Shown piece by piece: positions 1 to 64,000 of a stretch of DNA of 64,000 nucleotides. The DNA lies in the NCBI RefSeq assembly GCF_020509005.1, contig NC_063019.1, forward strand, positions 3,658,001 through 3,722,000, written 5' to 3'. Source of the stretch: Fulvia fulva (Eukaryota; Ascomycota; Dothideomycetes; Mycosphaerellales; Mycosphaerellaceae). The notes below the pieces were generated by a model that was given only the letters and a program-made list of their open reading frames with translations, did no database searches and had not been told where the DNA came from. A program made the translations under genes and the position numbers. Position 1 is the first letter of the stretch; the number at the start of each line of letters is the position of its first letter.

Positions 1-1712
1 CGATTGAGCTTCAAGTGGATCCGAACACTGGTATGAAGAATTACATTGCAAACGAGCATTGCCAGATCGCCACTTCACTAGGGTACATCAAGTGGAGTTT
101 CGCCCGTAGCATTCACTTTGGCCGAGTCTATACTTCCGGCCACAACAAGGGCAGAGAAGAGGATCTATGTGAAGCTCTTCGGTGCCTTGGACAGGGTCTT
201 CACTGTATGGAGGATTTTGGTGCCCACACCAACTACACTGAACTGGCATTGCGCGAGCTGGGCTTCAACAATGTCTTCCCGCATGTTGGTACACAAACCA
301 TGACCAACGTTCGTGGCAAGCAGATCTACCCGCTAGTGACTGGCACGTTTGGAGGTGTCGACTTTTTGCATTCTGTCCTTGGAGAGGCTACGGATCATGT
401 TACACAAGTCGAGGTCAACCAGACCGAAGTCGATCAGCTCAACAGTGCTCTATCAAACGCCGAGTCGTCAGGAAAACGTGGCGACAGCGACTCAGGAGGC
501 AGTTTCTTCGATGTTCTGGCCAAGATTCCAGGCACTAGCAGCTTGGCTTCGGAAGCACAGAGCCTACAGGCAGCTTCCAATGCTCAGGCAGCACAGAATG
601 CCCAGGGTGGAGGATACAGTGGCCACCGCGGTATGGACGACTCGTATGCTCCATATGGAGATGACTACAGCTCTTCACGAGCAAATCCTCCAGGCGCCCC
701 TTCCGCACAGCAAGGATACCAAGGCGGTCCTAACCAGACACCTGCCGGTTTCCAAGCTCCGCCGAAGATTGATGCCGCAGCAGCTATGGCCAAGATCTAC
801 CCTATTCTGGCGTTCCGCGACAAGGTCGTGCGCCAGATCTCCGCCATGGTGAGCAAGATTCCAGGACTGGAGAAGATGATCGACACAGTCACCGAGAAGG
901 TGACATTGTTTGTGATGGGTCTGCTCGCGCCCTTTATTAAGCCGATCATCGCCTCTGCCTCCAATGCGCTGAAGCAAGGATCGGGCTCGGTGGTGGACTC
1001 CAGCGCTGCACAACAGTATCTTGTCTGGTCCGACCCAACTTCAAGCGATCCAACACATTCGATGTTGTCCAAGGACCATTTCAGCAACATTCTCAACCCG
1101 CCAGCTGGAGAACTCGCAGCTTGCATCCTGCAATATGTCGCACCGCGGGTCATCTATGGATGGGAGCATCCTGAAGTGCCGGAGCATGAGATTTTGGATG
1201 ACGTTGGCAGAGTCTTCCACCATCCAGCACTCCGCGACCAGAACATCGAGATTCAGCGGAAGATGTTCTCTGTCGTTGAAAGCTGGGTGCACAAGCGTTC
1301 AGATCGTGGCTCTGGCCTCAACAATGTTCTGTCTTCCGAAAGTGTCAAGGCAGGCCACAACCACAAAGTGCAAGACCTTGGTTCGTCGTTTCAGGGCGTC
1401 CAACAGATTGCACAGCAGCATGGTATCATGGGACAGGGCTCACACAGCGCTACATCTGGAGGTGTGTTCGACATGTTGAACAGGAGGAGAGAGCTTGGCG
1501 GTGATACTGTGCCACCGGATGCGTACTCGCATCCACAGCAACCTGCTGCTTATGATCAGAGCAGCGCTGCATACCCTACAGCCTATCAACAGGGATACGA
1601 ACAGCCTTGGCAACCACCACAGCAGCAGCATGGCGGATACGATCAAGGATACGGTGGCGGCTATCAACAGCATCAGCAAGGTGGCTACGGAGGAGGGTAC
1701 AATCAGTACTAA
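1..1712 (+). CDS. het-C: HET-C family heterokaryon incompatibility protein, 5' partial
   Basis: The open frame enters from the left edge (codons start at base 3) and ends at TAA 1710-1712. The window holds about 569 residues. The first half matches the HET-C family, with the segments GQGLHCMEDFGAHTNYTEL and TGTFGGVDFLHSVLGEATDH. The C-terminal quarter is low-complexity Gln/Gly/Tyr-rich and ends in GGY repeats, as fungal HET-C proteins do. In Neurospora and Podospora relatives the gene is polymorphic and takes part in vegetative (heterokaryon) incompatibility; HET-C is thought to be a secreted or surface-associated glycine-rich protein. The signal peptide and true start lie outside the window. 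No intron is needed in the visible part. Whether this allele acts in incompatibility cannot be judged here. Confidence 0.9.
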   Translation, partial: IELQVDPNTGMKNYIANEHCQIATSLGYIKWSFARSIHFGRVYTSGHNKGREEDLCEALRCLGQGLHCMEDFGAHTNYTELALRELGFNNVFPHVGTQTMTNVRGKQIYPLVTGTFGGVDFLHSVLGEATDHVTQVEVNQTEVDQLNSALSNAESSGKRGDSDSGGSFFDVLAKIPGTSSLASEAQSLQAASNAQAAQNAQGGGYSGHRGMDDSYAPYGDDYSSSRANPPGAPSAQQGYQGGPNQTPAGFQAPPKIDAAAAMAKIYPILAFRDKVVRQISAMVSKIPGLEKMIDTVTEKVTLFVMGLLAPFIKPIIASASNALKQGSGSVVDSSAAQQYLVWSDPTSSDPTHSMLSKDHFSNILNPPAGELAACILQYVAPRVIYGWEHPEVPEHEILDDVGRVFHHPALRDQNIEIQRKMFSVVESWVHKRSDRGSGLNNVLSSESVKAGHNHKVQDLGSSFQGVQQIAQQHGIMGQGSHSATSGGVFDMLNRRRELGGDTVPPDAYSHPQQPAAYDQSSAAYPTAYQQGYEQPWQPPQQQHGGYDQGYGGGYQQHQQGGYGGGYNQY

Positions 1713-2078
1713 GCCATCGTCTATGCTTGTAACGAGTGGAAACGGAAGGAGTTGGATGGACAGAGCACGACATGATGATGACGACGGGTTGGGTCAACGG
1801 ACGGGAGGACATTTGACATGTGAATATATACCCGACAGAGTTGCAATGGAACGACCAGGACAGAACTGTATGAATGTGCTTCCTTCAATTCCCAATGCCT
1901 GATCATCGTCGCACAGGCCTCGAACCTCACTCAGCCCTACGAAAATCAACCCCACCTCCACACCCCCACGTGCAATGCAGTCTACCTTCATGTTCTTCTC
2001 GATCTCTCGCCTGCACCACCGATCATCATCACAGCACTTCCAATCTCGGACACGACGCCCTCCGGATCACTCACGATC
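1713..2078. other. Intergenic region, het-C to HAD phosphatase
   Basis: This holds the 3' flank of het-C and the 5' flank of the phosphatase gene. It contains CT-rich stretches typical of fungal promoters just before the start at 2079. I see no further gene or RNA. Confidence 0.5.
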
Positions 2079-3088
2079 ATGGCGCAAGGCAAAGAGTAAG
2101 CCAACCACTATCGCAACAAGCAAAGTCTTGCTGAACGCTGATCCCACAGAAAAGCCTCCCCGCCATCAAGGCTTGTCTCTTCGACATGGACGGCCTCCTA
2201 ATCGACTCCGAAGACAAATACACCATCTGCACCAACGAAGTCTTACGGGAGTATGGAAGGCCCGACTTGCCGTGGCATATCAAGGCGCGATTGCAGGGAC
2301 GGCCTGGGCCAGCGGTATGTTCATGCTCAAGCGGACAAGAAGAGGATACTGTAGAATGGGACACTGATGGGGTGTTGCTATAGGCAGGAAAGATCCTCCA
2401 TGACTGGGCGCAGCTACCGATTGGGAGAGAAGAGTACCTAGCGAAGGTCCAAGCGAGCCAGAAGAAACACTTTCCGGATTGCAAGCCTCTGCCCGGTGTG
2501 TCGCAGCTGCTACAGACACTATGGAAGAAGACGGACCCGGCGGTGCACATGGCGCTCGCGACATCCTCGCATGCGGGAAATTTCAAGATCAAGACGGACC
2601 ACCTCGCATCGACATTCGATTGCTTCGCACAAGAGCACAGAGTCCTTGGTGATGATCCCAGAATAGGCAAAGGACGCGGAAAGCCCGCACCGGATATATA
2701 CCTCCTCGCGCTCAAGACGATCAACGATCGATTACAGCGAGAGGGTAAAGAGGCAATCAAGCCGGAGGAATGTCTAGTCTTCGAGGACAGTGTGCCTGGT
2801 GTTGAGTCAGGGCGTAGGGCGGGCATGCAGGTTGTGTGGTGCCCACATCCGGAATTGTTGAAGGAGTATGAGGGACGGGAGGAGAGGGTGTTGGCGGGGC
2901 AGATGGGGGAGTATAAGGAGGTTGAGGAGAAGAATGAGAGCATTGGAGTGGTTAGTGGAGATGGGAGCAAGATTACGAGCGGTGCGCCTGGGGAGATTGG
3001 GGATGGGTGGTCTATTCTGTTGAATAGCCTGGAGCGCTTTCCGTACGAGAGGTTCAGGATCAAGGTCAAGCAGGATAGCCAGCTATGA
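2079..3088 (+). CDS. HAD-superfamily hydrolase (GS1/pseudouridine-5'-phosphatase-like)
   Basis: I propose three exons: 2079-2095, 2155-2314 and 2384-3088, giving 293 residues. HAD motif I is LFDMDGLLIDSE, with the nucleophile and acid/base Asp of DxD. The motif II threonine/serine is in LATSSHAGN, the motif III lysine in GRGKPAPDIY, and motif IV is VFEDSVPGVESG. This layout fits the HDHD1/GS1 subfamily of haloacid-dehalogenase phosphatases, which act on phosphorylated nucleosides or sugars such as pseudouridine 5'-phosphate. The exact substrate is not visible. The first intron ends at an AAG acceptor (2154), chosen because only it keeps the frame MAQGKDLPAIK into motif I; a CAG four bases upstream breaks the frame. 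The second intron is 2315-2383. A large minus-strand open frame across the gene is a shadow. Confidence 0.85.
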
Positions 3089-3930
3089 GGAGTAGCACTG
3101 TGGGCGGAAGACGATTGTACATAGGTGATACCCAACATATCAACAGCATGCATTGTACAGAGCTGTTCCATACAGATCTTACTAGCATATGGCTGCCATT
3201 CGGCCACAAGCGGTACAAGATACAATACATGGGCTCGCGAAGATTATCCGGAACAGCACAGAGCTGGCTGTAGCTGTTGATCGTGTGATGCTTTCGGTCC
3301 TAAGACTCTGTGATGGTCTGTCATCATCGAGTTGAATGCTACGATGGTGTATAGAGTAGCTAGAGACGCATGCTCCTTGCTTGCCGAAGAACGAGCATAT
3401 ACTATATCGATATTGATTAAATGCCGCCATAGAATATGGGTAAATAGTGAGTGAGTAAGCAACCCATTCGGCAGGGCTTGCGGCTATACCGCTGCGCTGG
3501 GACGTCACTTTTGAAAGGGAAAGCTCCTAGCAGAAACATCAGATCCAACGACACCACCACTTCTCCACTCTTCTGTACCATATTACCGATCTTGCGCCCA
3601 CCATAGCCGTTTTCCATTCACAGGCACATCTTTTACACCTTCAACACGGATTGAGTTTGCTTGGCAGGCACAAGGGACCATCTTCCTTGCCAACTTCAGA
3701 CACTGCTACGCTATATAGGCACGAACGAGCTCGGCACGTGTAGAGCGAGCCATAGCAGATCGCTCAACAGTCGTCGTGCGCTATACCGGGACACCGGATC
3801 GCGAACAGTCAGCCCCGAAAGCCCCTGGAGCACGACTCACAGTCTACCAACGTGAACGACCTCCCATTCCGCGCGGCACAGTCCAGTCAGACTACGATGA
3901 GTTGGAGATAGCACCGTTGAAAGACGGACT
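3089..3930. other. Intergenic region, HAD phosphatase to mitochondrial carrier
   Basis: About 840 bases without a supported gene. It contains the phosphatase 3' flank and the carrier promoter. Short open frames near 3,661-3,991 end before or out of frame with the carrier start and show no family signature. Confidence 0.5.
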
Positions 3931-6005
3931 ATGGGTGGCGAGTCCGACGCGCAGAGGGAGGCGCGACTGCAACAGCTATGGAGCAAGCTAGACACCAAGA
4001 AGAAGGGCACCCTGGACTTCAATGCGCTCAAGAATGGCCTGGCCACGATGAACCACCGTATGTAGCAGGATATGCGTTGTGGGGGTGACAACATGGTGCT
4101 GATAGACGATACGCAGCGCTTAAGGATGCGGATGGCCTCATCAAGGACATGCTCTCTGCATGCGACATCGACCACGACGGCAAGATCAGCTACGATGAGT
4201 TCTGTCGCTTCTGCACGAGCACCGAGAAGGAGCTCTGGCAGCTGTTCAAAACGATCGACAAGGATCACAGTGGAGCGCTGGACCGCAACGAGCTGCAATC
4301 CGCTTTCGAGCTGGCAGGAATTGCAGTCTCAGGGCCGCGACTGGATCGCTTCTTCAGCTACATCGACAAGGACCACGACGGCACGATCGACTTCAGCGAA
4401 TGGCGTGGTAGGCACATTACTTTCTCCCACAGGCCACCTTTACCATCCCTTCTTTTGGCAGAGGCAGACAGTGGTATACTGGGCCGCAGACTGACACCTT
4501 GATCAACAGACTTTCTCCTCTTCATTCCTGCCCACGCGCCAGGCCTCAAAGCCGTCCTCTCCTACTACCAAACGACCGCCAAGCTGACTTCGGAGGGTGA
4601 TGTGCACATGAGCGATGAAGCGCTCCAAGGTCTAGGTACGATCCTCGCATTCCTGAAATCGTCCCTTTTCGGCGCCGTCACCCAGCTAGTCAAGCCCACC
4701 CAATCGCACGCCGGAGAAAGTAATACTTTGCCAATATCGATGTGGGAGGATAGCGAGAACAAGCTCCAACTTTCAATACAAACATACGACCAGGAGATAA
4801 TAGCAGACGACCCGCACATACCACTCAAGCCAGCTCGGCGGAAAGAGCTGGACCAGCAACAAGCAGCAGCAGAAGGACTGATACTGGATGCGACGACTGG
4901 GCAGTATCGCGAGACAAAGCTGACGGATTATGTGCCTGATGTAGGCTACTTCCTTGCTGGCGGTCTTAGTGGTATCACTTCCCGAACAGCGACCGCTCCG
5001 CTCGATAGATTGAAGGTGTATCTGATAGCACAGACCGGCGCTGCGAAAGAGGAGGCTGTGCAGGCGGCGAACAGTGGACATGCTGTTGTTGCTTTCAAAC
5101 ACGGCTTGACAACGTTATGGGGCTCATGTCGGGAGCTGTGGGCAGCGGGTGGCATGAGGAGTCTTTTTGCTGGTATGAAGAAGTGTTGTCAGATGATGTG
5201 GAAATATATGCTGACAATGTGGTAGGCAATGGCTTGAATGTGGTCAAAGTCATGCCGGAATCGTCGATAAAGTTCGGCGCATATGAGGTGCGTTTTCACC
5301 ACCGGGATGATTGAAGAGACCGTACTAACACTATCCCCGCAGGCCTCCAAACGCGCGATCGCCAAACTCGAAGGCCACAATGACCCCAAACGGATCGCCG
5401 GCTCCTCTACCTTCGTAGCCGGCGGAGTGGCAGGCATGATAGCTCAAGCCTGCATCTACCCACTCGACACCCTCAAATTCCAAATGCAATGCAACACCGT
5501 TAAGGGCGGCGAGCACGGCACAAGACTGATCTGGCACACCGCCAAGAAGATGTGGGCGAGGAACGGCGTTGTCGCCTTCTACCGTGGTCTTCCCATGGGC
5601 CTTGTGGGCATGTTCCCATACGCCGCGATCGACCTGGCCACGTTTGAAGGGCTAAAGAAACGAATCATTGCACGAAATCGTAAAAAGAACCCTCACATCA
5701 AGCATGACGAAGACGCATTACCCAACAGCTTTTCCTTGGCTCTTATGGGTGGCTTTAGTGGCGCTATTGGTGCGAGTATTGTCTATCCGCTGAATCTCCT
5801 GAGGACGAGACTACAGAGTCAGGGCACCGCGAGCCATCCCAGGACTTACACGGGAATCATGGATGTGACGCGGCAGACGATTAAGGGAGAGGGTGTGAGA
5901 GGGCTGTTCAGGGGATTGACGCCGAATTTGCTGAAGGTGGTGCCCGCGGTCAGTATTACGTATGTGGTGTACGAAAATACCAAGAAGGCGCTGCATTTGC
6001 AGTAG
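3931..6005 (+). CDS. Calcium-binding mitochondrial carrier (ATP-Mg/Pi, SAL1/SCaMC type)
   Basis: Five exons: 3931-4057, 4117-4407, 4510-5172, 5226-5287 and 5343-6005, giving 601 residues. The N-terminal half has EF-hands. Three loops look able to bind calcium (DIDHDGKISYDE, DKDHSGALDRNE, DKDHDGTIDFSE); a preceding loop, DTKKKGTLDFNA, is degenerate. The C-terminal half has three mitochondrial carrier repeats with signature starts APLDRLKV, YPLDTLKF and YPLNLLRT; the third has Asn where Asp is usual. This is the short calcium-dependent carrier architecture (yeast Sal1p), an inner-membrane exchanger of ATP-Mg for phosphate controlled by cytosolic calcium. The start MGGESDAQREARLQQLW fits family N-termini, and upstream ATGs are closed by stops. 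The last intron carries a perfect TACTAAC branch site. Confidence 0.93.
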
Positions 6006-6337
6006 GCCTGGTTTTAGGAATGCAGGGAAGCACAGAGGAGGCGGAAGCTTTGGATAGAGCGGACAAGGACAGTAGAGGGAACGCCATAGTGCATGAGACG
6101 AGGAGGGCTCGATTACTTACTTGTGATACCCGCGGTTAAGGACATGGCAGGACTGGCGAAGGGAGAGATCGCAACATAGCGTTGGCAAGTCAGGGAGCAC
6201 TATTGATACAGAAAGTTTGAATGAGCTATCTGTGCAATGCGATGCAATACAGCTTGATCTTGGCATTGAGGAATGGAAGGATCCTGGTGTGAATCCTGCC
6301 GAGTGGTCCCTCTCGCGATCTAGAACAGCCGCGTCAG
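6006..6337. other. Intergenic region after the mitochondrial carrier
   Basis: About 330 bases between two plus-strand genes. I see no gene or RNA in it. Confidence 0.4.
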
Positions 6338-7120
6338 GTGGATGCATACATCATTGTACGACGCACTTTGACCGGTAGGCGAATACAAGTCGCAACATCA
6401 CAAGGTCAGCTCGGTATTCTAGTCTGGAGTCTTGGATCCACAGTCCATCAGATGTCGGAATCGCGGCCTTGGCTTCACGATCTCGTCGATATACGACAGA
6501 CAGAGCTTGCGAACGACTTACCGCATGAGATTGAGGTAAGAGCTGAAGCGTGCGGTGCGATGTCGTGTAGCATGCTTGAATGTACGCTAGCTGGAATTCT
6601 ATCGCCGCTGCTCATTTATTGTTCAGTGTATCTTGCCGATTTCGAGTTCCACACTAACGTGGCTTTCTTGTACTAGACCCTCTCCCGCAACGTCCACTCG
6701 GCCCTCAACTCCGGCCACTTCGACCACAACATCTTCACCCGCGTGGCGGACCACTTCGAGCACGTAACCCCTGACTTCTCCGGCTTTACAGATGTCGGTC
6801 GCGGCGTCATGCTCCTCCAGGACATCATCAACGCCCGCAAGAAGATGACAGAAGCGAATCCAGGGTATCGCTCTGTTGTCACTGATTCCCACACGTATGT
6901 CGATAAGAACTTGCAACTGGCGGATGTGATGCTGGTTATTCGCCATGTTGGACTTCCCGGTGGGAGGGAGGAGGATGGAGTGCAGATTTTGAGGTGGAGG
7001 AAGGGGAAGGGCGGGTGGATGTGTACGAGGAGTACGACGATGAGGTGTGCGCCGGGGTTGACGGATGAGGTTACGGGCTACGAGGAGAGCTCGTCGTCGG
7101 GTGACTTTGTGAAAGGTTGA
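6338..7120 (+). CDS. Hypothetical protein, NTF2-like/SnoaL-type fold suspected
   Basis: Two exons are proposed, 6338-6535 and 6677-7120, joined in phase 0 (…PHEIE|TLSRN…), giving 213 residues. The second exon resembles a common fungal NTF2-like family: a helix-rich start (FTRVADHFEHVTPDFSGF), a central INARKKMTEANPGY, then alternating strands ending in the tryptophan-rich WRKGKGGWMC. Members are small cone-shaped proteins of varied or unknown function, so no reaction is assigned. The first exon is weakly supported: it has no recognised motif, and the true start could lie elsewhere. The Ser/Gly-rich tail is probably disordered. Codon use in the second exon is coding-like (C/G-ending at the start). 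Confidence 0.5.
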
Positions 7121-7142
7121 AGGAGGGCCGATGCTGGGAGTG

Positions 7143-8000
7143 TCACTTTGGCTTCTCCTTGGCGGCGGCAGCTACGATCCCTGGCGCAACCAGACTTGAA
7201 AGCACCGGTGGGATGGTGCTTCTTCCGGGACCATGAAGAGACCCCAGCTTGTGGCAATACTGCTCAAGCGCGACGATGCTGTGAATACCGTGAAAGGCAC
7301 TGCTAGACACAATCCAGCGATCATGGGCAGGGCCCAAAGCTGCGGCATGACGCCCTGAACAGCGAACAAGCCAGCAATCCCGAAGCCGATCAGAGTCTGT
7401 GGCCAGAGAAATATGAAAGGTCGCGATCCAGCTGAGGCCAAGTTGGTAGCGGTTCTGTGCGTCCCATGTGATAGACTTGCCTCTGAGAAAGTTGCAGAGG
7501 AAGAGTGGAATTACCACGGAGAAGGTCGGTACTTGGACTGTCTTGAGGATGAACCTGAGCACGACAGAGACGGCGTATCGCATGCCGCCACCATAGTTCT
7601 TCGTTGACGTGATCGCGATTCCTGGGATACCAACGAGTTGGAGGAACACTGCCACGGTGATTACGAGGGCGTAAGACCTGAAGCCGACGCCGTCGTTCGT
7701 CGCATCAAGGTCGCCAAATGGAAGGCGAGCAATCGAAGCAGAGAACAGTACCACCCAGAAAGGCTGCATCGGGTACGTAAAAAGCGTTTACAACACCTGA
7801 AATGCGTGATCAGTGGGGATCCAGGTTCCTCCAGCAGGAGAAAGTACTGCATGGTGCCCTGGCACTACGGAATCTCGCGCAGGGTGTAGTCGATGAAAGT
7901 TGGTGGCTGAGTTTCATAACTCTGAGTCTCGAATGGGACCAGTCGGACTTCATAACCGTCTCAATTCACACCAAGTTGGACGGACTGTCGCCAGGAAGAG
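7143..8000 (-). pseudogene. Relic of a GT2 glucan glucosyltransferase (OpgH/MdoH-like), C-terminal part
   Basis: Read on the minus strand from about 8,000 to 7,143, the conceptual translation matches the C-terminal third of OpgH-type family 2 glycosyltransferases. It shows GYEVRLVPFE, SYETQPPTFIDYTLRE, a CQGTMQYFLLLEEPGSP core, multi-span membrane segments (YALVITVAVFLQLVGIP, WVVLFSASIARL), FLWPQTLIGFGIAG, and a terminal AVPFTVFTASSRL…GLFMVPEE. The frame is broken several times. TAG stands where the Trp of RWCQG is expected (7,868-7,870), TAA where Gln is expected just before TLFTYPMQPFW, and TGA before DGYEVRL. Frameshifts lie near 7,405-7,435 and near the end. The catalytic N-terminal part is absent, because the Hikeshi-like gene starts its 3' end at 8,047. 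The nonsense changes are all C-to-T or G-to-A. Confidence 0.72.
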
Positions 8001-8046
8001 GTGACCGAAGTCCTTTGTGTCTTCGAAAAATAATCGCCTATCCTCA

Positions 8047-8664
8047 CTATTCTTCCCTCTCCAGAAACGATGGGTCCAGTTCAACCTTCTTCTCAAATCT
8101 TGTCCACCAGTCTTGGAAAGCCTTAAGTGGCACAGTATCGCTTCCAAAGCTAGCCAGAAAGTTGAAAGCGTTGCCAATGATCCTCTGAGCAAGGACTTTC
8201 GTCGTAGCTGGACTTCCTGTCCTTGCATTCGTCCTGACCAGAGCAGAGCTAGGGTCGGCCTGTCCAGCCTTGAGCTGAGCCAGTTGTTGTTCGACCTGGG
8301 CTGCAGGCTCAATTGAGATGCCAACGACAATGTCCCCTCCAGCAGCCGCAGCGTTGGCCATTGTGTCATCTGCCATGACATCGCCATCGACATCGGTAGG
8401 GCCGGCTGATTTGAGACCAGAAACCTTGAAGATGGCAGAGTCCTTGCCTGGACCAATGCCTCCTAACAGCTTGAACTCCTGTGCAGGTGGAATCTGAACA
8501 TAGACTGATGCTGCCATGCCTGGAGGGAGCTGCACGCCCGGAAGGAGAAAGACCACAATGTGGCTGAAAGATGGTATAGTCGGAATTCTGAAGGCATACT
8601 GCGCTTCGGTGATGGCTTGTGGTGCAGCGTCCACGGGCCGGCCAGAGATAATGAGGCCGAACAT
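8047..8664 (-). CDS. Hikeshi/OPI10 family protein
   Basis: Single exon, 205 residues. The start MFGLIISGRPV and the early block HIVVFLLPGVQLPPGMAASVY followed by FKLLGGIGPGKDSAIFKVSGLK are the signature of the Hikeshi (C11orf73)/Opi10 family. The C-terminus FQDWWTRFEKKVELDPSFL matches the family's closing segment. Hikeshi carries Hsp70 into the nucleus during heat stress; yeast Opi10 was linked to inositol metabolism. The protein is predicted to be soluble and to shuttle through nuclear pores. Length is close to the family norm. It lies divergently from the Nudix gene, and its 3' end abuts the glycosyltransferase relic. Confidence 0.9.
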   Translation of the reverse strand: MFGLIISGRPVDAAPQAITEAQYAFRIPTIPSFSHIVVFLLPGVQLPPGMAASVYVQIPPAQEFKLLGGIGPGKDSAIFKVSGLKSAGPTDVDGDVMADDTMANAAAAGGDIVVGISIEPAAQVEQQLAQLKAGQADPSSALVRTNARTGSPATTKVLAQRIIGNAFNFLASFGSDTVPLKAFQDWWTRFEKKVELDPSFLEREE

Positions 8665-9086
8665 TGTTTCGGGGTGCCGATCTGAAGATCGTAGGTGAAT
8701 GGTCGAGTCTCTGCTTTCACAGTAAGAGTGTTCAATAGCTTCGGGTCCGACGATTTGCTGGCTTAGCTAGTGTTTAAAGACCTGGGAGAAAGTGTTTAGT
8801 GAAGACACTTCATCGCCGGGCTTTTGCTTGATATGTGGTTCTCATGTCAACATCGTGAAATCGTCTCGACGCGACGCGAAGATTCTCTAGGTTCGACGTC
8901 ACATCACATGTGCCGAGAAACGCCGATCCTCACCTCAGCTCGAGGACCCTGCATATATATCATCAGTGAGTGCTTGCTGGCTCAGGATTACTCAAACATC
9001 CAGCTCGCTGCCTGCTAAGGCTGCGATCACACGCCCTGCTCCTCCACCTCAACACACCACGGCGCTCCCTCCACACATCCTCCGCC
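8665..9086. other. Divergent intergenic region, Hikeshi to Nudix
   Basis: Shared upstream region of two divergent genes. Bases 8,970-9,086 are open in frame with the Nudix gene and are discussed as a possible non-AUG N-terminal extension. A TATATATA stretch lies near 8,953-8,960. Confidence 0.5.
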
Positions 9087-10265
9087 ATGGCCTTCAACCT
9101 CAACCGCCTCCGCGACTTCATCCCAAAAGACCTACCCCGCCTGCCCACCTGGCCAGCACAAGACAGCGAAGATGGAGATAGCAGACCCGTCACCGCCGGC
9201 AGCGTCGACACAGATGCGGTGGAGCACAGTGGACCGATCACAATGGAACCCGCAGACCCAATCCCGATCTCCAGCGGGCCCAAAAGCAATCTCGATCTGA
9301 TTAATGAATGCGATAACTTTCCCTACTACAACACTGATCCAAAGCTCTTCTCTGCACACATAAACACATACTACGCGCTGTATGTGCGACAGTTTCCAGA
9401 GACGGAGCTGGGATATGTGCTGCCTAGTGTTGCGGAAGTCTTCAGAGGACTGCCGGATTGGAAGATCGATGATGGAGAGAGGAGTCTGACACTCATGACT
9501 GGGGAAACGGAGGAAGAGAGGAGTCAAGTCGTGGAAGCAACGATCAAAGCAATGCACGCAACAGGCCATTTCAAAGTGCTGAGCAAATGGCGGGACGAGC
9601 TATATCCCGTCTACGGACCGCAAGGACAACTCCTGTTCAACATGGAGCGGAGCGCGAGCGCATTGTTTGGAATTGTGACGTATGGATGCCATATGACAGC
9701 ATATGTGAGAACAGTGGTGAACAATACAGACTCGCCGGAAGATACTGAGGAGATGAAGATCTGGGTTCCGAGGCGGGCGGCTGATAAGCAGACCTATGGA
9801 GGCATGTTGGACAACACTGTGGCTGGAGGCATTGCAAGTGGAGAGAGTCCGTTTGAGAGCATAGTGAGGGAATCCGCGGAGGAGGCTTCATTGCCGGAGG
9901 AACTGGTGAGACGGTATGCCAAGGCTGTGGGCATGGTGTCGTACTTCCATATCCGGGACCACAGAGCTGGTGGAGAGATACGTTTGCTGCAGCCGGAGGT
10001 GCAATACGTGTATGATTTGCAGCTGAGTGAGGATGTGGTTCCGAAGCCGTCAGACGATGAAGTGGAGGGATTCGAGCTGATGACCATTGACGAAGTGAAG
10101 CAGGCGTTGAGGAATGGCGAGTTCAAGCCAAACTGTTCGCTAGTTCTGCTGGACTTCTTCGTGAGGCATGGCATCTTGACACCAGAAACCGACGCGAGTT
10201 ACATCGATATTGTTGCGAGATTGCATCGGAAGCTGGACTTTCCTGTGCAGATACGAACGCCTTGA
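9087..10265 (+). CDS. Nudix hydrolase, thiamin-pyrophosphokinase-related (DUF4743 + Nudix)
   Basis: 392 residues from the ATG at 9087 (strong context, CCGCCATGG). The N-terminal part carries the DUF4743-like region (LDLINECDNFPYY…). The Nudix box follows as GGIASGE, seven residues, then RESAEEASL, with the catalytic Arg-Glu and Glu-Glu present and Ser replacing the usual Gly. The architecture matches fungal and plant Nudix 20-type proteins (yeast YJR142W and the N-terminal part of S. pombe Tnr3), which act on oxidised or damaged thiamin diphosphates. The frame stays open 39 codons upstream without an ATG, and that stretch reads like a mitochondrial presequence. No intron is needed. ORF end is TGA at 10263-10265. 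Confidence 0.88.
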   Translation: MAFNLNRLRDFIPKDLPRLPTWPAQDSEDGDSRPVTAGSVDTDAVEHSGPITMEPADPIPISSGPKSNLDLINECDNFPYYNTDPKLFSAHINTYYALYVRQFPETELGYVLPSVAEVFRGLPDWKIDDGERSLTLMTGETEEERSQVVEATIKAMHATGHFKVLSKWRDELYPVYGPQGQLLFNMERSASALFGIVTYGCHMTAYVRTVVNNTDSPEDTEEMKIWVPRRAADKQTYGGMLDNTVAGGIASGESPFESIVRESAEEASLPEELVRRYAKAVGMVSYFHIRDHRAGGEIRLLQPEVQYVYDLQLSEDVVPKPSDDEVEGFELMTIDEVKQALRNGEFKPNCSLVLLDFFVRHGILTPETDASYIDIVARLHRKLDFPVQIRTP

Positions 10266-10623
10266 GTGCGTTTGTTCTGGTGGTGCTGTAGACTATTTAG
10301 TCTGTAACGTGCCTGTATAGCACGTTCTCATGATACCCATGAAGCGCCTCGACACAATTGTCTACCTCCTCCAGTCCCCAACGCCTCGCTAATTGCAATT
10401 GGCCAGCTTGTTCTTGGTCATGCGCTTCCTCGTCTCCTCAGGATGGGCGGTCGCATGCTGGCACTTCTCGTCCTCAGCTCTCTGCTTACATTCGCGCATC
10501 TGAACCGCATCATGAGGCGCCAAGCTGATGGCGCGAGTTCGTCATCCCTCCCTTCGCGAGGACCACGCGCAACCGACCTCTCTTTTCTGTCTCGCTCTTT
10601 CACACTCTGCCCAGATCGTCCCC
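10266..10623. other. Intergenic region, Nudix to RPB8 (convergent)
   Basis: Region between convergent genes. Short overlapping open frames occur on both strands (10,418-10,670) but none has a recognisable family or a credible start. No RNA seen. Confidence 0.4.
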
Positions 10624-11112
10624 CTACTTCTTCAGAAGCAGGTAGACATAGTCAATCTTCAGCGGACTAAGCTTTTTGTACGGCCCTTGTAGACACAAAA
10701 GCAGCCCTCCAAACGAGATGTACACCTTGATCTGATCCCCCTCACCCACATCTTCCACGCGGTAGACCTTGCCGTAGCAGACGTAGTCCCACATGTCTGC
10801 TAGTGTTGGGTCTGCATCGCGCTTGCCTCTCCATCTGCGCAATCCCTGGGTTAGCGCTTCATTCCATGTCCTGCGCAATCGCTCTTACCCTTGATTCGCT
10901 TCATCCTTCGTGCCATCCAGATTTAGCGTTGACGCGATCAGCATCTGAAAGTTCTCGTTCGCGGCTATTGGGTAGAGTTCTGAATTGACATCGAGGGTGA
11001 AGGAGGTTGCGTTGTCGTGGGAGTTGCCGAGAACTCGGTGCACGCGGTCGTAGGTTTGGTCGAGGACTTGGGTCGCGGCGAAGGATTCTTCGTAGAGTTG
11101 TGCGTCGGCCAT
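10624..11112 (-). CDS. RPB8: RNA polymerases I, II and III subunit RPABC3 (RPB8)
   Basis: Two exons: 11112-10889 and 10834-10624, joined across a 54-nt intron (10835-10888, GTAAGA…CAG), giving 144 residues. Diagnostic segments are the start MADAQLYEESF, then NATSFTLDVNSELYPI and LIASTLNLDGT in exon 1, and WDYVCYGKVYRVEDV, ISFGGLLLCLQGPYKKL and the terminal IDYVYLLLKK in exon 2. RPB8 is the small OB-fold subunit shared by all three nuclear RNA polymerases. Length equals the family norm. The join …NQG|WRGKRDADPT… restores the family reading frame exactly. Confidence 0.95.
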
Positions 11113-12053
11113 GGTTGCGGAGGTATCAGGAGTAGGGCTTATGCGGTAGTGACGGTGTGTTGGTGGCGGTGGATGGTGTGGTACGGAAAGGGAACAACAA
11201 TGTTCAAAAGTTCATTCATGTGAGAACCTGTGGGAGCAAGACGCGGAAGGCGCGGCCGAGGCGGCCGAAGTTGCCGCACGCGAGAGAAACACTTTCATTG
11301 CATACTACAATCACATGCTGTTAAAGCTACCACACGCCCCGGGCGTGATAGCTTTCATCATGGCGCCTCCCTCTGCCTCGCATGTTAAGCAAGCCTGACA
11401 AGGATACCGGCCGTTTCCGCAGACTCTGTTCCAACCTCACGCTGTGGCATTGACTCCCCATCACCGAGTCAGTACCCACTCACTCCGACGTTCTGCACTA
11501 TACCCAAGGATAGCAACATTCTTGACGCACGCGAGATCTTAGGCACGTCAGGGAACGCACGGTCACGGTCAGATCTTGGTACCTGCGCAAGATCGTTCTA
11601 AGCCATGTGGCTCTATATCGAGATTCCCCAGTACACTTATGCTTTCTGGTTGTTTCGAAGTATCCTCGACTTCACATCCTGTGATGCGAGATGTATGCGA
11701 GGTCATTCGGCAGATTGTGTGACACGTTGGCTTATGCCAGTGTTCTGTGCTGGATCACTTTGGTCCGCGATACACGTTGACAACACTCCGTGGCCGAGCA
11801 TCTCATCTTGCCATACGAGGATTCTTATAGTCCTGGCAAGGGGAGGATCTCAGTGTGTGAGATTGCAGTCTGGAACGAGCAGTCTGGTAGAGGAATGAAG
11901 CACATAATGTCTAAAAGACGAGAGGACTATTGAGGCAAGCGATGATCCATGAAATGATCGTTCGGGAATACTACTAATGCTATGCTTCATCTTCATTCCA
12001 CCGTGGTATCTGCACGTCAAACATCAGATTCTCTCCCATGGCCAACCCACCGC
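11113..12053. other. Intergenic region, RPB8 to peroxygenase
   Basis: About 940 bases. It holds the RPB8 promoter and the 3' flank of the peroxygenase gene. An open frame at 11,605-11,898 has no recognised motif and I do not call it. Confidence 0.45.
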
Positions 12054-13388
12054 TTAAGTCAAAGGCTGAGGGCATCCAAGGTTGGCAAAGTCAGTGCCAG
12101 AAAGCTTGGTCGCAATCAAGCTAAGCGCATCCACAGATGGTGTAATAAGTCCGTTAAGGTACGATGGCACACGCTCAGTGAGAAGTTGGTACAACAAGCA
12201 AGCTCCGACCTTAGGGTCAAGACCAACAGCTTGATCGATGGTACCGTTCTGAATAGCACCAAAGTTGATGACGTTGAAAGTACCGGCAGCAGTGTTACCG
12301 CCGAATGGCACTGGCTTGAGGAGGTACATCTTCAGAATCTCGGAACCGACCTTGGTGAGATCGTATGGGTCGACACGGTTGGTCCAGTTGTCTGGGATCT
12401 TCTCCATGTTGTTGAAGGAGTAGGTGCCGTCGCTGTTGTCCTGGGCACCGAAGAAAGAGGAGATGGTAGCCTTGTCGGGGATGTAGTCTGGGCCTGATGG
12501 CATGAGCTCGTACAAGAACGAGGCGGCGCCGAACAGCAGCAAGCTCAATGGACCGAAGCTGGAGAGATGTTAGCTGAATATTGAGAAGGGGTTTTGCAGG
12601 ATTGTGACTTACTAGAAGTTGGGGTTCTCAACCTTCGATTGCTGGTATCGCTCGTATCGGTACTGGGCGAGGTTCTCAAGGTTGTACAGACCGCCAGTAG
12701 TCTCGGTCATCATGCCGAAGAGGGTGCCGTTGAAGTTGAAGTTGTCACCGTTGTGTGTGAAGTAGTCGTTACGAGTCAACGAAGTATCAGCCTCGAACTT
12801 GTTGTGGCCATCAAGACCTGGCTCTGAGCCGGTCAAGATTGGGGCAAAGGATGTGCGGGTGGTGGCATCACATCCAATGGACAGCTTCTCGGTGACGAGG
12901 TCGCCGTCGGTGAGGGTCAAGCCGAGCAGGGCAAGAACGTTCGCGAGGTCGTAGCCAACGTTGTAGATGTTTTGTTGGGCGTCGACCAGTTCGCTGAATG
13001 TGGTGATACCGTCGTGGGCCAAGAAATTGTGGTTGGCAGCAGCGTTAAGACCTGGGCATGGGCCACGAATGTCGTTTGGTCCGGGTGCAACGAATGCGTG
13101 GGCTGCATCGTTTGGATCTGGGACGACGTAGCCACCCCTTCCATTACCTGGTGCGCCGTTCTTCGCGTTGTTGTACAGATATGGGGCCTTTACACCTGGG
13201 GCAGGTACGTGGTTTGCGTTGAATGGGCAAGTTGCTGCGCTGCCTGGGCCATTTGGGTTCGCTTGTTGTCTGCGAACACGTTGTCGCTCGGCTTGAACGA
13301 TTTCTGAGTTGACACCAGCTTGGTCAACCACGAACGGGAAGGCAGCAGCCCCCGAAAGGAGAAGTGAAGACACAACGAAGGACTTCAT
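12054..13388 (-). CDS. Secreted heme-thiolate peroxygenase (chloroperoxidase/UPO family)
   Basis: Two exons, 13388-12613 and 12558-12054, with a 54-nt intron (12559-12612) and the join …NPNF|YFGPLS…; 426 residues. Residues 1-16 form a signal peptide (MKSFVVSSLLLSGAAA). The heme-thiolate motif is GPCPGLNAAANH, whose Cys would ligate heme. The distal region is EADTSLTRNDYF, an E-x-D variant of the usual EGD/EHD with a downstream Arg. N-glycosylation sequons occur (for example NGT, NWT). The family (Peroxidase_2) uses hydrogen peroxide to halogenate or oxyfunctionalise organic substrates outside the cell. The protein is on the long side for the family. The specific substrate is unknown. Confidence 0.92.
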
Positions 13389-15071
13389 CTTGGCGGTCGA
13401 GGTGAGGTGTTGCGCTCAAGCGTTTGCCAGTGTAATGCTGAGCTGCTTGGAGGGCTTGCAGGGCTTGATGAGGGAGTGAAAGATAAAATGCAGATCGTTC
13501 AAGGCGTACTTATACCAGTGTTCTATACCTGACGTTGCAAGTGTGAACGGCGCCGAGGAGTCCACATCTTGAACTTCTATCACTCCGCATAGCGCCCCAT
13601 AAGCTTCACCGATGCATCTACGCTGTCGCGAGTCAACGTGTAAAGGAGCGAAACACGATGCTGGACTGGGGTCATCGCTCGATGGGACACGCGAAACCTG
13701 GGGATCACAAACTCTGCGCCTTTTTAGCTCAAGTGTTTTGCAATACATCGATGCTCATTCGTCGACGGGCTGTTACTCCGATGCAACACACCTCCAAATC
13801 GTTCAGGTGCCCTGCAAAGCACTGGTACAGCCGTTGCTGAAGGGCTCGGCGGCTCAAGCGGCAACCATCATCGCCTCGTTAGGTCTCATGGGGTAAAGGC
13901 AGGAAGGCGAATACGGCAAAAGATCACCACGAAGCTTATTTTAGACTTTATCCAAGCAGAAGCCTCGGCGATCAGCAAGACGTCGCGGGTCCACACCTGG
14001 GGGCGGCGCCACCTTCACTACTGAGCGTCTGGAATGTACATCAGTGGCGCTGTCTTCTCGCTGTCATTTGAGGTCAGGTCCAGTTCCTGGACTACGGAGA
14101 CCGACCGCCGGGTCATGGTCTGATAAGGGCATGAAAGGGGCGCCTAATCAGCTCACAACTGGAAGCGATATTGCATAATGTGGCGTGCGCTGACGCTGGA
14201 AGAGCAGCCGGCATTTCATGGTGGCTTCAGCAAGGGCTGAAGTGTGTCGTCAGAATGCTGCCAGCGAGCAGTGAGAGAAGTTTGGCGAGGTGATGTCTCG
14301 TATTGCTCGGACCATCGGCTTCATTCTCCCTCTTACTGCTCATCTCCGGACCTCCAGCGTCGCAAGTACTTCGATTTCTTGCACAGATTTGTATGTACTT
14401 CGAAGTAGTCATCGCAGCACCGGGCAGAAGCATTCGAAGGCAAGCCAACTTCGTATCAAGCAAGATCACACCCAGAGACAAGCCTCTGTGGCTTCAGGCA
14501 ATCCTCCTTGTGGATGCTTGGTGATCTTAGATGCTTCGTGATGCGGTGCCTCCAAAGGAACGGCGCAAAATTCAGCCGCTGAGGGGAGGCGACTAGCCTT
14601 ACATCACGGACGAATCACAAACATGGCCTTTATAGTCCTACCGAGGCGTAAAGAGCGTCCCTCTGCTCAAAATGGCAGGAGCGTAAGGTCAACTACTGCA
14701 GGGTTAATGCCACGCTTGCCGCTGCATATGTCAGATTCGCCTGTATGTAAGAACTACCTCGAGGCTGGCGTAGCCAACATTGCCAGAGCAACGTCACCTG
14801 CATCTGTCCGAATCTGCAGGATTCTTTTGGGACCCTTGTTCTGACAGACATCCTCGCGGGACACCCCTTGGGTATAGCAATAGCAGGACCTTCGACGCTG
14901 CATGGTGAATGTATGAGGAAGGCGCAGGAGGCGCGGCGAGCCGTCCGCAACTTCGCCCTGAGCAAGTCATGCGGCTGGCAAGTCAGCTGCACGGCAACCA
15001 TGTGCCGCAAGGCAACTTCACGCGACAGCTGCAAGCCATGGCACGCCGCCCACGATGAGGCTCTGCGGTAA
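13389..15071. other. Long intergenic region, peroxygenase to MLH1
   Basis: About 1.7 kb without a supported gene. It contains the peroxygenase promoter (13,389-14,000). Open frames at 13,416-13,748 (minus), 14,290-14,541 (plus) and 14,868-15,071 (plus) carry no recognisable motif. No RNA gene or repeat was seen. Confidence 0.45.
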
Positions 15072-17213
15072 TCAGCATCTCTCGAAGACCCGGTAGAGGC
15101 CCTTGAGATTTGCCACCTCGACTGTTCCCTTCAGTAAGCTTCTTGTGGCAATCAGTCGCTGTTTGAACGCGGGGAACAGCACGTGCTCGATGGCACGAAC
15201 TACATGCCTTCGTCTCTCGGCGACGTCGCTGTCTTCAGTAGTGCCATCTGCTGGAGCCGGAGGCAGTGATTCGGGTGCATAGAAACTGGCTAGCTCTCTC
15301 AGGAAGCTCTGAAAACAGCCTTTCTCATCGCTCCAGTCCACGTGTGGTCCTAGTCGCAAAAGGAAATTGGGCAGTTTTGCCATCGAGGGCATGTAGCCTT
15401 TGACGAGAAGGGGAATGGTGAGCAGCTCCCCATCTTCAGTAACCTCAATGCCAAAGTACTCCAACAGCATGTCCTTGCGGGAGATCAGCTGGTCTAGTAC
15501 GGCAGATACAACGTCGTCCCATTCGAAAGCCACGTGGTCCGAATCCATCGCTTTGGCTTGAGCGACGCCGATCTCCAGCAACTCGTTGATGGCGAGAGGA
15601 GGATTAAAGCGAATAGCTCCGAAGTTAGCAAAGTCGGTAAGACCCAACTGATAGAAGTACTCTGCTGCGATCATAGCGTAGTCGACGAGAAAAAGTTTGA
15701 CCCCACTCTGAATAGCTGCAATGCGCTTGCTCGCGTCAGCTATGCCAACGAAGGTATGGTTGGCGAACGTATCATTGAGTTCGTTGTGCATGTTGTCCCT
15801 CACCGAGGCTCGAAGGTCCTTGATGGTAGTCAGCCGAATGATCGTAGGCTCTTTGTCCGTATACTCGTATTCAATACCATCCGAGGCTGGTTCTCGCGAC
15901 GGCGAAGAAGCACTCGGAGCATTTGGCAGCATGGCAGTAATCTTGCGTGACTTTGCATCGGTGCGGACAAGGTTGTTCTCGTGCGGTCTACGTGCGCTGG
16001 CTTGTGCAGTAGATGGCCGCTGAGCAGCAGGTGCACCCGATGGTGTGATAGCTTCGTTGGATTTGGAAACGCTGGGTGTCTTTGCGCCGCTGAGCAGACT
16101 CTGCGTCATGAACGTCCTGCTTGTGTCCACCTTTCCCAGGCGTGTGCGAATCGCCTCGCAGACCAGCTCGATGATTTCCTCCTCATTGAGGAAGTTGACC
16201 TCTCGTTTTGTTGGATGGACATTGACGTCGACTCGTGCTGGATCAATCTCGAGACTCAGGTAGATGAAAGGCTTGCCTCCTTTGGGCAAGAATGCTGTGT
16301 AGGTCTGTTCCACGGCCTTCTTGATGGACGATGACTCTACACAGCGGTGGTTGATGAACAGAAGTAGAGACGTGCGTTTGGCAGAGTAATTAGCATTGCT
16401 GACCAGACCGTCCGCCTTGAAGCCGTACTGCTCGTTCGTCATCTGGAAGTCGATCAGGTCACTCGCAACAGAGCTGCTCTGGGTGAGACGGATGCGGTCC
16501 CGTATGCTCGCATTGGCAGGCACAGCAATGGCGGCACCGCCTTCACCATGCTTCTTGCAAGAGAAAGCGACATTTTGACAATGGACTGCATACTTGCCGA
16601 CTAGCTCTGCAATCTTCGCGAATTCCTCGCTTGCCGAGCGGAAGGCACGTCGACGGGTGGGAACGTTGTAGAAAAGGTCCTCGACTGTGATCTGTGTGCC
16701 TTGTCTTCCAGCGCAGGCTTTGGGATCGGGGCTCTGGCCCGGTTTCGCGGGAGTCAGTTTGCCACTGGCATAATGTGCCTTCCAAGCGCAGCTTGATTCT
16801 GCTGTCTTGGTCGTGACTGACAGATGGGCGATGTGGCTGATACTCGCTAGAGCCTCGCCACGAAAGCCGTACGTACCGATGGCCTGGAGGTCCTCGAACG
16901 CCTTCAGCTTCGATGTGGTGAATCGCTCGCAAAGAATGGGAAGGTCATCCTTGTTGATGCCGCAGCCGTTGTCGGTGATCTGGAGAAGCTTGAGGCCGCC
17001 TTCTTTGATCAGGATCTCGAGACTGGTAGATCCGGCATCGACGGCATTCTCAATGAGCTCCTTCAGAGCATGCACTGGAGCAACAATGATTTCGCCCGCG
17101 GCAATCTTGTTGACCACATCTTGGTGCAAGGCACGGATTCGACGTGGTGGCTCGAAGTCATCAGCCTTGCGTTTCGTTCCGCGCGGCGGCGACGATGAGA
17201 TCTGAACATCCAT
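15072..17213 (-). CDS. MLH1: DNA mismatch repair protein MLH1
   Basis: Single exon, 713 residues. GHKL ATPase motifs are intact: KELIENAVDAGS (Glu52 as general base, Asn56 for magnesium), DNGCGI (81-86) and TYGFRGEAL (about 114-122). The MutL transducer domain carries VNVHPTKREVNF. A variable, Ser/Pro-rich linker follows (about 370-450), and then the C-terminal dimerisation domain. The last residues are YRVFERC; the conserved C-terminal Cys of MLH1 helps complete the PMS1/PMS2 endonuclease site. MLH1 forms MutL-alpha with PMS1 in the nucleus and acts after MutS recognises mismatches. A basic N-terminal stretch (RGTKRKADD) could be a nuclear signal. The gene looks functional. Confidence 0.96.
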   Translation of the reverse strand: MDVQISSSPPRGTKRKADDFEPPRRIRALHQDVVNKIAAGEIIVAPVHALKELIENAVDAGSTSLEILIKEGGLKLLQITDNGCGINKDDLPILCERFTTSKLKAFEDLQAIGTYGFRGEALASISHIAHLSVTTKTAESSCAWKAHYASGKLTPAKPGQSPDPKACAGRQGTQITVEDLFYNVPTRRRAFRSASEEFAKIAELVGKYAVHCQNVAFSCKKHGEGGAAIAVPANASIRDRIRLTQSSSVASDLIDFQMTNEQYGFKADGLVSNANYSAKRTSLLLFINHRCVESSSIKKAVEQTYTAFLPKGGKPFIYLSLEIDPARVDVNVHPTKREVNFLNEEEIIELVCEAIRTRLGKVDTSRTFMTQSLLSGAKTPSVSKSNEAITPSGAPAAQRPSTAQASARRPHENNLVRTDAKSRKITAMLPNAPSASSPSREPASDGIEYEYTDKEPTIIRLTTIKDLRASVRDNMHNELNDTFANHTFVGIADASKRIAAIQSGVKLFLVDYAMIAAEYFYQLGLTDFANFGAIRFNPPLAINELLEIGVAQAKAMDSDHVAFEWDDVVSAVLDQLISRKDMLLEYFGIEVTEDGELLTIPLLVKGYMPSMAKLPNFLLRLGPHVDWSDEKGCFQSFLRELASFYAPESLPPAPADGTTEDSDVAERRRHVVRAIEHVLFPAFKQRLIATRSLLKGTVEVANLKGLYRVFERC

Positions 17214-17779
17214 CGTTCATGTTGGTGTCGATGTCGTTGTCGAAGGTGAGCATCTCGAACATTGATTGAAGGCAGACGCGACTTGGGATAGCGCGTCATT
17301 AAGGACGTCCGTGCGCGATCCCAGCGGTTGTTTTAGCACACCCCAACATACACCCTAAGACAGTGAACTGTCTTGCGACTACACAATTCCCCTGCCTTGT
17401 ATGAATTCTTCGTGCCGAAGTTGGCATACAGGCTTTCGATGTGGTTTACTGAAACGACATTGATATTTCCCGACCGCCACGACCTTTGAACATGTCACAA
17501 CATGATCTCACTTCGCAGCAGGTAATTTAGATTTTGACTACACAAGATGCTCCACCAGTGTGACCACATTGTCGGCATGTTACGATCTGCAGAAATGCGA
17601 GTAGCTGCTCGAGTGGGAGGCTAAAAGACCGAACACATGGTCTGAGACATAGTATAGTACAATTGACCATTTCTACATATCGCCCCAGCAGCAGTGGAGC
17701 TACTCTATTAGCTTCATGCCGCATTCGTGTCATATCAAGGTGTGTATCACCGGAATAACGTAGTCGTGCGAGACGACAT
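17214..17779. other. Intergenic region upstream of MLH1
   Basis: MLH1 promoter region and the flank of the small Lys/Glu-rich open frame. No other gene or RNA recognised. Confidence 0.4.
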
Positions 17780-17980
17780 CTACTTCGCCTCGCGACGGCG
17801 CTTCCTCTCCTCGGCCTCCCTGCGCTTCTTTTCCTCTTCTTTCTTCTTTCTATCTTTGATGAGGCCCTTCGTTACATCGCAGTCAGGAGTACATGGTCCG
17901 TTGCAAAAGCAAAGACGCCAAACTGGAAGCTTGTCCGCGCCACGAGGGCTGAGCAGGCTTCGTTCTTCTGGCGTCAGCAT
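17780..17980 (-). CDS. Possible small Lys/Glu/Arg-rich protein
   Basis: 66 codons on the minus strand, starting 46 bases after the RPN1 stop. It reads MLTPEERSLLSP, then a Cys cluster CFCNGPCTPDC, then a highly charged helical tail (KKKEEEKKRREAEERKRRR). The Cys spacing and the coiled tail do not look random, but I recognise no family. It could instead be the RPN1 3' UTR. Confidence 0.3.
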   Translation of the reverse strand: MLTPEERSLLSPRGADKLPVWRLCFCNGPCTPDCDVTKGLIKDRKKKEEEKKRREAEERKRRREAK

Positions 17981-18025
17981 CTTGCCACCACAGCTGTCGG
18001 ACCGTTGACGGCGGTGGCCGCCAAT

Positions 18026-20839
18026 CTACGGGGCCTCCCAGTCAGGGTTCTGCGATAGAGGTCAGCACACTGTCGTTACTAGGTTATCTAATCATTCACT
18101 CACCTTCTTCAATATGCACACGCCTTCCATGACGTTTGCCATAGATATCCACTCCTCATCTTCGAGCTCCGCGCGCTCCCCGTGGCCAAGCAACACTGGT
18201 GTATTCTGTGTTTGCCAACCTGTGATTGTCTTCGGTCGACCTGCCTGGCCAACAACATCCACAGCTTGACCAACCCTGACATTGACTTGCAGTGGTTTCA
18301 GATCTTCGTCAAGCGTGATGAGGAACCTAGGATGCATAGCAGTCACCAGATAGTAGAGTAGATAGTGGTTGTCCTTGAGGATGAACGCCTTGGGGTCGTC
18401 GATCAGTGCTGTGGCAACGGTCAGGAGACCAGCGGCAGCGACTCTCGACAACACAGATCGATCTGTATGGAAAGGGTTGATGGACATTGTACCCTTGCCC
18501 ATATGCAGCAGACCTTGTGCGATGCGGACCATGAAGAGCGCGTTCGGGTCGCGGTGGTAGTAGGATGCAAGCTGTCGAAGAAGCTGTGCGATACGTGCAT
18601 TGTTGGTGCCAGCTCCGACCATACCCATGGCAAAGATGGCATTGACAGCTACGTCAATGTCATTGTCGTGGGAGTATCGTGATAACGTGTCGTAGATCTT
18701 CATCTGTGGGTTGGACGGGCTGATGAGTCCCATGGCAAGAGGTACTGCCTTGCGAATGTTGGCCTCTCCATAGTGCATCAAGTGGCCGAACTGCCGGAGC
18801 ACCATCTCTTGCCCAACATCCTCACCCATTGCTACGAGCGACAGTCCCAGGACAGCATAAGCTTGGACTAGCTGCTCGCCGGCGATGTCCTTCGTAGGCT
18901 CGTCCTCCTTCTTATCTTTGTCCTCATCGTCCTTGTCATCCTTCTCCTCAATGTGCTCGTTGCAAACGTGCAGGAGCTGCTGCAGCTTGAGCACTGCGCC
19001 AGTGCCTGCCCATGCGCAGATCTCGGCGAGGACAGAGGCGGGCTTTGACATAGGGTGATCGATAGCCTTGAGTGTTTCCAGGACCACGTCGACCTCCTCT
19101 TGCTGACCAAAGAACAGCATACCAAGACCCAGAGTCATGAACCGTGTCCACTTGTCCTTGAGCTGCTTTTGCCGGTCGTCGTCCATGAGGGTCTGGATGA
19201 TGGCTTCACTGACATCTGAGTTAGCGGTGCCGACGAAGATCATGCCGAGAGATAGCGCTGCAATCGCTGAAAGTTGCATCTCCAAGCCAGAGTCGGACAC
19301 GATGGGAAGCAAAATGTCGAGCAAGTCTTCCTTGTTAGAGCCAGCGTAAGCGAGTCCAAGACCCATGATGCGCGCGATCTTCTCGTTCACCGACTTGCCC
19401 TCGAAGTCACCCAGCAGTGCCATGGTTGGGTCGCTATCGAGTCTGACACCCGAGTTCATGATACCCATCGCAAGTGCGGCACCTGCCTTGATCTGGTCTT
19501 CTGGCACGTATGTGTAGGCGTCAATCTTATCAAGACCCATCTCAACGTCCCATAGCATGAGCATACCAGCTGATGCTGCGGTTGAGACCATGCCATCCTC
19601 TTTCACCTTCCAGATCCAGCTCTGCTTCACACCTCCTTCCACGAGCATCATCTTGTCATCGCCGTATCCTGCGTTCACGAAAGCGTTGACGAAGGCAGAT
19701 GCCAGATTGTGTCGCGCTGAGTCGGTATTGGTCAAGCCAGCGGTCCGGCTCGATTCGAGATGTGACTTGTAAATGTCCTCCACAGACTTGGGCTCGAGTA
19801 CATTCAGCTCCTTTGCTAACGACTTGAAGTACTCTGGCAGCTTTGTGTTGTTCAAGCACTCTTGTAGCTCAGTGTCGTCAGCGTCGTCTCCCTCCAGATC
19901 CAAGCATATTCTCTGGCGCCCAAGGATGAGAGCGAGCTGGCGCTTGACGGCCTTGTCAGACGCCGCGTTGAAGTCAGACTTGATTAGCTCCATATCATTC
20001 AGTCTGATAGCCAGGGAGATGGCCTGCGTGAGCTGCTTGTAGTGGAGGTAGATGTCGTGTGCTGTTCGGAGGAAGCGGTCGTTGTCGGGGTATGTGAGGA
20101 GTGGAACCATGGAGACCATGTATAGGCAGACTCTGGGGTAAGTGTTCTCATCGAGGTAGTCCTTGATCTGCTCAATCATCTCAAGCTCGGATAGCACATC
20201 GACCGCGTCGGCCTCTGCGTTGTGCGACAGGAAGAAAGGTACAAGGGAGAGGGCGAGCTGCGTAATGTCATCAGTATCCTGCTCATCGTCCAATCGCTTT
20301 GAGAACTCTTGTCCAATCTCCAGAGCTAGATGGCGCATGTACTCGTGTCCCCATGACCCGATGTCTGTGCCTGGCGCAAGTAATCGGTACTTGAGTGTTT
20401 CTCGTCGATCTTCGTCATCGGAGTATGTCATTCCCAGCACGGAGAGTGTGTCAGCCAGCAAGTCCTTGTCGCGACCCTGGGGCCATTTCTCGTATGCCTC
20501 TGTGAGCTTCTCATAGTGCGGCCGGAGAAACTTGAGCGGCTTGGGTACTGCCGTCATCGAACTCGTGGCTGTCTTGATGCTGGTCTGAATGTGCTCGAGT
20601 GATGACTTGTACAACGACTTGTCTGACTCCGTTAGGCGTTCAACGAGCATATCGAGCTCGTCCTTCAGCTTCTGGTCCTCCTCGTTGAGCTCCTCCGGCG
20701 GCAAATCGAGGTCGCCATCCTTCTTGCTGTCCTTTCCATCTGGCTTGGCGCCATTTGTGCCATTTGCTTGCTTTGGATCTTCAGCCTTGCCCTTGCCCTT
20801 GTCCTGCGTCGCCTTGGGCTTCTCCTCCTCCTTCGCCAT
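18026..20839 (-). CDS. RPN1: 26S proteasome regulatory subunit RPN1
   Basis: Two exons: 20839-18104 and a terminal 24-nt exon at 18049-18026, joined across a 54-nt intron (18050-18103, GTGAGT…CAG) in phase 0; 919 residues. If the intron were retained, the protein would end …ILKKVSE; splicing gives …ILKKNPDWEAP, the usual fungal RPN1 ending. The N-terminus is Lys/Glu-rich and disordered. The middle holds proteasome/cyclosome (PC) repeats such as GAALAMGIMNSG, IMGLGLAYAGS and VPLAMGLISPSNP. An acidic insert (DDKDDEDKDKKEDEP) separates repeats. RPN1 is the base scaffold that docks ubiquitin-like shuttle factors and Ubp6. The 5' end is divergent from RIO2. Confidence 0.95.
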
Positions 20840-21245
20840 CTGCGCTACTGTTTCGGTGTTGCGGTGGTTATCGGAGCTCGCTGATGGTGAGGAGATGGGT
20901 AATACACAAGGCGGGAGGCAGGCTGTATCAAGTCAAGACACTCTACTATGATGAGAGGTAGTGTCCGATAAGAGGTCGTTGTGGAGGGATATGGGGGTGG
21001 AAATGGTGATGTTTGGTGATGAACGCGTTGCAAGTGCTCGCCTGCTAGTGAGCTCACCCGAGCAAGCACGAATCGATTGCGGAAGGAACAGCCGACTCGA
21101 CTGAGTCAGCATCTGCGACTTCACCACATTTTCTGCAGTCACATGCTTCATAGACTACATAGACCAGACAATCTGTTTATTTTGACGGTAGTGACGGCAA
21201 GAACAAGAGCTCGGCGATCAGACCTGAAGCTGTACAGCCGCCACC
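20840..21245. promoter_or_regulatory. Divergent promoter region RPN1/RIO2
   Basis: 406 bases separate the two divergent starts. Both genes serve basic protein or ribosome homeostasis. I see no motif I can name with confidence. Confidence 0.4.
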
Positions 21246-22676
21246 ATGAAGTTGGACACCAAAGCCATCCGCTACCTCAGCAGCGAAGACTGGCGCGTGC
21301 TCGCTGCAGTACGTGATATGCATCTGCGGGTCGTATGCCATGGCTGACATGAGCTAAAGAGATTGGTAGGTTGAACAGGGTAGCAAGAATCATGAAGTCG
21401 TCCCGACACCTCTCATCTCGTCCATTGCTGGCCTTCGTGGTGGCAGTGGCGTCCACAAGAACATCTCGAATCTCGCCAAAGTTGGTCTGATAGGCAAAGT
21501 CAAGAATGCACGGTGTGAGTATAGCATCAGCGATACTGGTCCAAGCATGTCGTTAACATTGGCATAGACGACGGCTACCGTCTTACATATGGTGGCCTGG
21601 ACTACCTCGCACTCAACGCACATCGCAAGTCCGACACCATCTTCAGCTTGGGCAATCAAATTGGTGTCGGCAAAGAATCAGATATCTACATCACAGCAAA
21701 CGCTGATGGTCGTCAACAAGTCCTCAAACTCCATCGACTTGGCCGCATCTCCTTCAGAACAGTCAAGGCCAATCGCGACTATCTTCGGAACCGCCAGACC
21801 GGATCATGGATGTACCTCTCCCGACTCGCAGCGCAGAAAGAACATGCGTTCATGCGCGTACTGTACAGAGAAGGCTTCAGCGTGCCCGAGCCCATCGCAT
21901 GGTCACGGCATACCGTGGTGATGGAGTTCATCGATTCGTTCCCACTGCGGATGGTAGACAGCGTTCCAGATCCCGGCAAACTCTATGCAGAACTGATGCA
22001 GATCATCGTCGACCTTGCGAAGCGTGGTCTGATCCACGGTGACTTCAATGAGTTCAACATCCTGATCAAGGAGAGAGAGGAAGGTGGCAAAGTCACGCTC
22101 AAGCCAGTGCTTATCGACTTCCCACAAACTGTCAGCACCAACCACGCGAATGCCGAGTACTACTTTGACAGAGATGTGGCATGCGTCAAGCGGTACTTTG
22201 AGAGGAGGTTCAAGTATGTCTCTGACGAAGATGGACCTTTCTTCGCAGATGCTATGAAAGGTGCGGACCAAGAGCGGAGACTCGATATCGAGGTGGAGGC
22301 CTCTGGTTTCTCCAAGAAGATGGGCAAGGAGCTTGAGCGCTTTGTAGAGGCGACGGCTAGCGGTGTGGGTGAGACTGAGCAGGATGAGGGAGCTCAAGAC
22401 GAGGAGCTGGATGACGATGACGGCGGAGATCAGGATGATGAAGCACATCAGGTAGATGGCGAACAGGACGGTGGTTCCGATGTGGAAAGCAATGGTCAGA
22501 TCGATGACCCAGCGCTGGCGGAAGATCTGGGAGGACTTTCAGTCGAGGATGATGTGGCAGCCAAGCAGTACGTGCCGGCAGACTTTAGACTCGAGCCTTT
22601 GGAGCTTAGCCACGACCCCGATGTTGTAGCGGAGAAGGTGCGATCGAAGAAGAAAGCCACGGGATGGGCTATCTGA
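21246..22676 (+). CDS. RIO2: Atypical protein kinase RIO2
   Basis: Three exons: 21246-21308, 21370-21514 and 21568-22676, giving 438 residues. The winged-helix N-terminus reads MKLDTKAIRYLSSEDWRVLAA, then IAGLRGGSGVHKNISNLAKVGL. The RIO kinase domain has a glycine loop GVGKESDIY, a catalytic loop HGDFNEFNILI (Asp as base) and the metal-binding IDFPQTV. An Asp/Glu-rich acidic stretch (about 350-400) precedes the C-terminus. RIO2 is an ATPase/kinase needed for cytoplasmic maturation of the 40S ribosomal subunit (20S to 18S rRNA). All three exon joins reconstruct the family sequence without gaps. Confidence 0.95.
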
Positions 22677-23088
22677 GAAGTCCATCGTAAGGAGGTGACG
22701 CTGCGGGACATTGTGTCTCATGCTCACCAGGCAGACTGGATCAACGAAGCATGCGAACGTCCTTTCAAGATTCTGTCCGCTTCCCTTTGCTAGAAGCTAC
22801 GAGGTCGAGACGTCCGCACTGTTGTACTGATAGCGAATAGATCATTCACGACACGAAGCACGACTAGCAGGGAAACTCCCACTCTCACCGAAGCCAAGTC
22901 GCGACTTCCCGCGTTCGAGTCGTTTGAGCTGCAACTTGCCCCTTCCTCGTGACACAGAATTTGGCCCTGTGCAGCTCGGACCCACACACAAACACCGTCT
23001 TTTTGTTCTTCAATCGCGACTTCACATAAAACATTCGCAAACAAGAACATACAGCATTCGCACATTGTAGGCTTACAGCGCATTCACC
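22677..23088. other. Intergenic region, RIO2 to SET protein
   Basis: About 410 bases with the promoter of the SET-domain gene. No gene or RNA seen. Confidence 0.4.
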
Positions 23089-24669
23089 ATGGACGGCTCA
23101 ATTCAACATGTGTACTTTTTCCTCGACAACAAGACTACCCAGAACAACAAGCGCAAAGACTCATCGACTGCATCTACTATTGTGCACAGCAGCGCATACG
23201 AAGTACCACCATTCGACCCCAAGGAGCGCGCCGCTATGAGCAAGCGTACCGTCGCGACTCGCGGCGCTTCAGAGAGCTCCAGCGACAACTCCAGCACAAA
23301 CTCCAGGTACGTGGCGCACACACCCCGATCAATACTGTCAAGGGCTATGCTGCACTCGAGAAAGCGTTCTGTAGCGCACTAAGCAGAAGCACAATATAGA
23401 ATGATGATCTGCACCACTTCCTCGACCTGTGCTAATGTTGTTCGTAGATCCCCTTCCGCAACCCTGTCAGCTACGGCGCCGCCTTTCATACCACAGAACC
23501 GCCCTACAAGCGCCACGGACCTCTTCGAAATCGCAGCGGCTCCAAGGAAGGGTCTCGGGATCTTTGCGAAGAAGTCAATCAAGCGCGGCACTCGCATCAT
23601 CTGCGAGGCACCTCTCCTGCGCATTACCAGTAACGACCCACCCTTGGCATGGGAGCAGTATCAGAAGTTGACTCCGCAATTGAAGCATGAGTACGACCAG
23701 GTATGTGTAACTACGCTACTTCAGACTTTGAGGCCCAACAGCCTCCTCTCGCGGCAATGTCACTAACACTCTCGATAGCTCCACCGATTCCACCGTACTG
23801 AGCTCGATCTCGAGCGAGAGGCGCGCCAACGTCTCCCTGGCTCAAACGACAGCAATGTGCTGGCCGAGCAGGTCGCCGTCATGGAACGCTTCAGCGCGAA
23901 CAATTTCCTCATCGCCGGTGGCCACCACGCCGTCTTTCTCCTGTCATCTCGACTGAACCACTCCTGCGAGCCGAACGTCTTCCAGTCCTTCAACCCGACT
24001 CTAGGCATGAAGACCGTGTACGCTATGCGCGACATTGAAGCAGGAGAGGAGCTGGTCACCAACTACATAGGACGTGAGTGCCACTACCTAGTCCGCATCC
24101 AACGCTGGGAGATCTTCCGATCTCAATGGGGCTTCACGTGCCAGTGCGACGCCTGCACAGATACGACTGGTCGGTCGGACAACCGTCACATGCTCCTGAC
24201 AAACCTCTTCACGGGCCTCCAAGAGTTCGAACAGGGCAACAGCACTTCATGCAATCCATTTCTGCCATCGAACATCGTAGTCGCTCTCGATCATGCCCAA
24301 GACATTCTCAGCATCTGCCTCGAAGAGAAGATGTATGGCATGGAGCTCTGCACAGCACATCGCATGATCTCCAGCTATGCTCTGGACCTTCAGGATTTCC
24401 ACACAGCTTGGGAAGCGGCTAAGAACGAGCACGAAGTGGAGCGCAACCTTATGGGCACGGAGTTGGACGATCTCAAGGCGAAGGGTGCTGGCAGTGAGGT
24501 GTGGATGGCCCACGTCTACAAGGTGATGAAGCAGGCTGGATTCAATTCAGAGCAGCGCCGGAAGAGAAACAAGAAGCACAACAACAAGAAGAAGCCACAG
24601 AAGGAGAACCGGGAGAAGAACGAGAGCAAGTCGCACAAGAAGGGTGCAAGGGCTCCAAAGGCTACCTAG
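23089..24669 (+). CDS. SET-domain protein (SMYD-like lysine methyltransferase family)
   Basis: Three exons: 23089-23306, 23448-23700 and 23779-24669, giving 453 residues. The SET domain begins at APRKGLGIFAKKSIKRG and continues with the catalytic-core motifs RLNHSCEPN and GEELVTNYIG. A post-SET cysteine cluster CQCDAC follows. This order, with a helical C-terminal half, is typical of fungal SET proteins related to SMYD/SET5-type methyltransferases acting on histones or other proteins. No MYND finger is visible. The N-terminal 75 residues are Ser/Thr-rich and disordered. The C-terminus is extremely basic (KKHNNKKKPQKENREKN), which may serve nuclear or RNA targeting. The substrate is unknown. 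Confidence 0.88.
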
Positions 24670-25288
24670 AATTCACCGAAAGTGCGGCCTTGATTCTGTT
24701 TTCCGCATCCCGCTATCGAAAGCATAGTGTACAGTAGCAACGAGGTGTTAATGGGCGTGTGTCATTCCAAGTGTTGTGTATAAAGGTCTTGTATATCTTA
24801 ACATCTGCTCCCACGTCACTCAACGCCTTTCTGGGAAGAAGAACTGCCCGTGGTATGTAGCAGCCTGAGACAGATGTGGTAGTGCTCTCAGCCTATCACA
24901 TAGCTCAATTAGGTGCTACAGTCATATATGTCTCACCTGGTAGCACCAACTTCGCCACATCACGTCCTTAGTGTGGTCAGACGACACCCTTTGTCTTTCA
25001 AAGGCTCGTACATCAGGCACAAGCAGTCTTGAAGCAGTGGACAGATGGTCAAGCGTTCCTGATGATTAATGCTTGCTATAGCTGCTCTGTCCTGCTCTGC
25101 CACAAGGCTTCTTGAAGGTCATCTAGATCTGCTCCTTCTACACTCCTTCACGGAAACCTCATGAGATCTCGCTTCATGCACTGAAAGTTCGCGATCGTAA
25201 GAGCACAACGACGACTTAAAAACATTATCCTCCTCAACACCTAACGTCCACAACCCTTCAAGGTTATTCTGCCTGGCGCTTGGTTCCC
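24670..25288. other. Intergenic region, SET protein to Cys-rich protein
   Basis: About 620 bases, locally AT-richer. No gene, RNA or repeat recognised. Confidence 0.4.
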
Positions 25289-25630
25289 ATGAACGAGAAA
25301 CACTGTCCAAACAGTACCTCCCCATACCCTCTCCTGACCACCACCTTCCCTACTCTAACATGTCCAATAGCAACGCCCCCGACCCCCGTCAGTGTCGGCG
25401 ACCGCAACTGTCCCAACTGCAAAGGCGCCGGCAAAGTCCCCGGTTTCTGCGGAGTCTGCAAAGGTTTCGGCGAGTACCTTTGTCCCAATATCGATCGAGG
25501 GAGGCATGGAAATAGTTGTATACTGTGTCTTGGGGAAGGGAGAGTGAGGTGCCCGTGTTTACAGAAGGTGCCGGTGCCGTGTTGGTGTACGGAGCGGAGG
25601 CATAGTTTGGGAGTTGGAGGGGTTGGTTGA
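25289..25630 (+). CDS. Small cysteine-rich protein with DnaJ-like CxxCxGxG repeats
   Basis: 113 residues from ATG 25289. The central part has three tandem CxxCxGxG-type units, CPNCKGAG, CGVCKGFG and CILCLGEG, plus CPCL and CWC. This is the zinc-binding pattern of the DnaJ central domain, without any J domain or substrate-binding barrel. Small fungal and plastid proteins with this layout exist, some acting as chaperone or redox partners; the role here is unknown. The N-terminal 35 residues are Thr/Pro-rich with no clear signal peptide. No intron is required. Confidence 0.6.
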   Translation: MNEKHCPNSTSPYPLLTTTFPTLTCPIATPPTPVSVGDRNCPNCKGAGKVPGFCGVCKGFGEYLCPNIDRGRHGNSCILCLGEGRVRCPCLQKVPVPCWCTERRHSLGVGGVG

Positions 25631-26004
25631 GATGGCGAAGTTGTATCGCAAAGGACCGGTGTTTTGTGGAAGAGACTGCTTGGATGAAGTTGTGCTCATC
25701 TGAAGAGCGAATCTGTAGAGTCTGAAGAGGACCTTCTGTTGTGGGAAGCCGGCGTTCTGGTTTCAGTGATCGAAAGACTCTTGACCTGCGAGAGTTGTGA
25801 GTAGAATATGGAGGCTGCATCTTAAGTTGTAGATCCTTTTACAGTCCGATGTGAAACGCTAGAAACAGATGATGTATCTTAAGTGTACAAGCGCTGACCA
25901 GCTCTGCTGTGCCAGCCAACACCGCTTTCCCTCCCCATCTCGTCGCATCTATTGCGTTCAGATTCGCCCAAATCGCTCACACGGCCATCATCATATCGAG
26001 CTTC
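25631..26004. other. Intergenic region (convergent)
   Basis: 3' flanks of two convergent genes; nothing else seen. Confidence 0.4.
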
Positions 26005-26792
26005 TTAACCAATGACCAGCGCACCATCCTCAGGGAAATCATACTCCGGCACCTCCAAATTCAGAGGCGCAGGGCCCCTCCTCACACGTCCAGAGATATC
26101 ATAATGGCTTCCGTGGCATGGGCAGAACCAACCTCCATAATCACCAGCCTCGCCGATAGGCACACAACCCAAGTGGGTGCATACACCCAACATAATGAGC
26201 CATTCAGGCTTCTTGACTCGGTCACTGTCGGGTTGTGGGTCGCGGAGCTGCTTCCAGTCGAAGTCCTCGGCTTCCTTGATCTCGTCGCTGGTGCGGTGGC
26301 GGATGAAGACGGGCTTGCCTCGCCACTTGATGATAACGTTCTTGCCTTCGGGGATGGAGGCGAGGTCGACCTCGACCTTGGCTTGAGCCAGGACATCGGC
26401 GGAGGCGGACATGTTTACCAGGAAGTCTACATCGCGATCAATCAGCCATTGCCCTTCCTAATACCTCTGTGCTATAGCTTATGCTCACCTTGTACTGTGT
26501 TCTTCGCGCCCAATGCCGAGAGACCACCAAATGCGCCGACCATGAAGTACTGGAACATCTTGTTGGTAGTCTCATTGCCGCCACGGTACTTGGCGAAGCT
26601 GGGAACAGCGGTGGTGTCCTGCTTGCCCGAAGATCCTCGGCTGAAAGGCGACTTGTATTCTGCGTGTGAGGTCGAGGCATCGGTGGCGGCGCGCTTCTGC
26701 TGGACAATCGAGGTGGAGGAGCGGAGTGCTGGGACCTGCGAACGGGTGGCAGACCGCACGAGCGACGAGGTAGCCTTGGAAGAGAGCGACAT
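26005..26792 (-). CDS. RIP1: Ubiquinol-cytochrome c reductase Rieske iron-sulfur subunit
   Basis: Two exons, 26792-26489 and 26426-26005, with a 62-nt intron (26427-26488); 241 residues. The N-terminus ([17 protein letters not shown]…) is a mitochondrial presequence. A membrane segment follows ([18 protein letters not shown]), then the flexible hinge. The Rieske fold has both cluster boxes, CTHLGCVP and CPCHGSHYD, whose two Cys and two His bind the [2Fe-2S] centre. The C-terminus [11 protein letters not shown]…LVIG is canonical. It transfers electrons from ubiquinol to cytochrome c1 in complex III of the inner membrane. The exon join [17 protein letters not shown] matches the family. Confidence 0.96.
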
Positions 26793-27250
26793 GTTGGATC
26801 GTGCTTTCGAGAAGCTGTGGCGGCGGAGCGGAGAGTCAATGGGTGGTGGGTGTGGTGCTCGTCGTCGCGATGGGAAAAGGGTGCAGCCGTTGCTGCTCCA
26901 TGATGCTTCGTGCTTTCTTTCCTCGGGCTGAGCCGGGCATCTACGCCTTCCGCTCAGCAGATTCCGTGCTTTGTGATTGGTCAATGATGCAAGGATGCCC
27001 CAGGCAGCAACGCCGCCGTTAATTCATCGATATAATGTAGCAGGAACAAACCATAACATTTCTTGTGACATTGAACGTCTCTTGCACAACATTGATAACA
27101 CGAGCTCACAGTCCTCACAAGTCGCCTCGGGATACGTTATCGCTACAGAGTATTCAGCACAGAACAACAACCTCCAACTGCCAGGACCCAACCATCATCG
27201 CACCCACTATCTTGTACTCACGCCTGGACCAAGTATTGGCAGACGCAACG
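26793..27250. other. Divergent intergenic region, Rieske to macro protein
   Basis: About 460 bases of divergent promoter. An open frame on the plus strand enters from the antisense of the Rieske gene and is not a gene. Confidence 0.4.
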
Positions 27251-28387
27251 ATGGCGCAAGAAAGCGTACCTTCACCACTGGCCGAGTTGTCCCAAGCAAG
27301 CAAGCAACAAAAAGTAGGTACATCCACATTGGAGGCTCAGTCTCGAAGTGGTTGGTCCATCTTCTGCCTCGAATCGGCTGTCCTGTGGCAGAGCCTCTCA
27401 ATTCGGACTGGAAGACCATTGCGATCACGTAGCGTAGGCTAATACCCTGATGTACAGAGACCAAGGCCAATGAAACGAGAACAAGACAGCACCAGTTTGC
27501 CGTCTCTCAAAGTCGTCGAGAAGACCGGTGACCTCTTCGAGGACGCCGGGAGCACAGTGCTCGCCCACGCTTGTAACTGCCAGGGCAAATGGGGAGCTGG
27601 CATCGCGGCAGCTTTCAAGAAGAAGTATCCCGGGGCCTTCAAGACATACGAAGAGCACTGCAGAAAGAATTCGCCCGAAACGCTGATTGGAACGGCACTT
27701 CTCATTGCCCCTGAAGAAGGTAAGCACTCCCTTGATACCATTCCTGACACGACAAAGACTCACCAATCCGTCCCAGATACCATGACCTCCGAATCTTCCA
27801 CTGACTTCACCTCCGGACCCTGGATCGCCTGCCTCTTCATATCGATCGGCCACGGCAAACAGAAAGATACCAAGGATACCATCCTGGCCAACACCCACAA
27901 AGCCATGCAATCTCTCCTCAGCAATATCCACCGCACGAAGTTAGTACCTAATCGTCACGACAAAGAAACGACCGGGCCAAGCACTGTCCACCGCGCGGTG
28001 ATCCAGGCGATCAGAATGCCTCGTATCAACTCCGGATTGTTTAACGTACCCTGGCACGAGACGAAAGCAGTGCTGGAAAGTGTTCAGGTTCGTAAGGGGC
28101 AGTTCTTGGAAGTCGAGGTTGTATCGCCGCCTGTGAAAGGGGATCGTGGTACCACATCTGCAGCTAAGGTTAAGACTCCCGCAGCGAAGAGAGGACCGCC
28201 CCAGAGAGACGTGGAGGAGGACAAAGAGGACTCATCATCGCAAGAGAGTTCTACCAAGAGCGAACGCGCCCCATTGCCTCCGCGTCGAACGTTCATGGCG
28301 AAAGACGGCAGGCAGGATCAACAACCCTCACCAATCGAAGCGCCCAAGCGTAAGAAGCAGAAGCGAGTCAACGATGACGATGACTAG
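27251..28387 (+). CDS. POA1: Macro-domain ADP-ribose 1''-phosphate phosphatase (POA1-like)
   Basis: Exon 1 is 27251-27313 (MAQESVPSPLAEL…KQQK) and exon 2 starts at 27458 in phase 0. A further 57-nt intron (27720-27776, GTAAGC…CAG) is likely, and because its length is a multiple of three the frame stays open either way. Without the intron the protein has 330 residues; with it 311. The macro domain shows GDLFEDAGSTVLAHACNCQGKWGAGIA, the CLFISIGHG strand and MPRINSGLFNVPW. These match yeast Poa1p, which removes the phosphate from ADP-ribose 1''-phosphate, a by-product of tRNA splicing. The C-terminal 100 residues are Lys/Glu/Ser-rich and disordered, ending in basic then acidic runs. Confidence 0.85.
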
Positions 28388-28827
28388 GAGAACGAATGTT
28401 CATGTGGTTCGCCATGGACATCGCTCAAGAAAGCAGTTTGCGATGCTTTTGGGAATGCGTTGCTGTGTATATGCAACAGTGGCGCTAACGCGTTGGAGGG
28501 AGGTCTTTCTGCCTGTCTTTGGGGTGGCTGCACAGAGTGTGATGGATCTTGTTGCCTGGGTTGTATAATGTGAGCGTTGGAGCCGGTTGGGGTGTTTGAT
28601 GCAGACGCAGATGCGGTTCGGAGGACTTAGATGTGTAGCGTTGTAGCGTTCGGAGTTTTTGGCGCGATCGTTACAGCGATTATTCGGTGGACAGCACAGA
28701 GAGTCAGTGATAGAAGATCATGTTCATTACCTGCAATCACTTCCTCTGCATACGGAGGACAGCAAGCTGTCTCTCAGCTGGCCATGTTCACAACGATCGT
28801 TCCCCTCTCGTCTTTTCATTTCCTTCT
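28388..28827. other. Intergenic region (convergent), macro protein to PAT1
   Basis: 3' flanks of two convergent genes; no further feature seen. Confidence 0.4.
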
Positions 28828-31325
28828 TCAACCAAGCAACTCAACATCCAACCCAATCGCTCTCATGAACAAGTTCACATCCCCTAGCCTCTTCTGACTC
28901 ATCTCCTCCGGCAACGTCTTGCTCACCGCCACCGTCTCCATGACCCGATCCTTCACACCCAACACCAGTCTCTGCTGCTGATCTGGGCTAGCACCAACGC
29001 CCACCGTTGCCAAAAAGTGCCAGATGTGCACATCATCTGATGCGGCGAGATTCGTTTCTGTCGGGAACATGTACGGCAGCACTGGCTCAATCGTATCGAA
29101 GAGTCTACCGTAATGGCTGCTCCAGTCGTCGCTAGGTCCTTGCTGTTGTGTCACAAGCTCGGCGCGGTTGATGAATGCCGTGAGGATCAACACACCAATC
29201 TTCGTCCGCACGATGGCTTGGAGGTGTACGCGGTCTAGGACAAGGCCGACGAGACCGATGATGATGTTCAGAGGTGCTTCGCTGATGTAGCTGTACAGTG
29301 GTGGAAGGACTGCTTGTTCGAATGTGAAGACTTCTTCTTTGACGCGGGGTGGGACGGGGCTGTTATCGGCGGGCGGATAGGCGTCGCGGATTACATCAAG
29401 GATGTCAAGGTGGATGGCGATGAGGGTGAGCATTGTCAGGCGTTGATTGTCGTCGAGGTGACGGAAGATGCGAGGGATCGCCTTTTTTCCTTTGCTGTGG
29501 GAGAGGAGCTGGATAAAGGGGTGTGGTGTTGTTGGGCTAAATCGTTAGTGTTGGACTTCAAGTATACAGTGGCATGGACTTACTTGGGCTGTATAGGCTC
29601 CATGACCTTTAGTGTCTCCCACAACTGCTGGTTGAGCTCCTGCATCTCACTGCGCCATCTCATGTGGTCTTCTATCACATCTGGCGGGCTATCCTCGTTG
29701 GGTGGCGGTGGAAGCTTGCGTTCGTGGTCTTCGAGTCTCATCAAGGTCGAGTAAAGGCTCTCAATGTTCCTTAGAGCGGTCTTGCGGTCTGCTGGCTTTG
29801 GTGGTCTCATCTGAGGATGTGCTGAGTCTGGCCGCTTGATGTTAAGAAGTGGTCGGGGCGTCTTAGAGTTACTAAAGGCGATCTTTCCAAGGCTTCCCTC
29901 CATCACCAGCTGCTTATTCTTCGGTCTAGCCTTCGCTGCCTCAACAGCTCTGGCGACCTGCTGCTCCATTCTTTGCACGTGATTATCGCCACCGCGTGGA
30001 TGATGCCTACTTCGTCCATAGCCGTAGCGACTGCCAGTTTGGAAAAGATAAGTCTGAGCGAACTGATTGAGTGGCTGACCAGGGCCACTGCGTGGTGGAC
30101 CTCTGATTGATGCATATACTTGGTAGTAGAAGTCCTCTGCTAGCTGCTCCTCACTGCCTTGCTCGTTGTCAATGCCGCCAGTGGCTGTAAGCAGTTGCTG
30201 TAGCTGGATGCGAGTGATGAAGTTCTTGTCCTGAGGTGTCATGAGGCCGTTGTTCTTGCTGAGAAGGAAGATCTTGTGGTTTCGCTTAGCACGCTTTGCT
30301 TCCTCCGCGAGGTATGCTTCACGCTCTTCGGGTGCCATCTGCATCAGTTGCTGCGCCTGTGTTATAGGCGGGCCGCTATACGATGGGCCACGATTATGAC
30401 CATGCTGCTGATGGTTCTGCTGTTGATGCCGGACATGTGGAGGCACAGTGTGACCACCAACCCTAGGCATACCTGGAGGAGGGCCGTGCTGGAACTGTGG
30501 CTGACCGTTAAAGTCCTGCGACTGGGGTCTCGCATTAGCAGGAGAGTGTTGTCTCTGCAGGATCTGTGGTGCTCGGAGGTTGTAATCTGGCTGTGGCTGC
30601 TGATTTTCCTGTGGAGGTTGCGGGCGTTGCAAGATCTGCGGCGGTCTTTGTTGCTGCTGCTCGAAGGCTGGCTGTGGCTGTTGAGCTGGCGGAGTTGGTG
30701 CACCGCTCGGAGGACCACCAAGTCCAAGCATGTTCTTCAAGCCCAAAGTCTGAGCATGCACATCAGGAGCGGGCTGCTGAGCCAGTGGAGTGGGTCTCGC
30801 ATTGGCACGCATCATGGCCTCAACCTCCTCCAAGCTCATCATCTTTGGGGCACTTCCCGCCAGCGGCTGCTCCTGCTGTACTTGAGGTGCCTGCTTCTTC
30901 GTGACTGATGTGCCCCAGATTGAGGCGTCTGCTTCCAGCTTGGGCATGTAGTCTGGCTGCTTGTATGCCTCATATCCAGTCCTTGCAGGCTTTGGCGCGC
31001 GGGCCTGCTGCATTGGCTGGCGTGCCTGGTGAAGCACTTGCTCCTCAAGCAGAGTATCGCGGATGTTGGCAGTCTGGCCAGCGAAGTCGAAGTCTTTTCC
31101 AAGCTGATCGCGCGTTACGGGCATATCGCCGCCAAAGGTATCGTCGTTGTCTTCATCGCCCGTCTCTTGTAGATGCTGTCCTAAACCATCATACGTCTGG
31201 TCAAAGTCCAGCGCCTCTTGATCACCGCCATCTCCAAGTCCACCAAAAGGATCTTGCCGATCGAACATGCCCTGTCCGCCTCGCCTGTCCCCAGGCAGGT
31301 TCGTGTCGAAGCCGAAGAACGACAT
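28828..31325 (-). CDS. PAT1: mRNA decapping activator PAT1
   Basis: Two exons, 31325-29584 and 29536-28828, with a 47-nt intron (29537-29583); 816 residues. The start MSFFGFDTNLPGD is the PAT1 N-terminal motif that recruits the DEAD-box helicase Dhh1. A long Gln/Pro-rich middle follows (about 110-320), then QLLTATGGIDNEQG… and the conserved C-terminal helical domain (…FIQLLSHSKGKKAIPRIFRHL…). Pat1 bridges the Lsm1-7 ring, Dhh1 and the Dcp1-Dcp2 decapping enzyme in P-bodies. Splicing restores …QPNPTTPHPFIQLL. The end is …LDVELLG. Confidence 0.93.
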
Positions 31326-32240
31326 GGCGAAGGGCGCCCCTCTGCGAGGGTGTTGTCTGCTGAAGAAGCTGTTTCCAATAGCAAGAAGGCTGTGTGGATG
31401 AATGTGGTGAAAGCGCCTGCGCGCAGTGAAAGATCTAGTGCCACCAACGCCGTGCTAACAGAACGCTGTCACGGTGTAGTGATACGGATGTGGTGGTGGT
31501 GGTGGTGGTGGGTGTGTTTACCATGCGTTCCGAGCTTCACTCAATGATTCAATGTCACAAGCCACACCCACGGACGATCCCACTTTGCTGTGGCTGCACC
31601 GGTCACGTGAACGAGCCGACAGCATGGCCTAAGAATAAACCTGGGAAAGAGGGTCTCTTGGTGCTATGTTATATGCAGTCAAGCGTGCTCTGCTCCTTAC
31701 GCGGTGAACGCGCCATCCAACCCGTCTGCAAGTGATACGAGAGAAAGATTGGTTACTTGGCAGGCGGAACATCGTCGAGTACGGCTTTTCGTGTTCCCAG
31801 GAGAGCCCTGTAGGGTGCATGTTGTTCTGGTTAGATCACTGCAAGATCGCAGGTGTTACTGCCCTTAGGCTCAGTGAGGTGTCAAGAGGCGAAAGCTGTT
31901 CTCAACCTGCAGCCAAACTCTCGTTGCACCCGAGCCACATTTCAACCACAAAGTCTCCCGCAGACGCACTCCAATCCCATCCCTGCCTCGACGGCTGACT
32001 CTCTCGTAACACCAATACCTTCCCAACTCACGGTCGCTCCTTCCACACCCATCTTCACGTGCTTCCTGTGCACTGGTCGCGAACACATTTCCTAAGCGGC
32101 GACAACCGCAAATTGCATTTGAGGACTGCACAGCAGGCACAAAGGGATAGCACCAACCTTCATCCCTTGGCTGGTGGCTACACTTCTCAACACCACCACC
32201 ACAGGACAAGTCGCCGGACCAATACGACAGCCACAGCAAC
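31326..32240. other. Divergent intergenic region, PAT1 to mannosyltransferase
   Basis: About 915 bases. A (GGT)n microsatellite lies near 31,489-31,512. Two divergent promoters must lie here; no other gene or RNA seen. Confidence 0.45.
31489..31512. repeat. (GGT)n microsatellite
   Basis: A run of about eight TGG/GGT units in the PAT1 upstream region. Confidence 0.8.
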
Positions 32241-33706
32241 ATGGCCGGCTCGACGCGATACCTGCGATACATCCTCGCCGCCTTTGTGGCGCTGGTCTTC
32301 ATCTTTATCCTATCCTCATCATCGACACGAAGCATCGGCCAAGAGCATTTGACATCTGCAGCGGAATTGCTCAAGCAACAAGGGATATGGAAGGGTTCAG
32401 AGTCGCTGGCAGCGGGACAGAAGAGCTCCTTCGCTGAAGACTCAGCCATGGGCTCGACTGTGAACCCAGCTGTCGGAGGAGTTGTCACTGATTCTGGAAA
32501 AGTCGGAAGCACCAAGGACAACACCTCGCCCAACCCAGGAGTCGGCCAAACTACATTCCCATCCACGAAAGCGCCAGGCCCGCGCATGAACGCTACCTTC
32601 GTCACCCTTGCCCGCAACAGCGACGTCTGGGAAATCTCCCGCAGTATCCGCCAAGTTGAGGATCGCTTCAACCACAACTACAACTACGACTGGGTCTTCC
32701 TGAACGATGCCGAATTCGACGATCAGTTCAAGAAGATCACCACTGCGTTGACCTCCGGTAAAGCTAAGTACGGCAAAATCGACAGCGAGCACTGGGGCTT
32801 CCCTGAGTTCATCGACCAAGAGAAGGCGAAGAAAGTAAGAGAGGACATGCACGAGCGCAAGATCATCTACGGAGACAGCATCAGCTACAGGCATATGTGT
32901 CGATACGAGTCAGGCTTCTTCTTCCGCCACCCGCTGATGCTTGACTACGAGTGGTACTGGCGTGTCGAGCCATCAATCGAGCTCTACTGCGACGTCGCAT
33001 ACGATCCCTTCAAGTTCATGGCCGACAACAAGAAGAAGTACAGCTTCGTCCTCTCCCTCTACGAATACGTCGAGACCATCCCAACTCTTTGGGACAGCGT
33101 GAAGAAATTCATGAAGCAACATCCAGAGCACCTCTCTGAGGACAACAGCATGGAGTTCCTGTCTGACGATGGCGGCGAAACCTACAACCACTGCCATTTC
33201 TGGTCCAACTTCGAGATTGGCAACCTGAACTGGCTCCGCAGCAAGCAGTACATTGACTACTTCACATTCTTGGACAAGGAGGGCGGTTTCTTCTACGAGC
33301 GATGGGGCGATGCGCCCATCCACTCCATTGCCGCAGGCCTCATGCTCAAGAAGGAGGAGATCCACTTCTTCAACGATATCGCATACTACCACGTCCCATT
33401 CACGCATTGCCCGACTGGCGAGCAGATGCGACTGGATCTCAAGTGCCACTGCAACCCCAAGGACAACTTCGACTGGAATGGTTACTCATGTAAGTTTCAC
33501 CCGATCTGCACATGTCAATGCAAGCGCGTGCCGATGCAGAAACGTTGTGTCTCGGCACATGAACGTCAGTTTGTGGCACGTGCACAACGATCCGCAGCCA
33601 CTAGATCCTGCCACAGAGCAAGCCACTGACATGTATCACAGGCACCAACCGATGGTACGACACGAACAAGATCGCCAAGCCCGAAGGCTACGAGAAGGAG
33701 CAGTGA
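32241..33706 (+). CDS. Alpha-1,2-mannosyltransferase, GT15 (KRE2/MNT1 family)
   Basis: Exon 1 is 32241-33489 and exon 2 is 33642-33706, joined across a 152-nt intron with a CTGAC branch site; 437 residues. It is a type II membrane protein: a short basic N-terminus, a membrane anchor ([18 protein letters not shown]), a stem of about 80 residues, then the GT15 domain. Diagnostic segments are [37 protein letters not shown] and [15 protein letters not shown], plus paired Cys near the end. The family adds alpha-1,2-mannose to N- and O-glycans in the Golgi. The mature end is …[10 protein letters not shown]…EKEQ followed by TGA. The same frame stays open for 74 more codons with a membrane helix. Confidence 0.93.
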
Positions 33707-33931
33707 CTTGCCTCCAATTATGAGTTCATCGCAGACGAATACCTCTGGCCGATCATCATCCTCGCCTCCCTCATCATCTTCCTCGTCATCGTCCTCCTAT
33801 ATCATCCTATCTCGAAAGCGTACGATCTCATCAGCAGGCAGGTCAGAACGCGCCGCGCCAGCCGCTTCTCCGAGGACAGATGGGAGATGGGACGAAGGTG
33901 GCATGGTCAGAAGATGAAGGCCAGAGCGTGA
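33707..33931 (+). other. In-frame open extension after the GT15 stop, with a membrane helix
   Basis: Directly after the TGA at 33704-33706 the GT15 frame runs on for 74 sense codons to a TGA at 33929-33931. It encodes an acidic start (NYEFIADEYLW), a 20-residue hydrophobic helix (PIIILASLIIFLVIVLLYHP), and a strongly basic tail (RQVRTRRASRFSEDRW…). A CAG at 33732-33734 would also serve as an alternative acceptor for the gene's last intron, in the right phase, bypassing the stop. Whether it is translated is unknown. Confidence 0.45.
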
Positions 33932-34465
33932 AATTTCACACACTTCTTGGCTGTGCTTTATGGGATGGGTTTATTGTACGCGATATCTGAGTCCAAGGTG
34001 CGAGAAGACGGCAACAGCGGCAGCATTGCTTGGAGTTCAAGCTGGGGAGAAACATCGAAAGTGGACGGCGTTCAAGTGCGGTAGTGTGAGTGTGATCTGT
34101 ACTGGGTATGGATGCGCTCGTGCTGCCTTTCTCGTGTGGCCTTGGCGAGGTCCCAGGGCTGCTAGATTATCTGATATAGACACGATACCAAAGTTTGATG
34201 TTCCCCAGTCGCCATCCGCTGTTGTTGTGCATCAGGAGCTACGTACGCGTCGATAGTGATCAAGCTGAGCAGATCAGGTGAGGCGGAAGTGAAGTCGATC
34301 ATACCACACTCGAAGGGAAGGAGCGACGAACTCAGCATACAAAAAACCTCAGCTGCCTCTTCGTGACTCAACAACGACAACAACACCGTTATTTCACATC
34401 ACTCCAACAACCCAGGACGATCCGATACCTTCTAACCGAGATACGTTCCAACACTCATACACAAC
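33932..34465. other. Intergenic region before the paralogue cluster
   Basis: About 530 bases; promoter of the first cluster gene. No other feature seen. Confidence 0.4.
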
Positions 34466-35059
34466 ATGCCACGCCGCAAAAAGACTATTGACGACATCGT
34501 CAGCACCGCCACCACCCAGACACAATCGCGTCTTCTAGGCGTACCAGTCGCGGTTCGCAACCGCATCTACGAGCTGGTCTTCAAGAAGGAAGGAACATGC
34601 CATGTCAGTCACCGCCGCAAAGACGGAAACCCCAAAGGTCTTATCAGGGTCCCGGGACTGCTGCTGGCCTGCAAGCAAACGTATGCCGAGTCCGTTCAGC
34701 TCTTCTACGGCAAGACCATCTTCACCTGTAGCGCACCGTACAGACTCGAACAATGGCCCCGCAAGCTGGCGTCGACCCATCGCGTTCTGGTGAAGAAAAT
34801 CATGCTGAGTCCTTATCCCTCGTCTTGGCGTACTGGACAGATGGCTGCGACGTTCAAGTGCGAGGAGGAGAAGTTCTTGAAGATCATCAGAGAGTGGGTC
34901 GTGAAGCGCAAGGAGATCAAGGAGAGAGTGATGGTTGTTGGCAACTATCCTATGCCATTTTACTTCTTCAGACGCGCTCATGCCTTCACGGTGCTGGAGA
35001 ATGGCCGCATGGAGTATGAGTTGATCAAGGACACGGGTCCTCTGTGGCCGAAGACTTGA
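34466..35059 (+). CDS. Fungal hypothetical protein, 2EXR/DUF7730-like (paralogue 1)
   Basis: Single exon, 197 residues. After a basic N-terminus (MPRRKKTIDD) it has the motif GVPVAVRNRIYELVF, then LLLACKQTYAESVQLFYGKTIF. This pair (LP-ELRNRIYEL … LLL-CKQ-AE--LFY) marks a very large, little-understood fungal family (2EXR or DUF7730-type domains). No catalytic residues are known. It is the first of three tandem same-strand paralogues. The C-terminus differs from the others. Confidence 0.7.
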   Translation: MPRRKKTIDDIVSTATTQTQSRLLGVPVAVRNRIYELVFKKEGTCHVSHRRKDGNPKGLIRVPGLLLACKQTYAESVQLFYGKTIFTCSAPYRLEQWPRKLASTHRVLVKKIMLSPYPSSWRTGQMAATFKCEEEKFLKIIREWVVKRKEIKERVMVVGNYPMPFYFFRRAHAFTVLENGRMEYELIKDTGPLWPKT

Positions 35060-35336
35060 GTATGAAGTTCGAGATTCCGGGGTGGTTCAACATGCTGACA
35101 TGTTTAGTCTGAACAGAGCTGATACTCATCACTCTCTCACATGCTGCCCCCTAATAATGTGTTCCCTTTGCGGCATTATACTCTCCTTTCTCTACCATGG
35201 ACACCTCAGAGCAGCATCTACATTACATCAGCCTTCACCAACAGCAAACATCACCAGTCTGATCTACAACACCAACATTCCACAGATTGCACCAATCGCG
35301 AACCCAGCACACTCCTGACGCATACACACGCACACC

Positions 35337-35849
35337 ATGCCGCTCATCAAGAAAAGGCTGAATTTGACAGCAACCAACGACCAGAAAGGCTGCAAATTCC
35401 TGGGACTTCCAGCTGAGCTGCGGAACCGCGTCTACGAACTCACCTTCGAGAAAAGACCATGTGCAGTCCCTAGACGCAGTCTGTCCAACAGCAAAGGCCT
35501 CATGAAAGGACCGGCCCTTCTACTTGTATGCAAGCAAATCCATTGCGAAGCAATCAAGATCTACTACAACAACACTAGTTTCGACTTCGCTAGGATCTAT
35601 CGACTTGAACAATGGATGAGGAAAGTCGGGCCAGTTCATGGTCGCGAGCTGACCGAAGTCGTTCTGTCGGGTGGCACCTGTTGCACACCGGCCGTAAACG
35701 AGAGCTTCTTGGCCTTCAGCAAGGAATGGGCCATTGAGAAGGCGCACGTGAAGGAAGGCGTACTTTTTATGAAGTTGTCTAAAAGTCATCGTTTCACTAT
35801 GTCCCGTGGAGCATCGGAAGATACACCGAGAATGGTGAGTCTCAGCTGA
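35337..35849 (+). CDS. Fungal hypothetical protein, 2EXR/DUF7730-like (paralogue 2)
   Basis: 170 residues as a single exon. It shares GLPAELRNRVYELTF, LLLVCKQIHCEAIKIYY and YRLEQWMRKVG with paralogue 1 (YRLEQWPRKLA there). An alternative reading splices at a GTGAGT near 35,836 to an acceptor at about 35,868, which would change only the last few residues (…PRM|RWH). The function is unknown. The middle part has a CC pair (SGGTCCTPA) not seen in its neighbours. Confidence 0.65.
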   Translation: MPLIKKRLNLTATNDQKGCKFLGLPAELRNRVYELTFEKRPCAVPRRSLSNSKGLMKGPALLLVCKQIHCEAIKIYYNNTSFDFARIYRLEQWMRKVGPVHGRELTEVVLSGGTCCTPAVNESFLAFSKEWAIEKAHVKEGVLFMKLSKSHRFTMSRGASEDTPRMVSLS

Positions 35850-36189
35850 TCACGAGACAATAGAGGTGGCATTGAGTAAGTTCGTCTCTCACGGCACTCA
35901 AAGTGTTCGCTGACCGGGAGTTCAAGGCATCTTCCGAGTCCTGCATCGATTGCGGAACAGACGACCCGATACAAGCACTAGCTCAAAATCCACGGCGAGT
36001 GAGTGCAAACAGCATAGCGAGCGATGTGCTTTCTGAAACGATGTGGCTGGGAGGAGTGAGCAGAAGTGAGATTGGCCTCATGACCATATTACGGCAAAGC
36101 TCACCTGGCCATACGATAGCTCTTTCCTTTCCTTGTCTCCTACTATGCATACATACATCCTTTAAACACTTCCACCATCGATACAGACC
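35850..36189. other. Intergenic region between paralogues 2 and 3
   Basis: About 340 bases; a short open frame (35,903-36,283) runs through it but overlaps the next gene out of frame and is not called. Confidence 0.4.
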
Positions 36190-36908
36190 ATGCCTACCAG
36201 TAGCCCGAGCCGGACAAGTCGAGCGAAGCTGTTCACCAAGATCCAGGGCGCTCCAGCTACACAGCACGGCTGTCGACTCTTGAATCTGCCACCCGAGCTA
36301 CGAAACAGGATCTACCACTTTGCCTTACAAGACGACATCTCTTACATTCTACGGGAGACGGTCAAGCGCAAGAGACTTCATACTATCAAGCCAACTGCTC
36401 CTGGTCTGGTACTCACCTGTCGTCAAACCCACGCCGAAGCAATTCGAATGCTATACCGACAAGCCCACTTCACCTTCGATACCGCCGATTTACTGAACAA
36501 GTGGACCAAGAAGATTGGATTCCAGCGTCTCCAGCTAGTCAAAGTACTTCGCATCAAAAGCCCGGCGCCGACTTTGGCAGTCATGATGAAAGCATACTGG
36601 AAACCTCGTGCCGCATTGACAGAGTTCGCTACGGATGCTGAACAAGCTCTCCAGGTGGTGAAGGAAGGGACTTACCTTGGTGGGACTGTGCTGAAGACTG
36701 ATCTGTACATGCCGGCAAGAATGATGGGTATTACCTGGACCGCCCGGCCACTTGAGCTGGTCACTGAGTACTTGAAGACTGCAGATGATAGGTAAGGAGC
36801 TCTTCCCTGTGCCCGTGGCAGAAGTGCTGACAATGGAACAGATTACTGTCGCGAGAGACGTACCAGGCTTGCGAGATGTTGAGTCGTGAGAGGGCGAAGA
36901 AGTGTTGA
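36190..36908 (+). CDS. Fungal hypothetical protein, 2EXR/DUF7730-like (paralogue 3)
   Basis: Two exons, 36190-36791 and 36842-36908, with a 50-nt intron (GTAAGG…CAG); 222 residues. It shares NLPPELRNRIYHFAL and LVLTCRQTHAEAIRMLYRQAHF with paralogues 1 and 2. Without splicing, a stop follows at …TADDR; splicing adds LLSRETYQACEMLSRER…C, a helical tail. The function is unknown. The cluster of three suggests local duplication followed by divergence. Confidence 0.7.
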
Positions 36909-37116
36909 GCACTGGACACCCTGGGATCGGATCATGGACGATGACTTGATGGGCACGGACGTGCTTGATGATCTTGCGGGAAATTCTTGGAGAAGTGGCT
37001 GCCGACAACATGCATGTCGCTGGACACTAGATTTGAGAGGAGTGTATTTTATGACGAGCTGCGTCTGTTGATCCGCCTTGCCTTCGTCTCTGCGAGCGTA
37101 TTAGGGTGCAAAGAAG

Positions 37117-37587
37117 CTATTGCCCGTCTTCAGCATCTTGCTTGCCTGTCCGCACCATTTCCTGTATCTCCTGCCTGTGCCAAACTACGTCAAACCCCAA
37201 CTTCAGCAGAACGAATGGCATATAGAGCCCTTGCACCGCCCTCCTCAACACCTTCGGTCGCACGTTCTCAAACTTGTAGCTCAGTCGTCCTTGAGTTACC
37301 ACCTCCCATATACTCTGAACAGGAAGCAGGACTACCCGAAGCATTAAGATGGGGAAGCAGACCAGTTGCACTGCCTTACGAAGCGACAGATTGTGAATGT
37401 CCTCAAACAGCCACCAGCCGATGGCGTTATCAGCTCGTTCAAAGAAGCTTCGCATTGGAACTTGCTCTGGTCCAAGTTCGTGTTCGTAGTAGTCGGATAG
37501 TGATTTTTCCTTTTCACCGGCCCGGCGGCGAGTGACGAGGCTTCGACGGCCGGTGGCAGTGATGGTGGTTCTCCACTTTCGTTCCAT
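37117..37587 (-). CDS. Hypothetical protein with hydrophobic segments
   Basis: Single exon, 156 residues. The N-terminus is basic (MERKWRTTITATGRRSL). The centre carries two moderately hydrophobic stretches (LVCFPILMLRVVLLPVQSIW and AVQGLYMPFVLLKLGFDVVW) separated by a basic loop. It could be a small membrane or membrane-associated protein. I do not recognise the family. Codon use looks coding-like and the frame is long for chance. It is convergent with paralogue 3. Confidence 0.5.
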   Translation of the reverse strand: MERKWRTTITATGRRSLVTRRRAGEKEKSLSDYYEHELGPEQVPMRSFFERADNAIGWWLFEDIHNLSLRKAVQLVCFPILMLRVVLLPVQSIWEVVTQGRLSYKFENVRPKVLRRAVQGLYMPFVLLKLGFDVVWHRQEIQEMVRTGKQDAEDGQ

Positions 37588-38210
37588 GGCGTGTACCGGA
37601 AGTGAATGCCACAGCAGCGACGTTGCGGTAGATGATGGTGAGAGTCCAGGGTACTGCTACCTCCTAAATCAGACGCTCCTTGAGAAAGGTTGGTCAGGTG
37701 ACCAGCCAGCTCGGAAAGGGTGGCTTGACAGCAGCGGTTTGATGTAGGAGGTAGGGGCACTCAGCGATTCGTTGTTCCCGAGATGGTAGCCGAGCGCTTG
37801 GCGTCCTGGTAAGACGGCGTGGACGGACAAGAGCTGTCTATGTGAGGCACAGTCCTTGGCCGCCGAGCTCCTCGGAATGCAACGGCGCGTGAGAACGTCG
37901 ATCAGTAGCCGCCATCCACACTGCTTGAACATGTGAGTGGGTTAGTTGAAAGAATGCGTTCGCTTTCACGTTAGTCACTGCGCCGCATGAACATGATGGA
38001 TTGAAGAATCGTTCGTCAACCCGCGCGGTACAGGGACAGATAGTCCTCGGTTGAAGAGGCGACCGACTAGAATACGTGAAAAGGACGTGTCGTCGTGATT
38101 GCAGGAATCTGGTTGTCTCAGGCGCGCTAAGCCACTAGCTGCCGCAAGGCTCCACTTGCGTTTCCTACACTGCGACCAATTCTCTCTTGCAACTCTCTCT
38201 TCTGCTCTCC
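37588..38210. other. Intergenic region upstream of the U2 snRNA gene
   Basis: About 620 bases. It should contain the promoters of the minus-strand protein and of U2 RNA. A CCAAT box lies at 38,176-38,180, about 35 bases before the probable U2 start. No other gene seen. Confidence 0.4.
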
Positions 38211-38215
38211 AGCTC

Positions 38216-38267
38216 GTAAGTTTTTTCCACCCCAACCACCACATTTCCACCGCTAACATCGTCGCAG
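38216..38267 (+). other. Intron 1 of U2 snRNA (52 nt)
   Basis: GTAAGT donor, GCTAAC branch site, CAG acceptor. Confidence 0.8.
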
Positions 38268-38271
38268 TCTT

Positions 38272-38328
38272 GTGAGTTTTCACCCTCGCCCTCCCTGCTG
38301 GAGGAGACCACTTGCTGACTCTCTCCAG
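38272..38328 (+). other. Intron 2 of U2 snRNA (57 nt)
   Basis: GTGAGT donor, GCTGAC branch site, CAG acceptor. It is preceded by the 4-nt exon TCTT. Confidence 0.8.
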
Positions 38329-38348
38329 TGCCTTTTGGCTTAGATCAA

Positions 38349-38401
38349 GTCAGTACAACCACTCGACTTCATACACCAGCAACCCCGACTGACACTCGCA
38401 G
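38349..38401 (+). other. Intron 3 of U2 snRNA (53 nt)
   Basis: GTCAGT donor, GACTGAC branch site, CAG acceptor. Removing it joins GATCAA to GTGTAGTATC exactly. Confidence 0.9.
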
Positions 38402-38555
38402 GTGTAGTATCTGTTCTTTTCAGTTTAATCTCTGAAACGAGTCTACGGACTCATTCAAGATTCTTCTCATTTTTGGGACTCGTTGCCAGGCCGCTCAGCT
38501 TGCCGATGCTTGGTGACGCTGTGTCGCTGATATCGCACTGCCTTCAGCCGACGCG

Positions 38556-39160
38556 AACACTTTTTCATCAGGCGCATTGGCTGCACGCTGTGCTCTGGAG
38601 AAGAGATGTCATCACCTCGCACAAGCGATGGTACCTGACAGAAGAACCTGCTGCTGTTTCACGAATCATGCACGCTACCATCCCTGTCCCTTCAACGTGC
38701 AGACTTTGTCGGTGGTGCTCCAGGGCAGCAACTTCATGGTGCCACCTTCAGTTCACACACCACACTTCGTCCCACTGGACGCTCGCAAGAACGCACCACA
38801 TTTCGGCCTGCAACTGCGGTCACCACCTTGGCACTTGCTGCCGCAATGGGAGATCACCGTGACAAGCGTAAGCAACGACCTTGATCCCTGACTGAACCCT
38901 CGTCGACAGCCCATGTATGGAATGAGCATGAAATTGGATTTGTCGCACATGCTTGGACGGCAGTCAAGTCCACCCGGGCGCGCCGGAAGAAGCACAAGGT
39001 GCCTGCCGGTGCTGTGATAATCACATCGGTGTTATACGCGGGCATCCATAAGAGCTGTCCCAGAGTCCAAATACTTCAAATGTCACCATCTTCGTTCGCC
39101 AGACCCTCATAACGACACGAGAGCTGCCACTCCTTACAGCCTCGGAGACCGACCGACATC
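38556..39160. other. Intergenic region, U2 to GH47
   Basis: About 600 bases between the U2 3' end and the mannosidase start. Overlapping open frames (38,473-38,891) cover U2 itself and are not genes. Confidence 0.45.
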
Positions 39161-41249
39161 ATGCGTACATCAGGCCTATCTCTGGCTGTAGCATTCGGCC
39201 TGCAAGCAGTAACGATATCTGCTCAAGACGACCTCAAGACGAACACCAACGGTCTCGCGTACCCTAAGCAGCGAGGCTTGGATTACGACTACACCAGCTT
39301 TCCGCAAGATCAGCAAGAGCGAGCAGATGCCGTGATAGAGCAGTTCAGGTTCGCTTGGGATGGATACTACCAATACGCCTACCCACACGACAGCCTCCAT
39401 CCGAAGGACAACACCTACCGCGATGACCGCAATGGATGGGGCTTGACGATGGTGGACGGGCTGGACACGGCTATCATCATGGAGCAGCAAGATATCGTGG
39501 ACATTATACTCAACGTAGGTGGAGCAAGCATGTCTAACGACTGATGATGCACGCTCACCGCGCCTCTCACAGTTCATTCCTACTATTGACTTTACCAAGA
39601 CCAACGCCGAACTGAACGAAGTCTTTCCTGCTGCGACACCGTTGTACACCAGCGTGTTCGAGACGACCATTCGATACCTTGGTGGCCTCTTGGGGGCCTA
39701 CGATCTGCTGACGGGGCCTTTCAAACACATGGTGAAGGATGACAGCCAAGTCGATGCACTTCTATCACAAGCCGTCTCTCTTGCAGACACGCTGAAGTTC
39801 GCCTTCGACACGGCAAGTGGCCTTCCTATCAATAATGTCTTTGTCGACAACCAGACTTTCACGAACTATGATGTCGGCGAGGATGGCATCCAGTATACAG
39901 GCCTTGCAGTTCTCGGCACTCTTGTCTTGGAGTGGCAGCACCTTTCTGATCTCACTGGCGATCCAACGTACGGCGCACTTGCTCAAAAGGCAGAATCGTA
40001 CTGGTTTGAAGCAGATGAGGTTTGGCCCGGTCTCACGGGAGGCCTTTTCAGCGTTGCTAATGGCTCAGTTATGGACGACTATGGTGGCTGGACTTCCGGC
40101 AACGATAGTGCCTATGAGTACCTGATCAAGATGTACGCATACGACCCCGAACGCTACGGCAACTACAGTGAGCGCTGGCAAGCCGCCGCAGACTCTACCA
40201 TCAAGCACCTCATGAGCAGCCCAAATTCTCGTCCAGATCTCACCATGGCAGGCACGTTCGCTGGGAGAACTGTCCAAAACTCCAGCCAACAGCTTGCTTG
40301 CTTCATTGGTGGTAACTTTTTGCTAGGCAGCACCATCTACGACAGAGACGACTACCTCGATGCTGGCCTGAAGTTCAGCGAGTTCTGCGCAAATGGCTAT
40401 AGATACACCCCTTCAGGCATAGGTCCAGTGCTCTATAGCTGGAACGAGACAGTCCTGGCGGGCGCCAACTATATCAATCAGACTGACCAATACGAGCGCG
40501 CCGGCTGGTTCATCGACGAGAACCTAGCCTACGGTGGTGGCCAGACTCCCGAAGCTATCGAGAGCTGGTACTACGCCTATCAGACAACGGGTGACCAATA
40601 CTGGCGCGACGTCGCCTGGGCGTACACAGTCGCGCAGAACCGGACGTCTCGTGTCGGATCTGGCTTCGCCAGTGTCAGGAACATCTACAAGGCCGACGGT
40701 GGAGGTACAGGCAACTACATGGCGAGCTTCATGCTGGCAGAGACTTTGAAATATCAGTTCATGATTCAGAGCCCGAAGGATGGAGAATGGAACGTGCAGC
40801 ATGGAAAGGAAAACAAGAACACCTTCGTGTACAACACCGAGGCGCACCCGTTCAAGGTGGCGACCAAGCGGCCGGTGTAGGTTGATACCGCCAGGGTAGA
40901 CTTACGGAGCACAGAACGGACTTCGTGGTAATGTGCTGATTGTAGTTCTAGTTTGAAAACCTTCCACGTCGACAACAAGGACAAGTCGAAGGTCGAAGCT
41001 GAGGCAGCGGAAGACAAGGGCCATGATGCCGATGAGGAAGAGGAGGAGGAGGAGGAGGATGAGCAAGATCGTGTGTCAGACAGCCCACCGACTCACAGTG
41101 CAATGCAGCCCTTCCAGCCCTCTGGCAGTGGCCTTCTCCTGATACTGGTCTTGTTCTGCTTCACCTTTGCTGTTATGGCGCGACGTCGGTTTGGACGGCC
41201 TTCGGCGGTGGTGATGGCTGAGGATAAGGACGTCTATAAAGACAGCTAG
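39161..41249 (+). CDS. GH47 alpha-1,2-mannosidase with C-terminal membrane segment
   Basis: Exons 39161-39514, 39573-40876 and about 40946-41249; 653 residues. The signal peptide is MRTSGLSLAVAFGLQ. The GH47 barrel shows LTMVDGLDTAIIM, ETTIRYLGGLLGAYDL, WYYAYQTTGDQYW and the closing NTEAHPF motif, whose Thr helps bind calcium. The family trims mannose from N-glycans, in processing or ER-associated degradation. Without the last intron the protein stops 9 residues after NTEAHPF. Splicing at GTAGGT (40877) adds SLKTFHVDNKDK, a very acidic run (EEEEEEEEDEQD) and a hydrophobic helix (GLLLILVLFCFTFAVMARRR). The acceptor could be 40945 or 40951; both keep the frame. Confidence 0.85.
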
Positions 41250-41564
41250 TGAGTGTCATTGAGAATAAGTCAGCGCGATGCATAGACACAACTTACGATG
41301 TGGGAGCTATGGTATTGATGCTGGAAGGAGCCCTCGGCAATGGGTTGACGCTGGCTTGGCGGAATTCGGCTGCTCTGACATCACGACTTTTGTTTGGATC
41401 CACTTCAACCTCTGCTTTGGAATCGCCGGCACGGTTGAGCTCACTTTGTCATGATGCGTTCAGGGCCTTGCGAAACGCGGCCGCGATGGTTTTAGTAAGT
41501 GGAAGTGTTCCTTTGTCGTGTGTCTCCCTACGCCTTTCCATCTATTTCATGCTGGTAAGACGAG
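41250..41564. other. Intergenic region, GH47 to SNG1-like
   Basis: About 315 bases with the promoter of the SNG1-like gene; nothing else seen. Confidence 0.4.
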
Positions 41565-43205
41565 ATGTCCAGCTTCACGCGCGCTGGCGTCGGAAGAGGA
41601 GGACCGTTGGTTGGAGGCGATGAAGCGCCTATCAGAATGAACCATGCGAATGTGCACAACGCCACGAACACAAATGCATCACAGGACGACTCGAGTGACA
41701 GCACGCGACGCGGCCCGCTATCAAACGGCAAGGACCACGAGAAAGATGAGAGAGCCGGGTCTGGCAGTAAGGGCGACAACGGCTTCAAGGATCAGGGACA
41801 AGACCAGGATGGACAGGATGCAGAACAACAAGACGAGCAGCCCAAACCAGTAGGCTTCTGGCACCCGAGCCTGAAACATGTACGACGCGAAGCAATGACA
41901 AAATGGACGATCACAACCGCCGTTCTGATGACCTTCATCCTGAGCGTTTTATCGATCTACTGGGGTGTCTTCTACCATGTAGAACAGAACCTCTCAAGCC
42001 TGGTAGTCTACGTGATTGACTTCGACGGCCAGGTTGCACCATATAACACCACTGGTATACAGCCTCTCGTAGGTCCAACGATTGTGCGACTGGCGAACGA
42101 GATGGTAGCCAGCGGGGAACCTCATCTTGGGTTTGGGAGTCTGCCTGTTGAAGACTTCGAGTACGACCCCATCCAGGTCCGTCAAGCGGTGTACGACTTC
42201 GACGCATGGGCTGCAATCATCATCAATCCCAATGCAACCGCGATGCTGTAATCCGCAGTCCAGAGCGAAAACACCTCCTACGACCCTATGGGCGCATGCC
42301 AACTGATCTACCAAGATGCACGCAACGACACGAACTGGTTCGATTTCATCTACCCACAACTAGTGCCCTTCATGACCGAAGCCACCACGATGGTCGGCCA
42401 AGAATGGACAAGGATGGTCCTACAAAACGCCACATCCTACAACACCCTTCTCGCAAACATTGCAAACGTCCCGCAAGCCCTCAGCCCAGCCATCGGATTC
42501 AGCATGTACAACCTCCGACCCTTCTACCCATACACCAGCATCCCCGCGGTCTCGATTGGATTGATCTACCTAATCATCATATCCTTCTTCAGCTTCGCAT
42601 TCTACCTTCCCATCCACTTCAAATACCTTAAACCGGAGGGGCACCTGCCGTTGAAGTTTCCACACCTTGTCATCTGGCGCTGGTGCAGCACGATTTCGGC
42701 ATATTCCATGCTGAGCTTGGCGTATTCGCTTATCTCCCTGGCGTTCCAGATCAACTACTCGGGTGGGAATCCAGTCACGTCTCAGACAGAGCCGACACTC
42801 ATTGAGTATGGCAATCCGGACGCCTATGGCAAGGGGACGTTCCTGGTGTATTGGATGCTGAACTTCTTCGGGACGATTGCATTGGGGTTGGCGTGTGAGA
42901 ATGCTGCGATCTTCGTGGGGCAGCCTTGGACGGGGTTGTGGTTGATTTTTTGGGTTATTACGAATGTCTCGACAGCGTTTTACGATATTGATATCGAACC
43001 TGGCTTCTATCGATGGGGGTATGCGTGGCCGTTGCATTATGTTGTGGAGGGGTCAAGGCAGATTTTGTTTGATTTGCATAGCAGGATTGGGCTGGATTTT
43101 GGAGTGTTGATTGCGTGGGGTGCGGTCAATACGGCGGTGTTTCCGATTGCGTGTTGGTTTATGAGGTGGAAGTCGAAGCATCATGTGCATGAGTATTCTA
43201 AGTAG
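41565..43205 (+). pseudogene. SNG1-like membrane protein (DUF3533) with one in-frame stop
   Basis: One continuous frame from ATG 41565 to TAG 43203-43205 (546 codons), interrupted only by TAA at 42249-42251. The N-terminal 95 residues are disordered and Asp/Gln-rich. A first membrane helix (ITTAVLMTFILSVLSIYWGVF) precedes a large luminal loop, and several helices follow (IPAVSIGLIYLIIISFFSFAF, LNFFGTIALGLACENAAIF, and others). This matches SNG1/DUF3533 proteins (yeast Sng1p, nitrosoguanidine resistance; plasma-membrane lipid asymmetry). The stop lies in the loop (…NPNATAML*SAVQSEN…), where CAA (Gln) would fit. It cannot be an intron, since GTAATCCGCAG is only 11 nt. The rest of the frame is intact, so the loss may be recent, or the stop is read through. 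Confidence 0.75.
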
Positions 43206-43250
43206 GGCGGAGCTATGGGCTACAATTGCTTCGGAAAGGAGGACGACCCT

Positions 43251-44438
43251 TCACTTGCCCCAGCCCAGGACTGCAGCGGGTTTGCTGATATCGCTGGCAC
43301 TTTCGCTGTCCACAACTGGCCCATGGACCTTCCGATCGCCGACTGCAGCATCTTGCACTTTGTCTACAGGCATACGCCACGGCCCACAGTCTCCCAGACG
43401 ATCAGACGTCAATCCTGCACTTCCAGGCTGGATCATGCCGCGCTCCAGTTGTCGCTCATACGACACTTTCCTCAATCGCTCTGCCTCTGCCGTGGTCAGG
43501 CGAAGGTACAGCTCCACACCTACTGCATGGATGAAGAACGCCAACCACAACGCCATCACAAATGTAACATGGAAGGCACCGGCCACTGCCTCGATACCAC
43601 CAGCACCCGCCCAGGTAGCATTGACGACCGCATAACCCTCTGGGTCAACCTGACAGCCCGCGTACTTTGCCACATCTCCGCCCGCGCCATCGATCTGCGC
43701 GCATGGCATGACGGTTCGGTAGCTGCCGGTTTTGCTGATGATCTGTACACTCATGACCTGGATCAAGCGGACAGTGATGATGCTGCCGGCCCAAATCCAT
43801 GTCCTCAGCATCCAGGCGCGATGTTGCTCGATTTGCAACTTCTTCATGTTGACGTACGCCAGCACGGAACTCGTCGTCGTGGCGATTACTCCTACTCCCA
43901 CAGCGGTCTGGACCGCAAGACTACCGCCAAAAGCGTGGCGTGCGGAAATCAAAGCTCCGATGTTACCAACTAGCAGAAATAGCAAGACTGCGTAGCCGTT
44001 GATGCGATGGAAGATTAGGGCCTTGTACCTGATGACCGGGACGAACTGCCATACGACTAAGAGGGATGCTGGGATCGCGCCGGTGAGGTGGAGGCTGATG
44101 GCGGTCTTGTGGAAGGGCTTGCGGTACCAATATGCTTCACCAGGGGCTGTGTGGGAGAGGAGGTAGCCGTTGACGTTCATCTTGGGAGAGGAGGCCAGGG
44201 AGAAGCCGAAGAGTGCGCCGGCGAGGATGAAGAAGAGGGTGAAGTTGTAGCCTTTCTTGAAGCCGATAGGGTTGTATAGTCTGCGCAAGAGGGAGACGAA
44301 GGAATTTGGATGGTCGTTATGCTTGTAGAGGGTCATGATGATAGTAGAGGCAGTGTTGCAACAGTCGATGTACATGGATGGGCTTCTGGATTGATGGGAG
44401 TCGTACTTACTGTCTTCACCTACCTTCTTATATGCCAT
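43251..44438 (-). CDS. Multi-span membrane protein, DUF2306-like
   Basis: Single exon of 395 residues from ATG 44438, or 361 residues from ATG 44336 (MTLYKHNDHPNSF), which I think more likely because the preceding residues look unlike a membrane protein start. About seven hydrophobic helices are visible, including FTLFFILAGALFGFSL, LLVVWQFVPVI, AVLLFLLVGNIGALISA and FVMALWLAFFIHAVGV. HRAWMLRTW, with its His and Arg after a helix, is typical of DUF2306 proteins, which resemble cytochrome b561-like four-helix proteins. The function is unknown. The C-terminal 60 residues are polar. It is convergent with the SNG1-like gene, 45 bases away. Confidence 0.75.
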   Translation of the reverse strand: MAYKKVGEDSKYDSHQSRSPSMYIDCCNTASTIIMTLYKHNDHPNSFVSLLRRLYNPIGFKKGYNFTLFFILAGALFGFSLASSPKMNVNGYLLSHTAPGEAYWYRKPFHKTAISLHLTGAIPASLLVVWQFVPVIRYKALIFHRINGYAVLLFLLVGNIGALISARHAFGGSLAVQTAVGVGVIATTTSSVLAYVNMKKLQIEQHRAWMLRTWIWAGSIITVRLIQVMSVQIISKTGSYRTVMPCAQIDGAGGDVAKYAGCQVDPEGYAVVNATWAGAGGIEAVAGAFHVTFVMALWLAFFIHAVGVELYLRLTTAEAERLRKVSYERQLERGMIQPGSAGLTSDRLGDCGPWRMPVDKVQDAAVGDRKVHGPVVDSESASDISKPAAVLGWGK

Positions 44439-44721
44439 GTAGCACGGCGACTGTGTCCATTGCCATCATCGTTGACGATATCGTGCAAGCAGATCTATGT
44501 CCACACCAGATGTGTCTGCGAGGTCAAGAAGCCGGATTGGGAAGGGAACGCGAAGTGTTTGGCGAGGTGGCTAAAAGTGACGCTGGACGCTAGTGCAACC
44601 TTGTGATCCCTGCAAGCATGTTGGCGTGGCAGCATCGATATCTGGCTAAATCGGACACTGAGAGCAACACATATGCACGACATCTACCACCCGGTCGTGC
44701 AGTTCTCCCCTATCGTCCAGC

Positions 44722-46264
44722 ATGGCAGCAGAAGCCCATTCGACCACTCCACGCAACGTCGTCTTCGTACACCCAGATCTCGGCATTGGAGGCGCAGAAC
44801 GTTTGGTGGTTGATGCAGCAGTTGGTCTGCAGTCACTAGGACACAAAGTGACCATCCTCACATCCTACCGGGACAAGAACCATTGCTTTGAGGAAGCTCG
44901 CGATGGTGTGTACAGACCAGAATCTGTGGTATGAAGTTCACTAAGAAGCACAAGGCTGAGACCGCTCCCAAGGAACCCTCGACGTACGAGTTCGCGGCGA
45001 CGCCATCTTTCCCACCTCCATAGCTGGCCGTCTTCACATCCTCTGCACCATCCTGCGCCAACTCGCCCTTGTCGCTAGCGCGGCTCTCTTCTCCTCCGAG
45101 CTCAAGCAGATCGACCCCGATGTCTTCATTGTTGACCAACTCAGCGTTTGCGTACCGTTCTTCCGACTCCTCTATCCCAAGGCGAAGATCTTGTTCTATG
45201 GACACTACCCCGATCGACTGCTGGCTAAGGGCGAGACGGGGTTGCGTGGGAGCTTAAAGAGACTGTATCGGATACCATTCGATGCGCTGGAAGGCTGGAG
45301 TACGGGGTGCTCGGATGCTATCGTGGTGAATAGTAGCTACACAAGGAGTGTGTTCAAAGCGACTTTTCCGAGCATGAAGGCGAGGGATTTCAAGGTGATA
45401 TATCCGTGTGTGGACACTACCCAGGCTAGTGCGGTGCAGGCTAGCTTGCAAGGCCAGAGCGAGAAGAAGATCCTGCTCAGTATCAATCGGTTCGAGGGCA
45501 AGAAAGCGCTCGATCTAGCGATCACGGCGTATGCGAAACTCTCAGATGAGGAGAGAAGTAAGGCGAGGCTTGTGCTTGCTGGTGGATATGATCCGAGGAA
45601 TCAGGAGAACAGTGTCACGCACAAGCGGCTACAGGAACTGGCAGATTCACTGGGTTTGAAGCACGCGACGTTCAGGAACCAGGACACAGCGTCGATCGAC
45701 ATGACTTCAGAGGACGTGGATGTTCTCTTCCTCCTCTCGATACCCAACGAGGCGAAGGTACGCCTACTACAGACCGCAGGCCTTCTTATCTACACCCCAA
45801 CGAACGAACATTTCGGTATCGTACCGCTTGAAGCCATGCTCTTCGGCGTCCCTGTCCTGGCAGCAAACTCCGGTGGTCCACTCGAAACAATCTACGAAGG
45901 CCGCACTGGCTGGCTGCGAAACCCCGAGCAAGTGGAGAAGTGGACGGAAGTCATGCGCAAACCTCTTATACCCTCGAGTGCAGAGACTTTGCGAAAGATG
46001 GGAGAGCAAGGTCGACAGAGGGTGCTGAGCGAGTTCAGCCAGACCAAGATGGCACAGACGTTTGATCAAGAGGTGCAGAAGTTGGTGAAGAGTGATGCAC
46101 CGAGGCCTGCCGTTGCGCCGAGCTGGCTACTTGTGACGGTGGGGCTGGCAATATTTGCGGTCATTGGAGGGGTGGCGATGACGAGATTGACGCTTTATGC
46201 GTTGAGCCTGGAGGACGGCAAGAACATCGCGTCTGCAGCAACCTCGAAAGTGGAGCTACGATAG
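44722..46264 (+). CDS. ALG2: Alpha-1,3/1,6-mannosyltransferase ALG2
   Basis: Two exons, 44722-44905 and 44973-46264, with a 67-nt intron (…[15 protein letters not shown]…); 491 residues. It is a GT4-family enzyme: an N-terminal glycine loop [18 protein letters not shown], then [10 protein letters not shown], and the C-terminal donor site [29 protein letters not shown] with the E-x7-E pair. A C-terminal membrane helix ([19 protein letters not shown]) anchors it. ALG2 adds the second and third mannose to dolichol-linked Man1GlcNAc2 on the cytosolic face of the ER. Length is normal for fungal ALG2. An open frame starting at 45,191 covers only the second part of the enzyme. Confidence 0.94.
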
Positions 46265-46348
46265 CTGGTCAAGTGAAATACTCCCCGGGCATGGAGTCGA
46301 AACTTCTGCTTACAGACAATACTTTCGTCATTCATCGTCTAATCATAT

Positions 46349-48165
46349 CTACAGATGCACGGCAACAGTGTCGACCATGTACTTATCAATTCCCCAAAGC
46401 GCCAGACATGAGACGCATGCCAGCACACCCCACGGAATTGAGACCAAGTACAACAGTGGAAAGACCTTACTGTACAGCTCCTGCCCAGCAGTCACCACAG
46501 TCGCCAACTCTTCCGGTCCTTGGATCTCCGGGAACAGAGCAACATAGTGGCTCAATGGTCCGGCAGTCATGGTAGTGATCAGTTTCGTGATCCTTTCGAC
46601 AACGTCTGGACCTCCAAATCCGACTGAGATCGCAGGGAAGGCGAGAATGCTGGTGGCTCTCTTCTGCAGCTCGGACTTGAAGATGTTGTAGAACATGGAC
46701 TTGCCTACGACTTGTCCGATCATGCGAATGACCAGCGAGAGTGCTACGCTGGTCCCGATCAGGTCATCTGGCGAGATGACCGAGAAGACGACTTGCGATG
46801 GCAACAAGACAGCGCCTACACCGATGAGACCGAAGATCATCGGGGCCCAGACGGTATTAATGTTGTTCGGGTCGAAAAGGGACATGCAGGCGATGCCTAG
46901 GCGATGTTAGCTTCGAGCTCTCGACGAGGTTCGTCGGTACTTGACTTACCGACTGTCTGCATGATACAGAAGAATAGCAATAGCCACTGAATGTGTCGCT
47001 TGAAGACTGTCATTCCGATAGCGGCGATTACTGCACCACCAGCAATGCAGAACCCGAGAGGTAGCAGCCAGAGGCCAGCCTGCGCAAAGCTAGCCCCGTA
47101 GACGCTGTATGTCTGGATCGTCCAGAATACGGTCAGAGGCACATAGTTGACACCGGATGTCAAGCACAGAATCGACACGGCAGTAAAGTGCCTCTTGCTC
47201 TGAATCAGTCGTCCTGGGAACATCGGATATTTGCAGAAGAAGCGCTCGTAGACGCCGAACGCGATGAGGGACACGATGCCGAAGACCAGCATGCATACAA
47301 CCCTCGCAGATCCCCAAGAATAGGTCTGGCCACCCCAATTGATGCCCACTAAGAAAAGTACCACTCCCAGGACCGAAAGTGTACATCCAACGTAGTCCAG
47401 ACGTCCGAGAAGCTGCATCTTTGTCAAGCCCGCGGCGGCTGCTCTAGGTGGTGGTCTGTAGAAGATGAAGAGCACGACGAATGAGATGGCTGACCAGATT
47501 CCAAGTAGTAGGAAGATCCACCTCCAGTTTCGTTCGGCGATAAGCTGACCATACAGACTAGCAGCAGCGAAGGGGAAAAATCCAATGACGATGTATCCGA
47601 TCGTTGCACCTCTCTTTGCAACAGTCACCAACTCTGATGCGGCAGCGATGACAGTCAGGAGCTGAATCCCAATGGCCATTCCCACGATCACCTGCCCGAC
47701 CAGGAATACGGCAAAGTTCGGTGCTGCTCCGAGCAAGATGAAGGCCACAACCGCCATTACCAAAGATGCCAGGATGACTCCTCGTCGACCCATCAAGTCA
47801 GACATCGCTCCAACGAAAGGTGCGATTGCTCCAGTAGCGATGTAGGGTGCGACGATGACCCAGATGACTTGCTCTATGGCATTGAGGTCGTAGGCGATGA
47901 CCGTGAAGCAGGTTACCAGGAACAGAGGCGTGACTTCAGCGACAATGAAAGCCATGCTGAGACCGAGCATGGTCATGAAGAAGCTGAAGGTCACCTAATC
48001 GCGGATGTCAGTCTTGCCCTGCAACATTGATGCTCTTGCCTCTCGCGGTCTCACCTTGTTCTCGCCCTGCGGCTCAACAGCAGATCCCTTGCCATTGCTA
48101 TTAGTATCGCTCGTCTCGAAATTCCTCAGCTCTGTCGCTCCGCGTTCTTTGTCTAGGGACGTCAT
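46349..48165 (-). CDS. MFS transporter (TRI12/siderophore-like group)
   Basis: Three exons: 48165-48055, 47994-46950 and 46896-46349, with introns of 60 and 53 nt; 567 residues. The start MTSLDKERGATEL is chosen over an upstream ATG at 48252 because of the short hydrophilic leader. About 12-14 helices follow. The MFS motif A is GAMSDLMGRRGVILAS, and the fourth-to-fifth helix region has GMAIGIQLLTVIAAASELV. The layout matches the fungal TRI12/siderophore-iron transporter group. The substrate is unknown: a drug, toxin or siderophore is possible. It is the last gene before the repeat block, with its start about 430 bases away. Confidence 0.88.
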
Positions 48166-48600
48166 ATTGTCCTGTTGTCCAATGCTGAAACAATATGGTA
48201 CGGAGGTGTGAGGAGACAGATCAACACTCTCGCACAGGCCGACTTCGAGCAAACGACCATCTAGATATAACCCAGTATATCATGTGGCACCAAACGGTGT
48301 CACGCTGTTGCCAAGCGCCTCGGTTGTGTACCTCCCATCCCTTTGTATTCTTTGTCCTCCTGTCACTGGGCGTGTCGCGTGTGATCCTCCACGCAGCCAA
48401 GCAGATCAAAGAACTTTAAACGCGTCCAATGCATTGGGCAAAACCTATGCGGCAGGCACCTCAGCACTATGTGGCAGGCATTCTTAACTTCAACAGGCAG
48501 TCTTACGGGTAATCTCTCGCAATCTTAGCTACGATACGACTAGATACAGTCGAGATCGGACATAGCCGCGAGAGCTTCGTAACTTGCTTTAAACTACTCG
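48166..48600. other. Transition region before the repeat block
   Basis: Upstream region of the MFS gene. Normal base composition gives way to the repeat block from about 48,560. No gene or RNA recognised. Confidence 0.4.
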
Positions 48601-48655
48601 AGGACAGCGGGTAGAACGTAAGGAACGTAAGCACGGCTACTCCCGCGCTTCGCGG

Positions 48656-48723
48656 GGTCGGCGTCGGGGGCGGTCGGTGCTCGGCGGTCGGTAGTCGGCG
48701 GTCAGCGGTCGGCGGTCGGCGTT
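48656..48723. repeat. GGTCGGC-type minisatellite
   Basis: Imperfect tandem units of GGTCGGC/GGTAGTCGGC/GGTCAGC over about 65 bases, the most GC-rich stretch of the window, right at the border of the repeat block. Confidence 0.7.
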
Positions 48724-48810
48724 AGCTGTTAGCGATGGGCTACCTCGACGAAGCCGATTCTAGGCTTCGGACTACGATATATATACTACGTATTACTATA
48801 TAACGTGCTT

Positions 48811-48844
48811 CACCACCGAGCGGGCCACACCACCGAGCGGGCCA
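48811..48844. repeat. 17-bp tandem repeat, two copies
   Basis: CACCACCGAGCGGGCCA occurs twice in direct succession (48811-48827 and 48828-48844). Confidence 0.85.
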
Positions 48845-48899
48845 CTTTTGCTAAGAACTGTACCACTTCTACAGATACAGCTATATAACCACTATTATA

Positions 48900-51490
48900 G
48901 CGTATATTGTCTTTAAACGAGGCCAAACTGACCTTAGCTGTCTAGGCCACGAAACGCGACGCGACAATCACGAATCGACTTACTATAAAGGTATACGACG
49001 CGTCTCGAACTACACTAGGGTATCGATTGAATAGACGACCTCCTCGGGGTGACTACGAGCCTAATTCGAAGAAGCTTATAGAGCTAGAAGAGAGGAGAAA
49101 ATATTAAGGCGGTTTTAATACTATCGAAGGCCGATAACGGTAGATCTATACAGAACCTACCCGAGTCATTAACACTATAGCAACCGCTATCTATACAACT
49201 TCCCCCTCCCCTAAAGGACATTAGAGAATACTAGAAGTTTATAGATTAGGGTACTCTAATAAAAGAAAAAGAAGATGTCGTTTAGTTCGACCTATCTAAA
49301 CACCTAGCGCCACCTCAGGTTATAGGCAATAAGAGGTGAAGGGGGGACGGAGATCATAACTCTAAAGAGTATAAGGCTAAACACTATAAGGCTCTTATCG
49401 CCTAGATGTTCTATCTAGACCCTATAATAAGCTAGGTAGAGGAGATTCTAAACGACGTAGAAGAATATACATTTGCTACTATTAGGTAGGCTATAGCCTA
49501 TTAGTAGGAAGTACTAATCCTAAAGTTCTATAAGGTAGCCGTAGGAGACCCCGAATAGGGACATATATAGAGAGAGGCAATCGAGAACGAACTTATTGCC
49601 TTAGTAAGTAACAACACCTAGGAAGTAGTTATACCGCCAAAGGGTACGAATCTAATTACTTCTCGGTAGGTCTTTAACATAAAAAGAATAATTAGTAGAG
49701 CTATTAAGAAGTTTAAGGCAAGACTAGTTATAAGAGGGTTTTTATAGAAATATAGAGTTGACTTCGAAGAGACCTTTATACCTACTATTAGACATAATAC
49801 TCTCCGAGTATTTATAGTAGTAGTGTATAAGAGAGATCTCGAGATGCACCTAGTAGATGTAAATAATACTTTTACCTAAAGTAGCCTCCTTAAAGACATC
49901 TATATAATCCTACCCCTAGGAGTTAAAGCACCTCTAAACATAGTGTTTAAGGTCCTACAAAGCCTTTATAGGCTTAAGTAAGCAGCTAGAGACTGGAATA
50001 AGCTCTGTATTACAAAGCTAGAGAAGATTAGATTTACCTAGTCCTAGGTAGATCTATACCTACTTATCTATACGGATAGAGACCTTATAGTCCTTACCTA
50101 TGTAGATGACATACCTATTATAGCTCCGAAGCTATTAGATGTTCAGTAGTTTAAGGCTAAGCTTAGAAAAGTGTTTAAAATTAAAGATCTTAGTAAACCT
50201 ACAAAGATCCTTAGAATGAGGATTATAAGAGACAGGTCCTAAGGCACTTTGAAGCTTAATTAAGGACACTATGTCTACGCTAACTTAGCTAAGATGAACA
50301 TAGCTAGAGAGAAGGCTACGCTAACCTACTCACCTATAGAGAGCTACGAGCATTTAGTACCTACGGTACCTATAGATAAGAGGTGCAATAAACAGGATTA
50401 CTAGAGCTACAATAGTACCTAGATATAGCTAATAACAATGACAAGGCTAGACTTAGTATTCCCCCTTAGAAGAATTAGCTTATTTGTTACTAATCCCTCG
50501 TAGTAGTATATAAAGGCTTTAAAGAAGCTCTCCCGATACCTACGGTCGTACCTAGACCTAGGTCTTATATATAGAAAGGGAGGGGGCAATCTCTAGGGAT
50601 ACTCGGACTCTGACTACGCTATAGACAAAGTGGATAGAGTCTCAATTCTAGGATACGTATAGTTCCTTTATAGATCACCTATGTCCTAGATAAGTAGGAA
50701 GTAGAAGTCTATTACAACATTAATAATAGAAGCTAAGTTTATAGCTATAAACGTAGCCGTAAAGTAGTTACAATTTCTTGCTACTGTCCTTAGGGAAATA
50801 GGGTGCCTAGAACTAGTAGGAAAGAGCTCTTTCTAGCCGAGTATAAGGGCAAGTAAGGGCACTATTAACGAGCTAAGGCTAGTTAAGCTTATAGGTAACA
50901 ACTAAGCCGCTTTAACACTTGTTAAAGATGCCTATATATATAAAAGGTCAAAGTATATTGATGTTGTATATAACTATGTCAGACATCTCTAGTAGTAGAA
51001 GAAGATTATAGTAGACTACTACTATATAAAGGACATAGCTACTAATAGGTTAATAAAGCCCCTTAATAGCTAGTAGTTCCAAAACTTTATAAGGCAGCTC
51101 TAGCTTACGTAAAGGGATTATAGGAGACTATGTAGCCTAAGTAGGAGTGTTAAGAACATATAGGCCGTAGGATAAGTATGTAGGTGTAGGTGTGTTATAT
51201 AACTAGATTACGTCACTAGGGTTTACTAGCCTATAGGCTAGCAAACATCCGGACACCTAGCATCTACCTATCCTAACACCGGCGATACTATATATAGATA
51301 TACGCTATCCTATTAGGTCCTTCTTCGTCCTTTGTATAATCCGCCGTCTTGTACTACTACGTAACTCGTACCTGTTTAATAGTCTATAAAGGAGAAACCT
51401 AAATTTAGATCTCCCCTCTTCTTATTTTCGAACTAATCTACCTAGCTATATTACCTAATAGCTCGTATATCTAGCTCCTAGAACAACTAT
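48900..51490 (+). mobile_element. Ty1/copia retrotransposon, RIP-degraded, 5' truncated
   Basis: A plus-strand frame can be followed from the RT entry (KFKARLVIRGF, about 49,709) through the YVDD catalytic box (TATGTAGATGAC, 50,099-50,110) and the RNase H region (LGYSDSDYA-like, then IVDYYYIKD) to about 51,100. Dozens of in-frame TAG codons stand where CAG or TGG is expected, with few frameshifts. No 5' LTR was found and the integrase part is barely recognisable, so the element is truncated or very decayed. A probable 3' LTR begins at 51,148. It is not expressed as protein in this state. Confidence 0.8.
51148..51490 (+). repeat. Probable 3' LTR of the plus-strand copia element
   Basis: It begins with TGTTAAGAAC directly after a purine-rich GTAGGAG tract downstream of the RNase H region. 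The right border is approximate, set where minus-strand copia sequence begins. No second copy in the window confirms it. Confidence 0.45.
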
Positions 51491-51499
51491 TACTTAGTT

Positions 51500-53450
51500 A
51501 ATTAACCGTACCTAACGAAAATAGCTTCTTTACCCCGGTTTATTAACTTATCCTTTCGTAGCCCTTATAGATATAATTTCTAGTCTACCTAAACAACTAC
51601 TCTATAGCCCTATACTCTTAGGTAATCTACCGTCGGTACCTTCCTAGTAAAAGCTTCTTCCGGCGATAGTTAGACGCTATTAAGTAGCGGCCCGTTCGCT
51701 AGTAGGTTACGTATAACTACCTATACCTCTAGTACTTTAGGCTAGAATTCTACCGGTATTCCTAATTCTTCGAGTATTACGCGGATCGTATTCTCCGATA
51801 CTTAGATTAACCTTTCTACTACTCCGTTTTGTAGAGAGTTAGAGGGATCCGTCGTGTCGTACTAGATACTAGAATCCCTCTCCTACTCTTTTAGGATTAT
51901 TAGTAGCTTAGGTATACTATCGCTCCGTACCGCTCCTAGGCTATATTTATATACTTTCTCTATAGTTAGCTACTGTTATTATAGTACTTACGTTACGTTA
52001 GATCTCCTCTTTAGTAGGATCACCTACTTCTTTCTTAAGAAGTTATTTATAATCTCTAGCTAGTATTTAAAACCTAGTCTAGATGTCGTACCTTTAAAGG
52101 GTCCGTAGATATTAATAGATACGAGCGTGAGGCTCTCGTTCTTTTGCTCTATAACTACGCCTTTAAATTTCTGTATATTCGCGATTAAGTATACCTTATA
52201 GTAGTACTCTTCCGGGATAGGAATCGGGTCCTTCTTATTACTTACCCTATAGATATTCCGGGGTAATCCTTTTCCTAGGTATATAAATCTCCTATACTAA
52301 AGCTTCTACTAATCTTCGGTAGTTACCGCGGCTAGAGCTTCTCTATCTAGAATATTACCCGCGGGTAATATCTCTAGAGATATATTACCTACCTAGCTTA
52401 GTAATCTCGACCGATAAGTACTATTTAGGGAGTCGGATATTAAAGATACTACCGGTACTCCCCCCCGTAATACTATTCGTATAATAGGCTTTCCGCTCTT
52501 AGACTTAAGTATAAAGTTTAGAGGTTCGACATCAAATTACTTACTAAACTACCTCTACGAAACTAGATTAACTCCGAGATTAGGAGCAAACAATACTTTT
52601 TCTAGCGCAATTTATTTCCCCGCTAGTTCTCCTATAGTTACGACTCCTTTATAGAAGGTATCTAGATACCCCCTACCGACTTTAATTACCTTCCTTCTCG
52701 CTAGTTTCCTAAGCAATCTAAATAGGGACTTATTATTAGTTATATATAAGGAGTCAGCTAATAAGTTGTCGATAACCTAGAATACTTCCCGGCTTTCGAG
52801 ATAGTCCTATAGTATTACGAACTAGCGCTTCTAGTTCGTATAGATAAGGGTAGGGTCTACCTCCGGGGCCCTTATAACTCGTTAAGTCTTCTATAGCGAA
52901 GGTAGCCTTAGATATATAGCAAGCTCTCCTACTTAACTACGGTAGTTAGAATAAGCTTAGACTCCCCGAGTCTATCAGTAGCGTTCCGTATAGACTCCTC
53001 GAGTCTATTAGTAGTATACCGTACGATTCCTAGTATAGAGTACGATACCCTACGTTATACTTTCTAAGTATATCGATATCCTATTAAGTAAACCCGGGCT
53101 TATAACCTATTAAATAGGTATAGTATATATACGTATAGAAGTTAGGATAGGTAATAGGGAACGAGGAAGGACTAATATAGTATTTGACGGTATATAATAG
53201 AACAGCTTTTAGTTATAAAGGTATCTTATTCCCTAGGATTAGAGACGTAGTCTCTTATACCTATATAGGGGGAATCTAGATCTCTAGCCCCTACTCCTTT
53301 CCCGACGCTTTAGCGGTTTTACCTACGTTTTACTATATAACAACGATCTCTATAGTAGTCTCGTACTAACGCTATACTAGTATCTAGACTAATACGATAT
53401 ACCTACTAACCTATATTTATAATAGGAACCTTAAAGATTTACTAGGTAAA
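51500..53450 (-). mobile_element. Ty1/copia fragment (protease and integrase), minus strand, RIP-degraded
   Basis: On the minus strand, a retroviral-type protease region (FAPNLGVNLVS-like, near 52,580) is followed by an integrase region with NSLQNGVVERL (about 51,830) and a C-terminal EAIFVRYG block at about 51,520. RT and RNase H are missing: the fragment stops where the plus-strand copia LTR begins. In-frame stops replace Gln and Trp codons throughout. The gag end (above 52,900) is not clearly readable. Confidence 0.65.
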
Positions 53451-53549
53451 ACTAGATCTTCTAATAACTCTATATATAATAGCGATATAGACTTATACTA
53501 TATATCGCTTTACGTATATTTTTATATATTAGTTTATAAGCTTTATATA

Positions 53550-53906
53550 GCTACTTAGCGAGATATACTATTATAAAGCGGTAGACTATCAAATCCGATA
53601 GATTCTAATAACCCGTAAGTTCCTAGTATTGCTAGGATCGTACGGAAATGCTTATCTAGGCCGTAATAGGCTAGCGCCGGACTACCGGCTTAAAGAATCT
53701 TTAGAACTAGCTATATTCTTATAAGGGCGCGCGTACTATAGGGTCCGAATAAGAGAGTTATTGTTCTACGAAGCTACGAAAGAGGAGCGCGAGGCGCGGC
53801 AAAGTTATAAAGTCAAGCTAAGCCGCGCTAACCTAATACGGAAGGTCCGCGGTTCACCCGGGCCGACGTAGCTATAGTAAGGGGTCGCGGGCTACCCGTA
53901 ATAGTA
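53550..53906 (-). repeat. Probable 3' LTR of the gypsy element
   Basis: Lies directly after the polypurine tract at 53,907-53,917 (minus strand). The inner end is unknown, because the 5' LTR copy lies beyond the window. Confidence 0.35.
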
Positions 53907-54670
53907 CCCCCCCTCTTAAAATACGTCTTAGTCCTCTAAGCGTTATCTATCTTATACGGCCACTTGCCCGTACTACTCTATAACTATACGAAAGTCTAAT
54001 TATCCTCTAATACCTTATTATCGTCTAGTAATATATCTACATCCTGTCTATCTATAACTAGCCTATCCGCGACCGGCTCTCTTTAAGAAATATACTACCT
54101 AGTTAGCTAGTTTACCCTAGACCTAAGTCTATCTTCGGCTAGTACTCGCGTATAATCCTTGTAGCTAAGGTTAGGTATTATTATAGGCTCTATAGATTCT
54201 ACTCGAGTATCGGTATAACTACTAGTACTATCGTAGAGCTAAGGGTAGTAGGTAATACCGGAGTCCTTAGTTAAGATAGTAGGCTTTCCCGTAACCTAGC
54301 TAGTATAGCGGTACGTAGTAAATATATACTAAGTAGATTCTATTAGAGGTATAGCTCGAGATAACTTATTCGTAACGGTGTTACTATTAACCCTAATCGT
54401 ATTGAGCCCGAGGACCTTATTACTTAGGAGGACCTTATTAGATAGAGCTACGAAGCCTATAGGCGTAGATAACTCCCGCCGGTTATAGTAAAAGTCTATA
54501 ATAGCGGCGGCCGCGTATTTAAACATATTCTTAGCCGGTTACTAGGTCTTACTATCCTCCTTATTCTAATATCTAAGCTATTTCACCTTATACTAAGTGT
54601 ATACTTTACGCTTCTACCCCTTTTCTACTTTACCTACTCGCTTACGGGTATATATATCTAAGATCTTCTC

Positions 54671-54675
<5 letters not shown>

Positions 54676-54703
<28 letters not shown>
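54676..54703. repeat. (TA)n microsatellite inside the gypsy frame
   Basis: About 14 TA units. Read on the minus strand they encode alternating Tyr-Ile between integrase and chromodomain. Confidence 0.85.
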
Positions 54704-55066
54704 GGTATTACGACTATATTAGCGACTATATCGGCTTCTATAGTATCGGGGTTAATAGTTATCGGCGGTAGTAGTACTAGATACTAGCCTTCGAGTAGTA
54801 GGAAGTCGGGATGATCGGCTCGCTAAAGTAACGAAGTATAAAAGTAGTTATCGAGTCCTACTATAGCATCCGATAATCTCAGTTTATATAAGAGCTTAGC
54901 TAGTATAACTTCTATAATCTAGTACGGGCTAGCGTATCTTCTATCGAGCTTCTTAGATACTCGAGTCGTACGGATATTCTTAGTACTTAGGTATACCTAG
55001 TCGCCTACTTTATAGTCTAGCGGGATACTTCGGTAGCGGTTTACTACTTTAGCTTAGAGAGCTTAT

Positions 55067-55272
55067 TATCACGTTAGAAGTATAGGAAGTTATTATACGG
55101 GCTTATATAGAGGTTTTAAAAGCAGGTTATATATTCTATATATCTATCTAGAATAGACAAGTGTTACTCTTCAAGAGGCTATAGGTAACTAATTAGTTAC
55201 CTAATTCTTAGCGTACGTAGCCTCAAGTTTTAATAATAGGATATTGCCTATATATACGCTCGGATCGCGACA
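55067..55272 (-). repeat. 3' LTR of the complete copia element
   Basis: About 206 bp, over 90 per cent identical by eye to 61,587-61,791. It runs (minus) TGTCGCGATCC … to …CTAACGTGATA, where the last CA appears changed to TA. Confidence 0.85.
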
Positions 55273-55353
55273 CACCCCCTTAGCTCGTACGCTAGAGTAA
55301 ATAAGCTAATTCCTATATAATTACGTATACCCTATTATAACTACCCCCCCTAC

Positions 55354-55396
55354 CTATAGTAGTAACGTCAGGCCCTTAGTGTTACTACTACTATAG
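55354..55396. repeat. Inverted repeat inside the copia 3' non-coding region
   Basis: Arms CTATAGTAGTAAC (55,354-55,366) and GTTACTACTACTATAG (55,381-55,396) with a 14-base loop and a 3-base bulge. Confidence 0.7.
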
Positions 55397-58300
55397 TAAG
55401 GGTAAGTTAGCTGTTTTAAGTAAAGTGAGCTAAGGTAAGTAAGGTGAGCTTTGTACCCCTTCCCTCATTCCTTACTTTCACTACTACTATTTTTATCTAT
55501 ATAATAAAGTATAGAATATATAACTATTACCGGTAAGATAGCTTAGGTAATAGTCCCGTTATGCGGACTTTTACTTAAGTATATAATCATCTTACCTACC
55601 GGTAAACATTAGAGGTCCTAAGTTTAATCTAGGGGTAGCCTTAGTCCTATCGTATACTTGAACATATATTGTCGTCCGCTTAACTTATTAAATTGTCCGA
55701 TAATTGCTCGATACTAAGTTATTTTACTCCGGCAAATAGTAGGAGAGCTCGCTCTACCCCTAGGGAGTATAAGATACTAGTTAGTAGCGTAATGTACTAG
55801 GCTGTCTACGACAGAGCTTATACTATATAAGGTATAATAGGGCTCTAATAGGTAATACCGGAGCAACGGTATCGGAAAGTTAAAAAGGTACCTTCGGGGT
55901 ACCTTACTTTCTATACTTTTAAAGGTCATTACCTTAGGGTAGTGACACCTTTTTGTTTTAGGCAAGTATACACTATATATAAGGTGCGAAAGCAGCGGAT
56001 AATATAGTAATAAGGTAGTAGTATTATTACTAGTAGTAAGTTAGAGGCGTTTCTTGCTTTCTAATTAGACGCGCTACTTTTGTCGCGCGCGTACGCTACT
56101 ACTAGTAATAGGGATGTTTCTCGCCCTTACGCTATTACCTAATAGGAGTCCGAGAAACACCTATTAATAATAGTACTAGGGCCGTACCGGTAAATAGTAG
56201 ATACTTTGCCCTAGCTTCGTTATCGTCTATAGTATTAGTAGCTACTAGTGGCCGTGTTTTGCGCCTACTAGCGCTTCTAGAGAGGTGTCCGTAAAGATAA
56301 AGCCGTTCGGTGTTCGTTTCGAGATAAGGTAAGGCCGCTACTACGGGCTTCTTAGGCGTCTATTAGCCCGTTACCTCCTAATACGGCTATAGAGGGCACT
56401 AAGGTACGTAGGTCCACGCCTTCCTTAGCTATATTAAGTAGCTTAACGAAGTGCTTGTGCTTCTATAGTAGAAGTAGCTTAGTCAGCCCGTCTATAGGCA
56501 TGTCGTTAGTGCTAAGATACTTGATCTTAATGTCTCCGCGCTAGTCTCGCTATCGGAGCTAGTAGTAGTGGATATCAACGTGGCGTAGCTTCGTATTAAG
56601 CTTTTGCCCTTATTAGTTAACAAGGCGGATGGTCTACGTGTTGTCGTAGTATAAGTAGGTACGCTAATTGAACTAAAGGTATATCTTAGCGAAGACTCGT
56701 TCCTACTATATAAGCTCTAAGGCGGCTTACGAAAGCCCGAGTAGCTTAGCCTCTATTAAGGACTTAGTAATAGTGATTTGTTTAGATGCCTTATAACCTA
56801 CTAGTCTACTAAACAGTATAAAGACCTAGCTATTTAAGCTAGTCCTATTATTATTTATACCGTAGGACGTGTCCGATGCTCTAAAGAACTCGTAGTTACT
56901 ACCGAGGTACTCTAGTTAGCTATAAAGGCTAGTGATATATTTGCTAGCGCTATATATAAGGTAGAGGTTCTTAGTCTCTAGGAGATAGCGTAAGTACTAA
57001 TCTATAAGCTTAAGGTATGTCTTAGTTAGCTTAGTTAGATACTACGATAGTATAGATAAGGAAAAGGCGATGTTAGGCCGCGTATATATAGCGGCGAAGT
57101 TAAGGGATCCTATACGTTATTAGTACGTAAGAATAGCGATAGAGGTAGGTTAATAACCCTCTAGAACGGTCTAATTAAGGTGTTAATCTATTCGTACTGT
57201 CGTTTTACGTAAATTCGTAGATATACTAAATTTAGCGGCTAGCTTCTTAATATAGTCTTCTTAAGAGAGCTATAGTAAGCGCTTGTTTCTATCGCGCGTA
57301 ACCTTGATTCCTAGTAACTAGGAGAGATTACTAAGCTCGTATATCTCGTACTTAGTAAGTAGCCGCTACTTAATATTAGTAGTATAGGCCTTATACTCAT
57401 AGTAGTAGAGCATAACTAGGTCGTTAACGTAAAAGAAGAACATAACCTTGTTATTATAGTAGATACATTCGGAGTCCGATAGGGGTACTAGTCTAAGGGA
57501 GGCTAGCGTCTCGGTTAGGGAGTTATACTATAATAAAGGGGGCTCCTTTAGACCGTAGAGGGCCTTAACTAGCTTAAGGGCGTGTCTATAGGATGGCCTA
57601 TCGATTCTAGGAGGTGGTTATAGATATATAGTATATAGTAGGTCCGAGTTTAGGAAGGCGTTAACAATATCGAATTGTGTTCCTTATAAATCGCCTCTTA
57701 CGTATAGCCTAGCCTTAAAGCTCTCTAGTATACCGTGCTCGTCTAGTTTATATTTATATACCTACTTAAGCGGTAGTAGTAGCTAAAGTCCCTCCTCTTA
57801 CTAAGTATCCTAATCCTTCTCTTCCTTTATTACCTATCTAAATGTGCCTATTACTAGGGCTTTAGCAAACTCCTTAGCTATAGCTTCGATCTACTATTAG
57901 GAGAAGCGGTGTTTTATAGCGGCTCGGTAGTTAGAAGGTTCGGGCGGAAGGTTATCGCGGTATATAGAGGTAGTAGTATTAACACGCCTTAGAGGGCTAT
58001 TACCTCTTTGTATAGGGCTTCGATCGCTCTTATCGCGATAGGCGCGTATTTTAGGTTATATACCGGACATCTAGCCGATAATTATATTAGCGACTATAAT
58101 CTAGTATAGTATATAGTAGAAGTAGGCCGTTCGTAGGCGCTTTCTATTCTCTATAAATATATAGTTAGACTCCTCTAGTATATAGAGCTCTAGTTCTAGG
58201 GGGAAGAGTAGTATATTAGACACGTTATGTATTGACGCGTCTTCTAGTAGTATGAATGTAAATAGATATAGCTCGCGATTAGGGTCCGTATTACCTATAA

Positions 58301-61300
58301 TCTCCTTACGGTCTTCTACGGTAAGGGCATCTATTATCTACTGCTACAGGGTGTCGTAGTAGTTAGTAGTGTTAGGTGCTAACTACTATATATTGTCTTG
58401 AGTCACGTGATCTGTTACGTACTCGATTTGCCGGTCTTTTTAGTTATATATTACTAACTCGCGGTGTTACGGCTAGTATAGTTCTTGCCTAAGGAGCTTT
58501 TAGTAGGCGTCTCGAGGTTATTAGGTGTACGGCTACTAAGCCTGTTCTTCTACCCCCTCGGCCTATACTATATCTTACTCGTAATAAGCGATATATAGGT
58601 CGTAGTATTATTTAGGCTCTTTAGCCGGTTCCGCTACTACGATATTCTCGATAGGGGTCGTATACCCTACTATTAGGCGTAATAGGTTATAGAACGTAGT
58701 CTTATCGAAGAGGACGTCCTTGACTCGTATAACCCTATCTTTTAATAGGTCCTATACGCGGTAGATATTAGTAGAGCCGTATCCTATAAGGTAGCCTATA
58801 AGCGCTCTCTCTTAGAGTTTCTTGCTCTTACTAGGCTAATCTAGTCTATAGATAAACACGTATACAAGGGAGCTATATACTACTATATGACCTACGTTCG
58901 GAATTCGTCCTATTACTAATTCGAATAGAGTCTTCTAGCCCTTTAACTAGATAGGGGATCGCTAGAGGATATATACCGCTGCTATAGTACATTCTAGCTA
59001 AAGCTTTTCCGGTAATCGTATATAGATACGAATAGTTCTACTTATAGTAATAATTAGAGCTCTAGCTCTCTCTACTAGGTCCTACGTAGGCGCGTATTCC
59101 GCGGTTACGTGCTATTTAATCTTGTTATTAATAATTACTAAGCGAAATACCTTCCTAATAGCGGGCTCGTTATCGCTATAGAAGTATACGAACCTACGAC
59201 TAATAAAGTTGATAAAGCTTAGTAGGCTATTAAAGTAAGCTAATACCGATTACTAATCCCTATTCTTAATAGTGAACTAGAAGTATCTATAGGTATCTAG
59301 ATCGTAGAAGTAGACAAGGTACCTATTACTATTATAGGCGATAGTGAATTCTACTAAGTCTATAGCTATATAGCCGTATAGGGTCATTACCCTAATAGGC
59401 TAAGACCAATTATACACCTTATAAGCTTTACTAAGCCTATATACTCTATAATATGTAGTAAGGGGTGCGCTTAGATTATCGTTAATAATCACCCCCTTAA
59501 CTCTAAGCGGCAACTACTTAATACGTTTAGCGCTAATATGACTAAAGATTTGATGCTACTAGTGGCTAGAGAGCTTTCGGTGTTTAATAGAGGTCCTAAT
59601 AGACGTAGCTATACCTTTAGTACCCCTAGTACTGTTTATAACTACGAGAACGGTACGGTTACTATCCTCTTAAGCAGTTAGAGATACTACGCTATTAGTA
59701 GGTTTATCGCTAATGTTTACACCCCTACTAATAGTACTAATAAAGTGCGCGTTACGTATCTTTTTAGTAACCTTTAGTAGTACTAGGCCCTCTTTTATAG
59801 GCCATTAGTAAATAATAGGTAACTTAGGTAGTATGACCACCTTAAAGAAAGGGATTATACTAGTAGGGCGGTATAGGTCTATCAATTTAGTGTCGTTATG
59901 CTATATTGAATTGCTACGTCCGTAATACTAGAGTCCGGCTCTTTCTATACGTATATAAGAGATAACGTTTATATAAAAACCTAGATAGTAAGCTACATCT
60001 AGTAAGGTGAATAAATAGCCCCGAATTAATATATAAACACGCCCTAACGCTATAATTAGAAAGGTAGTTATTCTAGCCTAGATTTCTAAGGTAGTAAGGC
60101 GCTCTATAATGAACTCTATACCCTCCTAGTCATAATAATTGATTATATAAGTGTCTAAACAGTTATTATATACCTAGCAATCCCTAAAGTTAACGCTTAA
60201 CTTACTAATTAAGCTAGAAAGAACAGTAAGGCTAATAAAGCCCTTATAGCTTAGTAATGCCTTCTTCGCATTAGTAATAGCCTTATTACGTTCCTAGTCC
60301 TTACGATTGTTACGACTTAATACGCTAAGCAGACGCTCGCCGTCGTCGCTTAAGTAGTAGTTAATAAAGTTTTTCTAGTACTTCTTCTACTACTCTAAGC
60401 GCTAATCCTTTACTAGGCGCTTATCGGGGTTAATTACATCTTATAAGAACAGGTCCTTATAATAGGTGTCCTTAGGCTTGCCGGTAATGTTCTAGTAGCC
60501 GCTTAGCCTATTATTGTCCTTATCTTTGTTCTTATCGCCGCGGCTACTACTACGACCCTTATTACCGCGGCTATTACTACGGTTATTATTACCGCGGCTA
60601 CTACTACGGTCACCCTCCTTTTAACTAGCACCTATAGGTACTGTTTTATCCTCTACTTCTACTAAGGTTTCTCCGGAGAAGGTTATAAAGACTAATCGAC
60701 CGTTAGTTATTACTAGTACGGTGTTGCGTATCTATTTAAGGTAACGCTTAGTAAGCTTTTGTAGTGACATTTTGTTACGCTTCTACTCGTTATATAGAGA
60801 AGCACCGTAGGCTAGAGCCTACTTCTACTAAATAGTAAGTAGGAAGTATCTACTAAGGCCGTCGTACTCGGCGTAGTTATACTTAAGTATCTTAGTCTAC
60901 AAAACTAACTAGTCTAAGTACTAGTTATCAATTCTACGTACGCTAGCCTTCTAAAGCCTAGACAGCTCAAGCGTAAGCTACCGCTTACGTAGTATATCGT
61001 CTAGACTATACTAATCCTTAAGAGCCTAGTATTTCGCTCTAAGGGTGTTCTAGCCGTATATTAGCTCTTGCCCTAGCTCTATCGTCGTACGGATGAGGTA
61101 GGTAATAAGCTTTAATCGCGTAGTAGTAAAGATGTCGTATATCCGTTACCTTCCGTCTACGTCTATTTATTATAGCTTAATAAGATCTCTTAATATAGCG
61201 TCTCCTACCGTATACGCTTATTAGATTTCCTTAAACGTTAAGTAAGTAGGCTCTATTAGCTCGTTACTTAGTTAGTAAGGAGCTATATACTTCTACACAT

Positions 61301-61571
61301 TTAAAGACTCTACGTAGAGCTCTAGCTAACGGTTAAACTTGTCCTATTAGTTATAGCTCTTTAGAACTACGGTACCCTAAGGTAGGGTACTAGTAGTTAC
61401 CGGCGTCTCGGTAGTAGCTATAACTATAAAATAGGTTATAGGCTAGTGAAAGTTCTACGCGGGTTCACTAGGCCTAGGGGATACTACTGTACTAGTTATA
61501 GCAGTAGTGCTATAACGATACAAACTCTACTTTAGGGCTTCCTTATCGTAGCGAATGTTAGTAAGCGCTAA

Positions 61572-61586
61572 CCGGGCTTATAACCA
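61572..61586 (-). other. Primer binding site of the complete copia element
   Basis: TGGTTATAAGCCCGG on the minus strand directly after the 5' LTR. TGG complements a tRNA CCA end; the tRNA identity is not determined. Confidence 0.55.
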
Positions 61587-61791
61587 TTACGTTAGAAGTA
61601 TAGGAAGTCATTATACGGGCTTATATAGGGTGTTATAAAAGCAGGTTATGTATTGTATATGTCTATCTAGAATAGACAAGTATTGCTCTTAAAGAGGCTA
61701 TAGGTAACTAATTAGTTACCTAATTCTTAGCGTACGTAGCCTTAAGTTTTAATAATAGGATATTACCTATATATACGCTCGGATCGCGACA
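61587..61791 (-). repeat. 5' LTR of the complete copia element
   Basis: Direct-repeat partner of 55,067-55,272. The differences are almost all C/T or G/A. The inner border is uncertain by 2 bp. Confidence 0.85.
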
Positions 61792-61796
61792 CTTAT

Positions 61797-64000
61797 AACA
61801 TCCGTATACTTTCTTAAAGGTGCTTATAAAGGTCGTAAATCCGGCGTATAAAGGCTTTAGCCGATCGCGTATCTAGTCGCTAGAGAGTAGTTAGTCCTCC
61901 CTCTTTTCTAGCGCTTAGGTCTACGCGCTCTATAAACTTAGGGGTATAGCCTAAAGTAGCGTAGAATAGCGACATACTAGTAGTTTTAGAAAGATAGTTA
62001 TTGATCGCGAACTAAGCTAGACAAAGCTATTCTACCTAGTTATCTTATGCCTCGTTAGTAAATATATAGAGATACTATTCTATTACTTAGTTAGTACGTT
62101 CCGACTATCTATTAGTTTCTAGGTAGTATAAAGAACTTAGCTAACGACTTATATAAAGTATCTTATAAAGTTTCTTCTGAAAGGTAGCAACCTATTACTT
62201 ACCGCGGTCTAAAGTAATAGTGTTAGGAAATCCGCGTCGGGAGAATATATACTTAAGGAAAAGTCTTACCGTATTCTATATAGTTATCGCTCCGATCGGA
62301 AGTAGCTCGACTTCCTTCGTTAGCCTATCTATTACGGTTATAATGTTATTATAGGTTATACTATTAAGGGTACTATTAGGAAGTCCGACTACGAAGTCTA
62401 CTACAAAATACCTCTAAGGTCGGTCCGGTACTAAAAGTAGGTATAATAATCTAGGTAGCTAGGAGTATAGAGATTTTGTCGTACAGTATATACGGTAATT
62501 CGCGGTATATCTACGTACTAATCTTACTAAGCTAGGCCAATAGAATTCTCGTACTACGAGTTTATAGGTTCGAGATCGTCCTAGATATCCTACTACTAGA
62601 GCGTTATAATTCATTTAATAAGCCGAGTCTATAGGGCCTAGTTATCGGGTACCTATAGGCTCTAACTATCGTACTAGTTTCGTATATATAATATGTTACT
62701 ATCTACCTTATAGTACGTAGGGTATATCTTCGCCTTCTATAAGAGTAGAGGGATAGTACTATCTTTCCGTAGTATCTTAATTGCCGCCTTAAGTTCTTAG
62801 TCTAGGGCGTAAGTAGTCGTTATACGGTACTCGAGTTCAGCTTCGACTTCGGCTTTATCTATAGTCTATACTTCCTAAGCTAGTACTAGCTATATTTATA
62901 GTACCTATTCTAGTTCTAGAATAAACTCGATTGCTTTAGGATTTAGGGGAGTTGTCTCTTCTTCTTCGGGTGTATCTTTGATAGTAGCTTATATAGAGTC
63001 GATCTTAAGGAATCGCTCTAGCGGAATTAATGTCTAATACTAGTACTAATTTCTCGGATCGTCTACCCCCTACGGAAGGTCCTAGCTACGTCTCGTTAGG
63101 CTGTCTAGCGTTGTTCCTTATATACCTAGGCGGTATATAATCTAGAAGTTAAATTATAATAGAAATTCTATCTATTACGCTTATCGGCGATTTAGCTACT
63201 TTGTAGTTATAAAATATTCGAGGTTCTTATAGTCTATAAACACTTTAACTAGATCGCCGTCCTCGTCTACTTCGTAAGTAAGCTCCGGGCGCTACTCTTT
63301 AAATGCTTTAATAATTACGAGGAGTTCCTTATTATAGATCTCGTAATTATACTCCTAGGGGCTTAGCTTCTTCGAATAGAAAGCTATAGGATGTAACACT
63401 CCCTACTCGTCGTATTATAAGAGTACACCTATATTAATAAAGTCTAAGGAGTTAGTCTCGACGACGGTCTACCTGCCCGGTATATAGTATACTAGTAGAC
63501 CCGCCTTACTAAACGCTACTTTTAACGCCTCGAATGCCCTCTAGCAATTATTAGTCTAGTTAATTCTACGGTTCTTATAACTACTAGGCCTATTTAACTT
63601 CGTTAGGTTAGTTAATAGGGATGTAATACGAGAGAGGGCCTCGATAAACCTATAGTAGAAGTTCGCGAATCCTAGGAAGGCTTAGATATCCTTAAGATTA
63701 GTTAGTACTTTATAGGTCTATATACATTCCAATTTCTCCGGGTCTATCTCGATACTCTAGGGTATAATAATAAGGCCTAGATATTTTATACGTTCCTAGT
63801 AGAACACGTACTTATCGATATTAATAGTAAGCCCGGTATCTCGTAGTTTAATCAATACCTTTCGTACGTGTTCGACGTATTCCTCTAGAGTATTACTAAA
63901 GATAAGGACGTTATCTAGATATACTAACACAAAGTTATCTAGATGTTTCTATAGAACCTTATTAATATATAACTAAAAGGTAACGAGTCCGTTATAGAGG
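61797..64000 (-). mobile_element. Ty3/gypsy chromovirus, RT to integrase part, runs off the window
   Basis: On the minus strand from the right edge: RT palm (FQLYINKVLQKHLDNFVLVY), then YLDN in place of the catalytic YLDD (about 63,920), LGLIIIPQSIEIDPEKLE, FLGFANFYYRFIEALSRI and the RNase H entry with ETNSLDFINIGVLL and PIAFYSKKLSP (63,360-63,470). Integrase follows toward 61,800 and ends in a KAFIRRIYDLYKHLQESI-like helix at about 61,850. It continues across the copia insertion at 55,061. (Q shown where TAG stands.) Stops are frequent. Confidence 0.8.

Follow-up and report, generated by a model that had tools for sequence, protein, structure and literature searches.

The window, i.e., the whole stretch of 64,000 nucleotides of the Fulvia fulva genome that was analysed (C8:3658001-3722000), carries at 38211-38561 on its forward strand a U2 snRNA gene, the 5' part of which is broken up by three GT-AG introns. 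Reading along this strand, the locus is composed of (i) exon 1, the 5 nt AGCTC predicted to form the mature 5' end of U2 (38211..38215), (ii) intron 1, 52 nt from GTAAGT to CAG with the branch site GCTAAC (38216..38267), (iii) exon 2, the 4 nt TCTT delimited by the assembly test described below (38268..38271), (iv) intron 2, 57 nt from GTGAGT to CAG with the branch site GCTGAC (38272..38328), (v) exon 3, 20 nt comprising stem I and the U2/U6 helix region (38329..38348), (vi) intron 3, 53 nt from GTCAGT to CAG with the branch site ACTGAC (38349..38401), and (vii) exon 4, about 160 nt with stems IIa, IIb, III and IV as given by the Rfam U2 alignment and by pair counts, its 3' end being approximate (38402..38561). 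Exon 4 harbours the branch-recognition sequence GTAGTA at 38404-38409, placed by Rfam, and the Sm site ATTTTTGG (38469..38476), read directly as well as from the Rfam alignment; it is followed by a 3' element of the form TTTTCATC-hairpin-GGAGAAG (38562..38603). A38211 is supported as the start by the heptamer CTTCCGT, which U1 and the U2 copy C3 have in common immediately 5' of their own starts. Removal of the three pieces in silico joins AGCTC, TCTT, TGCCTTTTGGCTTAGATCAA and GTGTAGTATCTG, in that order. The intron coordinates of the preliminary description proved correct on re-reading, and all three introns interrupt the initial 29 nt of mature U2; each has GT-AG ends, the usual length (52-57 nt) and a branch site RCTRAY at the usual distance (9-11 nt from the end), in line with the GT donors, branch sites and CAG acceptors originally noticed.

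When the genomic sequence was scored, the only RNA gene in the window at Rfam gathering scores was this U2 (RF00004; 38358-38562), with 93.6 bits against a cut-off of 46, so that the covariance model recognises the gene even unspliced. The alignment begins within intron 3 and omits model positions 7-26, as expected where the 5' part is split. GUAGUA and the Sm site are present as such, and a contiguous 5' region with stem I arises only after the three removals. The claim that these removals restore the U2 5' region is borne out by the spliced copy C3, identical over 85/85 nt, in which AGCTCTCTT stands uninterrupted. Reading back from exon 3 with at most two GT-AG introns of 45-100 nt, exactly one assembly yields AGCTCTCTT, namely that made by introns 1 and 2 at the coordinates given above; shuffles of the 330 upstream bases reproduced it in 0/2000 cases under each of three rules, one of which demanded no branch site. 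From exon 4 back to exon 3 there is likewise a single route, i.e., intron 3, found in 0/1000 shuffles, and a chance match was rejected as the source of the intron pattern. With a less strict alignment to the Rfam 5' consensus the locus reached 14, or 2 if no intron was allowed, as against maxima of 6 or 7 in sets of 300 shuffles and of 6 over 293 other places in the window; the score of 14 is carried by exon 3 and intron 3 only, so that introns 1 and 2 are untouched by this comparison. Taken together, the identity of the locus as a U2 gene with three introns of spliceosomal type is supported at the level of sequence. Two other ways of dividing the 5' part were considered. A stwintron made of introns 1 and 2 was set aside, TCTT being required for the match to C3. 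A pyrimidine tract with YAG directly precedes exon 1 in all five U2 copies of the genome, and a further upstream intron ending there, though conceivable, was set aside because a similar tract precedes the 5' end of U1.

The search was extended to the genome (67,169,167 bases in 14 contigs). As far as the consulted parts of the sources go, Cladosporium (Fulvia) fulvum Race 5 has 14 chromosomes (PMC10823647, Table 1), with telomeric repeats reported on both chromosome ends (PMC9453070, abstract and results) and a telomere-to-telomere assembly for ten of the 14 (PMC9453070, introduction). Rfam scoring of 46 of 1843 candidates gave five U2 matches above the cut-off, four of them canonical, i.e., C3 (L001, 111.4 bits), C9 (110.2 bits), C6 (L003, 100.4 bits) and the window copy C8, and one diverged and intron-free, C1 (L005:1501-1720, 57.6 bits). 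Intron 3 is present in all four canonical copies, and the site of intron 2 is occupied in C3 and C6, being free in C9 and C1; intron 1 has no counterpart in C3 and C6, where exon 1 runs uninterrupted as AGCTCTCTT and, with one extra C, as AGCTCCTCTT, respectively, and C1 is the copy free at site 3. Besides intron 3, C9 contains a different 5' piece (L002:1378-1431) between AGCTCT and CTTTGCC, with the donor GTAAGA and the branch site GCTGAT; it ends in CG, and so would be damaged, non-canonical or the product of an assembly error. Exon 3 occurs exactly at four places in the genome, the 17-mer GTGTAGTATCTGTTCTT has four exact matches plus one with one mismatch, and TGCCTTTTGGCTTAGATCAAG has four exact matches, the next three places each showing 3 mismatches. 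An intact, expressed U2 elsewhere, together with an absence of spliced reads here, had been named as what would make the window copy a decayed or processed one; the three other canonical copies all turned out to be interrupted, and neither the Rfam search of the assembly nor the two pattern searches found an intron-free canonical U2. An exact 27-base pattern had 0 matches in prokaryote contigs and 0 in viral contigs, which is uninformative on fungi.

U4 is affected as well. Among 41 of 2151 candidates scored, Rfam gave three U4 matches in the genome, two of which are interrupted, namely L024:1444-1720 (C9), with two introns after AATCCC and after CTATCA, and L025:1443-1752 (C1), with three introns after AATCCC, CTATCA and ACAGACC, the last of these sites being cleanly uninterrupted in L024. 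The third match, L026:1501-1680 (C9), is uninterrupted and diverged, with an interrupted Sm site. The donor of the first U4 intron, GTTCGT, was picked by eye, and an alternative GTATC four bases further is possible; after removal of this intron the U4 5' end pairs further with U6, at -35.3 kcal/mol as against -31.7 with the intron letters there. U1, U5 and U6 gave one match each, uninterrupted, that of U1 lying below its cut-off. The single U3 match begins directly after ACTGAC...GCAG, which is consistent with a 5' intron as common in fungal U3. The reading of the locus is thus broadened beyond the preliminary description, U2 being a gene family and U4 being interrupted too.

Altogether, 14 removed pieces of 51-57 nt were analysed, nine from U2 and five from U4. 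All 14 contain RCTRAY, the branch A of which lies 9-12 nt before the end, where 0.9 would be expected from shuffles, and they end in CAG (eleven), TAG (two) or, in C9, TCG (one). Two features count against spliceosomal removal, i.e., the extreme shortness of exons 1 and 2 (5 and 4 nt) and the donor GTCAGT in five of the 14 pieces, off the usual GTRWGT consensus as given in an excerpt of PMC5832005. Next to the U2 gene, a script called two candidate introns, 76 and 58 nt long, in the gene at 39161. This neighbour is presumably glycosidase-like.

Signals around the genes are shared in part. The upstream sequence CACAGGCCAGCA, which looks like a common snRNA promoter element, occurs at -61 of U1 (L023), at -58 of U2-C3 and, with one mismatch, at -67 of U2-C6, the best matches elsewhere having 3 mismatches (U4 L025) or 4 (C8 and C9); lacking it, C8 is perhaps weakly expressed. 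The 3' element was found at 48 places in the genome versus 2 for the reversed pattern, and nine of the 48 follow U1, U2 (C8, C9, C6 and C1), U3 and the three U4 genes. A variant with GAAGAAG stands at U2-C3, and none was seen by eye after U5. The element is still kept by the diverged intron-free copies of U2 (C1) and U4 (L026). As for its 39 other places, an Rfam test of 20 gave no match; the unassigned places are perhaps unannotated genes of snoRNA type.

Comparison of the copies points to selection on the spliced RNA. Once spliced, the first 85 nt of C8, C3 and C9 are the same (85/85 each), with 82/86 identities to C6. Past this region C8 agrees with C3 at 83/113, with C6 at 89/114 and with C9 at 84/115 positions, C3 and C9 agreeing at 106/112. 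In the 200-nt flanks, C8 shares 116-128 identities per 224-239 columns upstream and 113-125 per 230-240 columns downstream with the other copies; since upstream pairs with the diverged C1 reach 114-122 of 227-236, the flanks of C8 show no clear likeness, those of C3, C6 and C9 being closer to one another (133-140 of 220-227 upstream). The introns form a mosaic, in which some at the same site are alike (C6/C3 intron 3, 46/51; C8/C6 intron 2, 46/57; C8/C9 intron 3, 44/60) and C8/C3 intron 3 stands at background (33/62, z 0.3). This mixture hints at past exchange between U2 copies, which by itself would leave unexplained the identical 4- and 20-nt exons beside diverged introns. The identity of the 5' 85 nt next to diverged flanks and several diverged introns indicates that what is selected is the spliced product. 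As regards structure, the pairs formed amount to 42/43 in C8, 43/43 in C3 and in C9, 39/43 in C6 and 30/42 in C1, so that the claim of intact stems holds for C8, which has lost neither structure nor functional sites, i.e., what would mark an snRNA pseudogene. Across the five copies 13 of the 43 pairs show two-sided changes, a number reached by 0/500 shuffles and exceeding the at most 5 of slid structures, and the count of further pair types was equalled by 13/500 shuffles; both counts are biased in favour of the structure, as it was derived from the same alignment.

The window locus is very probably a functional U2 gene, transcribed as a capped RNA polymerase II precursor from which the major spliceosome removes three introns. 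Under this reading, the polymerase would start near 38211 and produce a capped precursor of some 350 nt, the major spliceosome, of which U2 is itself a part, would cut out the three introns of 52-57 nt, and the exons of 5, 4, 20 and about 160 nt would be joined into a normal U2. Intron 2 or intron 3 would probably be out before intron 1, since the 4-nt exon offers scant space for its two neighbours to be dealt with simultaneously, and the 3' hairpin element may help to fix the 3' end of U2. Because all of the four canonical U2 genes found are interrupted, a new U2 snRNP would need a pre-existing U2 snRNP, in other words the cell probably needs U2 to make U2. A wider proposition, to which we lean with less assurance, is that all canonical U2 and probably most U4 derive from interrupted precursors that have to be spliced, U2 thereby forming a self-sustaining loop. 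If true, a ready-made snRNP would have to be inherited, the loop could break down or adjust itself if splicing failed, and the diverged intron-free copies of U2 and U4 might act as starters.

These readings have to be weighed against rivals. The window copy, its introns being real, could be silent or decaying, with C3 and C6 supplying the U2 and this locus contributing little. Its want of the upstream element of U1, U2-C3 and U2-C6 (best match with 4 mismatches), its lowest score among the four canonical copies and its 3' half, the most diverged of the four (83/113 to 89/114), would fit; however, C9 is likewise without the upstream element, the first 85 nt are those of C3 and C9, the 3' element is intact, and the 42/43 pairs are kept with 6 two-sided changes relative to C3. 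A silent copy is unlikely. Far less credible is the idea that the diverged C1 supplies the working U2, the interrupted copies being relics. C1 does lie above the Rfam cut-off, has GTAGTA and the 3' element and forms stem IV fully, but it fails to form 12 of the 42 consensus pairs, its Sm site is interrupted by a C (AUUCUUG), its U2/U6-pairing region differs, and the interrupted copies, though on separate chromosomes, have kept 5' regions that are nearly identical.

A further proposal concerns the origin of the introns only and is compatible with a functional, spliced window gene, namely that they derive from introner-like elements multiplied in Fulvia fulva. Such elements, some 99% identical, are reported from this species in the portion of PMC4457414 consulted, and intron presence varies among the U2 and U4 paralogs; yet the only matches of a 200-nt U2 query were the query and three paralogs of U2, and those of a 261-nt U4 query were the query and two paralogs of U4, rather than the many near-identical genome copies by which introner-like elements are known. 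This origin appears rather doubtful, if a little less so than the silence of the window copy, and old introner elements may have diverged past recognition.

To our knowledge this would be the first case of an ascomycete that must splice every canonical U2 copy found in it, along with two of its three U4 genes; as far as we know, neither introns in U4 nor, for Ascomycota, introns in U2 have been reported, and among the matches listed in the open-licence literature none dealt with such introns of ascomycetes. The genome provides a natural test case for the self-maintenance of a splicing machine and for the lower limit of exon length (5 and 4 nt), and it bears on how introns enter snRNA genes, i.e., through reverse splicing by the spliceosome or through insertion of introner type, the paralogs that have or lack a given intron within a single genome serving as internal controls.

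Among known systems, the U2 gene of Rhodotorula hasegawae, reportedly described by Takahashi et al. in 1993, is said to have one mRNA-type intron downstream of the branch-recognition sequence. This basidiomycete yeast is reported to have introns in U1 and U5 too. In both cases the conserved 5' part of U2 is interrupted by mRNA-type introns, whereas the present one involves an ascomycete, three introns upstream of the branch-recognition sequence and a family of interrupted copies. The intron-bearing fungal U6 genes reportedly treated by Canzler et al. in 2016 likewise combine spliceosomal introns inside a spliceosomal RNA gene with repeated gain, but here U6 is single and uninterrupted, and U2 and U4 are interrupted instead. 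With the introner-like elements of Fulvia fulva, as far as the part of PMC4457414 consulted describes them, the snRNA introns share the species and recent spliceosomal intron gain, unlike them having shown no relatives beyond their own paralogs in the genome queries. According to the sections of PMC5832005 at hand, frequent interruption was known for U3 and U6 only among small structured RNAs, and introns occur in 138/310 surveyed fungal U3 snoRNA genes; these resemble the present case in that their introns are short, of GT-AG type and close to the 5' end of a small RNA, and they involve no self-dependence, since U3 works in ribosome making.
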